Assembly: GCF_016904885.1 (NCBI RefSeq)
Contig: NZ_JADWYI010000001.1
Location: 2,046,001-2,110,000 of the forward strand
Direction of reading: 5' to 3'
From: Archangium primigenium
GTDB taxonomy: Bacteria > Myxococcota > Myxococcia > Myxococcales > Myxococcaceae
DNA length: 64,000 nt
Shown here: positions 1 through 64,000 of the stretch, piece after piece
Layout: each line of letters starts with the position of its first letter
Position numbering within the stretch: position 1 is the stretch's first letter
Position numbers and translations under genes: made by a program
The notes under the pieces: generated by a model
What the model was told of the DNA's origin: nothing
The model's input: only the letters and a program-made list of their open reading frames with translations
Databases searched by the model: none

Positions 1-83
1 GGGCCTTTGTCTCCGAACGCCCGAGGCCCGGTGCCACGGAGCGTGTCCCGGGCGGGGCTGGAGGACTCAATCGGGACGGGGAC

Positions 84-1367
84 TCAGGCGGCGAGGAACG
101 CGCGGTTCTCCTGGATGAGGGTCTTGGCCGGGCGCGTGTCGTAGTTGATGCCGTTCATGCGCGACTGGAACTCGGCCACGGCCATGCGCTCTTCCTGGCC
201 CCAGGGGTTGATGTACTTCACGTACTCCTTGCCCTGGTGCTTCTCCAGGCCGGTGACGAGCAGCTGGTGGCCGCCGTTGCGGTACTTGATGCCGGCCAGC
301 ACGTTCTGTCCCTCGGCCAGCTCCGAGCGGATGCGGTCCATGAGCTTGGCGCGGTCCTTGGTGTTGGTGTCGTAGGACATGTTGTGGTCATAGACGGCGT
401 CGTAGAGGGCATCGAGGCCCCGGGCGGTGGCGCCCGCGTTGCGGTTCTCCTTGGAGGCCGAGTCGCGGTAGTCCCGGTCGCCATTGGAGGCCTCCATGAA
501 GATGGGGGCGAGCAGCCGCTGGGTGAGGGCCCGGCCCGAGCCGTCATCCTTGAAGGCCGTGTCCTTCTCGCGCGGCAGCGTGGTGCCGTTGGCGAGCTTG
601 ACGTTGCCCGAGGTGCTGGCGGCGGCCTTGATGAGGCGCGCGTACTCGGCGGGCCGCTCGATGTTCAGGCCGATGGTCATGGCCGTGGGGGCGCAGGTGC
701 CACGCGCGCCCTGGTTGATGGCGCTCGGGGTGGCCAGCTCCTGCACCAGGTCGGTGAGCAGCGTCTGTCGGTCCACACGCCGCTCGATGTCGTTGCCTTG
801 CGCGATGTCCGACAGGTGCTGGAGGACGGAGCCCTCGTTGAGGAAGTCCGAGCCCTTCTCCAGGCGGCCGCTGACGAGCAGCTTCTGGAGCGCGAGCGTG
901 GCCACGGGGTTGTTGGCGGCGGCGAGCTCCTGGCGCACCGTCGCATAGCGCGCGCTCTCCTGGGGCGAGAGGCGGGCGAGCTGCTGCTGCTCGAGGGCCT
1001 CGTGCGACTTCACCTGGGCCTGGGCGGCCTTGTAGCGCGAGGACTTGGGATTGGTGTTGGTGGAGCGCTCGACGTTGAAGGCGTCCTGGACGACGACGGC
1101 GCCGTTGTAGCCCTGCTTGCGGTTGGCCTGCGCGTTGAGCAGCGCGTCCATCTGGCTCACGGCCTGCGCGCGCACCTTGTCGCTGGCCGAGGGCTTGGAG
1201 GGCTCGAACACCGAGCCGCCACCGTGGCCCGTGGTGGGCGCCGGTGCCGGAGCGGGCGTGGGCGTCGGGGCGGGCTTGGTGCACCCAGGCGCCTTGGGCG
1301 GGGTCTTGGTGCAGGAGGAGGAGACGCGAACGGTGGTGGAGGAGGAGAAGGAAGAAGAGCAGCGCAT
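84..1367 (-). CDS. Papain-like cysteine peptidase domain protein (C39/calpain-like fold)
   Basis: The protein has about 427 residues. I start it at the ATG at 1367, which has GAGG about 8 bases upstream; the frame is open further upstream without a convincing ribosome site. A Thr/Pro/Ala-rich low-complexity stretch near the N-terminus leads into a helical region. The C-terminal part carries the papain-type triad: Gln and Cys in INQGARGTCAPTAM, His in GGHQLL and Asn in INPWG. The NPWG form is typical of bacterial papain/calpain-like peptidases. No clear signal peptide is visible. A second papain-like gene follows on the same strand about 200 bases upstream (1573-2523), so the two may be related effectors or secreted proteases. 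Substrate unknown. Confidence 0.75.
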   Translation of the reverse strand: MRCSSSFSSSTTVRVSSSCTKTPPKAPGCTKPAPTPTPAPAPAPTTGHGGGSVFEPSKPSASDKVRAQAVSQMDALLNAQANRKQGYNGAVVVQDAFNVERSTNTNPKSSRYKAAQAQVKSHEALEQQQLARLSPQESARYATVRQELAAANNPVATLALQKLLVSGRLEKGSDFLNEGSVLQHLSDIAQGNDIERRVDRQTLLTDLVQELATPSAINQGARGTCAPTAMTIGLNIERPAEYARLIKAAASTSGNVKLANGTTLPREKDTAFKDDGSGRALTQRLLAPIFMEASNGDRDYRDSASKENRNAGATARGLDALYDAVYDHNMSYDTNTKDRAKLMDRIRSELAEGQNVLAGIKYRNGGHQLLVTGLEKHQGKEYVKYINPWGQEERMAVAEFQSRMNGINYDTRPAKTLIQENRAFLAA

Positions 1368-1572
1368 GGGAGCCTCGGGGGTGCGGCGAGTGGATGCCGA
1401 GACATTGAGCAAGCGATGGGCCAACCCCGTGCGCTGACCACCTCCCTCGGAAGCGCCCGGCGGATTGCTGTCTTCAGACCTCAATCCGCCGCCTCACCTG
1501 CCGTCTGCATCCCTCAACCCCGCCGCGACACGCGCCGGTGGCGCCAGCTGCGAGCGCCGCGGGGGGGCGGGC

Positions 1573-2523
1573 TCAGATGCCCGACATGCTCACGTTCTTG
1601 CCGCCCTTGGAGCCGGTGCCCGGGGTGTTGCCCAGCGCCGCGGCGTACAGCGTGTTCTGCGCGCGCAGGCGCTGGGAGCTCGCGTGGGTGTTGGCCTTCA
1701 CGGAGACGAAACCGCCGCCCTTGTGGCCGCCGCCGGTGAAGGCCTCCTGGAGCTGCTGCGGCGACAGGTAGTAGTCCTTGCCCGTGGCCGGGTTCTTCAC
1801 CAGGTACTTGCCGGTGCTCTCGTCCTTGCCATCGACGATGACCCAGTGGGCCGTGCCCGCGCTCCCCGTGCCCCCGCCCTTGTCGATCTTGTCCGAGTCC
1901 ACCAGGGCGACGACCTTGTGGCCCTGCTGCAGCGACGCGTCCAGCTTGGAGATGAGCCGCGGGTCCGTGTGCGCCACGCCCTGGGTCACCTCCAGTCCCG
2001 CCGACGCCAGCATCCGCCCCATCTCCTTGGGCGAGCTGCCCGCCTTGCCGTCCTGGAGCGACATGTTCCTCAGCTCGCCCATCTGCACCTTGCCGTCGCG
2101 CGAGCGCACCTGATCGCGCGAGGCGGCGAGCATGCTCACCACCGCGGGGCCGCAGTCGTCGAGCGTCTGCTGGGTGAAGGGCGGCGTGGTCTGGCTCCAG
2201 CCCCCCTTGGTGAGCTGCACCTGGGCCAGGTCGTTGCTCAGGTCCGCGCCCGCGCGCGCCAGGAGCTGTCCGTTGTTGGACACCGAGCCCGAGCCCGTGC
2301 CGTTGCCGCTGTAGGTGATGCGGATGACCATGCCGTTGTCCAGGCTCGCCAGGTACTGGCCGGAAGCGGACGTGGGCTCGAAGCCATCCGAGGGCTTGTG
2401 CGGCGCGGTCCCGGGGGCGCCCGAGGCGGTGTTGCCGGCCGCCTTCGAGGGCGTCGGGTCGCTCGGGGACTTCACGCTCGCGCTCATCTTCCCACTGCCC
2501 TTGATCGAGAATTTGAAGTTCAT
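1573..2523 (-). CDS. C39-like papain-fold cysteine peptidase
   Basis: 316 residues from the ATG at 2523, preceded by GAGAG. The N-terminal 60 residues are Ser/Pro/Gly-rich and look disordered. The catalytic domain shows Gln and Cys in QTLDDCGPAVVSML, His in AHWVIVDG and Asn in VKNPATGKDYYLS, which fits the C39_2 peptidase-like fold (papain superfamily). The tail after the domain is Gly/Ser-rich. It shares strand and fold with the gene at 84-1367 but not close sequence, so this is a pair of diverged paralogues or two independent effectors. It is divergent from the Ser/Thr kinase at 2623 across a 99-base gap that must hold both promoters. Function beyond proteolysis cannot be read from the sequence. 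Confidence 0.8.
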   Translation of the reverse strand: MNFKFSIKGSGKMSASVKSPSDPTPSKAAGNTASGAPGTAPHKPSDGFEPTSASGQYLASLDNGMVIRITYSGNGTGSGSVSNNGQLLARAGADLSNDLAQVQLTKGGWSQTTPPFTQQTLDDCGPAVVSMLAASRDQVRSRDGKVQMGELRNMSLQDGKAGSSPKEMGRMLASAGLEVTQGVAHTDPRLISKLDASLQQGHKVVALVDSDKIDKGGGTGSAGTAHWVIVDGKDESTGKYLVKNPATGKDYYLSPQQLQEAFTGGGHKGGGFVSVKANTHASSQRLRAQNTLYAAALGNTPGTGSKGGKNVSMSGI

Positions 2524-2622
2524 GGTGCTCTCTCAGTGAAAACCGTCTTCCCGGTAATTCCATCTTACATTCCGAGAGGGCGCGGGGGATACTTCACGGG
2601 AGAAGGATTCTGGGAACGACGC

Positions 2623-5319
2623 ATGAGTGAACAGACGGTCTCCTCCCGGCCTCGGGGAAAGAAGGCGGTGCCCGCGCTCAAACAGGTGGGCCGCTACGTG
2701 CTGCTCAAGCAGTTGGGCGAGGGCGGCATGGGCGTGGTGTACATGGCCTACGATCCGGACCTGGACCGGGCGGTGGCGCTCAAGCTGTTGCGCGCGGACG
2801 GGCGGGCGAACTCGGAGGACGCGCGGGCGCGGCTGTTGCGCGAGGCGCAGGCGATGGCGCGGGTGTCGCACGCGAACGTCATCCCCATCTTCGACGTGGG
2901 CGTGTGGGGCGAGCAGGTCTTCCTGGCGATGGAGCTCGTGGAGGGCCAGACGCTGGGCGAGTGGCTGCGCGCGAACGAGCGCCCCGCGTGGCGCGAGGTG
3001 CTCGGCAAGTTCGTGGACGCGGGCCGGGGGCTCCTGGCCGCGCACGAGGCGGGGCTCGTGCACCGCGACTTCAAGCCCGGCAACGTGCTGATGGACCGGC
3101 GGGGCCGCGTCTTCGTCACCGACTTCGGCCTGGCGCGCCAGGTGGAGAAGGGCGAGCAGGAGCAGACGTCCCTGTTCCAGGCCGCGGGCCTGCTGCCCGC
3201 GGGCGTGGAGCACCGCATGTTGGAGGTGGACCTGACCGAGACGGGCTCGGTCATGGGCACGCCCAACTACATGTCCCCCGAGCAGTTCCGGGGCGCGGGC
3301 GTGGACGTGCGCTCGGACCAGTTCAGCTTCTGTGTGTCGCTCTACTGGGCGCTCTACCGGCAGCGGCCCTTCGAGCCGGATGCGCTGCGGCGGGCCGTGC
3401 AGTCCGGCGTCGTCGCGGAGTCGCCCGGCGAGACGCCCGGCGCCGCGCCCACCCGGGCCGCGCGGCGCGAGGCCCGCGCGCGCCTGCCCGCGCCGCCGCT
3501 CATCCTGGAGCCGCCGCGCGACAGCCCGGTGCCCGCCTGGGTGCGCCAGGCCCTCATGCGGGGGCTGTCGGTGGAGCCCGGCCAGCGCTTCGCGTCCATG
3601 GGCGAGTTGCTCGCGGCGCTCAGCCAGGAGGCCCGGCTGCGCCGGCGGCGTGGGTGGATGGCGGCCGCGGCGGCGGGGGTGGTGGGCGTGTCGCTCGTGG
3701 GCACGGCCGTGTACCAGCGCTCGCGCGTGTGCGTGGGCGCGGGGGAGCTCATGGCCGAGGTGTGGAACCCCGCGGCGCGCCAGCGGGTGGAGGGCGCCTT
3801 CGCCGCCACGGGCCTGGCCTTCGCCCCGGACGTCTCCGGGCGGGTGGCCGGGGTGCTGGACGGGTACACGCGTGCCTGGAGCGCGCAGCGGGTGGCGGCG
3901 TGCGAGGCCACGAAGCTGCGGGGGGTGCAGACGGAGGCGCTGCTCGAGCGGCGCGAGGCGTGTCTGGAGCGGCGCCGCCAGGACGTGCGGGCGCTGGTGG
4001 ACGAGCTGTCGCGGGCGGACGGGACCCTGGTGGAGAAGTCCGTGGACGCGGCGCTCGCCCTGCCCGTGCTGGGGGAGTGCGAGAACGTGGAGGCGCTCGC
4101 CGAGCGACAGCGCCTGCCCGAGGACGCGGGCCAGCGCGAGCGGATTGCCGCCCTGGACGAGCGCCTCGCCCGGCTCAAGGTGCTCGTGGACACGGGCCGC
4201 TACGCGCCCGCGCGCGAGGCGGTGGGGCCGCTCGTGGAGGCGGCGGAGAACACGGGCTACGCGCCGCTGATGGCCGAGGCGCATGCCCAGCGCGGCTGGC
4301 TCCGCTTCCAGTTGAGCGAGCTGGAGGCCGCGCGGGGCGACCTGGTGCGCGCCGCCCACGAGGCCGAGGCGGGCCGGGCCGAGCGCGTGAAGGCGGAGGC
4401 GCTCGGGCGGCTGCTCTACGTGGACACCCGGCGCGAGCACTTCGACACGGCGGAGGAGTGGGGCGGCTGGACGGAGGCCGCGCTGCGCCGCATGGGCGGA
4501 GACGCGCTGCTCGAGGGCGGGCTGCTGTTCAACCGCGCCCACCTGGCGCTCTCGCGCGGACAGCTCCCCGCGGCGCGGGCCCTCTTCGAGCGGGCGGGCG
4601 CGGTGTGGCAGCGGGTGTTGCCCCCGGAGCATCCCCGGCGGGCCCGGCTGGGGGTGATGCTGGGCCGCGTGCTGGTGCAGGAGGGCCAGGCGGCGCGGGG
4701 CGTGGAGGTGCTGCGCGAGGCGCTCGCGCGCCTGGACAAGGGCCTGGGCGCGCTCCACCCCGACACCGTCACGGCGCACTACGCGCTGGCCTGGGCGCTG
4801 CGCGAGCAGGGGGAGCTGGAGCGGGCGCTCACGCAGGTGCGCGAGGTGGTGCGGCGGCACGAGGCGCTCCATGGGCCCGCGCACGTGCGCACCGCGGAGG
4901 CGCGGGACGAGGAGGGCCAGAGCCTGCTCGGGCTCAAGCGCTACCCGGAGGCGCTGGCGGTGTACCAGCGCGCCCTGGCCGACAAGCGCCGGGTGCTCGC
5001 GCCGGACGACGCGTCCCTGCAGTATTCCTATGACGGGGTGGGCCAGGCGCTCCTGGGCCTGGGCCGGGTGCGCGAGGCCCTGTCGCCCCTGCGCCAGGCC
5101 GTGTCCTTCGCGTCCGTGGAGCCCGAGGCGCTCGCCGAGTCCGGCTTCGCCCTGGCCCGGGCGCTCCGGGGGGACGGGCAGGCGCGCGAGGCGCTCGTCC
5201 AGGCGCGGCAGGCGCGCGACCTGTTCCTGCGCGCTGGCGAGGAGGGGCGGGCCGCCGAGGTGCTCGCGTGGATGGCGCCCGCGCGCGAATCCCCCAAGCA
5301 CCAGGGCCGGCGCCCCTGA
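2623..5319 (+). CDS. Membrane Ser/Thr protein kinase with C-terminal TPR region
   Basis: 898 residues. An N-terminal Hanks-type kinase domain has the glycine loop LGEGGMGVVY (31-40), ATP-site Lys at 54, catalytic HRDFKPGN (from 147), DFG (from 167) and GTPNYMSPEQ in the activation segment. A single hydrophobic segment at about 343-363 is the membrane anchor. The rest is Ala/Leu/Arg-rich helical repeat, best read as tetratricopeptide repeats, probably periplasmic, for protein binding. The start is the ATG before SEQTVSS; the frame is open far upstream but without kinase homology. HRDFKPGN instead of HRDLKP is common in myxobacterial kinases. An FHA-domain sigma-54 activator follows 30 bases downstream and is the obvious candidate partner. 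Confidence 0.93.
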   Translation: MSEQTVSSRPRGKKAVPALKQVGRYVLLKQLGEGGMGVVYMAYDPDLDRAVALKLLRADGRANSEDARARLLREAQAMARVSHANVIPIFDVGVWGEQVFLAMELVEGQTLGEWLRANERPAWREVLGKFVDAGRGLLAAHEAGLVHRDFKPGNVLMDRRGRVFVTDFGLARQVEKGEQEQTSLFQAAGLLPAGVEHRMLEVDLTETGSVMGTPNYMSPEQFRGAGVDVRSDQFSFCVSLYWALYRQRPFEPDALRRAVQSGVVAESPGETPGAAPTRAARREARARLPAPPLILEPPRDSPVPAWVRQALMRGLSVEPGQRFASMGELLAALSQEARLRRRRGWMAAAAAGVVGVSLVGTAVYQRSRVCVGAGELMAEVWNPAARQRVEGAFAATGLAFAPDVSGRVAGVLDGYTRAWSAQRVAACEATKLRGVQTEALLERREACLERRRQDVRALVDELSRADGTLVEKSVDAALALPVLGECENVEALAERQRLPEDAGQRERIAALDERLARLKVLVDTGRYAPAREAVGPLVEAAENTGYAPLMAEAHAQRGWLRFQLSELEAARGDLVRAAHEAEAGRAERVKAEALGRLLYVDTRREHFDTAEEWGGWTEAALRRMGGDALLEGGLLFNRAHLALSRGQLPAARALFERAGAVWQRVLPPEHPRRARLGVMLGRVLVQEGQAARGVEVLREALARLDKGLGALHPDTVTAHYALAWALREQGELERALTQVREVVRRHEALHGPAHVRTAEARDEEGQSLLGLKRYPEALAVYQRALADKRRVLAPDDASLQYSYDGVGQALLGLGRVREALSPLRQAVSFASVEPEALAESGFALARALRGDGQAREALVQARQARDLFLRAGEEGRAAEVLAWMAPARESPKHQGRRP

Positions 5320-5349
5320 GCCCCCGGCCCGCGTGCTAGAGTCCCCGCC

Positions 5350-6726
<1,377 letters not shown>

Positions 6727-6729
6727 GCC

Positions 6730-7608
6730 TCAGGCGCTCAGCAGCGGGTCCGCCGGCGCCGCCTCCCCCGAGGGCAGGGCCGTGGTGACGTCCTGCTCGG
6801 GCTGGCAGGTGGGGCACCAGTGGGTGTTGCGTCCGCCCAGCTTGCCCGCGCGCACCCGGTCCCCGCAGCGGGGGCAGGACTCGCCCGTGCGGCCGAACAC
6901 GTTGCGGTGGTGCTTCGCGCCGCCCTGCACCCCGAAGAGGTCGCGCTGGGTGCCCCGCAGGCGGATGCCCTCGTCGAGCACCTCGCGGATGCCCTCGTAC
7001 AGCCGCACCAGCTCCGCGGGGCCCAGGGAACCCGCGACCCGGCGGGGATGCAGCCGGGCCACCCACAGGCTCTCGTCCGCGTCCCGGTTGCCGAGCCCCG
7101 CGAAGACGCGCTGGTTGAGCAGCACCGTCTTGAGGGGGCCGCGCCGACGGCGCAACTGGCGCGCGAGCACCTCGGGCGAGAAGTCGTCCGACAGGGCCTC
7201 CGGACCCAACTCGTCGAGCTTGAGCCGCTCAGTCAGCTCGCTCGCGGGCGCCAGCGCCACCCGCGCGTAGCCGAGCTCGTCGCTGAAGACGAGCTCCTCG
7301 CCGCCCTCCAGGCCCAGCACCACGAGCGTGTGCTCGGGCCGGGTGCCGATGGCCCCGCGCAGCTCCAGGTTGCCCCAGAGCATCAGGTGCAGGGCCAGCA
7401 CCTGCCCGTCGTCCAGGGCCAGGAGCATGAACTTGGCCCGCCGCCGCGCGGACACCACCCGCCGCCCCGCGAGCCGCTCGGACAACACACTCGCCCGGGG
7501 GAAGCGCACCGCCTGGGGCACGCGCACCTCCGCGCCCGTGAAGCGCTTGCCCACCACCGCCTGTTGCAGGTCCCTCACCAGCGTCTCCACCTCGGGGACT
7601 TCCGCCAT
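6730..7608 (-). CDS. Fpg/Nei-family DNA glycosylase-like protein lacking Pro2
   Basis: 292 residues. The start is the ATG at 7608, giving MAEVPEVETL; the frame is open upstream but only as low-complexity sequence. The fold is Fpg/MutM-like: N-terminal EVPEVETL, beta-hairpin Lys in RRRAKFMLL, helix-two-turn-helix GLGN and a C-terminal zinc finger CPRC...CPTC with 18 residues between the Cys pairs, preceded by the DNA-binding Arg in GGRNTHWC. The catalytic N-terminal proline of the family (MPELPE) is alanine here, while the following Glu is kept. That proline forms the Schiff base with DNA, so the protein may be a non-catalytic damage binder, or may use the amine of Ala2. It is divergent from the reductase at 7755. 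Confidence 0.88.
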   Translation of the reverse strand: MAEVPEVETLVRDLQQAVVGKRFTGAEVRVPQAVRFPRASVLSERLAGRRVVSARRRAKFMLLALDDGQVLALHLMLWGNLELRGAIGTRPEHTLVVLGLEGGEELVFSDELGYARVALAPASELTERLKLDELGPEALSDDFSPEVLARQLRRRRGPLKTVLLNQRVFAGLGNRDADESLWVARLHPRRVAGSLGPAELVRLYEGIREVLDEGIRLRGTQRDLFGVQGGAKHHRNVFGRTGESCPRCGDRVRAGKLGGRNTHWCPTCQPEQDVTTALPSGEAAPADPLLSA

Positions 7609-7754
7609 GGTCTCGTTCCTCCCGTGACTTTTAAAGTAAGGCGCCCGAGGGGACGACTCAAGCGGTCCTTCCGGTGGACGAGACCTCGGAGGTGGGAGGC
7701 GGAGGGCGCTCGGCCGGCTGACTGGCCCGGCGGCCTCTGTTAAGGAAGGCGGCC

Positions 7755-8480
7755 ATGACGACCGCATTCATCACCGGCGCCGGCGTGCGTGTGGGCAGCG
7801 CGGTGGCGCGCGCCCTGGGCCAGGCCGGGTATGACCTGGCGCTGCACGCGAACCGCTCCGCCGAGTCGGTGCGGGCGCTGGCGGAGGAGTTCGAGGTGCT
7901 CGGGCGGCGGGTCACCGTCCACACCGCGGACCTGTCCCGGCCCGAGGCGGTGGACGCGCTGGGCGCCGAGGTGCGCGCGGCCCATCCCGCCCTGGACGTG
8001 GTGGTGCACAACGCGGGGCTCTACGCGGCGGTGCCCTTTGGCGCCATCACCCGCGCGCAGTACCAGACGATGGTGGGGGTGAACCTGGACGCGCCCTTCT
8101 TCCTCACCCAGGCCCTGCTGCCCTCGCTGCGCGCGGGCACGTCCCCCTTGGTGGTGCACCTCACGGACATCGCCGGGGAGCGGCCCGTGGGGGGCTACGC
8201 GCACTACTCGGTGAGCAAGGCGGGCCTCATCATGCTCACGCGGGCGCTGGCGGTGGAGCTGGCGCCGCACGTGCGCGTCAACGCCATCTCCCCGGGCACG
8301 GTGGCCTTCCCGGAGGACTTCGACGCGGCGGCGCGCGAGGACACGCTGCGGCGCATTCCCCTGGGGCGCGAGGGGAGCGTGGAGGACGTGGCCCGCGCGG
8401 TGCTGTTCCTCGCCCGGGACGCGCCCTACGTCACCGGCCAGGTGCTCGCGGTGGACGGCGGCCGGAGCGCGCAGCTCTAG
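7755..8480 (+). CDS. Short-chain dehydrogenase/reductase, pteridine reductase-like
   Basis: 241 residues with a strong AAGGAAGG ribosome site. A Rossmann fold NADP-binding motif is at the N-terminus (TGAGVRVGSAVA, like the TGAxxRIG form of FolM/PTR1 pteridine reductases). NAG appears in VVHNAG. The catalytic Tyr and Lys are in YAHYSVSKAG, and the cofactor-site motif is NAISPGTV. The Arg in the glycine-rich loop suggests NADPH preference. Likely a dihydropterin or quinonoid substrate, but other SDR substrates are possible. It sits alone on the plus strand between Fpg-like and YgfZ-like genes. A folate link with the neighbouring tetrahydrofolate-binding YgfZ is possible. Confidence 0.85.
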   Translation: MTTAFITGAGVRVGSAVARALGQAGYDLALHANRSAESVRALAEEFEVLGRRVTVHTADLSRPEAVDALGAEVRAAHPALDVVVHNAGLYAAVPFGAITRAQYQTMVGVNLDAPFFLTQALLPSLRAGTSPLVVHLTDIAGERPVGGYAHYSVSKAGLIMLTRALAVELAPHVRVNAISPGTVAFPEDFDAAAREDTLRRIPLGREGSVEDVARAVLFLARDAPYVTGQVLAVDGGRSAQL

Positions 8481-8495
8481 CGCGCGCGCCGGGCG

Positions 8496-9563
8496 TCAGG
8501 CGAAGGGCAGGGCGGTGACGGTGGCCTCGGCGGGGCCCTCGCCCACGGTGAGCACCGTGCCGGGCTCCAGGTGGTCGCGGTGCACGTAGCCCAGGGCCAG
8601 GGGCTCGGCGGCGCCGGGCGAGCGCGTCACGCTGGTGAGCCAGCCCACCTTCTTGCCGTCCTTCTTGAGCTCGGTGCCGGGCCCGGCCGCGTCCGCGCTC
8701 AGGCGCAGGCCGGCGAGCTTTCGGTTCATGTGGCCGCGGAAGGTGGCGCGGGCGATGACCTCCTGCCCGATGTAGCACCCCTTGTTGTACGAGATGGCGT
8801 GGGTGAGGTTGGCCTCCAGGGGGATGGTGGTGTCCACCATGTCCTGGCCGTAGCGCGGCACCCCGGCCTCCACGCGCACCACCTCGAGCGCCCGCCAGCC
8901 GAGCGGCTGGAGCCCCAGGGCCGCGCCCGCCGCCCCGAGGGCCTTCCACACCGCCTCCAGACCCGCGCGCGGCACCCACACGTCCACGCCCTGGGCCTGC
9001 AGCCGGGTGTTGCCCAAGAGCAGCACGTCCTGGTCCGCCAGACGCCCGGCGCGCGTGGCGTCCTGGGCGAGGGGCTCGAAGGGCGCGCCGAGCGCGGCCG
9101 TCAGCAGCTCGGGCGTCCGGGGGCCGAGCAGCCGCAAGAGGCCGCCCTCCTCGGTGGCGTCGTGCAGCTCGGCGTCCTCGGAGATGAGGTACTTCTCCAG
9201 GAATTCCCGCACCTTGGCGCCCAGGCCGGGCTCCAGGTCCAGCAGCAGGTCCGCGTCGCGGCGCAGGATGCGCGCGTCCGCCACCATGGCGCCCTTCACG
9301 GTGATGAAGGCCGCGTAGGTGGAGGCCCCGGCCACGAGTCCCTTCACGTCCTGGGTCACCATGCCGTGCAGGAAGGTTGTGCGGTCCTCCCCGGTTATGC
9401 GCAGCGCCTCGCGGTAGGTGGCGTCATGGAGCGCCACGCCTGTCCGGGCGGCGCGGTACTCGGCCGCCTCGTTCCCGTAGTCGGCCACGACTTCCCGGCC
9501 TTGAAGCTCTTGAAAACGGGCGCCTGCCTGCTCGTGAAGAAAATGCAGAGACAGCGGTTGCAT
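8496..9563 (-). CDS. ygfZ: YgfZ/GcvT-family folate-binding Fe-S protein maturation factor
   Basis: 355 residues, matching the family length. The signature KGCYIGQEVIAR with the conserved Cys is the hallmark of YgfZ (IbaA57-like) proteins, which use tetrahydrofolate to help assemble or repair [4Fe-4S] clusters. The N-terminal part is GcvT-like (ALHDATYREALRITGED, FLHGMVTQDV). The start is the ATG at 9563. It is divergent from the cupin gene at 9602 across fewer than 40 bases, so the promoters overlap; the gap contains the A/T-rich TATATA. Confidence 0.92.
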   Translation of the reverse strand: MQPLSLHFLHEQAGARFQELQGREVVADYGNEAAEYRAARTGVALHDATYREALRITGEDRTTFLHGMVTQDVKGLVAGASTYAAFITVKGAMVADARILRRDADLLLDLEPGLGAKVREFLEKYLISEDAELHDATEEGGLLRLLGPRTPELLTAALGAPFEPLAQDATRAGRLADQDVLLLGNTRLQAQGVDVWVPRAGLEAVWKALGAAGAALGLQPLGWRALEVVRVEAGVPRYGQDMVDTTIPLEANLTHAISYNKGCYIGQEVIARATFRGHMNRKLAGLRLSADAAGPGTELKKDGKKVGWLTSVTRSPGAAEPLALGYVHRDHLEPGTVLTVGEGPAEATVTALPFA

Positions 9564-9601
9564 GAGCGTCGCTATATAGAGGGCCGGGAGTGAATGCCAC
9601 G

Positions 9602-9928
9602 ATGGATGTGAAACACCTGTCGGACTACCTGGGCTTCGCGGCCGGGAAGCTCCAGAAGCACCACCTCTTCGGGTCCGAGCGCTTCTTCCTGGACGTGTAC
9701 TGCCTGCTGCCCGGCCAGTCGCAGAAGCCCCATCGGCACGCGGCCTCGGACAAGGTGTACACCGTGCTGGAGGGGCAGTGCCGCTTCCAGCTGGGCGCGG
9801 AGGAGACCCTCCAGGGCCCCGGCGCCGTCCTCTTCGCCCCCGCGGGGGTGGAGCACGGCGTCACCAACGATGGCCCCGCCAACGCCCGCCTCCTCGTCTT
9901 GATGACCCCCCCTCCGGAGCACGCATGA
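9602..9928 (+). CDS. Small cupin-fold metal-binding protein
   Basis: 108 residues from the ATG at 9602; a GTG at 9590 in the same frame would add four residues but has no room for a ribosome site, whereas GGGAG at 9586-9590 suits the ATG. This is a single-domain cupin. Motif 1 is PHRHAASDKVYTVLEG with the metal-binding His-x-His, and motif 2 contains PAGVEHGVTN. Substrate unknown; such proteins can be isomerases, dioxygenases or sensors. Its stop codon overlaps the start of the VKOR-DsbA gene (ATGA at 9925-9928), so the two are translationally coupled. Confidence 0.87.
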   Translation: MDVKHLSDYLGFAAGKLQKHHLFGSERFFLDVYCLLPGQSQKPHRHAASDKVYTVLEGQCRFQLGAEETLQGPGAVLFAPAGVEHGVTNDGPANARLLVLMTPPPEHA

Positions 9929-11250
9929 GCAAGAAGGCCAATCCGCCCCCTCCTCCCCCCGTTCGTGGCGCCCAGGCGCTGCTCGCCCTGGGCCTCGCCG
10001 AGAGCGCGCTCTCCGTCTTCCAGTGGAGCCAGCTGCTCACCCTGCGCCAGGGCGGCGCCACCGTGTGCGGCGTCTCCGAGCGCGTCAACTGCGAGACCGT
10101 GTGGAACTCGCCCTTCGCCAGCGCCCTGCACGGGCTCTTCCACATGCCGGTGGCGGGGCTGGGCGTCGTGTGGGGCCTGGTCGCCGTGGCGCTCTCGGCG
10201 CTCTACCTCGTCTGGGCCAGGGGCGGCCGCCCGGTGCGGGCCGCCGCCAACGGGCTGCGCCTGACGGCCGCCGCGGGCCTGGTCGCCTGTGGCGTGTTCG
10301 CCGCCGCGAGCGCCAGCGTCGGCGTGCTCTGCCCCACGTGTCTGGGCACCTACGCGCTCACCGCCGCCTTCGCCGTCGTGGCCTTCAAGGGCCTGCCGGG
10401 CGCCGTATTGCCCCAGGCCGGCGAGTGGGGAGAGACCCTCAAGTGGGCCGGAGGCTTCGCGGTGGCCGCCTATGTCGCCGTGCTCGTGCCGGGCGCGCAG
10501 ACGCCCCGCGCCGGGGCCGGCGCCGCGTCCATGGCCCAGGCGCCGCTCGGCTCGCTGCCGGACTACCTGGCCAGCCTCTCCTCCGAGGAGAAGCAGGCCG
10601 TGTCCGACGCGCTGGCGAAGTACCGCCAGGACTCGCCCCTGCCCGCCGCCTTCCCCGCCCGCCGCCAGTACGGCCCCGCCAGCGCGCCGGTGAAGATGGT
10701 GGAGTGGACCGACAGCCGCTGCCCCCACTGCAAGTCCCTGGTGGAGGCCCTCGCCGTCATCAAGCAGCGCCTGCCCGAGGGCAAGCTGTCGCTCGAGGCG
10801 CGCCAGTTCCCGCTCGACAGCGCGTGCAACTTCTCCCTGCCGCCGCAGCTCAGTGATGGCTCGGGCACGCGCTGCCTCGCCGCCAAGGGGCAGATCTGCC
10901 TCGAGGGCGCCTCGGACTACTGGGCGCTGCGCGAGAAGCTCTTCGAGGCCCAGCGCTCGCTCACGAGCGGCCCGGCCATCATGGACATCCTGGCCTCGGG
11001 CTCGGTGCCCCGCTCGCAGCTGGAGGCGTGCGTGAACGCGCAGGACACCCAGCGCAAGCTCCAGGAGGACGTCGCCTACGCCAAGCAGCACGAGCTGCGG
11101 GGCACGCCGCTCGTGGTCGTCAACGGGCGCGAGGCGGCCGCCTTCCCGCCCTTCCTCACCGCGCTCATCCTCGCGGACGGCAACCCGGACGCGGAGGCCT
11201 TCAAGACGCTGCCCGCGCCGCGGGCCCTCCAGGCGCACCAGGCCCACTGA
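9925..11250 (+). CDS. VKOR-DsbA fusion, disulfide bond-forming membrane protein
   Basis: 441 residues. The N-terminal half is a vitamin K epoxide reductase-type four-helix membrane domain with loop cysteines (CGVSERVNC) and the quinone-proximal CPTC at 136-139. The C-terminal half is a thioredoxin/DsbA-like domain with CPHC at 266-269 and a cis-proline loop RGTPLVV. Known VKOR homologues of this layout replace DsbB and DsbA: the thioredoxin domain oxidises exported proteins and passes electrons through VKOR to quinone. It acts in the inner membrane with the thioredoxin domain in the periplasm. It is coupled to the cupin by an ATGA overlap and followed 20 bases later by the SUI1-like gene. Confidence 0.93.
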   Translation: MSKKANPPPPPPVRGAQALLALGLAESALSVFQWSQLLTLRQGGATVCGVSERVNCETVWNSPFASALHGLFHMPVAGLGVVWGLVAVALSALYLVWARGGRPVRAAANGLRLTAAAGLVACGVFAAASASVGVLCPTCLGTYALTAAFAVVAFKGLPGAVLPQAGEWGETLKWAGGFAVAAYVAVLVPGAQTPRAGAGAASMAQAPLGSLPDYLASLSSEEKQAVSDALAKYRQDSPLPAAFPARRQYGPASAPVKMVEWTDSRCPHCKSLVEALAVIKQRLPEGKLSLEARQFPLDSACNFSLPPQLSDGSGTRCLAAKGQICLEGASDYWALREKLFEAQRSLTSGPAIMDILASGSVPRSQLEACVNAQDTQRKLQEDVAYAKQHELRGTPLVVVNGREAAAFPPFLTALILADGNPDAEAFKTLPAPRALQAHQAH

Positions 11251-11270
11251 ACCCCGGGAGTCCCCGCCCC

Positions 11271-11651
11271 ATGGGCAAGCGTGACAAGAAGCCGGAGGCG
11301 CCCGCCGCCCCGGCGCCCTTCCACAACCCCTTCGCCGCGCTGGGTCTGAACCGGGAGGCGCTGCCGCCCGGCCCGCCGCCCGCGCCGGTGAAGGCCGCCG
11401 CGCCCGCCCGGGGGCCCGCGCGCGCCGTGGTGCGCATGGAGCGCAAGGGCCGCGGGGGCAAGGAAGTGACGGTGGTGGAGCAGCTGGAGCTGTCCGAGGC
11501 CGAGCGCGACACGTGGCTCAAGGCCCTCAAGGGTTCGCTGGGCTGCGGGGGCACGGTGGAGGGCGACACGCTGGTCTTGCAGGGCGATCAGCGCGAGCGC
11601 CTGCCCGCGCTGCTCGAGGCCCGGGGCGTGCGCCGCGTCACCGTGGGGTGA
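11271..11651 (+). CDS. SUI1/YciH-family translation initiation factor-like protein
   Basis: 126 residues. A Pro/Ala-rich, probably disordered, N-terminal third precedes a SUI1 (eIF1-like) domain with the family signature RKGRGGKEVTVVEQL and a C-terminal GGTVEGDTLVLQGD...VRRVTVG. Bacterial YciH proteins bind the 30S subunit and affect start-codon fidelity. The gene ends 14 bases inside the 3' end of the oppositely oriented Ogt gene, so the two converge and overlap. Confidence 0.87.
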   Translation: MGKRDKKPEAPAAPAPFHNPFAALGLNREALPPGPPPAPVKAAAPARGPARAVVRMERKGRGGKEVTVVEQLELSEAERDTWLKALKGSLGCGGTVEGDTLVLQGDQRERLPALLEARGVRRVTVG

Positions 11652-12138
11652 GCCGCCGCTCGTGGGCCAGCAGCCACTGCTTGGCGGCGAGGCCCCCCGC
11701 GTAGCCCGTGAGGCTCCCCGAGGCGCCCACCACCCGGTGGCAGGGCACCAGGATGGACAGGGGGTTGCGCGCGTTGGCGGAGCCCACGGCCCGCGCCGCC
11801 CCGTCCCGGCCGAGGTGCCGCGCGAGCTGGGCGTAGGACCAGGTGTGGCCCCAGGGAATCTCCCGGAGCGCCGCCCACACGGCGTGCTGGAAGGGCGTGC
11901 CCTCGGGGGCCAGGGGCAGCTCGAAGCCCTGGCGCTCGCCCGCGAAGTACTGCGCGAGCTGGGTGCCCGCCGCGCGCAGCACGGGCAGGGCCTCGTGGGG
12001 CGTGGCCGTGAGGGCGCGCGCGTGCCGGTGGTTCTCCAGGTACACGGCGGTGAGGGCCTCGGCCGTGGCGAACAGCCGCAGCGGGCCCACGGGACTGGCC
12101 AGGGTGGTGCTGTAGAGGTTCGGGGTCTCAAGGCTCAT
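11638..12138 (-). CDS. ogt: Methylated-DNA--protein-cysteine methyltransferase (Ogt type)
   Basis: 166 residues. It repairs O6-alkylguanine by irreversible transfer of the alkyl group to its own Cys133 in the PCHRV motif. The recognition-helix context (FQHAVWAALREIPWGHTWSYAQLA) is standard for the family. The start is the ATG at 12138, which overlaps the stop codon of the upstream Ada/AlkA gene (ATGA), so the two alkylation-repair genes form a coupled operon. The frame is open further upstream, but only inside the Ada/AlkA coding region. Confidence 0.95.
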   Translation of the reverse strand: MSLETPNLYSTTLASPVGPLRLFATAEALTAVYLENHRHARALTATPHEALPVLRAAGTQLAQYFAGERQGFELPLAPEGTPFQHAVWAALREIPWGHTWSYAQLARHLGRDGAARAVGSANARNPLSILVPCHRVVGASGSLTGYAGGLAAKQWLLAHERRLTPR

Positions 12139-13598
12139 CCGCCGGCTCCGGTCGAGAGGGAATTCCACAGGTGCATGACCGCGTAGGTGCGCCAGGGCCG
12201 CCACGCCTCGGCGCGGGCCTCGGCCGCCTTCGCCGTCGCCCCGCCGAGCGCCTTGCGGATGCCGAGATCACTCGCGGGAAAGGCGTCCGGCCAGCGCAGG
12301 GCGCGCATCGCGATGTAGTGGGCCGTCCACGGGCCGATGCCCGGCAGGGCCTGGAGCGCCGCGAGCGTCTGCTCCACGTCGGCGTGGGGCTCGAGGCGCA
12401 CCGTGCCCTCGGCGAGGGCGCGGGAGACGGCCAGGAGCGTCCGGGCGCGCGCGCCGGGCAGGCCCAGGGCGGCCACCGCGTCCTCGGTGGCCGAGGCGAG
12501 GGTTTCCGGCCGGGGGAAGTGGTGGGTGAGCGCCGGGTGGGGGCCGGGGGACGCCACGGGCTCGCCGAAGCGCGCCACGAGCCGTCCGCTCAGCGTGGTG
12601 GCCGCCCGGACCGACACCTGCTGGCCGAGGATGGCCCGCACCGTCATCTCGAAGGCATCGAAGGCCCCGGGCATCCGCAGGCCCGGTGTCGCCTGGACAT
12701 GGGGCGCCAGGAGCGGCTCGCGCGCGAGGCAGTCCGCGATGAGGGCGGGCTGGGCGTCCAGGTCGAAGAGGGCGCGCAGCCGCGCGGCCACCGGCATCAG
12801 CGCGCCCGCGAGGGACAGGGACAGCTCGGCCCGGAGCGCGGGCCGCTCGGGGTCCGCGCGCACCACGAGCCAGCCCTGGGTGTCACCCAGCCGCACCGTG
12901 CGCCGGTACGCGCCGTCGGCCACGTGCTCCACGCCGGGCAGGGCGCGCCCCTGGAGGAAGCCCAGGAGCGTCTCCCAGGCGAGCGGCGGGCGGTAGTCCA
13001 GGCGCAGCACGAGCGCGGGTGGGGCGGGGCGCTCCGCGTCGCCGCGCCGCAGGGCCGAGGGCGGCCGACCGAAGCGCGCCTGGAACAGGGCGTTGAAGCG
13101 CCGCACGCTCCGAAAGCCGCTGGCGAAGGCCACCTCGGCGAGCGGCAGCGCGGTGTCCTGGAGCAGCTGCTTGGCCAGCGCGAGCCGCCGGGTCTGGGCG
13201 AGCGCCACGGGGGACACGCCCAGCGCGGCCTCGGTGACGCGGCGCAGGTGGCGGCTGGTGACGCCCAGCTCCCCGGCGAGCGCGTCGAGCGAGGCCTCGT
13301 TGAGCGCCCCGGCCTCGATGCGCGCGAGCGCGGCCGCGGCCAGCCGGGCCCCCGCGTCCACGGGCGCGTGCCCCGGGGCGAGCTCCGGACGGCACAGCAG
13401 ACAGGCCCGGAAGCCCGCCTGTTCGGCCTCGGCGGCGGAGCGGTAGAAGGTGCAGCGCTCGGCGCGGGGCGTGCGGGCCGTGCACACGGGCCGGCAGTAG
13501 ATGCCCGTGGTGGCCACGCCCACGAAGAACAGCCCGTCGAAGCGGCGGTCGCGCGCGCTCAGGGCGCGGTAGCAGGTGTCGGGGACGAGCGGCGTCAT
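12135..13598 (-). CDS. Ada-AlkA fusion: methyl-sensing regulator and 3-methyladenine DNA glycosylase
   Basis: About 487 residues; a GTG directly before the ATG at 13598 is the alternative start. The N-terminal Ada domain has the zinc/methyl-acceptor cysteines in TTGIYCRPVC and RACLLC. It is followed by an AraC-type DNA-binding region (two helix-turn-helices, FASGFRSVRRFNALFQARFG). The C-terminal half is an AlkA glycosylase with LPGIGPWTAHYIAMRAL (helix-hairpin-helix) and the catalytic Asp in SDLGI. Fusions of AdaA with AlkA sense methylphosphotriesters and remove alkylated bases. Coupled to ogt downstream, it forms an adaptive-response operon that is probably auto-activated. Confidence 0.93.
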   Translation of the reverse strand: MTPLVPDTCYRALSARDRRFDGLFFVGVATTGIYCRPVCTARTPRAERCTFYRSAAEAEQAGFRACLLCRPELAPGHAPVDAGARLAAAALARIEAGALNEASLDALAGELGVTSRHLRRVTEAALGVSPVALAQTRRLALAKQLLQDTALPLAEVAFASGFRSVRRFNALFQARFGRPPSALRRGDAERPAPPALVLRLDYRPPLAWETLLGFLQGRALPGVEHVADGAYRRTVRLGDTQGWLVVRADPERPALRAELSLSLAGALMPVAARLRALFDLDAQPALIADCLAREPLLAPHVQATPGLRMPGAFDAFEMTVRAILGQQVSVRAATTLSGRLVARFGEPVASPGPHPALTHHFPRPETLASATEDAVAALGLPGARARTLLAVSRALAEGTVRLEPHADVEQTLAALQALPGIGPWTAHYIAMRALRWPDAFPASDLGIRKALGGATAKAAEARAEAWRPWRTYAVMHLWNSLSTGAGG

Positions 13599-13712
13599 CA
13601 CCCGGCTGTCGTAGCGTGACCGCCGGGGGCGTGTCTGGCCGTTTTCGGACCCGACCGCGAGAATCGGGTCCGCCCTCCCGGACGGAGGACGGCCGGGGAC
13701 TTCGATGGGGGA

Positions 13713-14717
13713 CTACAGCGCGGCGATGACGGCGTCGGTGAAGTCGCGCGTGGTGGCGCCGCCGCCCAGGTCGCCCGTGCGGGCGGTGCCCTCGGCGTGC
13801 ACCTTGGCGAGCGCGCCCTCGAAGCGCCGCGCCGCGGGGCCCATGTCCAGGAAGTCGAGCATCATCACCGCGGACATCATCAGCGCGGTGGGGTTGGCCA
13901 GGCCCTTGCCCGCGATGTCCGGCGCCGTGCCGTGCACCGCCTCGAACATCGCCGTGCGCTCGCCGATGTTGGCGCCCGGCACCAGGCCCAGGCCGCCCAC
14001 GAGGCCCGCGCACAGGTCGCTCAGGATGTCGCCGTAGAGGTTCTCCATCACCAGCACGTCATAGCGGCTCGGATCCTTCACGAGCTGCATGCACATGTTG
14101 TCGACGATGACCTCCTCGTACTGGATCTCCGGGTACTCGCGGCCCACCTTGCGCGCGCAGTCCAGGAACAGGCCATCCGACAGCTTCATGATGTTGGCCT
14201 TGTGCACCGACGTCACCTTCTTGCGGCCGTGCTTGCGCGCGTGCTCGAAGGCGAAGCGCGCGATGCGCGTGCTGGCCTTCTCGGTGATGATCTTCAGGGA
14301 CTCGACCACGCCCGGCACGATGATGTGCTCCAGGCCCGCGTAGAGGCTCTCGGTGTTCTCGCGCACCACGACCAGGTCCACGCCGTCATAGCGCGTCTTG
14401 ATGCCGGGCACGCTCTTGACGGGCCGCAGCGCGGAGTACAGGTCCAGGCGCTTGCGCAGGCCCACGTTCGCGCTCGCCATGCCGCCGCCCACCACCGTGC
14501 CCGTGGGGCCCTTGAGCGCCACGCCGTTGCGCAGCACGGACTCCACGGTGGAGTCGGGCAGGTTGGTGCCGAATTTCGCGATGCACTCGGCGCCGGCGTC
14601 CCGGCTCTCGAACTGCAGGGGAACCTCGAGCGCCTGGAGGACGCGAAGGGTGGCCGCCATCACCTCGGGGCCGATGCCGTCGCCATTGATGACCGTGACC
14701 GTACGCGGAGTCGTCAT
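13713..14717 (-). CDS. NAD-dependent isocitrate dehydrogenase (IDH/IMDH family)
   Basis: 334 residues, the size of short NAD-type isocitrate or isopropylmalate dehydrogenases. N-terminal NGDGIGPEV, substrate-site Arg residues in [19 protein letters not shown], the metal-binding Asp region [12 protein letters not shown] and the NAD-site [17 protein letters not shown] are all visible. The substrate loop resembles NAD-IDH more than LeuB. It would make 2-oxoglutarate in the TCA cycle. It is monocistronic, with 66 bases to the DUF2270 gene upstream on the same strand. Confidence 0.9.
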
Positions 14718-14783
14718 GTCGCCGCTTCAACCACAAAACCCGAGGGGTCGGAAGGAGGAAAACCCGCCGCGCCCCCCGCCCGG

Positions 14784-15566
14784 CTAATGCATGGGCGGAG
14801 TCTGACGCGGCCCCGGCCCGGCCCCGGCGCCGCCCCGGCGGCGCGGCGCGCGCGTGGCGTAGGGCCGGTAGAAGGACTCCCACAAGGCGGCGCGCCGGCC
14901 CCTGGGCAGCGTGCGCAATTCGCCCATGGGCGCGCGGGTGAAGAAGGACGCCGCGAACAGGTAGGTGAAGCCGAGCATCAGCACCAGGAGAAAGCCCATC
15001 ACCACCTCGCCGGGCAGGGGCCCCACGGCCGCGCGGTGCAGGAAGTCGTCCAGGTCCCGGGGCGGGCGCGGGTGGCTGTACACCTTGACGAACCAGGTGG
15101 TGGTCAGCACGAGCAGGATGGGCCCGTACGCGCGGTTGAGCCGGGTGGAGATGGCGGAGAAGAGCGACAGGTGGATCTGCGGCCGCTCGACCAGCGTGAC
15201 GAGCTCCCGGATGGCGTCCGGATCGATGGGCTCGCGCCGCAGCAGCGGCACCCAGTACCCGTTCTCCAGGAGCCGCACCCGGCGGATCCACAGGTCGTAG
15301 TAGCGGTAGCGGCGCGCCTCGATGAGCAGGAAGGTGAGCACCAGCCAGATGCCCACCAGGAAGACCACGGGCGAGCCGGTGCTCGACAGGCCGAAGGACA
15401 CCACGGCCGCGCTGGTGGTCAGCGCCCAGTTGGTGGTGGTGTCCAGGCGCGAGCGCCAGGTGTCCGAGCGGCTGAGCTCGCCCCGGAACAGCTGCGCCAT
15501 GGCCGCGTCGGACACCGGGGGCGGCGCGTCCTCGCCCTTGTCGCGCTCGGTCATGTCGTTGGCCAT
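14784..15566 (-). CDS. DUF2270 integral membrane protein
   Basis: 260 residues from the ATG at 15566 with an excellent GGGAGGGG site. Family hallmarks are FRGELSRSDTWRSRLDTTTNWALTTSAA followed closely by a pair of hydrophobic helices (about 60-105), LLIEARRYRYYDLWIRRVRLLE, and another membrane pair near 165-225. The C-terminus is Arg/Pro-rich and cytoplasmic. DUF2270 has no known function. It is divergent from the hybrid sensor gene at 15646. Confidence 0.85.
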   Translation of the reverse strand: MANDMTERDKGEDAPPPVSDAAMAQLFRGELSRSDTWRSRLDTTTNWALTTSAAVVSFGLSSTGSPVVFLVGIWLVLTFLLIEARRYRYYDLWIRRVRLLENGYWVPLLRREPIDPDAIRELVTLVERPQIHLSLFSAISTRLNRAYGPILLVLTTTWFVKVYSHPRPPRDLDDFLHRAAVGPLPGEVVMGFLLVLMLGFTYLFAASFFTRAPMGELRTLPRGRRAALWESFYRPYATRAPRRRGGAGAGPGPRQTPPMH

Positions 15567-15645
15567 CCGCGCCCCTCCCAGGGTTGTCGGGGGCGGTCTG
15601 GCTGGCCTCTCGGGCCCACCATGCCCACTGTTCCGCGGAGGAACC

Positions 15646-17685
15646 ATGCGCATTCCCTTCCTCCAAGACACCCCGTCGCCGGTCGATCCCGTGGAGGCCC
15701 TCCTGCCCTTGCTGGAGGACGAGCCCGAGCGCGTGGTGCGCCTGTGGGCCAAGCGCCTGCGCGTGGAGACGTACGAGCTGGACCTGCCCGGCCGGGACCT
15801 GCGGGTGCCCCTCCGGGCCCTCATGGACGAGCTCGTCCGGCTGCTCAGGGACCGGGGAAAGGACGCCCTGCTGCTCTGGCCCGAGGTCGTCCGGCCGCAT
15901 GGCGCACGGCGTTACAGCCAGCGCTTCGAGGCGGAGGACCTGGCGCGCGAGTTCAAGGCGCTCGAGGAGGTGCTGCTGCACCTGTACGCGCGGCGCAACG
16001 GCCGTCGCGTGGAGGCGGAGGTGGCCTCCTTCATCGTGGAGCTGGTGGGCGAGGCGCATGCCTCCGCCCAGGCCTCCTACGCCCGGGCGCTCAAGACGGA
16101 GGAGGTGCGCTTTCGCGAGGCCGCGGTGATGGAGTCGGTCCTGCACCACGTGGACGTGGGCATCATGCTGGTGGAGGTGGACGGCTCGGTGTCCTTCGCC
16201 TCGCCGCCGGTGAGCCGGCTGCTCGGGGTGCCGGTGCGCTCGGTGGTGGGCCCGCGCTCGTCCATGGCGCTCGCCACGGTGCTCTCGCAGGTGAACGCGC
16301 ACCACCCGGAGGGCACGGGCTTCAAGGTGGGGGACATGCCCTTCACCCGGGCGCTGCGCGAGCGCGCGCCCGTGCACGGGGTGTGGATGGCGGTGGAGCG
16401 GCCCGGGGGCGGCGAGGTGAGCCTGGAGCTGAGCGCCACGCCCATCTTCGACGAGGGCGGGGACCTGGCCGGCGTCATCCAGACCTTCACCGACCGCACC
16501 GAGGCGGCCACCAAGAGCAAGGCCCTGCTCAGCGCGCACGACGAGCTGCGGCGGCTGCAGGGGCGGCTGTTGCAGCGCACCCGGACCCAGGCGCTGGGCC
16601 AGCTCGCCACGGGCGCGGCGCACGCGCTCAACAACTTCCTCAACGTGCTGCGCCTGCGCATCACGCTCTTGCGGCGCGAGTTCAACCCCGAGCACCTGGA
16701 CGCCCTGGACAAGACGGTGGGCCAGGTGGGCGAGCTGGTGGCGCGGCTGCAGGAGTTCAACGTCCAGCGCACCGAGGAGCAGCTGGGCGACGTGCAGGTG
16801 GACGCCACGGTGCGCGAGGCGCTGGAGCTGGCGGGGCCGGAGCTGGAGCAGCGCGAGCACCCGGTGTCGGTGGAGCCGCGGCTGGGCGACCCGGGCGCGG
16901 TGCGGGCCGACGCCGGCTTCTTCCGCGAGCTGGTGGTGAACCTGCTGCTGGCCGAGCGCGAGCGGCTGGGGGACCGGGGCGGCCGCGTGGTGGTGGAGAC
17001 GCGCGCCACGCCGGGCGGCGAGGCGCTCTTGCGCGTGGAGGACGCGGGCGTGCCCTACGAGGGCGAGGAGATGACGCGCATGTTCGAGCCGCTCAGCCGC
17101 GAGGTGGGCGCGCCCCAGCGCTCGCTCCTCCTGGCGGTGTCGCGCGAGCAGGTGCGCCGGTGGGGGGGAGAGCTCACGGTGGAGAACCTGCCCGAGGGGC
17201 GGGGCACGGCCTTCGTCGTGCGCCTGCCGCTCGCGCGCGCGCCGGACACCGGGCCCGCCGCGCGAGCCACGGGCCCGGCGGGCCCCGGAGTGCCCGTGCG
17301 GCGTCCGAGCGCCACGCGCCAGGTGCTCGTGGTGGACGACGATCCGGACAACGCGCGGATGATGGCGGAGGTGCTCGGCGAGGAGGGCTACGACGTGCGG
17401 GTGGCGCCCAACGGCGAGGTGGCGCTCAAGATGTGGGGCGAGCGGCACTACGACGCCGCCCTGCTGGATGCCGTCATGCCGGATCTGTCCGGGTGGGAGG
17501 TGGCGCGGGAGCTGCGCGCGCGCTCGCCCCGGGCGCTGCTGGCCATCGTGACGGGCATGGACGTGCGTGGACAGAACCGCGCCAACCTCGCCCTGGTGGA
17601 CGCCGTGTTCCGCAAGCCCATCGACGTGGGCGCCCTGGACGACTTCCTCGGCCAGCCCGCGGCGGAGGGCGTCGCTCCCGATTAG
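15646..17685 (+). CDS. Hybrid sensor kinase with degenerate ATPase domain and C-terminal receiver
   Basis: 679 residues from the ATG with GGAGGAA. The N-terminal third is helical with no named domain, possibly an RsbRD-like sensor. A PAS-like domain follows at about 165-290. The dimerisation box TGAAHALNNFLNVL carries the phospho-His at 326. The ATPase domain is poor: the N box lacks its second Asn (VVNLLLAERERL) and the G2 box GxGL is RSLLLAV, although EDAGVP of the G1 box remains. The receiver at about 560-670 is intact (Asp608, Lys657). The protein may take phosphate from another kinase or act as a scaffold. A TIGR02265 gene follows 160 bases downstream. Confidence 0.85.
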   Translation: MRIPFLQDTPSPVDPVEALLPLLEDEPERVVRLWAKRLRVETYELDLPGRDLRVPLRALMDELVRLLRDRGKDALLLWPEVVRPHGARRYSQRFEAEDLAREFKALEEVLLHLYARRNGRRVEAEVASFIVELVGEAHASAQASYARALKTEEVRFREAAVMESVLHHVDVGIMLVEVDGSVSFASPPVSRLLGVPVRSVVGPRSSMALATVLSQVNAHHPEGTGFKVGDMPFTRALRERAPVHGVWMAVERPGGGEVSLELSATPIFDEGGDLAGVIQTFTDRTEAATKSKALLSAHDELRRLQGRLLQRTRTQALGQLATGAAHALNNFLNVLRLRITLLRREFNPEHLDALDKTVGQVGELVARLQEFNVQRTEEQLGDVQVDATVREALELAGPELEQREHPVSVEPRLGDPGAVRADAGFFRELVVNLLLAERERLGDRGGRVVVETRATPGGEALLRVEDAGVPYEGEEMTRMFEPLSREVGAPQRSLLLAVSREQVRRWGGELTVENLPEGRGTAFVVRLPLARAPDTGPAARATGPAGPGVPVRRPSATRQVLVVDDDPDNARMMAEVLGEEGYDVRVAPNGEVALKMWGERHYDAALLDAVMPDLSGWEVARELRARSPRALLAIVTGMDVRGQNRANLALVDAVFRKPIDVGALDDFLGQPAAEGVAPD

Positions 17686-17845
17686 GCGGGGATTGCGTGG
17701 CTGGCTCCCGCCCCGTCTACAGCGCCACGGCAATGATGTGGTGGCAGTGACTGCCCGCCAACCGACAGAGGTCGCCGCGCTGACACGTGCGATCCAGACG
17801 GTTACGCTGCGCACCCCTGGGGGCTCCGCTACAAGGGAGGAACGT

Positions 17846-18466
17846 ATGTACACGCACGACTGTCATGTGGGCTCGGTCACGCCCGGCTCGGACGAGGACC
17901 TGGCGTTGCGCCTGGCGATGGCGTCGCCCACGGACACGGCGCGCGGCATGTTCCTGCGCTCCACCTTGGATGCGGTGCGCTGTCTGGGGGACGAGTCCGC
18001 CGTGCGCGACTGCCTCCGGGCGGGCGGCGAGGACAAGCCGGTGGACTTCTTCATCTACCCGGTGAGCGCCAACCTGCGCATGCTGTTCAGCGCGGCGCGG
18101 CTGCTCGAGGCGCGCTGCGGCGGGCTCGACGAGGCGCTGCGCGCGCTGGGCTACCGGGCGGCGGACAACTTCCTGTCGTCCGCGGCGGGCATGGCGCTCT
18201 TGCTGCTGGCCAACGGCGACGTGCGGCGCCTGGTGGATCACCTGCCCTCCACTTACCGCGCCTCGGTGAGCTTCGGCACGCGCACCGTGGTGTGGACGGG
18301 TCCCACCCGGGGCCGGCTCACCATGCGCCACGAGTTCATGCCCTATCCGTTCCACGAGGGCATCCTCATGGGCGTGCTGGACAAGGCGAGCGCCCGGGAC
18401 GCGCGGGTGCGCGGTCAGCAACTCTCCACGCTGGAGAGCGAATACGAGGTGTCCTGGGAGTCGTGA
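17846..18466 (+). CDS. TIGR02265 (DUF2378) family protein, copy 1
   Basis: 206 residues with a strong AGGGAGGAA site. It belongs to the Myxococcales-restricted TIGR02265 family, recognised here by the shared layout GMFLRSTLDAVRxLGDE, VDFFIYPVS, ADNFLSSAAGMALLL and the C-terminal FMPYPFHEGILMGVL block. No catalytic motif or signal peptide is evident. Two paralogues lie at 19412 and 20010. Function unknown; myxobacterial genomes carry many members, often near signalling genes, and this one follows a hybrid sensor. Confidence 0.85.
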   Translation: MYTHDCHVGSVTPGSDEDLALRLAMASPTDTARGMFLRSTLDAVRCLGDESAVRDCLRAGGEDKPVDFFIYPVSANLRMLFSAARLLEARCGGLDEALRALGYRAADNFLSSAAGMALLLLANGDVRRLVDHLPSTYRASVSFGTRTVVWTGPTRGRLTMRHEFMPYPFHEGILMGVLDKASARDARVRGQQLSTLESEYEVSWES

Positions 18467-18479
18467 TAGGGCCCGGGGC

Positions 18480-19166
18480 ATGTCCTCCCCGTTCCCCCGT
18501 CCCTGTGCCGCCGCCCTGTTCGATCTGGACGGCACCCTCGTCGACAACATGCGCTTCCACGTCCAGGCGTGGAGCGCGTTCGCCCGCGCGCACGGGCTCG
18601 AGGTCTCCGGCGAGCGCTTCGAGCGCGAGTTCGCCGGCAAGCGCAACGAGGAGATCCTCCCCGTGCTGCTGGGCCACACCCCTGCGCCCGAGGAACTGAC
18701 GCGGCTGGCCGAGCGGAAGGAGGCGCACTACCGGGAGCTCTTCGCGCCCCACCTGCGGCCCCTGGCCGGAGCGCGGGCGCTGCTCACGCGCCTGAAGGCG
18801 GCGGGACGGGGCCTGGCGGTGGCCTCGGCGGCGCCGCGCGTCAACCGGGACTTCGTGCTCGGCGGCACCGGCCTGGACACCTTCTTCCCGCACGTCATCG
18901 GCGCCGAGCACGTGACGCGCGGCAAGCCCTTCCCGGACCTCTTCCTCGCCGCGGCCCGGGCCCTGGGCGCCGAGCCCGCGGCGTGTGTCGTCTTCGAGGA
19001 CGCGATCAACGGCGTGCTCGCGGCGCGCGCGGCGGGCATGTTCGCCGTGGGCGTCACCACGCTGGTGCCCGCCGAGGCCCTGCGCGAGGCGGGGGCCCAC
19101 TGGGTGATCAATGACTACACTTCCCTGCCTGGGGAGCTGGCCGCCTGGCTCCTGCCCGAGCCCTGA
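18480..19166 (+). CDS. HAD-superfamily sugar-phosphate phosphatase (beta-phosphoglucomutase-like)
   Basis: 228 residues, 13 bases after the TIGR02265 copy 1 stop. HAD motif I is FDLDGTLVDNM (nucleophile Asp and acid/base Asp), motif II is the Ser/Thr around VASAAPR, motif III is the Lys in RGKPFPD, and motif IV is VFEDAINGV. The helical cap follows motif I, as in subfamily I phosphatases such as PgmB, YniC and GPH. Probably a small phosphorylated sugar substrate. It is co-transcribed with, or inserted between, the TIGR02265 genes. Confidence 0.88.
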   Translation: MSSPFPRPCAAALFDLDGTLVDNMRFHVQAWSAFARAHGLEVSGERFEREFAGKRNEEILPVLLGHTPAPEELTRLAERKEAHYRELFAPHLRPLAGARALLTRLKAAGRGLAVASAAPRVNRDFVLGGTGLDTFFPHVIGAEHVTRGKPFPDLFLAAARALGAEPAACVVFEDAINGVLAARAAGMFAVGVTTLVPAEALREAGAHWVINDYTSLPGELAAWLLPEP

Positions 19167-19232
19167 ATCGCACGTGGTAATCCCATTTCACGGCGTAGCC
19201 GGTCATTTCATCTGACTGAATGCTTTCAGCAT

Positions 19233-19254
19233 CCCGGTAGACACATCTACCGGG
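19233..19254 (+). terminator. Hairpin after the HAD phosphatase gene
   Basis: A perfect 9-bp inverted repeat CCCGGTAGA / TCTACCGGG with a CACA loop lies 66 bases after the HAD stop codon. No T-run follows, so it may be a Rho-assisted terminator or an mRNA-stabilising hairpin. The 245-base gap it sits in (19167-19411) is clearly more A/T-rich than the flanking genes and should also hold the promoter of the next TIGR02265 gene. Confidence 0.45.
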
Positions 19255-19411
19255 AGTGCAAACCCACAAGCGGAATGGACAGACGGCGCGTGTTTGTCCT
19301 CGGCGCTCGGAAAAAGAGAGGCGGGCGTGAGGGTGAGTGCTGACAGCCCGTGCGCGATGACTTACTCTCGCGGGCTCCTCGCACGGACTGGTTGCCACCA
19401 AGGGGGCACTC

Positions 19412-20035
19412 ATGGTCGTGGGTCTCGGCGCGCGCACCGGATGGGAAAAGACAGACGGCTGGCAAGGCGAGCTCGAGCGGCGCATCTGTCTGTCCTCTCC
19501 GGATCACACCCTCAAGGGATTGTTCCTCAATGGCACGATGGATGTCTTGCACGCGCTCGGCGAGCACGACCTGGCGCGGCGCTGTCTGACGGACAGCGGC
19601 GAGACGCGCTTCCTGGACTTCTTCAACTACCCCGTGGCGATGCACTACCGGATGGTGGCCACGGCGCTGCCGGTGCTGGCCGAGGCGTACGGCGGCTCGG
19701 AGGAGGCGCTGCGGCAGTTGGGTCGGCTCGTGGGCCACCGCTTCCTGCGGCTCGGCGCGGGCAAGGTGATGCTGTCGCTGCGGCCCCTGAGTCCGCGCCA
19801 GCTCCAGTCCACGCTGCCGGTGGCGTGGCGCACCTCGGTGAGCTTCGGGGAGTACGCGGTGCGGTGGATGGGCCCCCAGTGCGGGCGGCTCATCTCCAGA
19901 CACGACTTCATGCCCTATCCCTTTCACGAGGGCGTGATGCAGACGTCGTTGGAGCTGTGGGGGGGACGCTCGGTGCGGGTCAGTGGTCGTCAGACAGGTG
20001 GGCTCGACAGTGAATGCGACTTCTGGTGGCAGTGA
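19412..20035 (+). CDS. TIGR02265 (DUF2378) family protein, copy 2
   Basis: 207 residues from the ATG at 19412 with AAGGGGG upstream. It has the same block order as the other two copies: LKGLFLNGTMDVLHALGE, TRFLDFFNYPVAMHYRMV, a central helical segment and HDFMPYPFHEGVMQTSL near the C-terminus, closing with ECDFWWQ. It overlaps the next copy by about 26 bases, which suggests translational coupling and a tandem duplication origin. No known molecular function. Confidence 0.84.
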   Translation: MVVGLGARTGWEKTDGWQGELERRICLSSPDHTLKGLFLNGTMDVLHALGEHDLARRCLTDSGETRFLDFFNYPVAMHYRMVATALPVLAEAYGGSEEALRQLGRLVGHRFLRLGAGKVMLSLRPLSPRQLQSTLPVAWRTSVSFGEYAVRWMGPQCGRLISRHDFMPYPFHEGVMQTSLELWGGRSVRVSGRQTGGLDSECDFWWQ

Positions 20036-20645
20036 GGCGGTGCGCTGGTCCGAGGCCGTGGCGTCCTGGGACCAGGAGGCCGCGTGGTCGCGGACGCTGG
20101 CGCTGACGACGTCCGAGGACATGGTCGGGGGCCTGTTCCTGCGCGGCACGCTCAAGGCCGTGCGCGCGCTGGGGGACGAGTCCCTGGTGGCGCGCAGCAC
20201 CGCGGCGTGTGGCCAGACGAACTTCCTCGAGTTCTTCAACTACCCGGCCAGCGTGCTCTTGCGGCTGCTCGCCGAGGCGGTGCCGTCCTTGGCCCAGCGC
20301 CATGGCGATGTGGCGCACGCCCTGTGGCTGCTGGGCAACTGCGTGGGCCGTGACTTCCTGGACTCCGAGTCCGGCCGCGCCATGTGCCAGCTCTTGCGCC
20401 GCGAGGCCAAGCGGCTGATGAACCACCTGCCCGCCGCCTACCAGCTGTCGCTCACCGGCACGCGCGCGGTGCAGTGGCTCGGTCCCCAGCACTGCCGCTT
20501 CGTCATGACGCACGACGTCCTGCCCGCCGCCTTCCACGAGGGCCTGCTGGTGGCGCTGCTCGAGCACATGGACACCCGGCGCATCCACGTGGAGGGCGTG
20601 CAGACGGGCCCCTTGGCGCGGGAGTTCGACATCTCCTGGCGCTAG
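20010..20645 (+). CDS. TIGR02265 (DUF2378) family protein, copy 3
   Basis: About 211 residues from a GTG at 20010; GTGs at 19983 and 19998 are alternatives and the choice is uncertain. Conserved blocks are VGGLFLRGTLKAVRALGDE, TNFLEFFNYPASVLLRLL, CVGRDFLDSESGRAM and HDVLPAAFHEGLLVALL. The PYPFHEG element of copies 1 and 2 is changed to PAAFHEG. Its start lies inside the end of copy 2. It is followed 11 bases later by a TPR-repeat gene. Confidence 0.82.
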   Translation: MNATSGGSEAVRWSEAVASWDQEAAWSRTLALTTSEDMVGGLFLRGTLKAVRALGDESLVARSTAACGQTNFLEFFNYPASVLLRLLAEAVPSLAQRHGDVAHALWLLGNCVGRDFLDSESGRAMCQLLRREAKRLMNHLPAAYQLSLTGTRAVQWLGPQHCRFVMTHDVLPAAFHEGLLVALLEHMDTRRIHVEGVQTGPLAREFDISWR

Positions 20646-20656
20646 ACTGCGCCGCC

Positions 20657-21952
20657 GTGGACTTCCTGGCCCTGGAGCGCATTCGTCGCAAGGTGGAGGC
20701 GGGCGAGCCCCTCGTGGACGCCGAATTGGAGCGGCTGCGCGCGGCCGCCCAGGGGGACCCGGGCCCCATGCTCCGGCTCGCCCTGGCGCACGCCTTCATG
20801 AACGCGGGCGCCGAGCGCGAGGCCCTGGGGCTCTTGGAGGCCCTGCGGCGCGACTTCCCCCAGGAGGTGCAGGTGCGTCTGGGGCTCGCGCGGGCCCTGC
20901 TCGGACTGGAGCGCTCGGGCGAGGCGGAAGGGGCGCTGCGCGAGGCGCTCGCCCTCAACCCGGGAGACCCCGAGGCCCTCAAGGTGCTCGCCGTGCTGGC
21001 GCTCCAGCGGGGAGAGCGGGCCCGGGCCCGGGCGCTCGTGGCCGAGGTGCTGGAGAAGGATCCGCTGGATGGCGAGGCGCGCCTGCTCCAGGCGGAGGTG
21101 GAGGCGGCGGCCGCGGCGCCCCCGCCCGAGCTGGCGGGGCCCGTGTCCCTCGCGGCGTTCTCCGCCGGGCTGCTGGCCGCGCTGCACCGGGCCGGGGTGG
21201 CGTGTCGGCGGCAGGGCCGGCACCTGCTGGTGAAGCTCGCCTCGGGGGAGGTGGCCCGGGTGGAGATGGCGGCGCTCCACGCCGAGTCCCTGGAGGGCGG
21301 GCGCTCCCTGGCGGAGGCCGTGGCCGGGTGCGTGGCGCGGCTCCAGGCGCTGGCGGCCCCCGAGGCGGATTCCACGTCGGGCGCCATGTCGGGCGCCATG
21401 TCGGGCTCCCTGTCGGGCCCTGGGGCGTTGGAGGCCCGGGTGCGGCCCGTGCTGCGGCCGGCGGCCTTCGTGCACCAGGCCCGGGGCGCGCTGCACCGTC
21501 CGGCGGGCGGCGGCCTGGAGGTCTTCTACGTGCTGGAGGACGCGGCCTTCGTGCGCTACCTGCCGGCGTCGGCGCTCGGGGCGGCGGGGCCGTCCGCGGC
21601 CCAGGTGGATGCGTGGGCCTGGCGCCACCTGGAGGCCGCGCCCGCGCCCGTGCGGGCCGTGCGGGTGGATGCGGGCCAGGTGGTGCTCGCGCGGGGCGCT
21701 GGCGGGCTGTGGGCCGTGGCGGGCGGGGACGGGTACGACGGCGCCCGCCTGCTCACGGAGGCCCAGCGGCGGCGGCTCGAGGCCGAGGTGGGCGCGGGCC
21801 CCTGGCGCGTGCACCTGGGCTGGCGGGAGTTCGCGCTGGTGTGCCGGGAGGCGGACGCGGCGGCGGTGGCGGCCCTCGGCGGGCTCGGTCATGCCGGGGA
21901 GGGCATTCCCGGCACGTTCCGGCTCGGGGACGGCGGGCTCCTGCCGGGCTGA
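20657..21952 (+). CDS. Tetratricopeptide-repeat protein with unassigned C-terminal domain
   Basis: 431 residues from the GTG at 20657, 11 bases after the preceding stop. The N-terminal 160 residues hold helical repeats typical of TPRs (LALAHAFMNAGAEREAL, LALNPGDPEALKVLAVLAL). A Ser/Gly/Met linker near 241-256 is encoded by short 12-bp tandem repeats. The C-terminal half (about 260-431) is an Ala/Val/Arg-rich alpha/beta domain that I do not recognise. No signal peptide. It is probably in one transcript with the TIGR02265 pair. Confidence 0.75.
   Translation: MDFLALERIRRKVEAGEPLVDAELERLRAAAQGDPGPMLRLALAHAFMNAGAEREALGLLEALRRDFPQEVQVRLGLARALLGLERSGEAEGALREALALNPGDPEALKVLAVLALQRGERARARALVAEVLEKDPLDGEARLLQAEVEAAAAAPPPELAGPVSLAAFSAGLLAALHRAGVACRRQGRHLLVKLASGEVARVEMAALHAESLEGGRSLAEAVAGCVARLQALAAPEADSTSGAMSGAMSGSLSGPGALEARVRPVLRPAAFVHQARGALHRPAGGGLEVFYVLEDAAFVRYLPASALGAAGPSAAQVDAWAWRHLEAAPAPVRAVRVDAGQVVLARGAGGLWAVAGGDGYDGARLLTEAQRRRLEAEVGAGPWRVHLGWREFALVCREADAAAVAALGGLGHAGEGIPGTFRLGDGGLLPG
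21377..21412 (+). repeat. Three 12-bp tandem repeats inside the TPR gene
   Basis: TCGGGCGCCATG occurs twice in a row, followed by the variant TCGGGCTCCCTG and a partial fourth unit. In frame it encodes Ser-Gly-Ala-Met repeats in a linker. Because 12 is a multiple of three, copy-number change would alter linker length without a frameshift. Confidence 0.8.
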
Positions 21953-21966
21953 GGCGCCGCGTCCCG

Positions 21967-22584
21967 TCACCCCGCGGTGGCGCGCGCGGGCAGCACGTCC
22001 ACCACGTGCACCTCGCGGAAGCCCAGCGAGAGGAACAGCACGCGCAGCGTGTTCTCCGCCGAGGCCCGCGCCCGGGCCTTGAGCCGCGCATCCCCCTTCA
22101 CCTCGCGCTCGAAGGCCTCGCGGGCCTTCTCCAGCAGGAGCGTCGTCTGGGCGCTGTCCAGGTTGGAGCCGATGATCTCCGTCTCCCCGGGCTTGAGCTC
22201 CACCTTCACCTCGAGCGGGGGCAGGAGCACGTCCACGCGCCGGCCCTGCACGCGCAGCGCGGTGTCGTCCCAGCGCCCGAAGTCGTAGCCCAGGTGCACG
22301 TCGGCGAAGACGATGGCGCGGCCCCGGGGCGTGTGCAGGCTGTAGCTCGCCCAGTTGATGACGTCCTTCCACAGCGTGTCCGTGGGCCGGGGCTCCGGGG
22401 AGAACTCCACCTTCTTGTAGAGGGAGACGGACAGCGTCTCCAGGCGGGCCACCTCGCGCACGCGGGTGACGAGCGCGGGCGTGTCCGGCAGTGGCTCGGC
22501 GGTGGGCCGGGTCCACAGGAAGGCGCCCACGGCGCCGACGACGAGGGCCAGGAGGACGGGCAACATCCGCAGGAGGAGGCGCAT
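21967..22584 (-). CDS. DUF4230-family membrane-anchored protein
   Basis: 205 residues from the ATG at 22584 (MRLLLRMLPVLLAL). A single N-terminal transmembrane helix (about 5-25) is followed by an extracytoplasmic domain. LETLSVSLYKKVEF, GRAIVFADVHLGYDF and VLLPPLEVKVELKPGETEII are typical of the DUF4230 family, which resembles stomatin-like or lipid-binding folds but lacks an assigned role. It converges with the TPR gene and is divergent from the 2OG oxygenase at 22626. Confidence 0.8.
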   Translation of the reverse strand: MRLLLRMLPVLLALVVGAVGAFLWTRPTAEPLPDTPALVTRVREVARLETLSVSLYKKVEFSPEPRPTDTLWKDVINWASYSLHTPRGRAIVFADVHLGYDFGRWDDTALRVQGRRVDVLLPPLEVKVELKPGETEIIGSNLDSAQTTLLLEKAREAFEREVKGDARLKARARASAENTLRVLFLSLGFREVHVVDVLPARATAG

Positions 22585-22625
22585 GGCTCCGGATTCTAAC
22601 CGGCTGGGGTAGGGTTCACCGCGCC

Positions 22626-23237
22626 ATGCTCCCGGTGTCCCCGCGAAACGAAGACATCCAATCACTCGGCGAGCGGGGGTGGTTCACCCGTGATCGCCTG
22701 CTGGGCGAGCCAGAGGCCCTGGCCCTGCGCGCCGAGGCGCTCGCCCGGGTGGACGCGGGCCGGCTCCGTCCCGCGGGCATTCGCCGGGGCGCGGACCACA
22801 CCCTGGACACCGCCACCCGGGGCGACCTCATCACCTGGGTGGAGCCTGGAGCGGACGAGCCCGCCTTCGCCCGGATGCACGCGGCTTTCACCCAGCTCGG
22901 CGAGGCGCTCTCGGCGGAGGCCTATCTGGGGCTCGGGCGCTTCGATCTCCAGCTCGCCTGTTACCCGGGCCAGGGCGAGCGGTACGCCCGGCACGCGGAT
23001 GCCTTCCCGGGCCAGTCCAACCGGCGCGTCACGGCCATCTACTACCTCAACCCCGGCTGGGAGCCCGCCCAGGGCGGCGTGTTGCGGCTGTACACCGGGG
23101 AGGGCGTGGTGGACGTGGCGCCCCGGCTCGACTCGCTCGTGGTGTTCCTCAGCGAGCGGATCGAGCACGAGGTGCTCGCCGCGCACGCGCCCCGGCTCGC
23201 GCTCACCGCCTGGTACTACGGGCGCACGGCGGGGTAG
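22626..23237 (+). CDS. 2-oxoglutarate/Fe(II) oxygenase, prolyl 4-hydroxylase-like
   Basis: 203 residues. The iron triad is His-x-Asp in YARHADAF and the distal His in ERIEHEV, and the 2-oxoglutarate Arg is in PRLALTAWYYGR. The region between them (RRVTAIYYLNPGW...GGVLRLY) matches the prolyl-4-hydroxylase-type double-stranded beta helix. It would hydroxylate a protein or small molecule. It lies between DUF4230 and Ppx genes with its own promoter and converges with ppx. Confidence 0.88.
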   Translation: MLPVSPRNEDIQSLGERGWFTRDRLLGEPEALALRAEALARVDAGRLRPAGIRRGADHTLDTATRGDLITWVEPGADEPAFARMHAAFTQLGEALSAEAYLGLGRFDLQLACYPGQGERYARHADAFPGQSNRRVTAIYYLNPGWEPAQGGVLRLYTGEGVVDVAPRLDSLVVFLSERIEHEVLAAHAPRLALTAWYYGRTAG

Positions 23238-23250
23238 GGCGGCCCGCGGG

Positions 23251-24756
23251 CTAGCGGCTGACGTGCAAGACCAGCCGCTTGCCGAAGACGCGGCGGAACA
23301 GGGCCGTCTCGTGCTCCACCTGCCACAGCTCCAGGTCCACGGGGTGGCGCACCTTGAAGTGCAGGGTGACGGCGTCCCGGCCGTTGGTGGCGCGCAATTC
23401 CTTCACGGGCTGGTGGTGGCCGCTGTCCAGGGCGTTGGCCACGCGCAAGAGCGTGGCCAGCTTGCGCACGAGCCGGGCCTCGGCGGTGCTCAGCCCCTGC
23501 ATGCCCGAGTGGTTGAGCTCGGGGGGGCTGCGCTGGTGGTAGCGCGCCACGCGCGCGACGAGCTCGCGCTCGTGCTCGGTGAGGCCCGGGATGTCGCTGT
23601 TGTGGATGAGGTAGTAGGTGTGTTTGTGGTGGCGCTCGTAGCTCACGGCGTTGCCCACGTCGTGCAGGAGCGCCGCCGTCTCCAGGTAGGGCCGGCACGA
23701 CAGGGGCAGGTTGTGCAGCGCCGCCAGGTCATCGAACAGCGTGAGCGCGAGCAGGGCCACCTGCCGCGCGTGCTTCTCGTCGAAGAACAGGCGCCGGCCC
23801 ATCACCACGGCCGCGTCCGCCAGCGAGTGATCCTCGCGGTGCTCGTCCTGGCGGTAGAGCAGGTCCACGAGCAGCCCGTCGCGCAGGCCCCGGTTCACGG
23901 CGATGATGCTCTCCACGCCCAGGTGCCGGGCCGCGCGCTCGAGGATGGTGGCGCCCGCGACGATGATGTCCGCGCGCCGGGGATCGAAGCGCTTGCGTCT
24001 CCGCTCCGGCGTCATCTCCGACAGGGTGTCCACGGCGCTGGTGAGCTGGCGCACGGAGGCGTGCGCGGTGCCCTCGCTCGCGGCGTAGCCCACCACGGCG
24101 TTGATGGTGCCCGAGGAGCCCAGGGCCAGGCGCGGCGCGTTGGGCAGCTTCTCCGGGATGGCCTTGCGCAGCTGCTCCTCCACGTAGCTGCGCATGAGCC
24201 GCAGCTGCTTGGGCGTCACCTTGCCCGAGGCGTCGAACATCTCGGTGATGCGCACCGAGCCGAGCGCCAGGCTCCACAGCTCCTCGGGCTTCTCCCCGGT
24301 GGCGAGCGCCACCTCGGTGGACCCCCCGCCGATGTCCACCAGCAGCGAGCGCGCGTTGGCGGGCTTGCGGTGCAGCACGCCCAGGCAGATGAGCCGCGCC
24401 TCCTCCTTGCCGCTCACCACCTCCAGGTTGAGCCCCGCCTCGTCGCGCACCCGCTGGACGATCTCCTGCTGGTTGCGCGCGTCGCGCATGGCGCTGGTGG
24501 CCACCGCGCGCACCCGGGCCTTGTGCCGACGGCAGAGCGCCGCGTAGCGCCGCAGCGTGGACAGGAGCCGGTCCGCCGTCTCCTCGGGCATGGCGCCGGT
24601 GGCGAACACGCCCTCGCCCGGGCGGATGGGGTCGCGCTCCTGGTGGAGCGTCTCCAGCGCGCCGTCGGCGTCGGGCCGGGCCAGCTCCAGGCGGACGGCG
24701 TTCGTGCCCACGTCGATGGCGGCGAGCACGGTCTGGGGAGGAGTGGGGGAGGACAT
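23251..24756 (-). CDS. ppx: Exopolyphosphatase / guanosine pentaphosphate phosphatase (Ppx/GppA)
   Basis: About 501 residues from the ATG at 24756 (GGGAGG site). The actin-like phosphatase domains show AIDVGTNAVRL and VDIGGGSTE phosphate loops and a GSSGTINAV segment. The C-terminal third is HD-domain-like (LLHDVGNAVSYERHHKHTYYLIHN), as in long Ppx forms. It hydrolyses polyphosphate and/or pppGpp and so affects the stringent response and starvation-induced development. Confidence 0.93.
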   Translation of the reverse strand: MSSPTPPQTVLAAIDVGTNAVRLELARPDADGALETLHQERDPIRPGEGVFATGAMPEETADRLLSTLRRYAALCRRHKARVRAVATSAMRDARNQQEIVQRVRDEAGLNLEVVSGKEEARLICLGVLHRKPANARSLLVDIGGGSTEVALATGEKPEELWSLALGSVRITEMFDASGKVTPKQLRLMRSYVEEQLRKAIPEKLPNAPRLALGSSGTINAVVGYAASEGTAHASVRQLTSAVDTLSEMTPERRRKRFDPRRADIIVAGATILERAARHLGVESIIAVNRGLRDGLLVDLLYRQDEHREDHSLADAAVVMGRRLFFDEKHARQVALLALTLFDDLAALHNLPLSCRPYLETAALLHDVGNAVSYERHHKHTYYLIHNSDIPGLTEHERELVARVARYHQRSPPELNHSGMQGLSTAEARLVRKLATLLRVANALDSGHHQPVKELRATNGRDAVTLHFKVRHPVDLELWQVEHETALFRRVFGKRLVLHVSR

Positions 24757-24880
24757 GGCCTCCCTGCTTATCAAAGTTCGGACGGCGCCCGACGCATGAG
24801 GTCATCCGCCGTCCCCGTGTCGGGAGCCAGCGTTGGGTGCCGGATACACTTCCCCATGGTGCCCTTGTTACCCATGGGGT

Positions 24881-25603
24881 ATGAAATGGGGGATGGAACG
24901 TTTCCAGGCGGGAGCCCACTGGACGGGACGCAAGGAGTCGGCCGAGGACTGCGCGCGGCGCGCCGCGCTGCTCTTCGCGCTGCTCGCCGAGAGCGATCCC
25001 GCCTATGGCCGCTGGTTCGAGTACGCCTACTCGCGCAAGAACGCGCTGACGCTGCCCTTCGAGCCCACGCGCGACACCTTCCTGCGCTTCTTCGAGCGCA
25101 AGAAGTACCGGCTGGGTCGGGACGCGTTCTATTTCGATGCCTGGACGGGTGAGGAGCACACCGGCCGGGGCGGGCAGCTGCACTTCACCTGTGGCTCGGG
25201 CGTGCCCTTCTACGCCAACGGGTGCCTGCTGCACCTGCCGGGCGCGGGGCCCACCGCCGAGCGGGTGCTCACGGTGCCGGTGCTCAAGCGGGTGGTGCAC
25301 GCGCTGGTGCGCGCCTGGGAGCCGGAGCGGTGTGTGGTGGTCTCCGCCGCGGATCCCGCCTCCAAGCGGCTCGCGGAGCCCGGAGGGGACTGCATCGGCT
25401 GGTTCACGTACTTCTCGCGCGCGCGGGGGCGGGTGCCGTCGCTGCCCCGGCCCGTGCGGGTGGAGCCCGTGGGGGAGCTGGGCACGCTCATCACCCTCAC
25501 TCCCGAGCCCTTCCGGCGAGAGGACGCGGCGCACGGAGCGCTCGCCGCGCTGGTCCGCGAGCGGCTGGAGGCCGGGGGCCTCCTGGCGCCGCTCGCGGGG
25601 TGA
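24881..25603 (+). CDS. Immunity protein 52 (Imm52)-like protein
   Basis: 240 residues from the ATG at 24881; the ATG at 24893 is a possible alternative. The N-terminus (FQAGAHWTGRKESAEDCARRAALLFALLAESDPAYGRWFEYAYSRK region) and the spacing of WF and RK residues match my recollection of the Imm52 family, common in myxobacteria as antidotes to polymorphic toxins. No toxin gene is visible on either side, so this is an orphan or a defence against other strains' toxins. Its stop lies 3 bases from the stop of the convergent encapsulin gene. Confidence 0.65.
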   Translation: MKWGMERFQAGAHWTGRKESAEDCARRAALLFALLAESDPAYGRWFEYAYSRKNALTLPFEPTRDTFLRFFERKKYRLGRDAFYFDAWTGEEHTGRGGQLHFTCGSGVPFYANGCLLHLPGAGPTAERVLTVPVLKRVVHALVRAWEPERCVVVSAADPASKRLAEPGGDCIGWFTYFSRARGRVPSLPRPVRVEPVGELGTLITLTPEPFRREDAAHGALAALVRERLEAGGLLAPLAG

Positions 25604-25606
25604 GAC

Positions 25607-27016
25607 TCAGCGGCCCAACTGGATGTTTTCCAGCACGCCGAGCGCGTCGGGCACCAGCGGCGCCACCGAGTAGTAGGCGCTCACCAGGTACTCGGTGATG
25701 GCCTGCTGGGTCGTGTCCATGCGCCGCGCCGACAGGCTGGGCTGGATCTCGTCGGGGATGCCCGTGTTGTGCAGACCGACGACGCCCTGATCCTCCAGGC
25801 CCGTGCGCATCACGATGATGGACGTGGTGCGGTCCGGGTGGATGGGGATCTTGTCGCTCGGCAAGAGGGGCACGCCGCGCCAGGCGATGACCTGACGGCC
25901 CTGCACCTCGACGCACGTCGGATAGACGCCCTGGCGGTTGCACTCCTGGCTGAACGCCGCGATGGCCCGCGGGTGGGCCAGCAGGAAGCGCGACTTGCGC
26001 CGCCGGCTGAGCAGCTCGTCCAGGTCGTCCGGCGTGGGCGGACCCTTGCGCGCCTGGATGCGCTGCTTGAGGTCGGCGTTGTGCAACAGGCCGAACTCCC
26101 GGTTGTTGATCATCTCGTGCTCCTGGCGCTCGCGCAGGGCCTCGACGGTCAACCGCAGCTGCTCCGCCACCTGGTTCATCGGATCGTTGAAGAGATCCGC
26201 CACCCGGGTGTGAATGCGCAGGACGGTCTGCGCCACGCTCAGCTCGTACTCGCGGGGCCGCAGCTCGTAGTCCACGAACGTGCCCGGCAGGGTGGGCTCG
26301 CCGTGGTGGCCCGCGGCCAGCTGGATGGCCGCCTGGCCCGACTTGTCCTGGGGCCGCCGCAGGCGCGCCTTGTACTCCTCGACGTGCACGCCCAGCGCGG
26401 GAGACTGCTGGATGAGCAGCTCGAAGGTGCGCTGGGGCAGCATCATCACCGTGCAAGGGGTGAGCGCCTTGACGCTGTAGGACCAGAAGTCGTTGTGCTC
26501 CACCACGGACTGGTCGCCGAAGTGGTCGCCATCGCCCAGCACGTCGAGGACGACCTCGTCCCCGTACTTGCCCGTGCCCAGCTTGTTGGCCCGGCCGTGG
26601 GCCAGCAGCACCACGTGCTCGGCGGGCTGTCCCTTGCGGACGATGAGATCGCCCGCCTTGAACTGGTGCTGCACGAACTGGTTGGCCAGGCTCGACACCA
26701 CCAGGTCATCGCCGTCGAAGCCCCGCAGCAGCGGCAGCTTCTGCAGCTCCTGGGGGATGACCTGCACCTTGGCGCCGATGTTGCTGAAGTTCAGCCGGCC
26801 GTCTCCCGCCAGGTAGGTCAGGCGGCGGTTGACGCGGAACACGCCACCGGACACCTGCACCCAGGGGAGCATGCGCAGGAGCCAGCGCGGGCTGATGCTC
26901 TCCATCTGCGGCTGCGACTTGGTCGTCGTCGTCAGCTGCCGGGCGGCGAGCGTGGACAGGCTGAACTGCCGCCCGTCGGGGGCGCCCCCGTTGCCCGGAT
27001 TCGTCGGATTCTCCAT
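25607..27016 (-). CDS. Family 2B encapsulin shell protein, second paralogue (cNMP-binding-like domain)
   Basis: 469 residues, third gene of the geosmin operon, 27 bases after the first shell gene, with a GAGGAG site. The N-terminal arm has the motif LSTLAAR (20-26) and [10 protein letters not shown], followed by [25 protein letters not shown] and other HK97-type shell blocks. A cyclic-nucleotide-binding-like domain sits at about 100-215 ([28 protein letters not shown]), placed as the insertion known in family 2B encapsulins. The Arg of the phosphate-binding cassette is missing ([11 protein letters not shown]). The C-terminal shell part includes [12 protein letters not shown] and [13 protein letters not shown]. 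It differs clearly from its partner, suggesting a mixed two-protein shell. It self-assembles in the cytoplasm. Confidence 0.9.
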
Positions 27017-27043
27017 GAATGGACTCCTCGTGAACGGGGGGGA

Positions 27044-28459
27044 CTAGTCGTTGTGCGAACGGCCGAGCTCGACGCTCTCGAGGATGCCGAGCGCGTCGGG
27101 CACGAGCACCGCCGCGGAGAAGTAGGCGGTGACCAGGTAGTTGATGATGGCCTTCTCGTTGATGCCCATGAAGCGCACGTTCATGCTGGGCTCGATCTCG
27201 TCCGGGATGCCGGCCTGGTGCAGACCGACCACGCCCTGGTTCTTCTCACCCGCGCGCAGGAGCATGATGGAGCTGGTGCGCGTGTCGCTGATGGGAATCT
27301 TGTTGCAGGACACGATCGGGATGCCGCGCCAGGCGGGGATCATGTTGCCGTTGAACTCGATGCTCGTCGGGTAGATGCCCCGGCGGTTGCACTCCTGGCC
27401 GAACGCGGCGATGGCGCGCGGGTGGGCGAGGAAGAAGGACGGCTCCTTCCACACGGTGGACAGCAGCTCGTCCATGTCGTCGGGCGTGGGGGGACCGCCG
27501 CGCGTGTGGATGCGCTGCTTGAGGTCGGCGTTGTGCAGCAGGCCGAACTCCGGGTTGTTGACGAGCTCGTGCTCCTTGCGCTCCTTGAGCGCCTCGACCG
27601 TCAGGCGCAGCTGCTCCTGCGTCTGGTTCATGGGATCGTTGAACAGGTCGGCCACGCGGCTGTGGATCTGCAGCACCGTCTGCGCCACGCTCAGCTCGTA
27701 CTCGCGCGGGTGCGTGTCGTAGTCCACGAACGTGCCGGGCAGGGTGGGCTCGCCGTGGTGGCCCGCGGCCAGCTCGATGGCGGCCTCGCCCGTGCTGTCC
27801 TGCTTCTTGTTCTTCATCCGCGCCTTGAAGCCCTCCACGTGCTTCTGCAGCGACGGGGAGAGGGCCATCACGGACTCGAACGAGGACTGCTGGAGCACCA
27901 GGATGGTGCAGGGCGTGGCGGCCTTGTAGGTGTACTGCCAGTAGTCCTGGGACTCGAGCAGCACCTGGTAGCTGTAGTGGTCGCCGTCGGCGAGCACCTC
28001 GAGCACACCCTCGTCGCCGTACTTGCCCTTGCCCAGCTTGTTCACCTTGCCGTGGGCGATGAGGAAGATGGCGTCGGCCTCCTGGCCCGCCTGGGTGATG
28101 ACCTCGCCGGCCTTGTACTCCTTCTGCTCGAAGCGGTTGGCCAGGGCGGAGAGGATCTCCACGTCCTCGTACTCGCGCAGCAGGGGCAGCTCGGTCAGCT
28201 CCATGGGGATGACCTGCACCTTGGAGCCGGTGCTCACGAAGCTCACCCGGCCGTCGCCCAGCGTGTAGCTCAGGCGGCGGTTGAGGCGGAAGATGCCGCC
28301 GTTGACCTGCACCCACGGCAGCAGCTTGAGCAGCCACCGCGAGGAGATGCCCTGCATCTGCGGCTGCGACTTGGTGGTCGTCGTCAGCTGACGCGCCGCC
28401 TGCGTTCCAAGGCTCAGCTGCTGCTTCTCATCACCCGGCTTGCCCACTGGACTGGTCAT
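27044..28459 (-). CDS. Family 2B encapsulin shell protein, first paralogue (cNMP-binding-like domain)
   Basis: 471 residues, directly downstream of the geosmin synthase gene. It has the same layout as the second paralogue: N-terminal arm with LGTQAAR (17-23) and [10 protein letters not shown], the [14 protein letters not shown] block, a cNMP-binding-like insertion at about 105-215 ([28 protein letters not shown]) and a C-terminal HK97-fold part with [25 protein letters not shown] regions. The cassette Arg is again absent ([11 protein letters not shown]). Known family 2B shells assemble into small icosahedral cages around terpene cyclases or related cargo; two-shell systems have been described in Streptomyces. 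I infer that it packages the adjacent geosmin synthase. Confidence 0.92.
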
Positions 28460-28541
28460 GACCTACCTGCTCCCTTTCGATATGGAGGAAAAGACACGGA
28501 AACGACGGCTGCGGAGAACTGAAAGAGGGACTGCGTGTGCG

Positions 28542-28573
28542 CGCGTCCGGGGGCCCCCCGCCCACCGGACGCG
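28542..28573 (-). other. Strong hairpin between geosmin synthase and shell genes
   Basis: A perfect 9-bp inverted repeat CGCGTCCGG / CCGGACGCG flanks a G/C-rich loop that could extend the stem by three pairs. It lies 8 bases past the cargo stop codon and 82 bases before the first shell start. No T-run follows in the direction of transcription. It could partly terminate transcription or set mRNA stability, and so tune the cargo-to-shell ratio. Confidence 0.5.
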
Positions 28574-28580
28574 ACGAGGC

Positions 28581-32744
<4,164 letters not shown>

Positions 32745-32748
<4 letters not shown>

Positions 32749-33107
32749 GCACCGTGCTCGTCGTGGAGGATGAGTTCGACGTGCAGCAGATCGTGGCCGA
32801 CGTGCTGCGCGACGAGGGCCATCAGGTGTTCGTGTGTGGCACCGGCCGCGAGGCCCTCCAGCACCTGAGCGAGTTCCGGCCGGACGTGGTCCTCATGGAC
32901 GTGATGCTGCCCATCTTCTCCGGACTGCAGGTGCTGGACGTGATGCGCAAGACGCCCGGCCTGGACGCGATTCCCGTCATCCTCATGAGCGAAACCGAGC
33001 CTCGCCATGTCCAGGCGCGCTGGCAGTTCTTCCTCAAGAAGCCCTTCCGGCTGGAGCACCTGTTGGATGCCATCACCCGGGTCATGGGTCCGGTTTCCCT
33101 CACGTGA
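32745..33107 (+). CDS. Single-domain response regulator
   Basis: 120 residues; its ATG overlaps the stop of the KaiC-like gene (ATGA), so the two are coupled. This is a receiver domain only: acidic pocket VVEDE, phospho-acceptor Asp in VVLMDVMLP, a Ser at the usual Thr/Ser position (ILMSE) and the conserved Lys in FFLKKPF. There is no output domain, so it works by protein contact, most likely with the KaiC-like ATPase or a hybrid kinase. Confidence 0.92.
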
Positions 33108-33219
33108 GGGTGGTGAGCGCCAACTTCTACCGCGAGACTGTCCCCGCGAGGGTTCAGGGTGTTGATCCGCGCGGCGCGGTGGGTCGACGCGCCGCGGGCG
33201 AGTGGCTAGCCTCGGGCGC

Positions 33220-34314
33220 GTGCCCTCCACCGACAAGCCCGTCGTCAAACATCGCAAGATAGGCGCCTACCGCGTGCTCGGAGAGCTGGGCCGCGGCGGC
33301 ATGGCCCAGGTGTACCGGGGCCTCCACGAGATGCTGCAGCGCGAGGTGGCCATCAAGGAGATGCTGGCCGACCCGCTGCGCGACAAGGAGTCCGTGTCGC
33401 GCTTCCGCCGGGAGGCGCTCGCGCTCGCGGCCTTCCGCCACCAGAACATCGTCACCCTGTACGATCTGGTGGAGAAGAACGACGTGCTCTTCATGGTGAT
33501 GGAGTACGTGGACGGCCCCACGCTGCACGAGCTGCTCAAGGAAGGGCCACTGCCGCCCGAGGTGACAGCCGCCGTGGGGGCGCGCATCGCGGATGCGCTG
33601 GAGCACGCGCACTTCCGCCGCATCGTCCACCGCGACCTCAAGCCCGCCAACGTGATGATCACCAAGGCGGGGGACGTGAAGCTCATGGACTTCGGCGTGG
33701 CCAAGGACTCCACGCTCGAGACGCTCACCGCGCAGGGCATGGCGGTGGGCACGCCCTCGTACATGTCCCCCGAGCAGGTGACGGGCGCGCCGGTGGACGG
33801 GCGCACGGACCTGTTCTCGCTCGGGGTGCTGCTCTACGAGGCGCTCACGGGCACGCGCCCCTTCCAGGGCCGCAGCGCGGGCGAGGTGTTCGCGCGCATC
33901 CGCGAGGGGGACTACAAGCCCCTGCACAAGGTGGCGCCCCACCTGCCCCGGCCGCTCACGGACGTGGTCAAGCGCGCCCTGAGCGTGCGGCCCGAGGATC
34001 GTTTCCCCCACGCCGGCGCGATGCGCCGGGAGCTGGAGGCCTTCCTGGCCGAGCGCGTGACGATGTCCTGCGAGGCCTTCCTGGTGGGCTTTTTGCGGCA
34101 GCGCGACCGGCTCACCGAGAGCGAGGCCCTCTTGCACCTCACCCAGCAGGAGCTGGCCGGGGTGGGGCAGCTGGCCCGCGAGACGCCGGGCCCCGCGCGG
34201 CCCTGGACGCGCTGGCTCGCCGCGGGGCTCATCGCCACGGGCGGCCTGGGCGCGGGGCTCGTGTCCACCCAGTCCTACTGGGCGGAGCTCGTGCAGCGGC
34301 TGACGGTGCGCTGA
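33220..34314 (+). CDS. Membrane-anchored Ser/Thr protein kinase
   Basis: 364 residues from the GTG at 33220; a GTG at 33202 is an alternative. A Hanks-type kinase with LGRGGMAQVYRG glycine loop, VAIKEM Lys, catalytic HRDLKPAN (from 137), DFG (from 157) and GTPSYMSPEQ. A single transmembrane helix lies near the C-terminus (about 332-352) with only a short tail behind it, so there is no large sensor domain. It follows the KaiC-like/receiver pair by 112 bases and may form a signalling cluster with them. Confidence 0.93.
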   Translation: MPSTDKPVVKHRKIGAYRVLGELGRGGMAQVYRGLHEMLQREVAIKEMLADPLRDKESVSRFRREALALAAFRHQNIVTLYDLVEKNDVLFMVMEYVDGPTLHELLKEGPLPPEVTAAVGARIADALEHAHFRRIVHRDLKPANVMITKAGDVKLMDFGVAKDSTLETLTAQGMAVGTPSYMSPEQVTGAPVDGRTDLFSLGVLLYEALTGTRPFQGRSAGEVFARIREGDYKPLHKVAPHLPRPLTDVVKRALSVRPEDRFPHAGAMRRELEAFLAERVTMSCEAFLVGFLRQRDRLTESEALLHLTQQELAGVGQLARETPGPARPWTRWLAAGLIATGGLGAGLVSTQSYWAELVQRLTVR

Positions 34315-34323
34315 GCCCCAGGG

Positions 34324-34731
34324 CTACTTGCGGCGCGCGGGCGCGGCGGCCTTCTTCGCCGCCGGACGGCGCCCGGCCGGCTTCTCGTGGGTGACGGTCA
34401 CCACGGTGCCGATGCCGCCGCGCACGAAGAAGTCACCCTCCACGGTGAGCTTGCGCGGCTGGATGGCCTTCACGATGTCGTCGGCGATGGTGTTGGTCAC
34501 CTTCTCGTGGAAGGCGCCCTCGTCGCGGTAGGCCCACATGTAGAGCTTGAGGCTCTTGAGCTCCACGCACAGCTCGTCCGGCACGTAGCGGATGCGGAAG
34601 CGCGCGAAGTCGGGCTGGCCCGTCAGCGGGCACAGGCAGGTGAACTCCGGCACATCGAAGGCGATCTCGTAGTCGCGATCCTGCGCGGGGTTGACGAAGG
34701 TCTTCAGTTCCTTGGTGGGTTGGGAAGCCAT
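34324..34731 (-). CDS. queF: NADPH-dependent 7-cyano-7-deazaguanine reductase
   Basis: 135 residues, the short (type I, YkvM) form of QueF. It reduces preQ0 to preQ1 in queuosine tRNA modification. The nucleophile Cys and Asp lie in FTCLCPLTGQPDFA, and the QueF signature ELKSLKLYMWAYRDEGAFHE is complete. The C-terminal 20 residues are Lys/Ala/Arg-rich and go beyond the usual domain. No other queuosine genes are in the window. Confidence 0.95.
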   Translation of the reverse strand: MASQPTKELKTFVNPAQDRDYEIAFDVPEFTCLCPLTGQPDFARFRIRYVPDELCVELKSLKLYMWAYRDEGAFHEKVTNTIADDIVKAIQPRKLTVEGDFFVRGGIGTVVTVTHEKPAGRRPAAKKAAAPARRK

Positions 34732-34732
34732 A

Positions 34733-34759
34733 GCGGGTGTCGTCTAGCACACACCCCGC
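34733..34759 (-). promoter_or_regulatory. Hairpin directly upstream of queF
   Basis: GCGGGTGT and ACACCCCGC form an 8-bp stem with one bulged C around a 10-base loop, placed 2 bases before the queF start codon. In the mRNA it would lie over the ribosome-binding region. It lacks the conserved A-rich tail and loop of a preQ1-I riboswitch, so any role as a leader control element is a guess. Confidence 0.3.
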
Positions 34760-34910
34760 CGTTTCCAGTCGCCAATGGTGAACGCTCGCCCACCCGACAG
34801 GTCCCCTGGCTGTCCGGCCTTCAACGCCCCTGGCCTCGCCGGGGCCGTGGGGCCGCCAACCGCCTTGTGGTCGCGGGGGCGTGGGGCGTATGTGCTGGAG
34901 CAGCCCGCCC

Positions 34911-36845
34911 ATGCCTCCACCCGATTTCCAGGACCTGCTCGCATGCGTCCCCCAGGGGATGATGCGGCTTGGTGCGGACTTGAGCGTCACGTGGGTGGAG
35001 CCCGACTTCACCGCCAAGACGGGTCTGGCCGTACAGGTGGGCGAGCGCGTGCTGTCCTTCCTGGAGGCCGGGTGGGGACGCGATGCCCTGGAGCGGGCCC
35101 TGCGCGAGGGCCGGGGTCACTCCGGCCATGTCATCACCGCGGGCCTCCGGCAGGCGCGGGTCCAGGCGCGTCCCTGTCGCACGGGGGAGGAGCCGGGCAC
35201 GTGGCTGCTCTTCGAGCCCTCGGGGACGGACAGCGAGGTGACGTTCGCCCAGGCGCTGCAGGAGATCGCCCACGAGGTGAGCGAGACGCTGGACGTGGAC
35301 AGCGTGTGCAAGGCGGCGGTGGTGGCCGTGGTGCGCTGTGCCCAGGTGCGCCGCGCCGAGGTGTACCTCGCCGAGGAGGGGCAGCCGCCGCGCCGCGTGG
35401 CCGTGTCCGACCTGGCCACCGGGGCCGCGGAGCCGCCCGAGATGCACACCGACTCGTTCGCCGCGGCGCTCGCCACGCGCCAGCCGCAGATTGGCGTGGA
35501 GCGCGGCGAGGGCGCGGGCGCGCTGTACGCTGCGGTGCCGCTCTTGTCGCAGAAGCGGGCGCTCGGCCTGCTGGTGCTCTACAAGGAGCCCGGTCCGTCC
35601 TTCTCCATGCGCGAGCTGGACCTGTGGAGCGCCGCGGCGGGCCAGGTGGCCGTGGCGGTGCAGAACGCGCGGCTGTTGCGCGAGGCGCAGGCGGCCCTTC
35701 AGGTGCGCGAGGAGTTCATGTCCATCGCCTCGCACGAGCTCAAGACGCCGCTCACCCCGCTCAAGCTCACGCTCTTCTCCATGGAGCGGCGGCTCGCCCA
35801 GGGCCAGCCCGTGGAGCTCTCCAGCGTCATCAAGTCCAAGCGCCAGGTGGAGCGGCTGGCGGGCCTGGTGAACGACTTGCTGGACGTGTCCCGGCTGGAG
35901 CTGGGTCGGCTCACCCTGCACCCCGCGCCCCTGGAAGTGGGCCACCTGGTGGCCGAGGTGGTGGACCAGTTCCGCCATGCCTTCGAGCGGCCCTTCTCGC
36001 TGTCCGTGCCCCGCGAGCGCGTCTGGGTCCAGGGAGACCGCGACCGGCTGGAGCAGGTGCTCGTCAACCTGCTGGAGAACGCGCACAAGTACAGCCCCGC
36101 GGGCGAGCCCATCTGCGTGGAGGTGGCGTCGCGGGACGGGCAGGCCCACATCCACGTGAGCGACCGGGGCATCGGCGTGCCGGCGTCCGACCAGACGCGC
36201 CTCTTCCAGCGCTTCTACCGGGCCGCCAACTCGTCCCACCGCCACTTCGGCGGCCTGGGCCTGGGGCTGTTCATCAGCGACTCGATCGCCCGGCTGCACG
36301 GGGGCGCGCTGTCCATGACGAGCGCCGAGGGCGAGGGCTCCACCTTCACCCTGCGACTGCCCGCCATGGCCGGGGGCGAGGTGCGGCGGCTGCCCCGCCG
36401 GGTGCTGCTGCTGGACGAGGATCCCCACCAGGAGTCCGTGGCCGCGCGGGTGCTCGGCGCCGAGGGCTTCGAGGTGCTCACCGCCCATGACGGCGTGGAG
36501 GCGCTGCGCCGGGCCTCGTCGCAGCCGGTGGACCTGGTGCTGCTGTCGTCGAGCGCGCCGCCCACCCACCTGGGCATCTTCCTGGCGGCGTTCGCGGAGC
36601 TGCCGCGCGCCCGGCCCATCCCCATCGTCCTGGCCGGCGCGGCGCGGCCCGCCTGGGCCCAGCCCGACTGCGCCCAGTGCGCCCGTCCGTACGACGACGC
36701 GGAACTGCTCGCCGCCGTGCGCTCGGTGATGGACCTGGGGGAGGACGGGGAGGACGTCGGCCCGGGTCCGGTCGATGAGACTCCTGGTGTACTCCACGCG
36801 CCCACGCCCGTTGCGTCGCGTGCCTCCTCCCGTCTGGTTCCCTAG
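34911..36845 (+). CDS. GAF-domain sensor histidine kinase with degenerate receiver
   Basis: 644 residues from the ATG at 34911; an ATG at 34890 is possible. An N-terminal PAS-like region is followed by a GAF domain (about 115-265). The HisKA box SHELKTPLTPLKL has His275. The HATPase domain is complete: NLLENAHKYSP, DRGIGVP and GGLGLGLFI. The C-terminal receiver-like domain (about 500-615) starts with VLLLDED but has LLSSSAPP where the phospho-acceptor Asp belongs, so it cannot be phosphorylated in the usual way. Probably an active soluble kinase with a regulatory pseudo-receiver. Output partner unknown. Confidence 0.92.
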   Translation: MPPPDFQDLLACVPQGMMRLGADLSVTWVEPDFTAKTGLAVQVGERVLSFLEAGWGRDALERALREGRGHSGHVITAGLRQARVQARPCRTGEEPGTWLLFEPSGTDSEVTFAQALQEIAHEVSETLDVDSVCKAAVVAVVRCAQVRRAEVYLAEEGQPPRRVAVSDLATGAAEPPEMHTDSFAAALATRQPQIGVERGEGAGALYAAVPLLSQKRALGLLVLYKEPGPSFSMRELDLWSAAAGQVAVAVQNARLLREAQAALQVREEFMSIASHELKTPLTPLKLTLFSMERRLAQGQPVELSSVIKSKRQVERLAGLVNDLLDVSRLELGRLTLHPAPLEVGHLVAEVVDQFRHAFERPFSLSVPRERVWVQGDRDRLEQVLVNLLENAHKYSPAGEPICVEVASRDGQAHIHVSDRGIGVPASDQTRLFQRFYRAANSSHRHFGGLGLGLFISDSIARLHGGALSMTSAEGEGSTFTLRLPAMAGGEVRRLPRRVLLLDEDPHQESVAARVLGAEGFEVLTAHDGVEALRRASSQPVDLVLLSSSAPPTHLGIFLAAFAELPRARPIPIVLAGAARPAWAQPDCAQCARPYDDAELLAAVRSVMDLGEDGEDVGPGPVDETPGVLHAPTPVASRASSRLVP

Positions 36846-36958
36846 AGAGCGGCGGAGTTACCAGGCCCCTGGATGTCGTGACTTTCTTACCCTCGTCGGA
36901 AGCAACGCGTTAAAGTCGGCGGTTCACGCGTGGTTCATCCGCAGCGAGGGGAGTAGAG

Positions 36959-41515
<4,557 letters not shown>

Positions 41516-41518
41516 GCC

Positions 41519-42982
41519 ATGGGCAAGACGACCGGTTTCCAGGAGTGGGAGCACGTCTCCGCGCCCAAGCGGGACAAGGCCGAGCGGCTCAAGGACTCGC
41601 GCGAGTTCTACCTGCCGTTTCCGCCCGAGGAGGCCAAGCGCCAGGCGGGGCGGTGCATGGACTGTGGCGTGCCCTTCTGTCACCAGGGCTGTCCGCTGGG
41701 CAATCCCATCCCCGAGTTCAACGACGCCGTCTACCGTGGCCGGTGGAAGGAGGCGTACGTCGCGCTGAGCGGCACGAACAACTTCCCCGAGTTCACCGGC
41801 CGCCTGTGCCCCGCGCCTTGCGAGGCGGCGTGCGTGCTCAGCATCGATCAGGATCCGGTGACCATCGAGCACCTGGAGAAGGAGATCATCGAGCGCGCCT
41901 TCGCCGAGGGCTGGGTGACGGCCCGGCCTCCGGCGCACCGCACCGGCAAGCGCGTGGCGGTGGTGGGCTCGGGTCCGGCGGGGCTCGCCGCGGCGGCGCA
42001 GCTCAACCAGGCCGGCCACCGGGTCACCGTGTTCGAGCGCGATGACCGGCCCGGCGGCCTGCTGCGCCACGGCATCCCCGACTTCAAGCTGGAGAAGTCC
42101 GTGCTGGAGCGGCGGCTCAAGCTGATGGAGGCCGAGGGCATCGAGTTCCGCTGCGGCGTGGACGTGGGCCGCGAGCCGACCTACGCCGCGCTGCGCGAGC
42201 AGTACGACGCGATTGTGCTGGGCATCGGCGCCCAGCGCGGCCGGGACCTGGACGTGCCCGGGCGGGAGCTGTCCGGCGTGGTCATGGCCATGGACTACCT
42301 CACGCACCAGAACCGGGTGCTGGCCGGGCTCACCTCGCTCGAGCCCCGCTTCGACGCGGCCGGCAAGCGCGTGCTCATCCTCGGCGCGGGCGACACGGGC
42401 TCGGACTGCCTGGGCACGGCCCTGCGCCAGGGCGCCGCGCACGTGATGCAGGTGTCCTACGCGCCGCCGCCGCCCCAGGTGCGCGCCCTGGAGAACCCCT
42501 GGCCCCGCTGGCCCCTCGTCTTCCGCACCTCTTCCAGTCAGGAGGAGGGCGGCCAGCGCGAGTTCGGCCTCGTCACGAAGCGCCTGTCGGGCCGGGACGG
42601 CCGCCTGGAGGCGGTGCACACGGTGAAGGTGGAGGTGCGGCCCGACGCCGAGGGCAAGCCCCGGCTGGTGGAGATTCCCGGCTCGGAGAGCGCCCTCGAG
42701 GTGGACCTCCTGGTGCTCGCCATCGGCTTCGCGGGACCGGACACCCGGGTGCTCGCCGAGCAGCTCGGGGTGAAGCTCTCGCCCCGGGGCAACGTGCACG
42801 TGGACGCGCACTTCGCCACCTCCGTGCCCGGCGTGTATTGCGCGGGGGACGCCCACCGCGGCGCGAGCCTCATCGTCTGGGCCTTCGCCGACGGCCGCGA
42901 GGCGGCCCGCTCCGTCGACGCCTACCTCGCCCAGGGCGACTCGGCGCTGCCCACCCGCGGCAAGGACTACGCCATCGGCTGA
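41519..42982 (+). CDS. gltD: Glutamate synthase (NADPH) small subunit
   Basis: 487 residues, the standard beta subunit. N-terminal cysteine clusters (RCMDCGVPFCHQGCPLGNPI and LCPAPCEAAC) bind two [4Fe-4S] clusters. FAD- and NADPH-binding GxGxxG/A motifs are VVGSGPAGLAAA and ILGAGDTGSDC. It passes electrons from NADPH to GltB. The start has GGGAGGAGAG only 3 bases after gltB. A clear intrinsic-type hairpin follows the gene. Confidence 0.98.
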   Translation: MGKTTGFQEWEHVSAPKRDKAERLKDSREFYLPFPPEEAKRQAGRCMDCGVPFCHQGCPLGNPIPEFNDAVYRGRWKEAYVALSGTNNFPEFTGRLCPAPCEAACVLSIDQDPVTIEHLEKEIIERAFAEGWVTARPPAHRTGKRVAVVGSGPAGLAAAAQLNQAGHRVTVFERDDRPGGLLRHGIPDFKLEKSVLERRLKLMEAEGIEFRCGVDVGREPTYAALREQYDAIVLGIGAQRGRDLDVPGRELSGVVMAMDYLTHQNRVLAGLTSLEPRFDAAGKRVLILGAGDTGSDCLGTALRQGAAHVMQVSYAPPPPQVRALENPWPRWPLVFRTSSSQEEGGQREFGLVTKRLSGRDGRLEAVHTVKVEVRPDAEGKPRLVEIPGSESALEVDLLVLAIGFAGPDTRVLAEQLGVKLSPRGNVHVDAHFATSVPGVYCAGDAHRGASLIVWAFADGREAARSVDAYLAQGDSALPTRGKDYAIG

Positions 42983-43019
42983 GCCCCGCTCCGCCCCCTC
43001 ACTCCCGCGCGGTTCCCCC

Positions 43020-43046
43020 AACGGGCCCGGTCGTTTCGGGCCCGTT
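43020..43046 (+). terminator. Terminator hairpin after gltBD
   Basis: A perfect 10-bp inverted repeat AACGGGCCCG / CGGGCCCGTT encloses a 7-base loop and lies 38 bases after the gltD stop. A short T-containing tail follows. Its position and symmetry make it the end of the gltBD transcript. Confidence 0.75.
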
Positions 43047-43111
43047 GTCGTTGCGGGCACCAAGTGATTGAAAGTTTACAGGCTTATTGGGATTTGAGAG
43101 TTTTGCCCGAA

Positions 43112-43146
43112 TTCCTTTGACTACGGGATAAGAATTAGGAGAAATG
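43112..43146 (+). promoter_or_regulatory. A/T-rich promoter region of the first serine protease gene
   Basis: The stretch 43060-43145 is unusually A/T-rich for this genome. It contains TTGACT followed 17 bases later by AGAAAT, a good -35 and a poor -10. The rest of the 262-base gap holds the gltBD terminator and a 100-base leader to the protease start. Confidence 0.3.
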
Positions 43147-43244
43147 CTGAATCGTGGAAGCCCGGCGCCCGACCTGTACGCGTCCGGCTTCCTCCACGAC
43201 GAAGCAGAGGTTCCTCCTCCTCCCCCCAAGCAAGGGAATGTCCG

Positions 43245-44759
43245 ATGACGCGTAAGCTCCCCGCTCTCACCGCCCTCACCGCCCTGTTCGCCGGCATGTC
43301 CGCCCTGGCGGCCCCCGTCCCCGCCGTGGTCCCCATGTCCGTGCCGGAGGCCTCGCCCGAGGTGCTCTCCGCGATGCAGCGCGACCTGGGGCTCAGCCCC
43401 GCGCAGTCCATGCGCCGCATGGCGGTGGAGGCGCTCGCGGCGCACACCGAGCAGCGCCTGGCGGCGGAGCTGGGGGACACGTTCGGTGGCGCGTGGATGA
43501 ACGAGGACGGGAGCGCCCTCATCGTGGCCGTCACCGACGAGTCCAGCATGCGTCAGGTGCTGCGCCAGGGCGCCGAGCCCAAGCTCGTGACGCGCTCGCT
43601 GGCCCAGCTGGAGCGGATGCGCACCGTGCTGGACCGCAACGCCGAGCGCGCGCCCCGCGGCATCTTCGCCTGGAGCGTGGACGTGCGGACCAACAGCGTG
43701 GTGGTGACGGCGCTGGACGAGGCGCTCGCCAAGGGCTTCATCGCCGACAGCGGCGCGGACGTGGAGGGCCTGCGCGTGGAGGTGTCGCGCGAGGAGTACC
43801 GCCCCCTGTACGACATCCGTGGCGGTGACGCGTACTACCCGGGCAACGCGCGCTGCTCCATCGGCTTCGCGGTGAACGGCGGCTTCGTGACCGCGGGCCA
43901 CTGTGGCGGCGTGGGCACCAACACCACCGGCAGCGGCGTGGCGCAGGGCACCGTGCGCGGCTCCACCTTCCCCGGCAAGGACCAGGCCTGGGTGCAGACC
44001 AACGGCTCGTGGGTGGCCCAGCCCTGGGTGAACAACTACGCGGGCGGCGTGGCCAATGTCGCCGGCTCCAACGAGGCCACGGTGGGCAGCTCCGTCTGTC
44101 GCTCGGGCTCCACGACGGGCTGGCGCTGTGGAACCATCCAGGCGCGCGGCGCGACCATCAACTACGCGAACGGCCCGGTGTACGGCGCCGTGCAGACCAA
44201 CGCCTGCGCCGAGGGCGGTGACTCGGGTGGCTCGTGGATCTCCGGTGACCAGGCCCAGGGCGTGACCTCGGGCGGCTCGGGCAACTGCTCCACCGGCGGC
44301 ACCACCTTCTTCTTCCCGCTCAAGCCCATCCTCCAGGAGTACGGCCTGACGCTGAAGACCTCGGGCGGCGGCAGCACGGGCGGCAAGGCCATCCGCTCGC
44401 GGCTGAACAACAAGTGCATCGACATCCCCAACTCGAACACGAACGACGGCACGCAGCTGCAGATGTGGGACTGCAACGGCACGGGCGCGCAGAGCTGGCA
44501 GTGGTACTCGGATGGCTCGGTCCGCGCGCTGGGCAAGTGCATGGACGTGGCCTGGGGCTCGGTGGACGCGGGCGCCATCATCCAGATCGCCAACTGCAGC
44601 GGCAACCCGGCCCAGAAGTTCATCCTCAGCGGCGCGGGGGACCTGGTGAACCCCCAGGCCAACAAGTGCGTGGACATCGTGGACCACAACCAGAACAGCG
44701 GCGCCAAGCTCATCCAGTGGACCTGCACCGGCGCCAACAACCAGAAGTGGTACCAGTAG
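43245..44759 (+). CDS. Secreted alpha-lytic-type serine protease with ricin-type lectin domain, copy 1
   Basis: 504 residues. A signal peptide (TALTALFAGMSALAAP) precedes a pro-region (about 35-190) of the alpha-lytic protease type that folds the enzyme. The S1E catalytic domain has His in VTAGHCGG, Asp in GKDQAWVQT and Ser in EGGDSGGSW, with three disulfide pairs likely. A Gly/Ser linker leads to a C-terminal ricin B/CBM13-like domain (about 380-504) with Cys-Asp-Ile repeats and SWQW and NQKWYQ (QxW) motifs, for binding sugars on prey walls or matrix. Probably a predatory lytic protease. A paralogue follows after 141 bases. Confidence 0.95.
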   Translation: MTRKLPALTALTALFAGMSALAAPVPAVVPMSVPEASPEVLSAMQRDLGLSPAQSMRRMAVEALAAHTEQRLAAELGDTFGGAWMNEDGSALIVAVTDESSMRQVLRQGAEPKLVTRSLAQLERMRTVLDRNAERAPRGIFAWSVDVRTNSVVVTALDEALAKGFIADSGADVEGLRVEVSREEYRPLYDIRGGDAYYPGNARCSIGFAVNGGFVTAGHCGGVGTNTTGSGVAQGTVRGSTFPGKDQAWVQTNGSWVAQPWVNNYAGGVANVAGSNEATVGSSVCRSGSTTGWRCGTIQARGATINYANGPVYGAVQTNACAEGGDSGGSWISGDQAQGVTSGGSGNCSTGGTTFFFPLKPILQEYGLTLKTSGGGSTGGKAIRSRLNNKCIDIPNSNTNDGTQLQMWDCNGTGAQSWQWYSDGSVRALGKCMDVAWGSVDAGAIIQIANCSGNPAQKFILSGAGDLVNPQANKCVDIVDHNQNSGAKLIQWTCTGANNQKWYQ

Positions 44760-44770
44760 GCCGTCGCTCC

Positions 44771-44792
44771 CTGGGAGGGGCTTCCCTCCCAG
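44771..44792 (+). terminator. Hairpin after protease copy 1
   Basis: A perfect 9-bp inverted repeat CTGGGAGGG / CCCTCCCAG with a 4-base loop lies 11 bases after the stop codon. There is no clear T-run. It likely ends or trims the first protease transcript, so the two paralogues may be expressed separately. Confidence 0.55.
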
Positions 44793-44900
44793 CGCGGTGG
44801 TGACGTCCCCTCTCGTCGTTGAACGCGCGCGCGGGGTGAGCCCCCGGGTTCCCCCGCCGCGTGCCGCCTCCCAACCCCAGACTTCAGAAGGAAACACCCG

Positions 44901-46433
44901 ATGAACCGCATGTTCCGCACGTTCTCCACCCTGACGGCGCTGTGCACCGGCGTCGTGGGGATGTCCGCCCTGGCCTCCCCCGTGCCCGCCGCCGTTCCCC
45001 TGTCCGTGCCGGAGACCGCTCCGGAGGTGCTCGCCGCGATGCAGCGCGACCTGGGGCTCACCCCCGAGCAGTCCCTGCGCCGCATGGCGGTGGAGACGCT
45101 CGCGGCGCACACCGAGAAGCGCCTGGCGGCGGAGCTGGGCGACACGTTCGCCGGCGCGTGGATGAACGAGGAGGGCACGGCCCTCATCGTGGCCGTCACC
45201 GACGAGGCGGGCATGCCCCAGGTGCTGCGCGCGGGCGCCGAGCCCAAGCTCGTGCCGCGCACCCTGGCCCAGCTCAACCGGGTGCAGTCGGCCCTGGATC
45301 AGCGCGCCACGCGCGCCCCCCGCGGCGTGGGCGGCTGGTACGTGGACGTGAAGACCAACACCGTGGTCGTCTTCGCCGAGGACCCGTCGCTCGCCAAGGC
45401 GTTCATCGCCGACAGCGGCCTGGGCGAGGAGGCCTCGGTGCGCGTGGAGCACGCCGCGGGCGAGCCCCGGACGGTGTACGACATCCGCGGGGGTGACGCG
45501 TACGGCACGGGCAACGCGCGCTGCTCCATCGGCTTCTCGGTGAATGGCGGCTTCGTGACCGCGGGCCACTGCGGCGGCGTGGGCACGGCCACCAACGGCA
45601 GCGGCGTGGCCCAGGGCACCGTGCGCGGCTCCACCTTCCCGACCAACGACTGGGCCTGGGTGCAGACCAACGGCTCGTGGGTCTCCACGCCCTACGTGTA
45701 CAACTACTCCAACGGCCTGGTGCCCGTGCACGGCTCCAACGAGGCCGCGGTGGGCGCGAGCCTCTGCCGCTCGGGCTCCACGACGGGCTGGCGCTGTGGC
45801 GTGCTCGAGGCCAAGAACATCACGGTGAACTACTCCAACGGCCCCGTCTACGGCATGACCCAGACGACGGCCTGCGCCGAGCCGGGTGACTCCGGTGGCT
45901 CGTTCATCGCCGGCAACCAGGCCCAGGGCGTCACCTCGGGCACCACGGGCAACTGCGGCAACTCGGCCACGCGCTCGTTCTACCAGCCCCTCAACCCCAT
46001 CCTGAGCCAGTTCGGCCTGGCGCTCACCACCACGAGCGGTGGCGGCAGCACGGGCGGCAAGGCGATCAAGTCGCGGCTGAACAACAAGTGCATCGACATC
46101 CCGAACTCGAACACGAACGACGGCACGCAGCTGCAGATGTGGGACTGCAACGGCACGGGCGCGCAGAGCTGGCAGTGGTACTCGGATGGTTCGGTCCGCG
46201 CGCTGGGCAAGTGCATGGACGTGGCCTGGGGCGCGGTCACCAACGGCGCCATCATCCAGATCGCCAACTGCAGCGGCAACCCGGCCCAGAAGTTCATCCT
46301 CAGCGGCGCGGGGGACCTGGTGAACCCCCAGGCCAACAAGTGCGTGGACATCGTGAACATCAACAGCAGCAGCGGCGCCAAGCTCCACCAGTGGGAGTGC
46401 AACGGGGCCAACAACCAGAAGTGGTACCAGTAG
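44901..46433 (+). CDS. Secreted alpha-lytic-type serine protease with ricin-type lectin domain, copy 2
   Basis: 510 residues, with the same order as copy 1: signal peptide, pro-region, S1E domain (VTAGHCGG, TNDWAWVQT, EPGDSGGSF) and lectin tail ending in NQKWYQ. The pro-region and protease domain have diverged noticeably from copy 1, whereas the lectin tail is almost identical even at the base level. This suggests a tandem duplication with later gene conversion, or strong selection on the lectin. AGAAGGAAA precedes the ATG. Confidence 0.95.
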   Translation: MNRMFRTFSTLTALCTGVVGMSALASPVPAAVPLSVPETAPEVLAAMQRDLGLTPEQSLRRMAVETLAAHTEKRLAAELGDTFAGAWMNEEGTALIVAVTDEAGMPQVLRAGAEPKLVPRTLAQLNRVQSALDQRATRAPRGVGGWYVDVKTNTVVVFAEDPSLAKAFIADSGLGEEASVRVEHAAGEPRTVYDIRGGDAYGTGNARCSIGFSVNGGFVTAGHCGGVGTATNGSGVAQGTVRGSTFPTNDWAWVQTNGSWVSTPYVYNYSNGLVPVHGSNEAAVGASLCRSGSTTGWRCGVLEAKNITVNYSNGPVYGMTQTTACAEPGDSGGSFIAGNQAQGVTSGTTGNCGNSATRSFYQPLNPILSQFGLALTTTSGGGSTGGKAIKSRLNNKCIDIPNSNTNDGTQLQMWDCNGTGAQSWQWYSDGSVRALGKCMDVAWGAVTNGAIIQIANCSGNPAQKFILSGAGDLVNPQANKCVDIVNINSSSGAKLHQWECNGANNQKWYQ

Positions 46434-46464
46434 GCGCGCCCGACCCGTCCGGGTCGTGAGCCCA

Positions 46465-46504
46465 GGGGCCTCCTGTCCATCGGACGGGAGGCCCCGTGCG
46501 TTTT
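46465..46504 (+). terminator. Intrinsic terminator after protease copy 2
   Basis: A long hairpin: GGGGCCTCC pairs with GGAGGCCCC, and inside it GTCC pairs with GGAC across an ATC loop, joined by a T-G wobble. This gives about 14 paired positions. TTTT follows five bases after the stem. It is the best-formed terminator in the window. Confidence 0.8.
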
Positions 46505-46598
46505 CGGCGCCCTGGACGCGGGGTCCGGGTGCCTCGGGGGTGGGACGCGGGGGAGGGGAGTGCTACGGTTGGGCAGCCGTGGATTGACGGAGGGACGG

Positions 46599-47879
46599 GT
46601 GGGCACGCTCCTGAAGGGTGGCATCGTTGTCGAACTCGAGCCGGCGTGCGTCGAGCGCGTGGACCTGCGCGTCGAGGGCGATCGCATCGTGGCGCGCGGA
46701 CCGGACCTGGCCGCCGCGCCGGATGACGAGGTGCTCGCGCTCTCGGGCAAGCTCGTCTTCCCGGGGCTGGTGAGCGCGCACCAGCGGCTCTACGCCAGCC
46801 TGGGCCGGGGCATGCCCCGGCCGAAGCTGGACGGCTACCAGGAGCTCCTGGAGAAGGTGCGCTGGCGCTACGAGGACGCGCTGGACCTGGACGCGGTGCA
46901 GGTGGCCGCGACGGCCGGCGGCCTGGAGGCGCTGCAGTGCGGCACCACCACCCTGTTCGACCTGCACTCCTCGCCCCGGGCCGTCCAGGGCGCGCTGATG
47001 CGGGTGGGCCGGGGCCTGCACGAGGTGGGTGTGCGGGGCGTGTTGTCCTACGCCGTCACGGACCGCCGGGGCGCGCTGGGGCGGGAAGAGGGGCTGGAGG
47101 AGACGGTGGCCTTCGCGCGCAAGGCGCGGGGCCGGCTGCGCGGGCAGGTGGGCTCGGCGCCGCTCTTCACCGTGGGCAAGGAGGCCCTGGAGGGGCTGGC
47201 CGAGGCCTTGAAGGGCTCGGGCACGGGCCTGCACGTGCCCCTGGCGGAGGATCCGCTCGACGAGACGCTGTCCACGGAGCGCTTTGGCGCCTCGCCGGTG
47301 ACGCGGCTGGTGGAGGGCGGGCTGGTGTCGGCGCAGACGGTGCTGGCGCACGTGGGCCACCTGGCGTGGCCGGAGCTGGCGCAGCTGCTGCCCACGGGGG
47401 CGTGGCTGGCGCACACCCCGCGCTCCAACATGGAGGCCGAGGTGGGCTACGCCCCGGCCCTGAAGTTCGGCCACCGGGCCACGCTGGGCGCGGACGGGGT
47501 GAGCGCGGACATGTTCGCCGAGGCGCAGGCGGCCTGGCTGCGCTCGCGCGACGCGGGGCAGCCCATCGACGTGCTGCGCTACCTGGCCAACGGCCAGCGC
47601 CTGGCCTCGCAGGCCTTCGGGCTGCAACTGGGCCCCATGCGCGAGGGCGCGGTGGCGGATCTGCTCGTCATGGACTACCTGCCGGCCACGCCGCTCACCG
47701 CGGACAACCTCGCCTGGCACGTGGCGTTCGGCCTGGGCTCGCGCCACGTGGAGTCGGTCATGGTGGACGGGGTGTGGCGGGTGTGGGCGCGCCGGCCCCT
47801 GTCCGTCAACCCGAGCGTGGTGGCCGAGCAGGCCCGCGAAGCCGCCGCGTCCGTGTGGGCGCGCATGGGCGAGAAGTGA
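46599..47879 (+). CDS. SsnA-like amidohydrolase with an altered metal site
   Basis: 426 residues from the GTG at 46599 (GGAGGG site). It is an amidohydrolase-superfamily TIM barrel closest in motifs to SsnA (putative aminohydrolase/chlorohydrolase): [53 protein letters not shown] and [11 protein letters not shown]. The first metal motif, normally His-x-His, is His-Gln-Arg here. The later His residues and the Asp remain. Either the metal site is rearranged or activity is changed. Substrate unknown. A peroxiredoxin gene follows after 13 bases. Confidence 0.85.
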
Positions 47880-47892
47880 TAAGCCTGCGGGC

Positions 47893-48441
47893 ATGCTCAC
47901 TGCCACGCTCGTCGCCGGCTTCCTCGCGGGAGCCACCCCCCAGGCTGGAGAGGTCGCGCCCGACTTCACGGTGCAGGACACCTCCGGCAAGTCCCACTCG
48001 CTCTCGGAGATGGTGAAGGCGGGCCCCGTCATCCTCGCCTTCTTCCCCAAGGCCTTCACCGGCGGCTGCACCAAGGAGCTGACGGCCTACCGCGACCGCT
48101 ACAAGGACGTGGAGAAGCTCGGCGGCCAGCTGCTCGCGGTGAGCACCGACGAGGCCGCGGACCTCATCAAGTTCAAGGACTCGCTCAAGGCGCCCTTCGC
48201 CTTCGTGCCGGATCCGGAGGCCAAGCTCACGAGCCTCTACGACGTGAAGATGCCGGTGATGAACCTGGCCAACCGCTACACCTTCGTCATCGGCGAGGAC
48301 CGGAAGATCCTCAAGGTGGACCAGGGCAAGGACGCGGTGGACCCCAACGGCGCCATCGCCTCGTGCCCCCTGCGCAAGCCCAAGGCGGACGCCGCGGCGA
48401 CGCCCGCTCCGGCCCCGGCTCCGGCTCCGGCCAAGAAGTAG
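47893..48441 (+). CDS. Exported peroxiredoxin (AhpC/TSA, Bcp-like)
   Basis: 182 residues. A short hydrophobic N-terminus ([18 protein letters not shown]) could be a signal peptide. The thioredoxin-fold peroxidase has the peroxidatic Cys in [14 protein letters not shown] (PxxxTxxC) and the Arg-containing [13 protein letters not shown]. It reduces peroxides with thiol donors, possibly in the periplasm. The C-terminus is an Ala/Pro tail with a Lys-Lys end. It lies in a run of three closely spaced plus-strand genes. Confidence 0.88.
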
Positions 48442-48444
48442 CCC

Positions 48445-49020
48445 ATGCGTCCGGCTCCCTCCCTCGCCCGACGATGCGCCGCGCTCGGGGTCCTGCTGCT
48501 GGGCTCGGCCGCGCTGCTGGCCACCTCCCCGCCTGACTACTGGGGCCAGGACGCGGTCCTCCAGGGCCGCACCCTGTGGCTGGATGCGCGCGCGCCCGAG
48601 GCCCGGCGCGCGCTGCGGGTCGTCGTGACCCAGCCGAAGGAGGACGAGCAGGAGGTGGAGGGCTGGTTCCGGGTCGACCTCTCCGTGCGCTGGCTGCCCC
48701 CGGAGGGCGCGACCACCGCCGCGAGGCCCTGGGTGCGCGCGCGGCTCGTGCGCGCGGGGACGCCCCTGGAGCCCGAGGTGCTCATCCTCGAGGGCACCCC
48801 CGGGGTCGGGACGCTGTCCGTGTCCACGCCCCTGATGTTCAAGCCCGCGTGCGTGAAGCAACGCCGGTGCGAGCAGTCCTTCCAGCTCGAGCTGGACTGG
48901 CAGGGGGGTCCCGTGGGCGGCGTGCTCGCGGTGGACTGGCCCGCCACGGCGTACGTCCATGGCTCGGAGGACGAGCTCGTGATGCCCGAGGGCCTCGAGG
49001 TACGGCTCACCGAGCCCTGA
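48445..49020 (+). CDS. Secreted protein of unknown function
   Basis: 191 residues, only 3 bases after the peroxiredoxin stop, so probably in the same operon. An N-terminal signal peptide is likely (CAALGVLLLGSAALLATS). The rest is beta-rich with one Cys pair (KPACVKQRRC) that could form a disulfide. I see no known domain or catalytic motif. Confidence 0.65.
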   Translation: MRPAPSLARRCAALGVLLLGSAALLATSPPDYWGQDAVLQGRTLWLDARAPEARRALRVVVTQPKEDEQEVEGWFRVDLSVRWLPPEGATTAARPWVRARLVRAGTPLEPEVLILEGTPGVGTLSVSTPLMFKPACVKQRRCEQSFQLELDWQGGPVGGVLAVDWPATAYVHGSEDELVMPEGLEVRLTEP

Positions 49021-49256
49021 ACCCGAGTCGGGGCTGACAAGCCCCTCGCGGGGACCGGCGGACGGGGTGTCCTCGGCCGCACACCCCAAGCGTTGACGAG
49101 TCGGCGCCGCGCGAGCGCTTCCGTTCACCGGACCCTCGGTCCGCGGTGCGAGTCGTCTGGCGGGGGCCCGGGGCCGTGTTACCCCTGGGTCTACCCATGC
49201 GTGATCGTTCCTCCCTCCGGCATCCCGTTCCCGCGCATCCCCGCGGAGGGCGCCCC

Positions 49257-50375
49257 GTGCGCCGGGTGCTGCTGTCCACCCCCACCGGGGGGACGGCATG
49301 GGCGTCCTCGCTGGCCCTGTGCCGGGCGCTGGGGGAGCGCGGCGTGGCGGTGACGCTGGCCACCCTGGGCGCGCCCCTCACCGCGGCCCAGTGGCACGGC
49401 CTGCTGGGCCTTCCCGGCCTGCGCGTGGAGCAGAGCACGTGGCGCGCGGAGCCCACCGACGCCGTCTGGGAGGACATGGACGCCGCGGGGGCGTGGCTCC
49501 TGGAATTGGAGGCGCGCGACGCGCCGGACGCCGTGCACCTGTGCGGCGCCCGCCACGGTGTGCTGCCCTTCCGGCGCGCCCCCTTGGTGGTGGGGCTCGA
49601 CTGCCCCCTGGCGTGGAACGAGGCCGTGCGCGGCGCGTCGGCGCCCGAGCGCGACTGGCTCGCCCGCTGGGAGGTGACGCGGGGCCTGCGCGCCGCCGGC
49701 CATGTGGTGACGCCCTCCGTGGACCTCCTGGCCTCGCTGGAGCGCCACCACGGGCCCCTGCCCGCCGCGAGCGTCATTCCGCCCGGCCTGTCGCCCGCCG
49801 ACTTCCCGCCCGCGCGCGTGCGCGAGCCCTTCATCCTCGCCACGGGCGCGTGGTGGGACGAGGCCCACAACCTCCAGGTGCTCGAGGCCGTGGCGCCCCG
49901 GGTGGACTGGCCCGTGTTGGTGGCCGGTGGCCGCGAGCACCCCGAGGGTGGCCAGATGCGGGCCCGCTCCGTGCGGCTGCTCGGCGAGCTGTCCTCCTCC
50001 GCCCAGGCCAGCTACCTCGGCCGCGCCTCGCTCTTCGTCCAGCCCGCGCGCCAGGCCTGGAGTGACGTCGCCGCGCTGGAGGCCGGACTCGCCGGGTGTG
50101 CGTTGGTGTTGGCGGACATCCCCTCGCTTCGCGAAAGGTGGGAGGACGCGGCGGTGTTCGTGCCACCGGACGACACGGACATGCTCGCGCGGGCGCTGCG
50201 CCGCCTGGTGGCCGAGCCCGCCCTGCGCGGCCGGATGTCCACCCTCGCACGCACCCGGGCCCTGGCGTTCTCTCCCGAGCGCCTGGCGGATGCCTACCTT
50301 GCGGTCTACGCCCGCCTGGGTGAGGAATCCCAGCGGGTGTCGTCCCCCCTGTCTCAACGGGCGCGGGCGACCTGA
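49257..50375 (+). CDS. GT4-type glycosyltransferase
   Basis: 372 residues from the GTG at 49257, with GGAGGG 6 bases upstream; upstream in-frame starts add only low-complexity sequence. The N-terminal Rossmann half begins VRRVLLSTPTGGTAWASSLALCRALGERG. The C-terminal half has GT4 features: the EAGLAGCALVLADIPSLRE donor-site region and EDAAVFVPPDD. It would add a sugar from a nucleotide donor during polysaccharide or glycolipid synthesis. Next to a CgeB-like glycosyltransferase, it is probably in the same pathway. Confidence 0.85.
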   Translation: MRRVLLSTPTGGTAWASSLALCRALGERGVAVTLATLGAPLTAAQWHGLLGLPGLRVEQSTWRAEPTDAVWEDMDAAGAWLLELEARDAPDAVHLCGARHGVLPFRRAPLVVGLDCPLAWNEAVRGASAPERDWLARWEVTRGLRAAGHVVTPSVDLLASLERHHGPLPAASVIPPGLSPADFPPARVREPFILATGAWWDEAHNLQVLEAVAPRVDWPVLVAGGREHPEGGQMRARSVRLLGELSSSAQASYLGRASLFVQPARQAWSDVAALEAGLAGCALVLADIPSLRERWEDAAVFVPPDDTDMLARALRRLVAEPALRGRMSTLARTRALAFSPERLADAYLAVYARLGEESQRVSSPLSQRARAT

Positions 50376-50430
50376 GCGGGACGCGGGGAGGTGGGGCCCG
50401 CGTCCGGTACTTCTGCACGAGGAGCGGGAC

Positions 50431-51546
50431 ATGCGGCGCGGTCACGGACTTCGGATCGCCTTCTTCGGCGCGAGCCTCGCCTCGGCCTGGTGGAACGGCG
50501 CCGCCATGTACTACTGCGGCATCCTCCGGGCCCTGCACGCCCGGGGGCACCGCATCACCTTCTACGAGCCGGACCTGGCGGGCCGCCGTCCCGGGGAGCA
50601 GGTGCCCGCCCCGTGGGCGCGGGTCGTCGTCTACCCGGTGGAGGACACCTCGGCCCTGGAGCGCTGCCTGGAGGAGGCCCGGGGCGCGGACGTGGTGGTG
50701 AAGGCCAGCGCGGTGGGCGCGCACGACGCGTGGCTCGACGCGCGGGTGCTGGAGCTGCGCTCGGGGCGCACGCAGGTGGTGTACTGGGACCTGGACGCGC
50801 CGGTGACGCTGGAGCGCCTGCTCGGCGAGCCCGAGGCGCCCCTGCGCGCGCTGGTGCCGCGCTATGACCGCATCCTCACGCAGGGCGGGGGAGACCGGGT
50901 GGTGCTCGCCTACCGGGACCTGGGGGCGCGCGACTGCGTGCCGGTGTACGGCGCGGTGGATCCGGACGTGCACTTCCCCGTGTCCCCCGAGCCCCGCTTC
51001 GACTGCGCGCTGGCCTTCCTGGACGACCGGCTGCCGGACCTGGAGCGGCGCGTGGAGTCCTTCTTCCTGCGCGCGGCGAACCTGCTGCCCGACATGCCCT
51101 TCCTGCTCGGGGGCGAGGGCTGGGAGGACCGGCCCCGGCCGGCCAACGTGCGCTACGTGGGGCACGTGGCGCCCGGGGAGCACAACGTCATGCGGGGCAC
51201 GGCGCGCACGGTGCTCGACGTGAGCCGCGAGGGCATGGCGCGCTTTGGCTACTCGCCCGCCTCGCACCTGTTCGCCGCGGCGGGCGCGGGCGCGTGCCTC
51301 ATCACCGACGGGTGGGAGGGCATCGAGCTGTTCCTGGAGCCGGGCCGCGAGTGCATGGCGGCGCGCGACGGGCTGGAGGTGGCCGAGGCGGTCGTCTGCC
51401 TCACGGACGCGGGCGTGCGCGAGCTGGGACAGGCCGCGCGCCGCCGGGTGCTGGCCGAGCACACCTACGCGCATCGGGCCGTGCAGGTGGAGGCGTTGCT
51501 GGGCCACGTGGGGGGCCCGGGGGGACCGCGCGAGCACCGCGGGTGA
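50431..51546 (+). CDS. CgeB-like glycosyltransferase
   Basis: 371 residues from the ATG at 50431, 55 bases after the GT4 gene. The N-terminus RIAFFGASLASAWWNGAAMYYCGILRALHARGH and the region DVVVKASAVG...QVVYWDLDAP are typical of CgeB/DUF3880-type proteins. The C-terminal part (NVMRGTARTVLDVSREGM, ASHLFAAAGAGACLITDGWEGIELFLEPG) matches Glyco_trans_1_2. Such enzymes decorate spore coats or other surfaces; CgeB itself acts in the Bacillus spore crust. A role in the myxospore or cell-surface polysaccharide is inferred. Confidence 0.85.
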   Translation: MRRGHGLRIAFFGASLASAWWNGAAMYYCGILRALHARGHRITFYEPDLAGRRPGEQVPAPWARVVVYPVEDTSALERCLEEARGADVVVKASAVGAHDAWLDARVLELRSGRTQVVYWDLDAPVTLERLLGEPEAPLRALVPRYDRILTQGGGDRVVLAYRDLGARDCVPVYGAVDPDVHFPVSPEPRFDCALAFLDDRLPDLERRVESFFLRAANLLPDMPFLLGGEGWEDRPRPANVRYVGHVAPGEHNVMRGTARTVLDVSREGMARFGYSPASHLFAAAGAGACLITDGWEGIELFLEPGRECMAARDGLEVAEAVVCLTDAGVRELGQAARRRVLAEHTYAHRAVQVEALLGHVGGPGGPREHRG

Positions 51547-51580
51547 GGCCGCAAGGTTCCGTGCCTTGATGTTCCAGGTG

Positions 51581-52444
51581 TCACCGCTTGACGGATGCGC
51601 GTGAGCTTCTCGGGCGGGTGGATGGGACTCGTTGGGGGCGAGGTGTTCGCGCGAGGGCTTTCAGTTCTCCAACCGTGCGGTGCTTCTCCTTCGCCGGGCT
51701 CTGTTCCGCGCGGAATGCACGCAGAAGTACCGAGCCAAGCGGGAACTCGGGCTCACGGGCCGCATGCAGGAGCCATGCTTCCTTCCTCGCGGGAGAAAGG
51801 CGCGTCACCCAGTGGCGGAACGCGTTCGCGTCGGAGGCGGGCCTCGCGCTTGCCCGCGCCGCGGCCAGGAGGAGGTCGATGTCGATGCCGAGGAACTCCA
51901 CCAGCGCGTGCTGCGCGGTCGTGAGCGTGGTGAGTCCAGGCGGAACTGGCGGCTCCGTCGTGGATTCGTCCACGTCTCCCTCTTGGACCATGCGCAACCA
52001 TGCCAGGTATGCACAGCGCAGGTCGCCTCGCATCAGCTCCGCGCGCAGGGGGAGCAGGGCCGCGAGTGAGCCTTGGCTCGCCTCTTCATCTTCGGCTTCC
52101 TCTGTGTGGCACGTGAAGTCCAGGACGACATGCTTGCCCGAACGCATCAACCGAGCGCTGCCCCGACCCTGGAAGAACGGTCGCAGGGTCTTCTCTTCAA
52201 GGTGGGCTCGTGGGACGCGCAGCATCAAACGACGCGTACCCCAGTTCGCGAAGTACAGGTGCGCGTCGAAGTAACGTGCCAGGAGCCTTGAAGGATCGGC
52301 CTTGAGATCTCCCCACTGGTACTCATTCCAGAAGCGTGTGGGCGAGATTTGAGCACGCGTCGAGATCGCGCGCAGTTCGGCCATCTCCTTCGCGGTCAGG
52401 GGTCGGTCAAGCGCCACGAATTCGTAGCACTGATACTCACTCAC
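51581..52444 (-). CDS. Conserved protein of unknown function
   Basis: 287 residues from a GTG at 52444 with an excellent AAAGGAGG site. The N-terminal part (YQCYEFVALDRPLTAKEMAELRAIS, FWNEYQWGDLKADP, ARYFDAHLYFANWGTRRLMLRVP) is a recognisable, widespread family without assigned function. The middle is acidic (EEAEDEEASQGS) and the C-terminus is Arg/Lys/Pro-rich. Together with the AAA/TOPRIM-like pair upstream it lies on DNA that is less GC-rich than the surroundings. Confidence 0.72.
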   Translation of the reverse strand: MSEYQCYEFVALDRPLTAKEMAELRAISTRAQISPTRFWNEYQWGDLKADPSRLLARYFDAHLYFANWGTRRLMLRVPRAHLEEKTLRPFFQGRGSARLMRSGKHVVLDFTCHTEEAEDEEASQGSLAALLPLRAELMRGDLRCAYLAWLRMVQEGDVDESTTEPPVPPGLTTLTTAQHALVEFLGIDIDLLLAAARASARPASDANAFRHWVTRLSPARKEAWLLHAAREPEFPLGSVLLRAFRAEQSPAKEKHRTVGELKALARTPRPQRVPSTRPRSSRASVKR

Positions 52445-52586
52445 TTCGCCGCCTCCTTTCGCCCTCGTGGAGCGTGGGTCGCCTCATTGACCCGGAAGGT
52501 AGTGGGGAGGACCGACTTTTCAAGTCACGTGGGCTCCGCCAGCGGGGAGCGGTGTTGCGTGTGAAACAGGAGGGTGTTCTCGCCGG

Positions 52587-53261
52587 TCAATCCTCTTGGG
52601 AGGAAAACGGTTCCAAGAAGAGTCGAAGGCTGTGGTTGCGTGTGGCGCAGTCCGCGAGCGTGCGTCGCTTACGGAAGTCCCGGCTCAAGGTGTCGTGGGC
52701 GTCGTAGGCGCTCATCTGTGAGAGTTTCTTGCGCTCCTTTTCCGACTGCCGCTGGTCCAGTGCCCTGCGGAGCGCCTTCTTGGGGTCGCGCGTCGTGGAG
52801 GTGTCCTTCTGCTGATGGAGCGTCAGGATCCACGCTTCTGTCTCTTCCACGGCGATGGCGTAGTGGAACGTGGCTGAGGGGCGCCCGGAGAGCCACTCGT
52901 CGAGCTTCACCGCGACGCGCTTGCGCAATTCGATGGCGAAGTCCTTTGTCGAACCAGAGGGTCGGACGACGTCATAGCCGAGTTGCTCCGCCTCCGCGGT
53001 ATCGATGTGGATGACGACAAGTCGATCCTCGTCGAGCGGACTGTTCAAGAACTCATGCAACTGAGTGCCTGTCATGCATTCTTGCTTCACGAGCCCCCAG
53101 TTGCTGAACTGCTCCTCCGTCATGTTGTGGAGGTCTGTTTCGTCGAGTGCGTACTGGGGACGCAGTGGCTGGAAGTCCGCGGAGTCGAATCCAAGTCCCC
53201 TCAAGATATTGTAGATGACGGCGAGGTCTCCGCGTCCCTCCGCGATGATTCCAATGCGCAT
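52587..53261 (-). CDS. TOPRIM/DUF4276-like nuclease-type protein, partner of the AAA ATPase
   Basis: 224 residues from the ATG at 53261, 7 bases after the ATPase stop. The N-terminus MRIGIIAEGRGDLAV has the early Glu of TOPRIM-like folds (EG..D). A second acidic motif follows a hydrophobic strand at 83-90 (VIHIDTAE), and a third acidic patch is AVEETEAW (138-143). The C-terminus is basic (RDFRKRRTLADCATRN). An ATPase plus a small TOPRIM-like protein is the layout of several phage defence systems (OLD-like, PARIS-like). The family assignment is tentative. Codons ending in A/T are more common than in neighbouring genes. Confidence 0.7.
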   Translation of the reverse strand: MRIGIIAEGRGDLAVIYNILRGLGFDSADFQPLRPQYALDETDLHNMTEEQFSNWGLVKQECMTGTQLHEFLNSPLDEDRLVVIHIDTAEAEQLGYDVVRPSGSTKDFAIELRKRVAVKLDEWLSGRPSATFHYAIAVEETEAWILTLHQQKDTSTTRDPKKALRRALDQRQSEKERKKLSQMSAYDAHDTLSRDFRKRRTLADCATRNHSLRLFLEPFSSQED

Positions 53262-53268
53262 GGTCGGT

Positions 53269-54480
53269 TCAAAACGCGTTGGGAATACCGCCGAGGTGTC
53301 CACGCATCCACAATTCCGAGAGCTTGTACTGAGATTCGTCCTTGGTCTTGGGCTTGAGCTTGATTCGTTTCCCTTCGGTGTGTCCCTGGTCGTTGCGGCG
53401 AATGACGACAAGCCGCTGGTCGTCGTCGTGCAGGTCGAGCCCATCCAAGATGGCCGGATTGTGCGTGGTGATGAGCACCTGCTTGTCGTGGGCCTTGGCC
53501 ATGGCCGCGAGGGACTTCATCAACTCCCGGCAAAGCTGTGGGTTGAGCGCGGTCTCGATGTTGTCGATGGCGAAGATGGATGGAGTCTTGTCGCTCAGGA
53601 ACAAGGCCAGGTAGAAGAGGATGTGGAGGATGCCCTCGTTCGCGTTCTCCGCCGAGAACACGTTGTTGCCTTTCTTCATGAATCGGTCCCGGAAGTAGAG
53701 CCGGGAGGTGCTTCGCCCGAGTTTATGTCCCTTGAATTTCAGTTCGTCCTGCGTGTCGATGAGGAGATTGTCGAACCAGGGGATGAACTTGCTGTAGCGC
53801 ACGAGTTCGCGGCGCTGGGCCTGGGTCAGTTCCTCAAGGAAGACGTCGAGGTTTTCACCGTTGATGCCGAGCGGCAGCCTGCGACTGGTATTCTGGATGC
53901 CACGTAGCGCCAAGGGGTTGAGATTGTAGATGCAGAAACTCTTTAATTGCTGCTGCTGGAGGCTGAGATTGCTTCGGTGATTAACTGCGTTATCTAGAAA
54001 CTGCAGCATGGAAGCATCACTATGGGTTCTGCGCATGTCGCGCAGATTGGATAGAAGCTCCCCGATGAACGCTTGCTTATTCGAGAGATTTGAAATTGGC
54101 CCCTTGGCGGAGGCGGTGTCGACCTGCCATCCAGAGTCAATATTGCTGGCATCAGGATGAAGCGTGAGCTTGAGCCAGGGGGCCTCTTCGTCGTTGTTGG
54201 GGGCCTTCGGTGCGGAGGTGAGCGTCAACGCGATGGCTTGAGCGGATTTCTTTTGGAGAAAGGAGCTGATCGTGATGGATGGCTTGGCGATCCGAACGCC
54301 TCTCGTATAGAGTTCCTCGATTTCGAGTGAGCCATCCGAAGCCGCGCTCGCCGTGGCGAAAGCCTCGAGGATGTTGGTCTTGCCCGCGCCATTCTCGCCG
54401 ATGAGGACATTGATCCGCCCGAGTTCGAGCGTGTAGTCGAGGATCGACTTGAAATTCTGGATGTGGATCTTCTCGAGCAT
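53269..54480 (-). CDS. AAA ATPase (AAA_15/AAA_21, RecF/OLD-like)
   Basis: 403 residues. The N-terminus MLEKIHIQNFKSI and Walker A GENGAGKT at 28-35 are typical of RecF/OLD-type ABC ATPases. The ABC-like C-terminal part has NEGILHILFYLALF, Walker B FAIDNIETALNP (Asn where Glu usually follows Asp) and the H-loop TTHNPAILDGLDL. The middle is a less conserved helical insert. It is transcribed just before the TOPRIM-like gene. I infer an ATP-driven sensor in a two-gene defence or abortive-infection module. The gene is visibly less GC-rich than its neighbours, suggesting transfer. Confidence 0.85.
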   Translation of the reverse strand: MLEKIHIQNFKSILDYTLELGRINVLIGENGAGKTNILEAFATASAASDGSLEIEELYTRGVRIAKPSITISSFLQKKSAQAIALTLTSAPKAPNNDEEAPWLKLTLHPDASNIDSGWQVDTASAKGPISNLSNKQAFIGELLSNLRDMRRTHSDASMLQFLDNAVNHRSNLSLQQQQLKSFCIYNLNPLALRGIQNTSRRLPLGINGENLDVFLEELTQAQRRELVRYSKFIPWFDNLLIDTQDELKFKGHKLGRSTSRLYFRDRFMKKGNNVFSAENANEGILHILFYLALFLSDKTPSIFAIDNIETALNPQLCRELMKSLAAMAKAHDKQVLITTHNPAILDGLDLHDDDQRLVVIRRNDQGHTEGKRIKLKPKTKDESQYKLSELWMRGHLGGIPNAF

Positions 54481-54594
54481 GCAGGACGCAGCTTAGCCCC
54501 TACGGATAGGGACCCGGAAAGTTTGGGTCCAGGTCCACGGGCGTGGACACGTCTGGACGCGGTCGGGAAGCCCGTTTCGTGCTACCCGGAGGGC

Positions 54595-56271
54595 GTGCGG
54601 ACCGGATTGACCCTCTTCGAGCCCCAGCCCGATGCCGGTGACGTGCCGGAGGCCTTCCCCAGCCCCTTCGACGAGCTGGGCCCCCACGCCCTGGCGCGCC
54701 GGGCCGCCGACGCGGTGCGGGCCGAGCTCCAGGCGGGCGCCATCGCCCCGGGCGTGTCCGCGGCGCCGCTGGACGCTCCCGGGGGCGGCAAGATGTTCGG
54801 GGTGCTCGTCGTGCGCGAGCCCGGGGGCCGCTGGGGCTTCCTGCGCGCCTTCTCCGGCCTGCTCGGGGGCCAGTGGCGCGTGCCGGGCTACTGTCCGCCC
54901 GTGTTCGACGCCGAGGCCCGCTCCCACCTCGAGGTGCCGGGCGAGGCGGGGGTGAAGGCGCTGGCGGCCCGCGCCGAGGCCTTCGAGGCCTCCGCCGAAC
55001 TCACCACCGCGCGCGAGGCCGTCGTGGCATTGACGTCCCACCAGGCCCGCGAGCGCGAGGCGATGCGGCTGCGCCACGAGGCGAACCGGCGCGAGCGTCA
55101 GGCCGAGCGCGAGCGGCTCCTCGGCGCCGCGCTGTCCGAGCCCGCGCGGCGCGAGGCCCTGCATGCGCTCGACCAGAAAAGCCGGGGGGACAAGGCCGAG
55201 AAGCGCCGGAGCGAGGCGGTCTGGGAGGCCGAGCAGGGGGCGCTCGCGCCGGGGCTCGCGCGGCTGGAGCGGCGACGGCGCGCGCTCGAGCGGCTGCGAC
55301 ACGGGGTCAGCCGCGCGCTCATGCGGCGGCTCCACGACACCTATTCCATCCCCAATGCCCGGGGGGAGCGCCGGCCCCTGCGCGCCCTCTACGCCTCGCG
55401 CGAGCCGCCCTCCGGCGCCGCCGACTGCGCCGGGCCCAAGCTGCTCGCCGAGGCCCAGGCGCACGGCCTCGTGCCCGTGGCGCTCGCGGAGTTCTGGTGG
55501 GGCGCGCCTCCGGCCTCCGGGGGCCGCGTCGCGGGCGCCTTCTACCCCGCGTGCCGGGACAAGTGCGGCCCCCTGCTGCCCTTCATGCTGGAGGGGCTCG
55601 CCGTGGCGCCCCCGCGCGTCTTCGTGCCCCCGGTCCACGCGCCCGGGGCCCTGTCGCTCGTGCACGAGGACGCCTGGCTCGTGGTGGTCGACAAGCCCGA
55701 GGGCCTCTTGTCCGTGCCCGGCAAGGGCGAGGCGTTGGCGGACTCGGTGCTCGCCCGGCTCCGCGCGCGCTACCCCGAGGCCCCGGGCCCGCTGCTCGTG
55801 CACCGGCTGGACCTGGACACCTCGGGGCTGCTCGTCGCGGCGCGCGCGCCCCCCGTGCACGCGCTCCTCCAGCGGCAGTTCCTCCACCGCGCGGTGGACA
55901 AGCGCTACGTGGCCTGGGTGGACGGCCGCGTCCCGGCGGACGAGGGGCTCATCGATCTGCCCCTGCGCGTGGACCTGGACGACCGGCCCCGGCAGATCCA
56001 CGACCCGGTGCACGGCAAGCCCGCCCTCACGCGCTGGCGGGTGCTGGAGCGGCGGGGCGCGCGCACGCGCGTGGCCTTCTTTCCGCTCACGGGCCGCACG
56101 CACCAGCTGCGCGTGCACGCGGCGCACCCGCTCGGGCTGGGGGCGCCCATCGTCGGCGACCGGCTCTACGGGCACGAGGGGCCGCGCCTGCTGCTGCACG
56201 CCGAGGCGTTGACGTTCACCCACCCCGGCACGGGCGAGCGCGTGACGTTCACGCGGCCCGCCCCCTTCTAG
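54595..56271 (+). CDS. RluA-family pseudouridine synthase, long form
   Basis: About 558 residues; the GTG at 54595 is one choice and a TTG at 54607 or a start further upstream is possible. The catalytic motif HRLDLDTSGLLV is in the C-terminal half (about 350-558), with TGRTHQLRVHAAHPLG. The N-terminal half holds FPSPFDELGPHALARRAA, MFGVLVVREPGG, a Gly-rich GFLRAFSG and a charged coiled coil (about 145-245, many Arg/Glu). This long layout is known in proteobacterial RluA-type proteins of ribosomal RNA modification. It is divergent from the AAA ATPase. Confidence 0.88.
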   Translation: MRTGLTLFEPQPDAGDVPEAFPSPFDELGPHALARRAADAVRAELQAGAIAPGVSAAPLDAPGGGKMFGVLVVREPGGRWGFLRAFSGLLGGQWRVPGYCPPVFDAEARSHLEVPGEAGVKALAARAEAFEASAELTTAREAVVALTSHQAREREAMRLRHEANRRERQAERERLLGAALSEPARREALHALDQKSRGDKAEKRRSEAVWEAEQGALAPGLARLERRRRALERLRHGVSRALMRRLHDTYSIPNARGERRPLRALYASREPPSGAADCAGPKLLAEAQAHGLVPVALAEFWWGAPPASGGRVAGAFYPACRDKCGPLLPFMLEGLAVAPPRVFVPPVHAPGALSLVHEDAWLVVVDKPEGLLSVPGKGEALADSVLARLRARYPEAPGPLLVHRLDLDTSGLLVAARAPPVHALLQRQFLHRAVDKRYVAWVDGRVPADEGLIDLPLRVDLDDRPRQIHDPVHGKPALTRWRVLERRGARTRVAFFPLTGRTHQLRVHAAHPLGLGAPIVGDRLYGHEGPRLLLHAEALTFTHPGTGERVTFTRPAPF

Positions 56272-56278
56272 CGTCTGC

Positions 56279-57754
56279 TCAGGTGCCGTGGATGAGGCGC
56301 CAGGCGAGCTCCGGGTTGAACTGGCCCGCGGGGGTGCCCGGGGCGATGCCGCACGCGCCATCCGAGTCGCCCGGCGTCTTCACCCACACGAGCGCGTCCG
56401 CGCCCCCGCCCGCCTGGGACGGCGTACCGAGCTTGCGGCCCCCGGGGTTGCACCACTCGCCGTTGGAGCCATTGCCGTTGCGGCTGGTGTCCACCACGAA
56501 GCCCTTGGTGTAGCCGTAGCGGTTGGAGAGCGCCGCGTTGACGGCGTTGCCGTAGGTGAGGGTCTCCGCCGTGGGGTAGAAGTTGGAGATGTTGGCCACG
56601 AAGCCGCGGATGTTGGCCGTGCCGGCCGCGTTCAGCCGCTGCGCCATGACGTCCGGGGCGATCCACCGCGCGTTGCCGCCGTCCATGTAGCTCCAGACGG
56701 CGTTGCCGGCGCTCCGCAGCCGCTCGGTGGCGTAGCGCAGCAGGTCCAGGCGGGTCTGCCGGGTGGCGTCGTCGGGCAGGCAGTCGAGCTGGGCGAGCGC
56801 GTCCGGCTCGATGAGCACGAGGGCCGGGCGGCCGTTGAGGCCCGCGGCGAAGGCGGAGATCCACGCGCGGTAGGCGTCGGGGCTGCCCGCGCCGCCTCCC
56901 GAGTGGCTGCCGCAGTCGCGGCCGGGGATGTTGTAGGCCACGAGCACGGGCAGCTTGTTGGCCGCGGCGGCGGCGCCCACGTAGTTGGCCACGTCGGTCT
57001 GGATGTTCGTGTTCCAGTTGCCGAACCAGCGCGCCATGGGCTTGCTGGCGATGTCCGACTGGATGCGCGCGGCGCGACCGTCACCGCCGTTGTTGCGCGC
57101 CCAGACGGCGGGGTTGGAGCTCGGGTCCACGTAGAACCCGTTGGTCATCACGATGGGGTTGGCGGGGGGGACGGTCGTGCCGCCATCGGTGCGCGTGAGC
57201 GAGACGTCGTCGATCCGCGCGACGAAGGCGCCCCGGCCTCCGAACTGGAACGTCACCTGGCCCTGCGCGGTGCCCACCGACGAGGTGAACGGGAAGGAGT
57301 AGCGGCGCGAGGTGCCGTCGAGGGCGATCTGCTTGTCCAGCGTGGCGGTGTAGGGCGCGTTCTCCATCTGCACCGTGGCGCGGATGCTCGTGCTCACCGT
57401 GGCCGTGACGGTGAAGGACAGCGTGTAGGCCTGACCACTCGAGAGCGGCAGCCCGCTCTGCCCGACGAGGGCGTCCCAGGCGTTGGTGGTGCCCCCGGCG
57501 ACGTCGATCCGCCACTGCCCGTTCTCCACGCGCGACTGCGTGTTGGCGCCGTTCCACCAGGACGTGGTGTCGGAGTTGAAGCCGCCATTGAGGACGAGCT
57601 CGGTGGTGGCCGCCTGGGTGGTGTGCTCCAGGGCGGGCGCTTCCGGACCCGTCTCGGGCAGCGCCGGGCCACAGGCCAGCGCGAGCGCCGAGGCGAGCGT
57701 GAGGGGCAGGAACCGGCGCGACACAGGGAATCGGGTCTTGGTCGGGAAGGTCAT
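56279..57754 (-). CDS. Glycoside hydrolase family 6 cellulase with N-terminal CBM, lipoprotein or secreted
   Basis: 491 residues from the ATG at 57754. The N-terminal signal contains LALAC, a possible lipobox. A carbohydrate-binding module of the CBM4_9 type follows (LVLNGGFNSDTTSWWNG..., about 45-190). The GH6 domain (about 200-491) shows NIPGRDCGSHSGGGA (the pKa-modifying Asp), VLIEPDALAQLDC (catalytic acid Asp), GNARWIAP and WVKTPGDSDGACG. It would release cellobiose from cellulose chains or act on beta-1,4-glucans. It is divergent from serpin 1. Confidence 0.93.
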   Translation of the reverse strand: MTFPTKTRFPVSRRFLPLTLASALALACGPALPETGPEAPALEHTTQAATTELVLNGGFNSDTTSWWNGANTQSRVENGQWRIDVAGGTTNAWDALVGQSGLPLSSGQAYTLSFTVTATVSTSIRATVQMENAPYTATLDKQIALDGTSRRYSFPFTSSVGTAQGQVTFQFGGRGAFVARIDDVSLTRTDGGTTVPPANPIVMTNGFYVDPSSNPAVWARNNGGDGRAARIQSDIASKPMARWFGNWNTNIQTDVANYVGAAAAANKLPVLVAYNIPGRDCGSHSGGGAGSPDAYRAWISAFAAGLNGRPALVLIEPDALAQLDCLPDDATRQTRLDLLRYATERLRSAGNAVWSYMDGGNARWIAPDVMAQRLNAAGTANIRGFVANISNFYPTAETLTYGNAVNAALSNRYGYTKGFVVDTSRNGNGSNGEWCNPGGRKLGTPSQAGGGADALVWVKTPGDSDGACGIAPGTPAGQFNPELAWRLIHGT

Positions 57755-57799
57755 GAATCCGGCTTTATCTCGTTTTGGGAGAAAGGGGGAAGGGGGCCG

Positions 57800-57815
57800 C
57801 CTCGGAATTCCGAGG
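57800..57815. repeat. Palindrome in the leader of serpin 1
   Basis: CCTCGGAATTCCGAGG is a perfect 16-bp palindrome, 22 bases before a 23-base element shared with the serpin 2 leader. A related longer hairpin sits in the same place upstream of serpin 2 (59219-59240). Confidence 0.7.
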
Positions 57816-57837
57816 GCGTTGTCGGGCACCGGGGGAG

Positions 57838-57860
57838 GCAAGGCATTGAAGTTGTTCGGC
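57838..57860 (+). promoter_or_regulatory. 23-base element shared by both serpin leaders, copy 1
   Basis: It contains GGCATTGAAGTTGTTCGG and is identical to 59260-59282. The spacing to the start codon is nearly the same in both genes (64 and 63 bases), and a TTGCTT follows at the same distance from each ATG (38 bases). This could be a promoter or operator, or the copied leader of a duplicated gene. Confidence 0.6.
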
Positions 57861-57924
57861 GGGTCCCACGCGCATGGCCCTTGCTTCCGGGGGCGTGAAC
57901 CCTTCGCCGTCGAGGTGAATGCCC

Positions 57925-59205
57925 ATGGCTGTCTTCTCCCCCCGCCGCGTCCTGGCCTGCGCCGCCGCGCTGCTGCTCTCCGCCTGTTCCGACTCCGAAC
58001 TCCCGCCCCTCAAGGATCCGCCCGGCAAGCGCGTGGGCTCGTCCGAGGAGCGCGTGCTCAAGCCCAAGGCCACGGCCGTGGAGGACATGGCCACGGTGGT
58101 GGCCGACAACACGGACCTGGGCGCGGAGCTGCTGAGGCTGAGCGCGCCCGGCACCAACGTCTTCTTCTCGCCGTACAGCATCACCCAGGCCCTGGGCATG
58201 GTGTACGCCGGGGCGCGCGGCGAGACGGAGGCGCAGATGGCGCGGGCCCTGCGCTTCTCCCTGCCCCAGGAGCGGCTGCACCCCGCCCGCAACGCGCTGG
58301 ACCTGGCGCTCCAGCCCCGCGCGAACAAGGACCGCTCGGGCAAACCCCTGCCCGCCTTCCGCGTGGTGAGCGCCACCTGGGGCCAGAAGGGGCTCGCGTT
58401 CGAGCCGGCCTTCCTGGACGTGCTCGCGCGCGACTACGGCGCGGCGATGTGGACGGTGGACTTCACCCAGGAGCCCGAGGCCCTCCGCGCGGACATCAAT
58501 GCGTGGGTCGAGGACCAGACGGCGGGCCGCATCCGGGACCTGGTCCAGTCCGGCGGGGTGACGCCCGCGACGCGGCTGATGCTCGTCAACGCGCTCTACT
58601 TCAAGGGCGCCTGGGTGGAGCCCTTCAAGGAGGGGGCGACCCGCGAGGTGCCCTTCCACCTGCTGTCGGGCGGGTCCAAGCCCGTGCCGATGATGGCGGG
58701 GGGCCAGGGCGGCCAGTACATGGCGGGCGAGGGCTTCGAGGCGGTGGCCCTGGCGTATCGCGGCGAGGAGTTCCGCATGCTCGTGGTGCTGCCCGCGGCG
58801 GGGCGCTTCGCCGAGGTGGAGGGGCGTCTGTCCTCGGGCCTGCTGGACGACGTCCACGCGCGCCTGAAGGCCCGGCCCATGAGCATCGCGCTGCCGCGCT
58901 TCCAGATGGAGTCGGAGTTGCCCCTGGGCGACGCGCTGCGCGCGCTGGGCATGGAGGCCGCCTTCAGCGAGCAGGCGGACTTCTCGGGCCTCATGCGGCG
59001 GGCGGCGCTGAGCCTCGGCCCGGTGAGCCACAAGGCCTTCGTGGCCGTGGACGAAGAGGGCACCGAGGCCGCCGCCGCCACGGCCGTGGGGGTGGTCCTG
59101 ACGTCCGCGCCCGAGCCCTTCGTCGTGGACCGGCCCTTCCTCTTCTTCATCGAGCACACGGCCACGAAGAACGTGCTCTTCCTCGGCCGCTACGTGTCTC
59201 CCTGA
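57925..59205 (+). CDS. Serpin-family lipoprotein protease inhibitor, copy 1
   Basis: 426 residues from the ATG at 57925, which has GAGGTG 7 bases upstream; the ATG two codons earlier overlaps that site. A lipoprotein signal ends in LLLSAC. The serpin fold shows NVFFSPYSITQAL, LMLVNALYFKGAW, and FRMLVVLP. The hinge before the reactive loop, EEGTEAAAAT, keeps the small-residue pattern of inhibitory serpins. The loop then reads AVGVVLTSAPEPF, with the cleavage site near LTS by counting from the hinge. It likely protects the cell surface from serine or cysteine proteases, its own or others'. Confidence 0.93.
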   Translation: MAVFSPRRVLACAAALLLSACSDSELPPLKDPPGKRVGSSEERVLKPKATAVEDMATVVADNTDLGAELLRLSAPGTNVFFSPYSITQALGMVYAGARGETEAQMARALRFSLPQERLHPARNALDLALQPRANKDRSGKPLPAFRVVSATWGQKGLAFEPAFLDVLARDYGAAMWTVDFTQEPEALRADINAWVEDQTAGRIRDLVQSGGVTPATRLMLVNALYFKGAWVEPFKEGATREVPFHLLSGGSKPVPMMAGGQGGQYMAGEGFEAVALAYRGEEFRMLVVLPAAGRFAEVEGRLSSGLLDDVHARLKARPMSIALPRFQMESELPLGDALRALGMEAAFSEQADFSGLMRRAALSLGPVSHKAFVAVDEEGTEAAAATAVGVVLTSAPEPFVVDRPFLFFIEHTATKNVLFLGRYVSP

Positions 59206-59218
59206 GGCGAGCGGGGGC

Positions 59219-59240
59219 GGCCCTCGGATTTCCGAGGGCC
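59219..59240. repeat. Hairpin between the serpin genes
   Basis: A perfect 9-bp inverted repeat GGCCCTCGG / CCGAGGGCC with an ATTT loop, 13 bases after the serpin 1 stop. It may terminate serpin 1, and it also matches the palindrome placed upstream of serpin 1, so it belongs to the copied leader block. Confidence 0.65.
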
Positions 59241-59259
59241 CCTGGCGGCGCGCGGGGGC

Positions 59260-59282
59260 GCAAGGCATTGAAGTTGTTCGGC
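59260..59282 (+). promoter_or_regulatory. 23-base element shared by both serpin leaders, copy 2
   Basis: Identical to 57838-57860, 63 bases before the serpin 2 start and 19 bases after the upstream hairpin. A GTGCACG-N4-TTGCT sequence at 59291-59306 resembles a sigma-54 promoter but lacks the -24 GG. Confidence 0.6.
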
Positions 59283-59345
59283 CCCGGCATGTGCACGGCG
59301 TTTGCTTGTTCGCGGCGCGAACCGAGCCGTCTCGAGAGGACACGC

Positions 59346-60680
59346 ATGACTTCATACCGCCGGGGATTCGCCATCGGATGTGCCACCGCGCTGCTGCTCA
59401 CGGGCTGTGGGCCCGCGCCAGCGCCCGAGTCCACGCCCACACCGGAGTCGCCGGGGCTGGACACGCGCTGCCTCTGTGAGCCGCCGGTGCCCGTCACGGG
59501 CGCGCCGGGCGAGGCCGTGTCCTCGTCGGCGCCCCGGGAGCTGGCGCCCGGCGCCACGTCCCAGGAGATGGCGGTGGCCGTCGCGGGCAACACGGACTTC
59601 GGCGCGGCGCTGCTGCGGCTGAGCCAGCCCGGCGCCAACGTCTTCTTCTCGCCGTACAGCATCTCCCAGGCGCTGAGCATGGTGTACGCCGGCGCGCGCG
59701 GGGAGACCGCGGCCCAGATGTCCGAGGTGTTCGGCTTCTCGCTGTCCCAGGAGCGGCACCACCCCGCCATGAACGCGGTGGAGCTGGCGATGCAGCCGGG
59801 CACGGCGGGCGGCACCGGGGGCACGCCGCCCACGCTCCGGGTGGTCAATGGCCTCTGGGGCCGGCAGGGCTTCGCGTTCGAGCCGGCCTTCCTGGACGTG
59901 CTCGCCCGGCAGTATGGCGCGGGCATGCGCGTGGTGGACTTCTCCCAGAACGCGCCCGCCATCCGCGAGCAGATCAACGGCTGGGTCGCCGAGCAGACGA
60001 TGAACCGCATCAAGGAGCTGTTGCCCGTGGGCGGGGTGAAGCCCGACACGGCGCTGATGCTCGTCAACGCGCTCTACTTCAAGGGCGCGTGGGCCACGCC
60101 CTTCTCCAAGCAGGGCACCGCCGACGCACCCTTCCTCGCGCTCGACGGCCAGACGCGCCCGGTGCCCACGATGCGGGGCGGCACGGGGCAGTACATGAAG
60201 GGGCAGGGCTTCGAGGCGGTGTCCCTGGACTACCAGGGCCGGGAGTTCCGCATGCTCGTGGTGCTGCCCGATGCGGGGCGCTTCGCGCAGGTGGAGGGCC
60301 AGCTGTCCTCGGCCTTCCTCAAGGACGTCCGCTCGCGCCTGTCCTCGCGCTCCCTGGACCTCCGGATGCCGCGCTTCGAGGTGGAGACGGCCCTGCCGCT
60401 CATCCCGCCGCTGCGCTCGCTGGGCATGGAGGTGGCCTTCACCGGCCAGGCGGACTTCACGGGCATGGCGCGCGGCGCGGCGCTGACGATCAGCTCGGCG
60501 AGCCACAAGGCCTTCGTGTCCGTGAACGAGCTGGGCACCGAGGCCGCCGCCGCCACCGAGGTGGGCATGGGCCCGCCGTCCGTCCCCGAGCCCTTCGCCG
60601 TCAACCGGCCCTTCCTCTTCACCATCGAGCACGTGGCCACGGGCAACGTGCTCTTCCTCGGACGCTACGTGTCGCCCTGA
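59346..60680 (+). CDS. Serpin-family lipoprotein protease inhibitor, copy 2
   Basis: 444 residues. The lipoprotein signal ends in LLLTGC and is followed by a Pro/Thr-rich spacer. The body is close to copy 1 (NVFFSPYSISQAL, LMLVNALYFKGAW). The hinge NELGTEAAAAT is kept, but the reactive loop is different (EVGMGPPSVPEPF), so it should inhibit a different protease. The gene overlaps the convergent acyltransferase-like gene by 16 bases at its 3' end. A tandem duplication of serpin 1 with its leader is likely. Confidence 0.93.
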   Translation: MTSYRRGFAIGCATALLLTGCGPAPAPESTPTPESPGLDTRCLCEPPVPVTGAPGEAVSSSAPRELAPGATSQEMAVAVAGNTDFGAALLRLSQPGANVFFSPYSISQALSMVYAGARGETAAQMSEVFGFSLSQERHHPAMNAVELAMQPGTAGGTGGTPPTLRVVNGLWGRQGFAFEPAFLDVLARQYGAGMRVVDFSQNAPAIREQINGWVAEQTMNRIKELLPVGGVKPDTALMLVNALYFKGAWATPFSKQGTADAPFLALDGQTRPVPTMRGGTGQYMKGQGFEAVSLDYQGREFRMLVVLPDAGRFAQVEGQLSSAFLKDVRSRLSSRSLDLRMPRFEVETALPLIPPLRSLGMEVAFTGQADFTGMARGAALTISSASHKAFVSVNELGTEAAAATEVGMGPPSVPEPFAVNRPFLFTIEHVATGNVLFLGRYVSP

Positions 60681-61459
60681 GCCCGGGTGCCCCGCGCGCG
60701 CCGCCCCATCAGCCGGTGCAGGGTGGCGCGCGTGAGGGCGGCGAGGTTGTCCGGGGTGAAGCGGAACCAGAAGCCCACGTAGCGGCCGTTGGTGCGGAAG
60801 TCCGGGTTGAGCGCCGCGTACGCCCGGGCCGCGGGCCGCTCGAAGTACGCGGGCGGGTAGCGCCCGAGCGTCTCGGCCGTCATGTGGATGTGGACGTCGA
60901 AGAGGCCGCTCGCCTCGTCCACCTCGAAGTGGCTCTGCGCGGCCAGGGCGAGGAAGGCCTCGCGCAGGGCCCGCTCCTCCTCGGTGCGCGGCCGGGGCTC
61001 GAAGGGGCGGTACCAGGCGAGCGCCTCGGTGATGGACACGAAGCCGAAGGGGCTCGCGATGGACAGGCGGTAGTGCTGGTGCGTGGGGTGGCGCAGCTTC
61101 TCCTGCACCAGGAACGTCAGCCCGGACAGCAGGTGCAGGCCCCGCTGACGGAAGTCCGGGTGGATGCGCAGCTTGCCGCCGATGATGGCGCGGCCCCGGG
61201 GCAGGCCCAGGGGCTCGGCCTTCCAGAACTGGAAGCCGACGATGCGCCCCGCGCCGTCCCCCTGGCGGAAGACATGCACCACGTCGTTGGAGCGCGCGTG
61301 CACGCCGAAGTGCTCCAGCCCCTCGGCCATCAGGCCATTGGCGAAGGCGTGCAACTCCCGGAGGAACGCGTCCGAGAAGGCCTCGCGGGGCACGGTCTCC
61401 AGGGTGACGGGCGGCGTGTGGGGCGACAGGCGCAGGAGGCGGGAGAGCAGGGCGGACAT
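60665..61459 (-). CDS. Acyltransferase-like protein (GNAT fold), unassigned
   Basis: 264 residues from the ATG at 61459. The segment IIGGKLRIHPDFRQRGLHLLSGL resembles motif A of GNAT N-acyltransferases (acetyl-CoA pyrophosphate loop), after a beta-rich N-terminal part (RIVGFQFWKAEPLGL). The C-terminal half is not recognised. It converges with serpin 2 and is followed on the opposite side by the CPBP protease gene 21 bases upstream on the same strand, so the two may be an operon. Confidence 0.6.
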   Translation of the reverse strand: MSALLSRLLRLSPHTPPVTLETVPREAFSDAFLRELHAFANGLMAEGLEHFGVHARSNDVVHVFRQGDGAGRIVGFQFWKAEPLGLPRGRAIIGGKLRIHPDFRQRGLHLLSGLTFLVQEKLRHPTHQHYRLSIASPFGFVSITEALAWYRPFEPRPRTEEERALREAFLALAAQSHFEVDEASGLFDVHIHMTAETLGRYPPAYFERPAARAYAALNPDFRTNGRYVGFWFRFTPDNLAALTRATLHRLMGRRARGTRAQGDT

Positions 61460-61480
61460 GGAGTGCCTGGGGGAGGGGGC

Positions 61481-62698
61481 CTACTTGGGGGCGAGCTGGG
61501 TGAGCTTGTCGAGCAGGCCCGAGCGGTGCAGCCACAGCATGAGGGCGAAGTTGATGGTGTTGAAGGCCGCGTGGGCCACCATCACCGAGGGCAGGCGGGC
61601 GCGCCAGACGAAGACGGCCCCGAACCAGGCGCCCAGCGCCGCCGTCTGGAAGACCGCGAGCGTGCCCTCGTACACGTGGCCCAGGCCGAAGAGCGCCGCC
61701 GAGACGAGCACCGCGCCCCGCCACTCGCCGAGCACCACGCGCAGCCGGGGCACGAGGAAGCCGCGGAAGGCGAGCTCCTCGAAGCCGGTGACGAGCACCA
61801 TGGCGGCGGCGAACACCGGCACGCTCAGGCCCATGTCCACGAGCGCGCTCGCCACCTCCTTGCGCGCCAGGGTCTCCTGGCCGGCCAGCTTGAAGGGCAC
61901 GGCGATGACGGCCACGACCAGCGAGGCGGCGACGTGCACGGCGTAGGTGGCGGGGATGGCGGGCAGCCCGAGCAGCACCTCGCGGCCGAGCCCCTCGCGA
62001 CCGAGCCCCACCTGGGCGGGCCCCTGGCCATTGCGCCAGAGCAGCAGCGCCACGAGGAGGATCATCCCCAGCGCCCTGAGGCACAGCCACGTCATGGCCC
62101 CGGGCTGGAAGAGCGGCGCTCCCGCGCGGGGCCCCACCGGTACGGCCACCTCGCGCTCCTCGCCCGCGCGCTCCAGGGTGAAGCGCAGGGTCGTCTCCGC
62201 GCCGCCCCCGGCCTCGCGGATGCGCGTGCGCAGGTCGCCCGCGGGGTCCTCCGCGGACAGCGGCGCGCCGTCGAGCGCGAGGATGCGGTCGCCCACCTCC
62301 AGGCGTCCCTCGGCGGGGCGGCCCGGCGTCACGGCGGTGATGCGCGCGCCCCCGGTCGGGGCCCGCTCGTGCTGCACCCCGAGCCGGGCGGGCGATTGGG
62401 GGGACTCCCGGGTCCAGCTGCTGCCCGTGGACGCCGCGAGCGCGACGAGGAAGAGCAGCACCTGGGCCCCGGCGCGCCCCGGCTGGCCCGCGCGCCACTC
62501 CGTCCAGGGCCGCAGCAGCACGAGGCCCCCGAGCGCGAGCAGGACGGTGACGGCGACGAGCGGCGCGTGGCCGAGCGGGGCGAGGTTGGCCGGGACGAAG
62601 ACCGTGGCGAGCACGAGCGCCGCCTCGGCGAGCGCCCGCCCGCGGGAGGGCGCGTGTTCAAGGAGCGCGGAGGGGTCGCGCGCGGTCCACCAGTTCAT
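61481..62698 (-). CDS. CPBP-family intramembrane metalloprotease with PDZ domain
   Basis: 405 residues. Several membrane helices; a PDZ-like domain sits between helices at about 110-190 (ITAVTPGRPAEGRLEVGDRILALDG). The CPBP/ABI (Rce1-like) catalytic motifs are FEELAFRGFLVPRL (EExxxR), FGLGH and HAAFN. These proteases cleave prenylated or membrane peptides, or protect against bacteriocins. The PDZ insertion suggests substrate recognition at the membrane surface. The ATG is at 62698. Confidence 0.9.
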   Translation of the reverse strand: MNWWTARDPSALLEHAPSRGRALAEAALVLATVFVPANLAPLGHAPLVAVTVLLALGGLVLLRPWTEWRAGQPGRAGAQVLLFLVALAASTGSSWTRESPQSPARLGVQHERAPTGGARITAVTPGRPAEGRLEVGDRILALDGAPLSAEDPAGDLRTRIREAGGGAETTLRFTLERAGEEREVAVPVGPRAGAPLFQPGAMTWLCLRALGMILLVALLLWRNGQGPAQVGLGREGLGREVLLGLPAIPATYAVHVAASLVVAVIAVPFKLAGQETLARKEVASALVDMGLSVPVFAAAMVLVTGFEELAFRGFLVPRLRVVLGEWRGAVLVSAALFGLGHVYEGTLAVFQTAALGAWFGAVFVWRARLPSVMVAHAAFNTINFALMLWLHRSGLLDKLTQLAPK

Positions 62699-62740
62699 GG
62701 CGGGACACGCTAGTCCGCTTCCCGGCCTCGGGGGGACACT

Positions 62741-64000
62741 CTAGTTGAGCACTTCCGTGGGGGCCACGGGGTGGGGGATGAGCGGCTTGCCCGCGTGGTA
62801 CGAGTTGAGGAAGCGCCGCACGCGCGCGCGGGTGAGCAGCCCACACGTCAGGCTGCCCGGCGTGCCCTGCACGGGCAGCGCGTCCACGTCCTCCTGGTCC
62901 ATCAGCTGCAGCGCGTGCGCCAGGTCCGTCTCCGGCGACAACAGGGGCACCTTGCGCGCCAGGTCGCTCGCCACGAGCACCGGGTAGAGCCCCTCGTCCC
63001 GCCAGATCTCCCGGAACTGGTCCAGCTCCACGATGCCGTAGAGCCGCCCGTTGCCATCGAGCACCGGCAGGGTGCCGCTCTCGGTGGTGATGACCTGGTC
63101 CATGAGCGGGCGCAGGTGCATGCCGGCGGGCACGGGGGACAGCTCGCGCATGAGCGCGCTCACGGGCGTGGTGGACAAGAGCTCCGCGTCCGTCTTCTGC
63201 TTGGGCGCGCGGCGCTCGATGAGGTAGTGGCACAGCGCCGAGGCGATGGTGCACGTCACCATGAGCGGCAGGATGATGGCGTGATTGCCGCTCAGCTCGT
63301 AGAGCATCATCATGCCCGTGAGCGGCCCGCGGGTGAGCGCCGCCATGGCGCCGCCCATGCCCACGATGGCGTAGGCGCCGCTGGGCCCGGTGCTGGCGGG
63401 AAACAGGTAGTGCACCACCGTGCCGAACGCGCCTCCGAGCATGGTGCCCATGAGCGCCGAGGGGAAGAAGGTGCCGCCCGAGCCGCCCGAGCCCAAGGTG
63501 ATGGCGGTGGCCACCAGCTTCACCCCGCACGCGGTGACGAGGAACACGAGGCTCAAGTGCCCGATGGCCGCCAGGTTGATGTAGTCGTGCCCGCTGCCCC
63601 ACACGGTGGGCGTGAGCATGGCGAGCACGCCCGCGCACAGGCCCCCGAGCCCCGCGCGCGTGGACAGGGTGCGCTGGCCGAGCCAGCGTGACAGCCGCCC
63701 CTCCATGCGCCCGGCGAAGAAGTCCTCCGAGTGGTGCAGCATGCGCACGAAGGTGTAGGCGAGCAGGCCGCACAGCAGCCCCAGCACCACGTAGCAGATG
63801 ACCTCCCAGCCGCTCACCATCTGGTAGCCCAGGCGGTTGATCATCGACGCGGTGCCCACCGTGCCCCGGCCCACCAGCGTGCCCGCCACGCTGGCGAGGA
63901 TGATGGGCGAGAAGACGCGCAGCTCGAACTCGCGCAGGATGATCTCCATCGCGAACACGGCCCCGGCGATGGGCGCGTTGAAGGACGCGGCGATGCCCGC
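62741..64000 (-). CDS. ClC-family chloride channel/transporter with CBS domains, 5' end outside the window
   Basis: Partial gene; about 420 residues are visible and reading continues past the window edge. The first visible residues AGIAASFNAPIAGAVFAMEIIL are a typical ClC segment. GSGGSGGTFFPSALMG and GMGGAMAALTRGPLTG follow, the latter covering the central ion path. The C-terminal cytoplasmic part has two CBS domains (about the last 150 residues, SALMRELSPVPAG...DVDALPVQG), which can bind adenine nucleotides. The N-terminal selectivity motif is missing because of the window end. It would carry chloride (or fluoride) across the inner membrane. Confidence 0.93.
   Translation of the reverse strand, partial: AGIAASFNAPIAGAVFAMEIILREFELRVFSPIILASVAGTLVGRGTVGTASMINRLGYQMVSGWEVICYVVLGLLCGLLAYTFVRMLHHSEDFFAGRMEGRLSRWLGQRTLSTRAGLGGLCAGVLAMLTPTVWGSGHDYINLAAIGHLSLVFLVTACGVKLVATAITLGSGGSGGTFFPSALMGTMLGGAFGTVVHYLFPASTGPSGAYAIVGMGGAMAALTRGPLTGMMMLYELSGNHAIILPLMVTCTIASALCHYLIERRAPKQKTDAELLSTTPVSALMRELSPVPAGMHLRPLMDQVITTESGTLPVLDGNGRLYGIVELDQFREIWRDEGLYPVLVASDLARKVPLLSPETDLAHALQLMDQEDVDALPVQGTPGSLTCGLLTRARVRRFLNSYHAGKPLIPHPVAPTEVLN

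Follow-up and report, generated by a model that had tools for sequence, protein, structure and literature searches.

What does a two-gene block that is far richer in A and T than its surroundings do in the genome of Archangium primigenium, and is it a defense module that moves on its own? The pair lies in a stretch of 64 kb (here, the window) of a host genome of 9.49 Mb. The original prediction had described two genes separated by 7 bases, with a base use unlike that of the flanks, and both points held: on the minus strand, open reading frames of 403 amino acids (A) and 224 amino acids (B) occupy the positions listed in Table 1, and the GC content of the pair is 0.575, whereas segments of 1.9 kb from the rest of the window (51 to 55 kb excluded) have 0.722 +/- 0.026 (z -5.6), the lowest reaching 0.648. 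Mechanical calling extends B to 285 amino acids with a start upstream inside A, and its start was set at 53261 because of the homologues. The short spacing suggests that A and B are cotranscribed; scans for promoters and terminators and folding of the 3' flank gave no signal exceeding that of shuffled sequences.

Table 1. Coordinates of the A-B pair and its motifs in the window, and of the restriction-like operons of Bacteroidota relatives
Feature	Position	Strand	Evidence
Gene A, OLD-type ABC ATPase, PDC-M31A family, 403 aa	53269..54480	-	PADLOC PDC-M31A E 1.3e-87
Gene B, TOPRIM-like/DUF4276-superfamily candidate protein, PDC-M31B family, 224 aa	52587..53261	-	PADLOC E 3e-7; DUF4276 profile E 4.4e-7; model pLDDT 84.7
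7-base spacer, A stop to B start	53262..53268	-	read from sequence
A Walker A, residues 28-35, GENGAGKT	54376..54399	-	G28 and K34 in 23/23 A proteins
A Walker B D306, then N307	53560..53565	-	D306 in 22/23, N307 in 22/23 A proteins
A H-loop histidine H340	53461..53463	-	23/23 A proteins
B motif 1, E8-G-R-G-D12	53226..53240	-	E8 and D12 in 24/24; E8 placed like the metal A Glu of OLD, D12 like its metal B acid (+4)
B motif 2, D87-T-A-E-A-E92, second Asp of DxD replaced	52986..53003	-	D87 in 24/24; position 89 D in 17/24, A in 7/24
B motif 3, E140-T-E142-A-W144	52830..52844	-	position 142 acid in 23/24, W144 in 24/24
DNA block common to window and G034 copy	52586..54500	.	84.7% and 86.3% identity to L032, two pieces
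Restriction-like operons	L004 2762-5999, L005 2762-5999, L006 2774-5999		PstI-type HTH fused to ATPase

No known defense gene was found among the immediate neighbors of the pair in the window. P0002 (51581-52444, minus strand; 287 amino acids), the third gene of the A/T-richer stretch, was weighed as a possible further part of the system and rejected, as it has no family match and no A-B pair stands beside the ten relatives examined. It has matches, patchily spread, in 24 of the 96 genomes of the bacterial family, its own included, and its relatives are 370 to 430 amino acids long without a Pfam match; P0002 seems short of about 90 C-terminal residues and is probably a decayed, truncated, and unrelated gene of another island. 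Farther along, at 57919-60680, two tandem serpin-like genes follow a GH6-like gene (names from inspection and plasmid annotations), and three congeners keep the serpin, GH6, and pseudouridine synthase genes in synteny.

Family assignment of the two proteins

A matches PDC-M31A of PADLOC at E 1.3e-87 over residues 1 to 401, the next best family reaching 1.6e-35, and its Pfam matches (AAA_21, E 1.1e-21; AAA_15, 1.4e-19; SMC_N, 1.7e-11) confirm the RecF/OLD-type ATPase that had been read from the sequence. The best PADLOC family for B is PDC-M31B, with weak scores (E 3e-7 and 5.3e-6). With a PDC-M31A ATPase and an adjacent, weakly matching PDC-M31B protein at 7-base spacing, the pair belongs to PDC-M31, which is the best family for both proteins and has the same two-gene order; the window copy differs in its weak B match and in a clade-specific D-T-A-E in place of DxD (hereafter, the DTAE clade). 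The suggestion that the family might be new was not sustained, since PADLOC already lists PDC-M31 as a candidate. Such PDCs are described, in the available part of PMC12988326, as guilt-by-embedding candidates that are mostly unvalidated. We found no mention of PDC-M31 or of DUF4276 in the open-access literature, the scope of the search leaving aside most subscription papers and preprints. The family is known as an unvalidated candidate, without published validation in the open-access literature searched; new here are the clade-specific active site, the Asn of the ATPase, the minimal mobile unit, and the contexts beside P2-type portal genes and in restriction-like operons.

A likeness of B to DUF4276 had also been proposed. 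By itself, the window B protein matches no Pfam family above chance, with no DUF4276 (PF14103) match at E up to 1, and no family of NCBIfam or PHROG; no AriB or DUF4435 match appears in it at E up to 1 in Pfam and PADLOC. At the level of full-length profiles, the proposal stood: by hhalign, the profile of 20 B proteins aligned with that of the DUF4276 proteins of 20 loci from the same bacterial family at 92.7% (E 4.4e-7, 201 columns). The motif 1 Glu and the E-A of motif 3 fall in matching columns of this alignment, and as a control, the B profile against the A ATPase gave 0.1%. The DTAE clade alone scored lower against the DUF4276 profile (49.6%, E 1.7e-4), and the match of the B profile to OLD-like TOPRIM domains was not significant (3.4%, hhalign). 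Moreover, Pfam on alignment A3 detected DUF4276 in 2 of 12 proteins (best, 7.3e-7) and RloB in 1 of 12 (1.9e-4), and a cyanobacterial plasmid relative carries a DUF4276 annotation. Judged from these profiles, B is a remote relative of DUF4276. As a separate observation, the same genome carries three further DUF4276 genes above the Pfam cut-off (G000 C1:6714412, 596708, and 6595204), none of which is B.

Beyond PDC-M31, several known systems come close to the pair. HEC-01 and PDC-M25 of PADLOC have related ATPases (E 5e-32 and 2e-35), and B matches HEC-01B weakly (5e-4), but these scores lie clearly below those of PDC-M31. PARIS encodes an ATPase (AriA) and a TOPRIM-type effector (AriB) as separate adjacent genes, whereas our pair has no AriB/DUF4435 match and AriA is not the best match of its ATPase. 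The AbiLi/AbiLii systems and the AAA:RloB pairs (NetFlax D29:D44) join an AAA ATPase to an RloB/OLD_TOPRIM effector, and one relative of B matches RloB, but A matches AbiLi less well (7.3e-21) and the window B has no RloB match; RloB is described as related to OLD_TOPRIM domains and comparable AAA/TOPRIM-RloB pairs as toxin-antitoxin systems (PMC10440598, available part). The OLD nucleases of classes 1 and 2, including GajA of Gabija, likewise combine an ABC ATPase with a TOPRIM domain having the acids E, an acid at +4, D, and then E, but in our case the two are separate polypeptides, no helicase lies among the immediate neighbors, and the window B lacks the second Asp of DxD.

Predicted active sites and fold

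Canonical ABC ATPases have their catalytic Glu directly after the Walker B Asp. All 23 A proteins compared keep the Gly and Lys of Walker A and the His of the H-loop, and the residue following the Walker B Asp is Asn in 22 proteins and Ser in the remaining one. Because Asn occupies the position of the catalytic Glu, A may hydrolyze ATP slowly or not at all. A nonhydrolyzing A would not be unique, since GajA is likewise reported to lack ATP hydrolysis in the available part of PMC10568477.

The Glu/Asp motifs that the original prediction had noticed in B proved conserved far beyond chance, with E8, D12, D87, and W144 invariant in all 24 B proteins and an acid at position 142 in 23. DxD is present in 17 of the 24, and the seven others, with D87-T-A89, form the DTAE clade of the window, which changes together at position 89 (Ala for Asp), position 90 (Glu), and position 140 (Glu); position 140 is Ser in 10 of the 24. 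Because the same seven members group together whether the tree is built from A (96/96) or from B (100/100), across Myxococcota, Desulfobacterales, and Bacteroidota, we regard DTAE as a kept variant and not as decay.

In OLD nucleases, a Glu and both aspartates of DxD coordinate metal A, and the acid at +4 from that Glu, together with a T/S-x-E, coordinates metal B, the residues being E400, D455, D457, E404, T506, and E508 in Burkholderia pseudomallei OLD and E377, D431, D433, D381, S478, and E480 in Thermus scotoductus OLD (available parts of PMC6755086 and PMC7049728). B resembles them in both pattern and spacing, with E8, D12 at +4, D87, and E142. Single alanine changes at DxD are reported to be tolerated in vitro by the B. 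pseudomallei enzyme (PMC6755086, available part), whereas each of them is reported to have abolished killing by P2 OLD in vivo; Ala 89 in B might therefore be either tolerated or disabling.

The AlphaFold model of B (pLDDT 84.7, pTM 0.85) has the order strand-Glu-helix, strand-Asp, strand-acid, as a TOPRIM domain requires. In the fold search with this model, OLD TOPRIM domains took ranks 1, 2, 4, 5, and 8, with Z scores of 5.8 to 5.1 that chance could produce (rmsd 4.8-5.7 over 141-162 residues), lumazine synthase scoring 5.5. B residue 2 is paired with 371 at the start of the alignment to 6p74, and B residue 1 with 393 at the start of that to 6nk8, so that OLD E377 (6p74) and E400 (6nk8) would fall on E8 of B if these alignments are ungapped. 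With the model of a relative (pLDDT 74.7), lumazine synthase came first (Z 7.4) and no OLD protein stood among the best 50 matches; Foldseek with both models against PDB and viral libraries returned nothing under E 0.001. AriB, RNase M5, and DnaG are absent among the fold matches listed, which excludes nothing. Altogether, the motifs and a weak fold match lean toward a TOPRIM-like site in B, of the OLD TOPRIM kind.

Distribution, mobility, and genetic contexts

The comparison set consisted of 24 B and 23 A proteins, L091/L023 contributing B only at a contig edge. Left out were L002 (same contig as L009), L031 (a 48-residue fragment), and L093 (almost identical to L092, with its A gene beyond the contig end). 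Two groups of candidate homologues were rejected: L007, a phosphoribosyltransferase-like open reading frame with only the string around EETEAW in common, and L010-L014 (G074-G078), partial matches of 85 to 86 residues at E 5e-5 to 5e-4 that were judged spurious, the L012 match lying on the opposite strand of a polyketide-synthase-like open reading frame and the other four matching the same part of the query.

Wherever both genes are visible, B directly follows A (23 of 23 loci), and the loci span Myxococcota, Desulfobacterales, Bacteroidota, plasmids, and viral contigs. The pair is rare. At E 0.001, it was found in 8 of the 96 genomes of the bacterial family, a number that falls to 3 of 96 once the five spurious short partial matches are removed; it occurs in 6 of 195 genomes of the phylum and, query genomes counted, in 2 of 345 genomes in each of two other phyla, those to which the Desulfobacterales genome and a Bacteroidota genome belong.

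In its own genome, in G034, and in G005, the pair stands at three unrelated sites. The similarity of the G034 copy to the window DNA ends at the limits of the common block (Table 1), and since it stops just outside the pair, the mobile cassette is made of the two genes alone. In G034, the pair is flanked by a permease gene on one side and by a NUDIX-like gene on the other (names by inspection); the same junction has about 140 bases and no pair in G033 and another, transporter-like gene in G032, and the comparison of these junctions established no target duplication. In its own genome, the segment 51548-54573 lies between glycosyltransferase and pseudouridine synthase genes and is missing at both matching places of three congeners (12-Mb genomes), where about 40-49 kb separate the two flank genes; this spot has probably undergone a large deletion or rearrangement. 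No integrase or transposase was recognized beside the pair, where part of the open reading frames was scanned against families, and three myxobacterial genomes hold it in the chromosome by itself, no genes of mobile elements being recognized nearby. The mobile character that had been predicted is borne out by the patchy occurrence, the unrelated sites, and the confinement of the window-G034 similarity to the pair. Vertical inheritance across the genus, named in advance as the outcome that would speak against it, is contradicted by the presence of the pair in 2 of the 4 genus genomes examined (its own and G034), at different sites. Horizontal transfer of the pair is strong. Archangium violaceum (G005) holds two divergent copies, of the DTAE and DTD types (contigs C165 and C322; L033 and L034).

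Among plasmids, A occurs in 8 records, with B following it in the 6 of 6 that were read, including a 5.8-kb mobilizable Paracoccus plasmid and the conjugative plasmid pE5_001 of Enterobacter hormaechei (L154, 4001-9185). The A-B pair of pE5_001 is very divergent, with a B that has no acid at position 142, and the next annotated gene after it encodes a SAVED domain. Among 50,697 phage records, B had no match and A one partial match, and six IMG/VR contigs carry B. On three of these six (L092, L094, and L095), the pair adjoins the gene of a P2-type portal (phrog_68, E at most 3.1e-137), beyond which lies a terminase gene whose family was checked on L092; the other neighbor on L092 is a Rha-like regulator, and a replication gene was not found there. 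On L096, terminase genes lie downstream of the pair. P2-like phages are described as having an anti-phage hotspot, which includes old and tin, in the interval from gpA to the portal gene gpQ (PMC9122126, available part).

A further context comes from three Bacteroidota loci (L004, L005, and L006), in which a longer A begins with the HTH domain of BsuBI/PstI restriction endonucleases (BsuBI_PstI_RE_N; Pfam E 2.4e-38 in L005 and 2.9e-39 in L006). In L004, PADLOC places REase_II (E 4.1e-36) at residues 20-161 and PDC-M31A at residues 170-559. An Eco57I/N6-type adenine methyltransferase gene stands directly upstream of A (MTase_II, E 7e-108 to 2e-110), B follows A, and all three B proteins belong to the DTAE clade of the window. 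As L004 and L005 are close relatives, these loci count as about two independent cases. They share the methyltransferase type and HTH domain of BsuBI/PstI type II restriction-modification, but ATPase and B replace its nuclease domain; the PstI nuclease domain is not among the domain matches of the three loci. With A fused to a PstI-type domain and placed after a methyltransferase, the pair occupies the place of the restriction nuclease. The window pair differs: Pfam, run on A and B and on their two neighboring genes, detected neither the HTH domain nor a methyltransferase. We found no report of BsuBI combined with TOPRIM in the open-access literature, most subscription papers and preprints again lying outside the search; RM-like ABC/TOPRIM operons may figure in an earlier ABC-ATPase survey (reference 52 of PMC12839542). 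The portal neighbors, the SAVED-domain gene, and the restriction-like operons are contexts of the defense type. Most of the original interpretation, a mobile ATPase plus TOPRIM-like pair of the general OLD/PARIS kind, is thereby supported.

A probable anti-phage role and its alternatives

We propose that the pair is probably a mobile two-gene anti-phage module of PDC-M31, in which an OLD-type ABC ATPase works with a separate TOPRIM-like nuclease. We consider a defense role highly probable; that B is a nuclease appears quite likely, and DNA is modestly favored over RNA as its target. In the model, A would bind ATP through the motif present in it, would form a complex with B, as the constant pairing suggests, and would keep B inactive or aim it. 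Given the family-wide Asn, A might act as an ATP-bound clamp or as a nucleotide sensor. An infection signal would then free or activate B, a putative metal-dependent nuclease acting via E8, D12, D87, and E142, as its match to the OLD motifs suggests, and B would cut nucleic acid and stop the phage, probably at a cost to the cell. The weak match of B to PDC-M31B, the missing second Asp of DxD, and the weak fold match weigh against this reading, as do the lack of a Pfam DUF4276 match in the window B, the nonsignificant profile match to OLD-like TOPRIM domains, the lack of a known defense gene among the immediate neighbors, and the other jobs that OLD-family ATPases such as Cran1 can have.

Several other readings have to be weighed. 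The pair could be a restriction-type DNA nuclease, in which A would recognize foreign DNA or replication intermediates and B would cut DNA, the HTH domain and the methyltransferase of the Bacteroidota adding site specificity. The fusion of BsuBI_PstI_RE_N to A with MTase_II directly upstream, the membership of the Bacteroidota B proteins in the window's clade, and the DNA cleavage reported for OLD TOPRIM enzymes (available parts of PMC10568477, PMC6755086, and PMC7049728) make this a serious contender, which we nevertheless hold short of probable: of the three Bacteroidota loci, two nearly duplicate each other, and as the window A has neither the HTH domain nor an adjacent methyltransferase, the choice between self and nonself would need another basis. 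In the DTAE clade, DNA is a somewhat likelier target than tRNA on account of the restriction DNA-binding domain and the methyltransferase found in its Bacteroidota members. Their operons are the strongest hint for a DNA target, although they could also be read as a guard firing once restriction fails. A PARIS-like guard, in which A would sense a phage anti-restriction or other protein and free B to cut host tRNA in an abortive arrest of translation, is a tentative alternative. The gene order, ATPase then small TOPRIM-like effector, is the same, A matches AriA at 7.4e-26, and AriB, held by an AriA hexamer, is described as a tRNA nuclease that uses two metals at a site resembling that of RNase M5 (PMC12409363, available part), while AAA partners are reported to neutralize RloB/TOPRIM_OLD toxins (PMC10440598, available part); against it, neither AriB nor DUF4435 matches B at E 1, A matches other families far better than AriA, and in Bacteroidota, A bears a restriction DNA-binding domain.

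That B is a toxin and A its antitoxin, serving the persistence of mobile elements with defense as a by-product, we consider unlikely. The pair is among the few genes of small mobilizable plasmids, and AAA/TOPRIM-RloB pairs score as toxin-antitoxin systems (PMC10440598, available part), but three myxobacterial genomes hold the pair alone in the chromosome, and the prophage hotspot and the restriction context favor defense. A DNA-repair or housekeeping role of an OLD/RecF-like pair is very improbable: A is similar to RecF/SMC_N, and Cran1, an OLD-family ATPase, is reported to have a cell-cycle role (PMC12796447, available part), so that other jobs are possible for such ATPases, but the pair is rare, patchy, mobile, and foreign in base composition.

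Within the proposed anti-phage module, a further though doubtful hypothesis is that of a portable effector cartridge that would replace the nuclease of a restriction system, giving a three-gene restriction-modification system with a methyltransferase in Bacteroidota, of which the window copy would be the same machine without its modification arm. Its two-metal site would be retuned (D-x-A-E, with the extra Glu 140) and gated by an ATPase that binds ATP and hardly hydrolyzes it.

PDC-M31 is one of many candidate systems listed in databases without a test. It now has a minimal unit of two genes and 1.9 kb with nothing else moving along, a prophage-hotspot context, and residues to mutate. Moreover, the relatives fused to a restriction DNA-binding domain constitute a natural experiment, and the question of a DNA or tRNA target thereby becomes directly testable.
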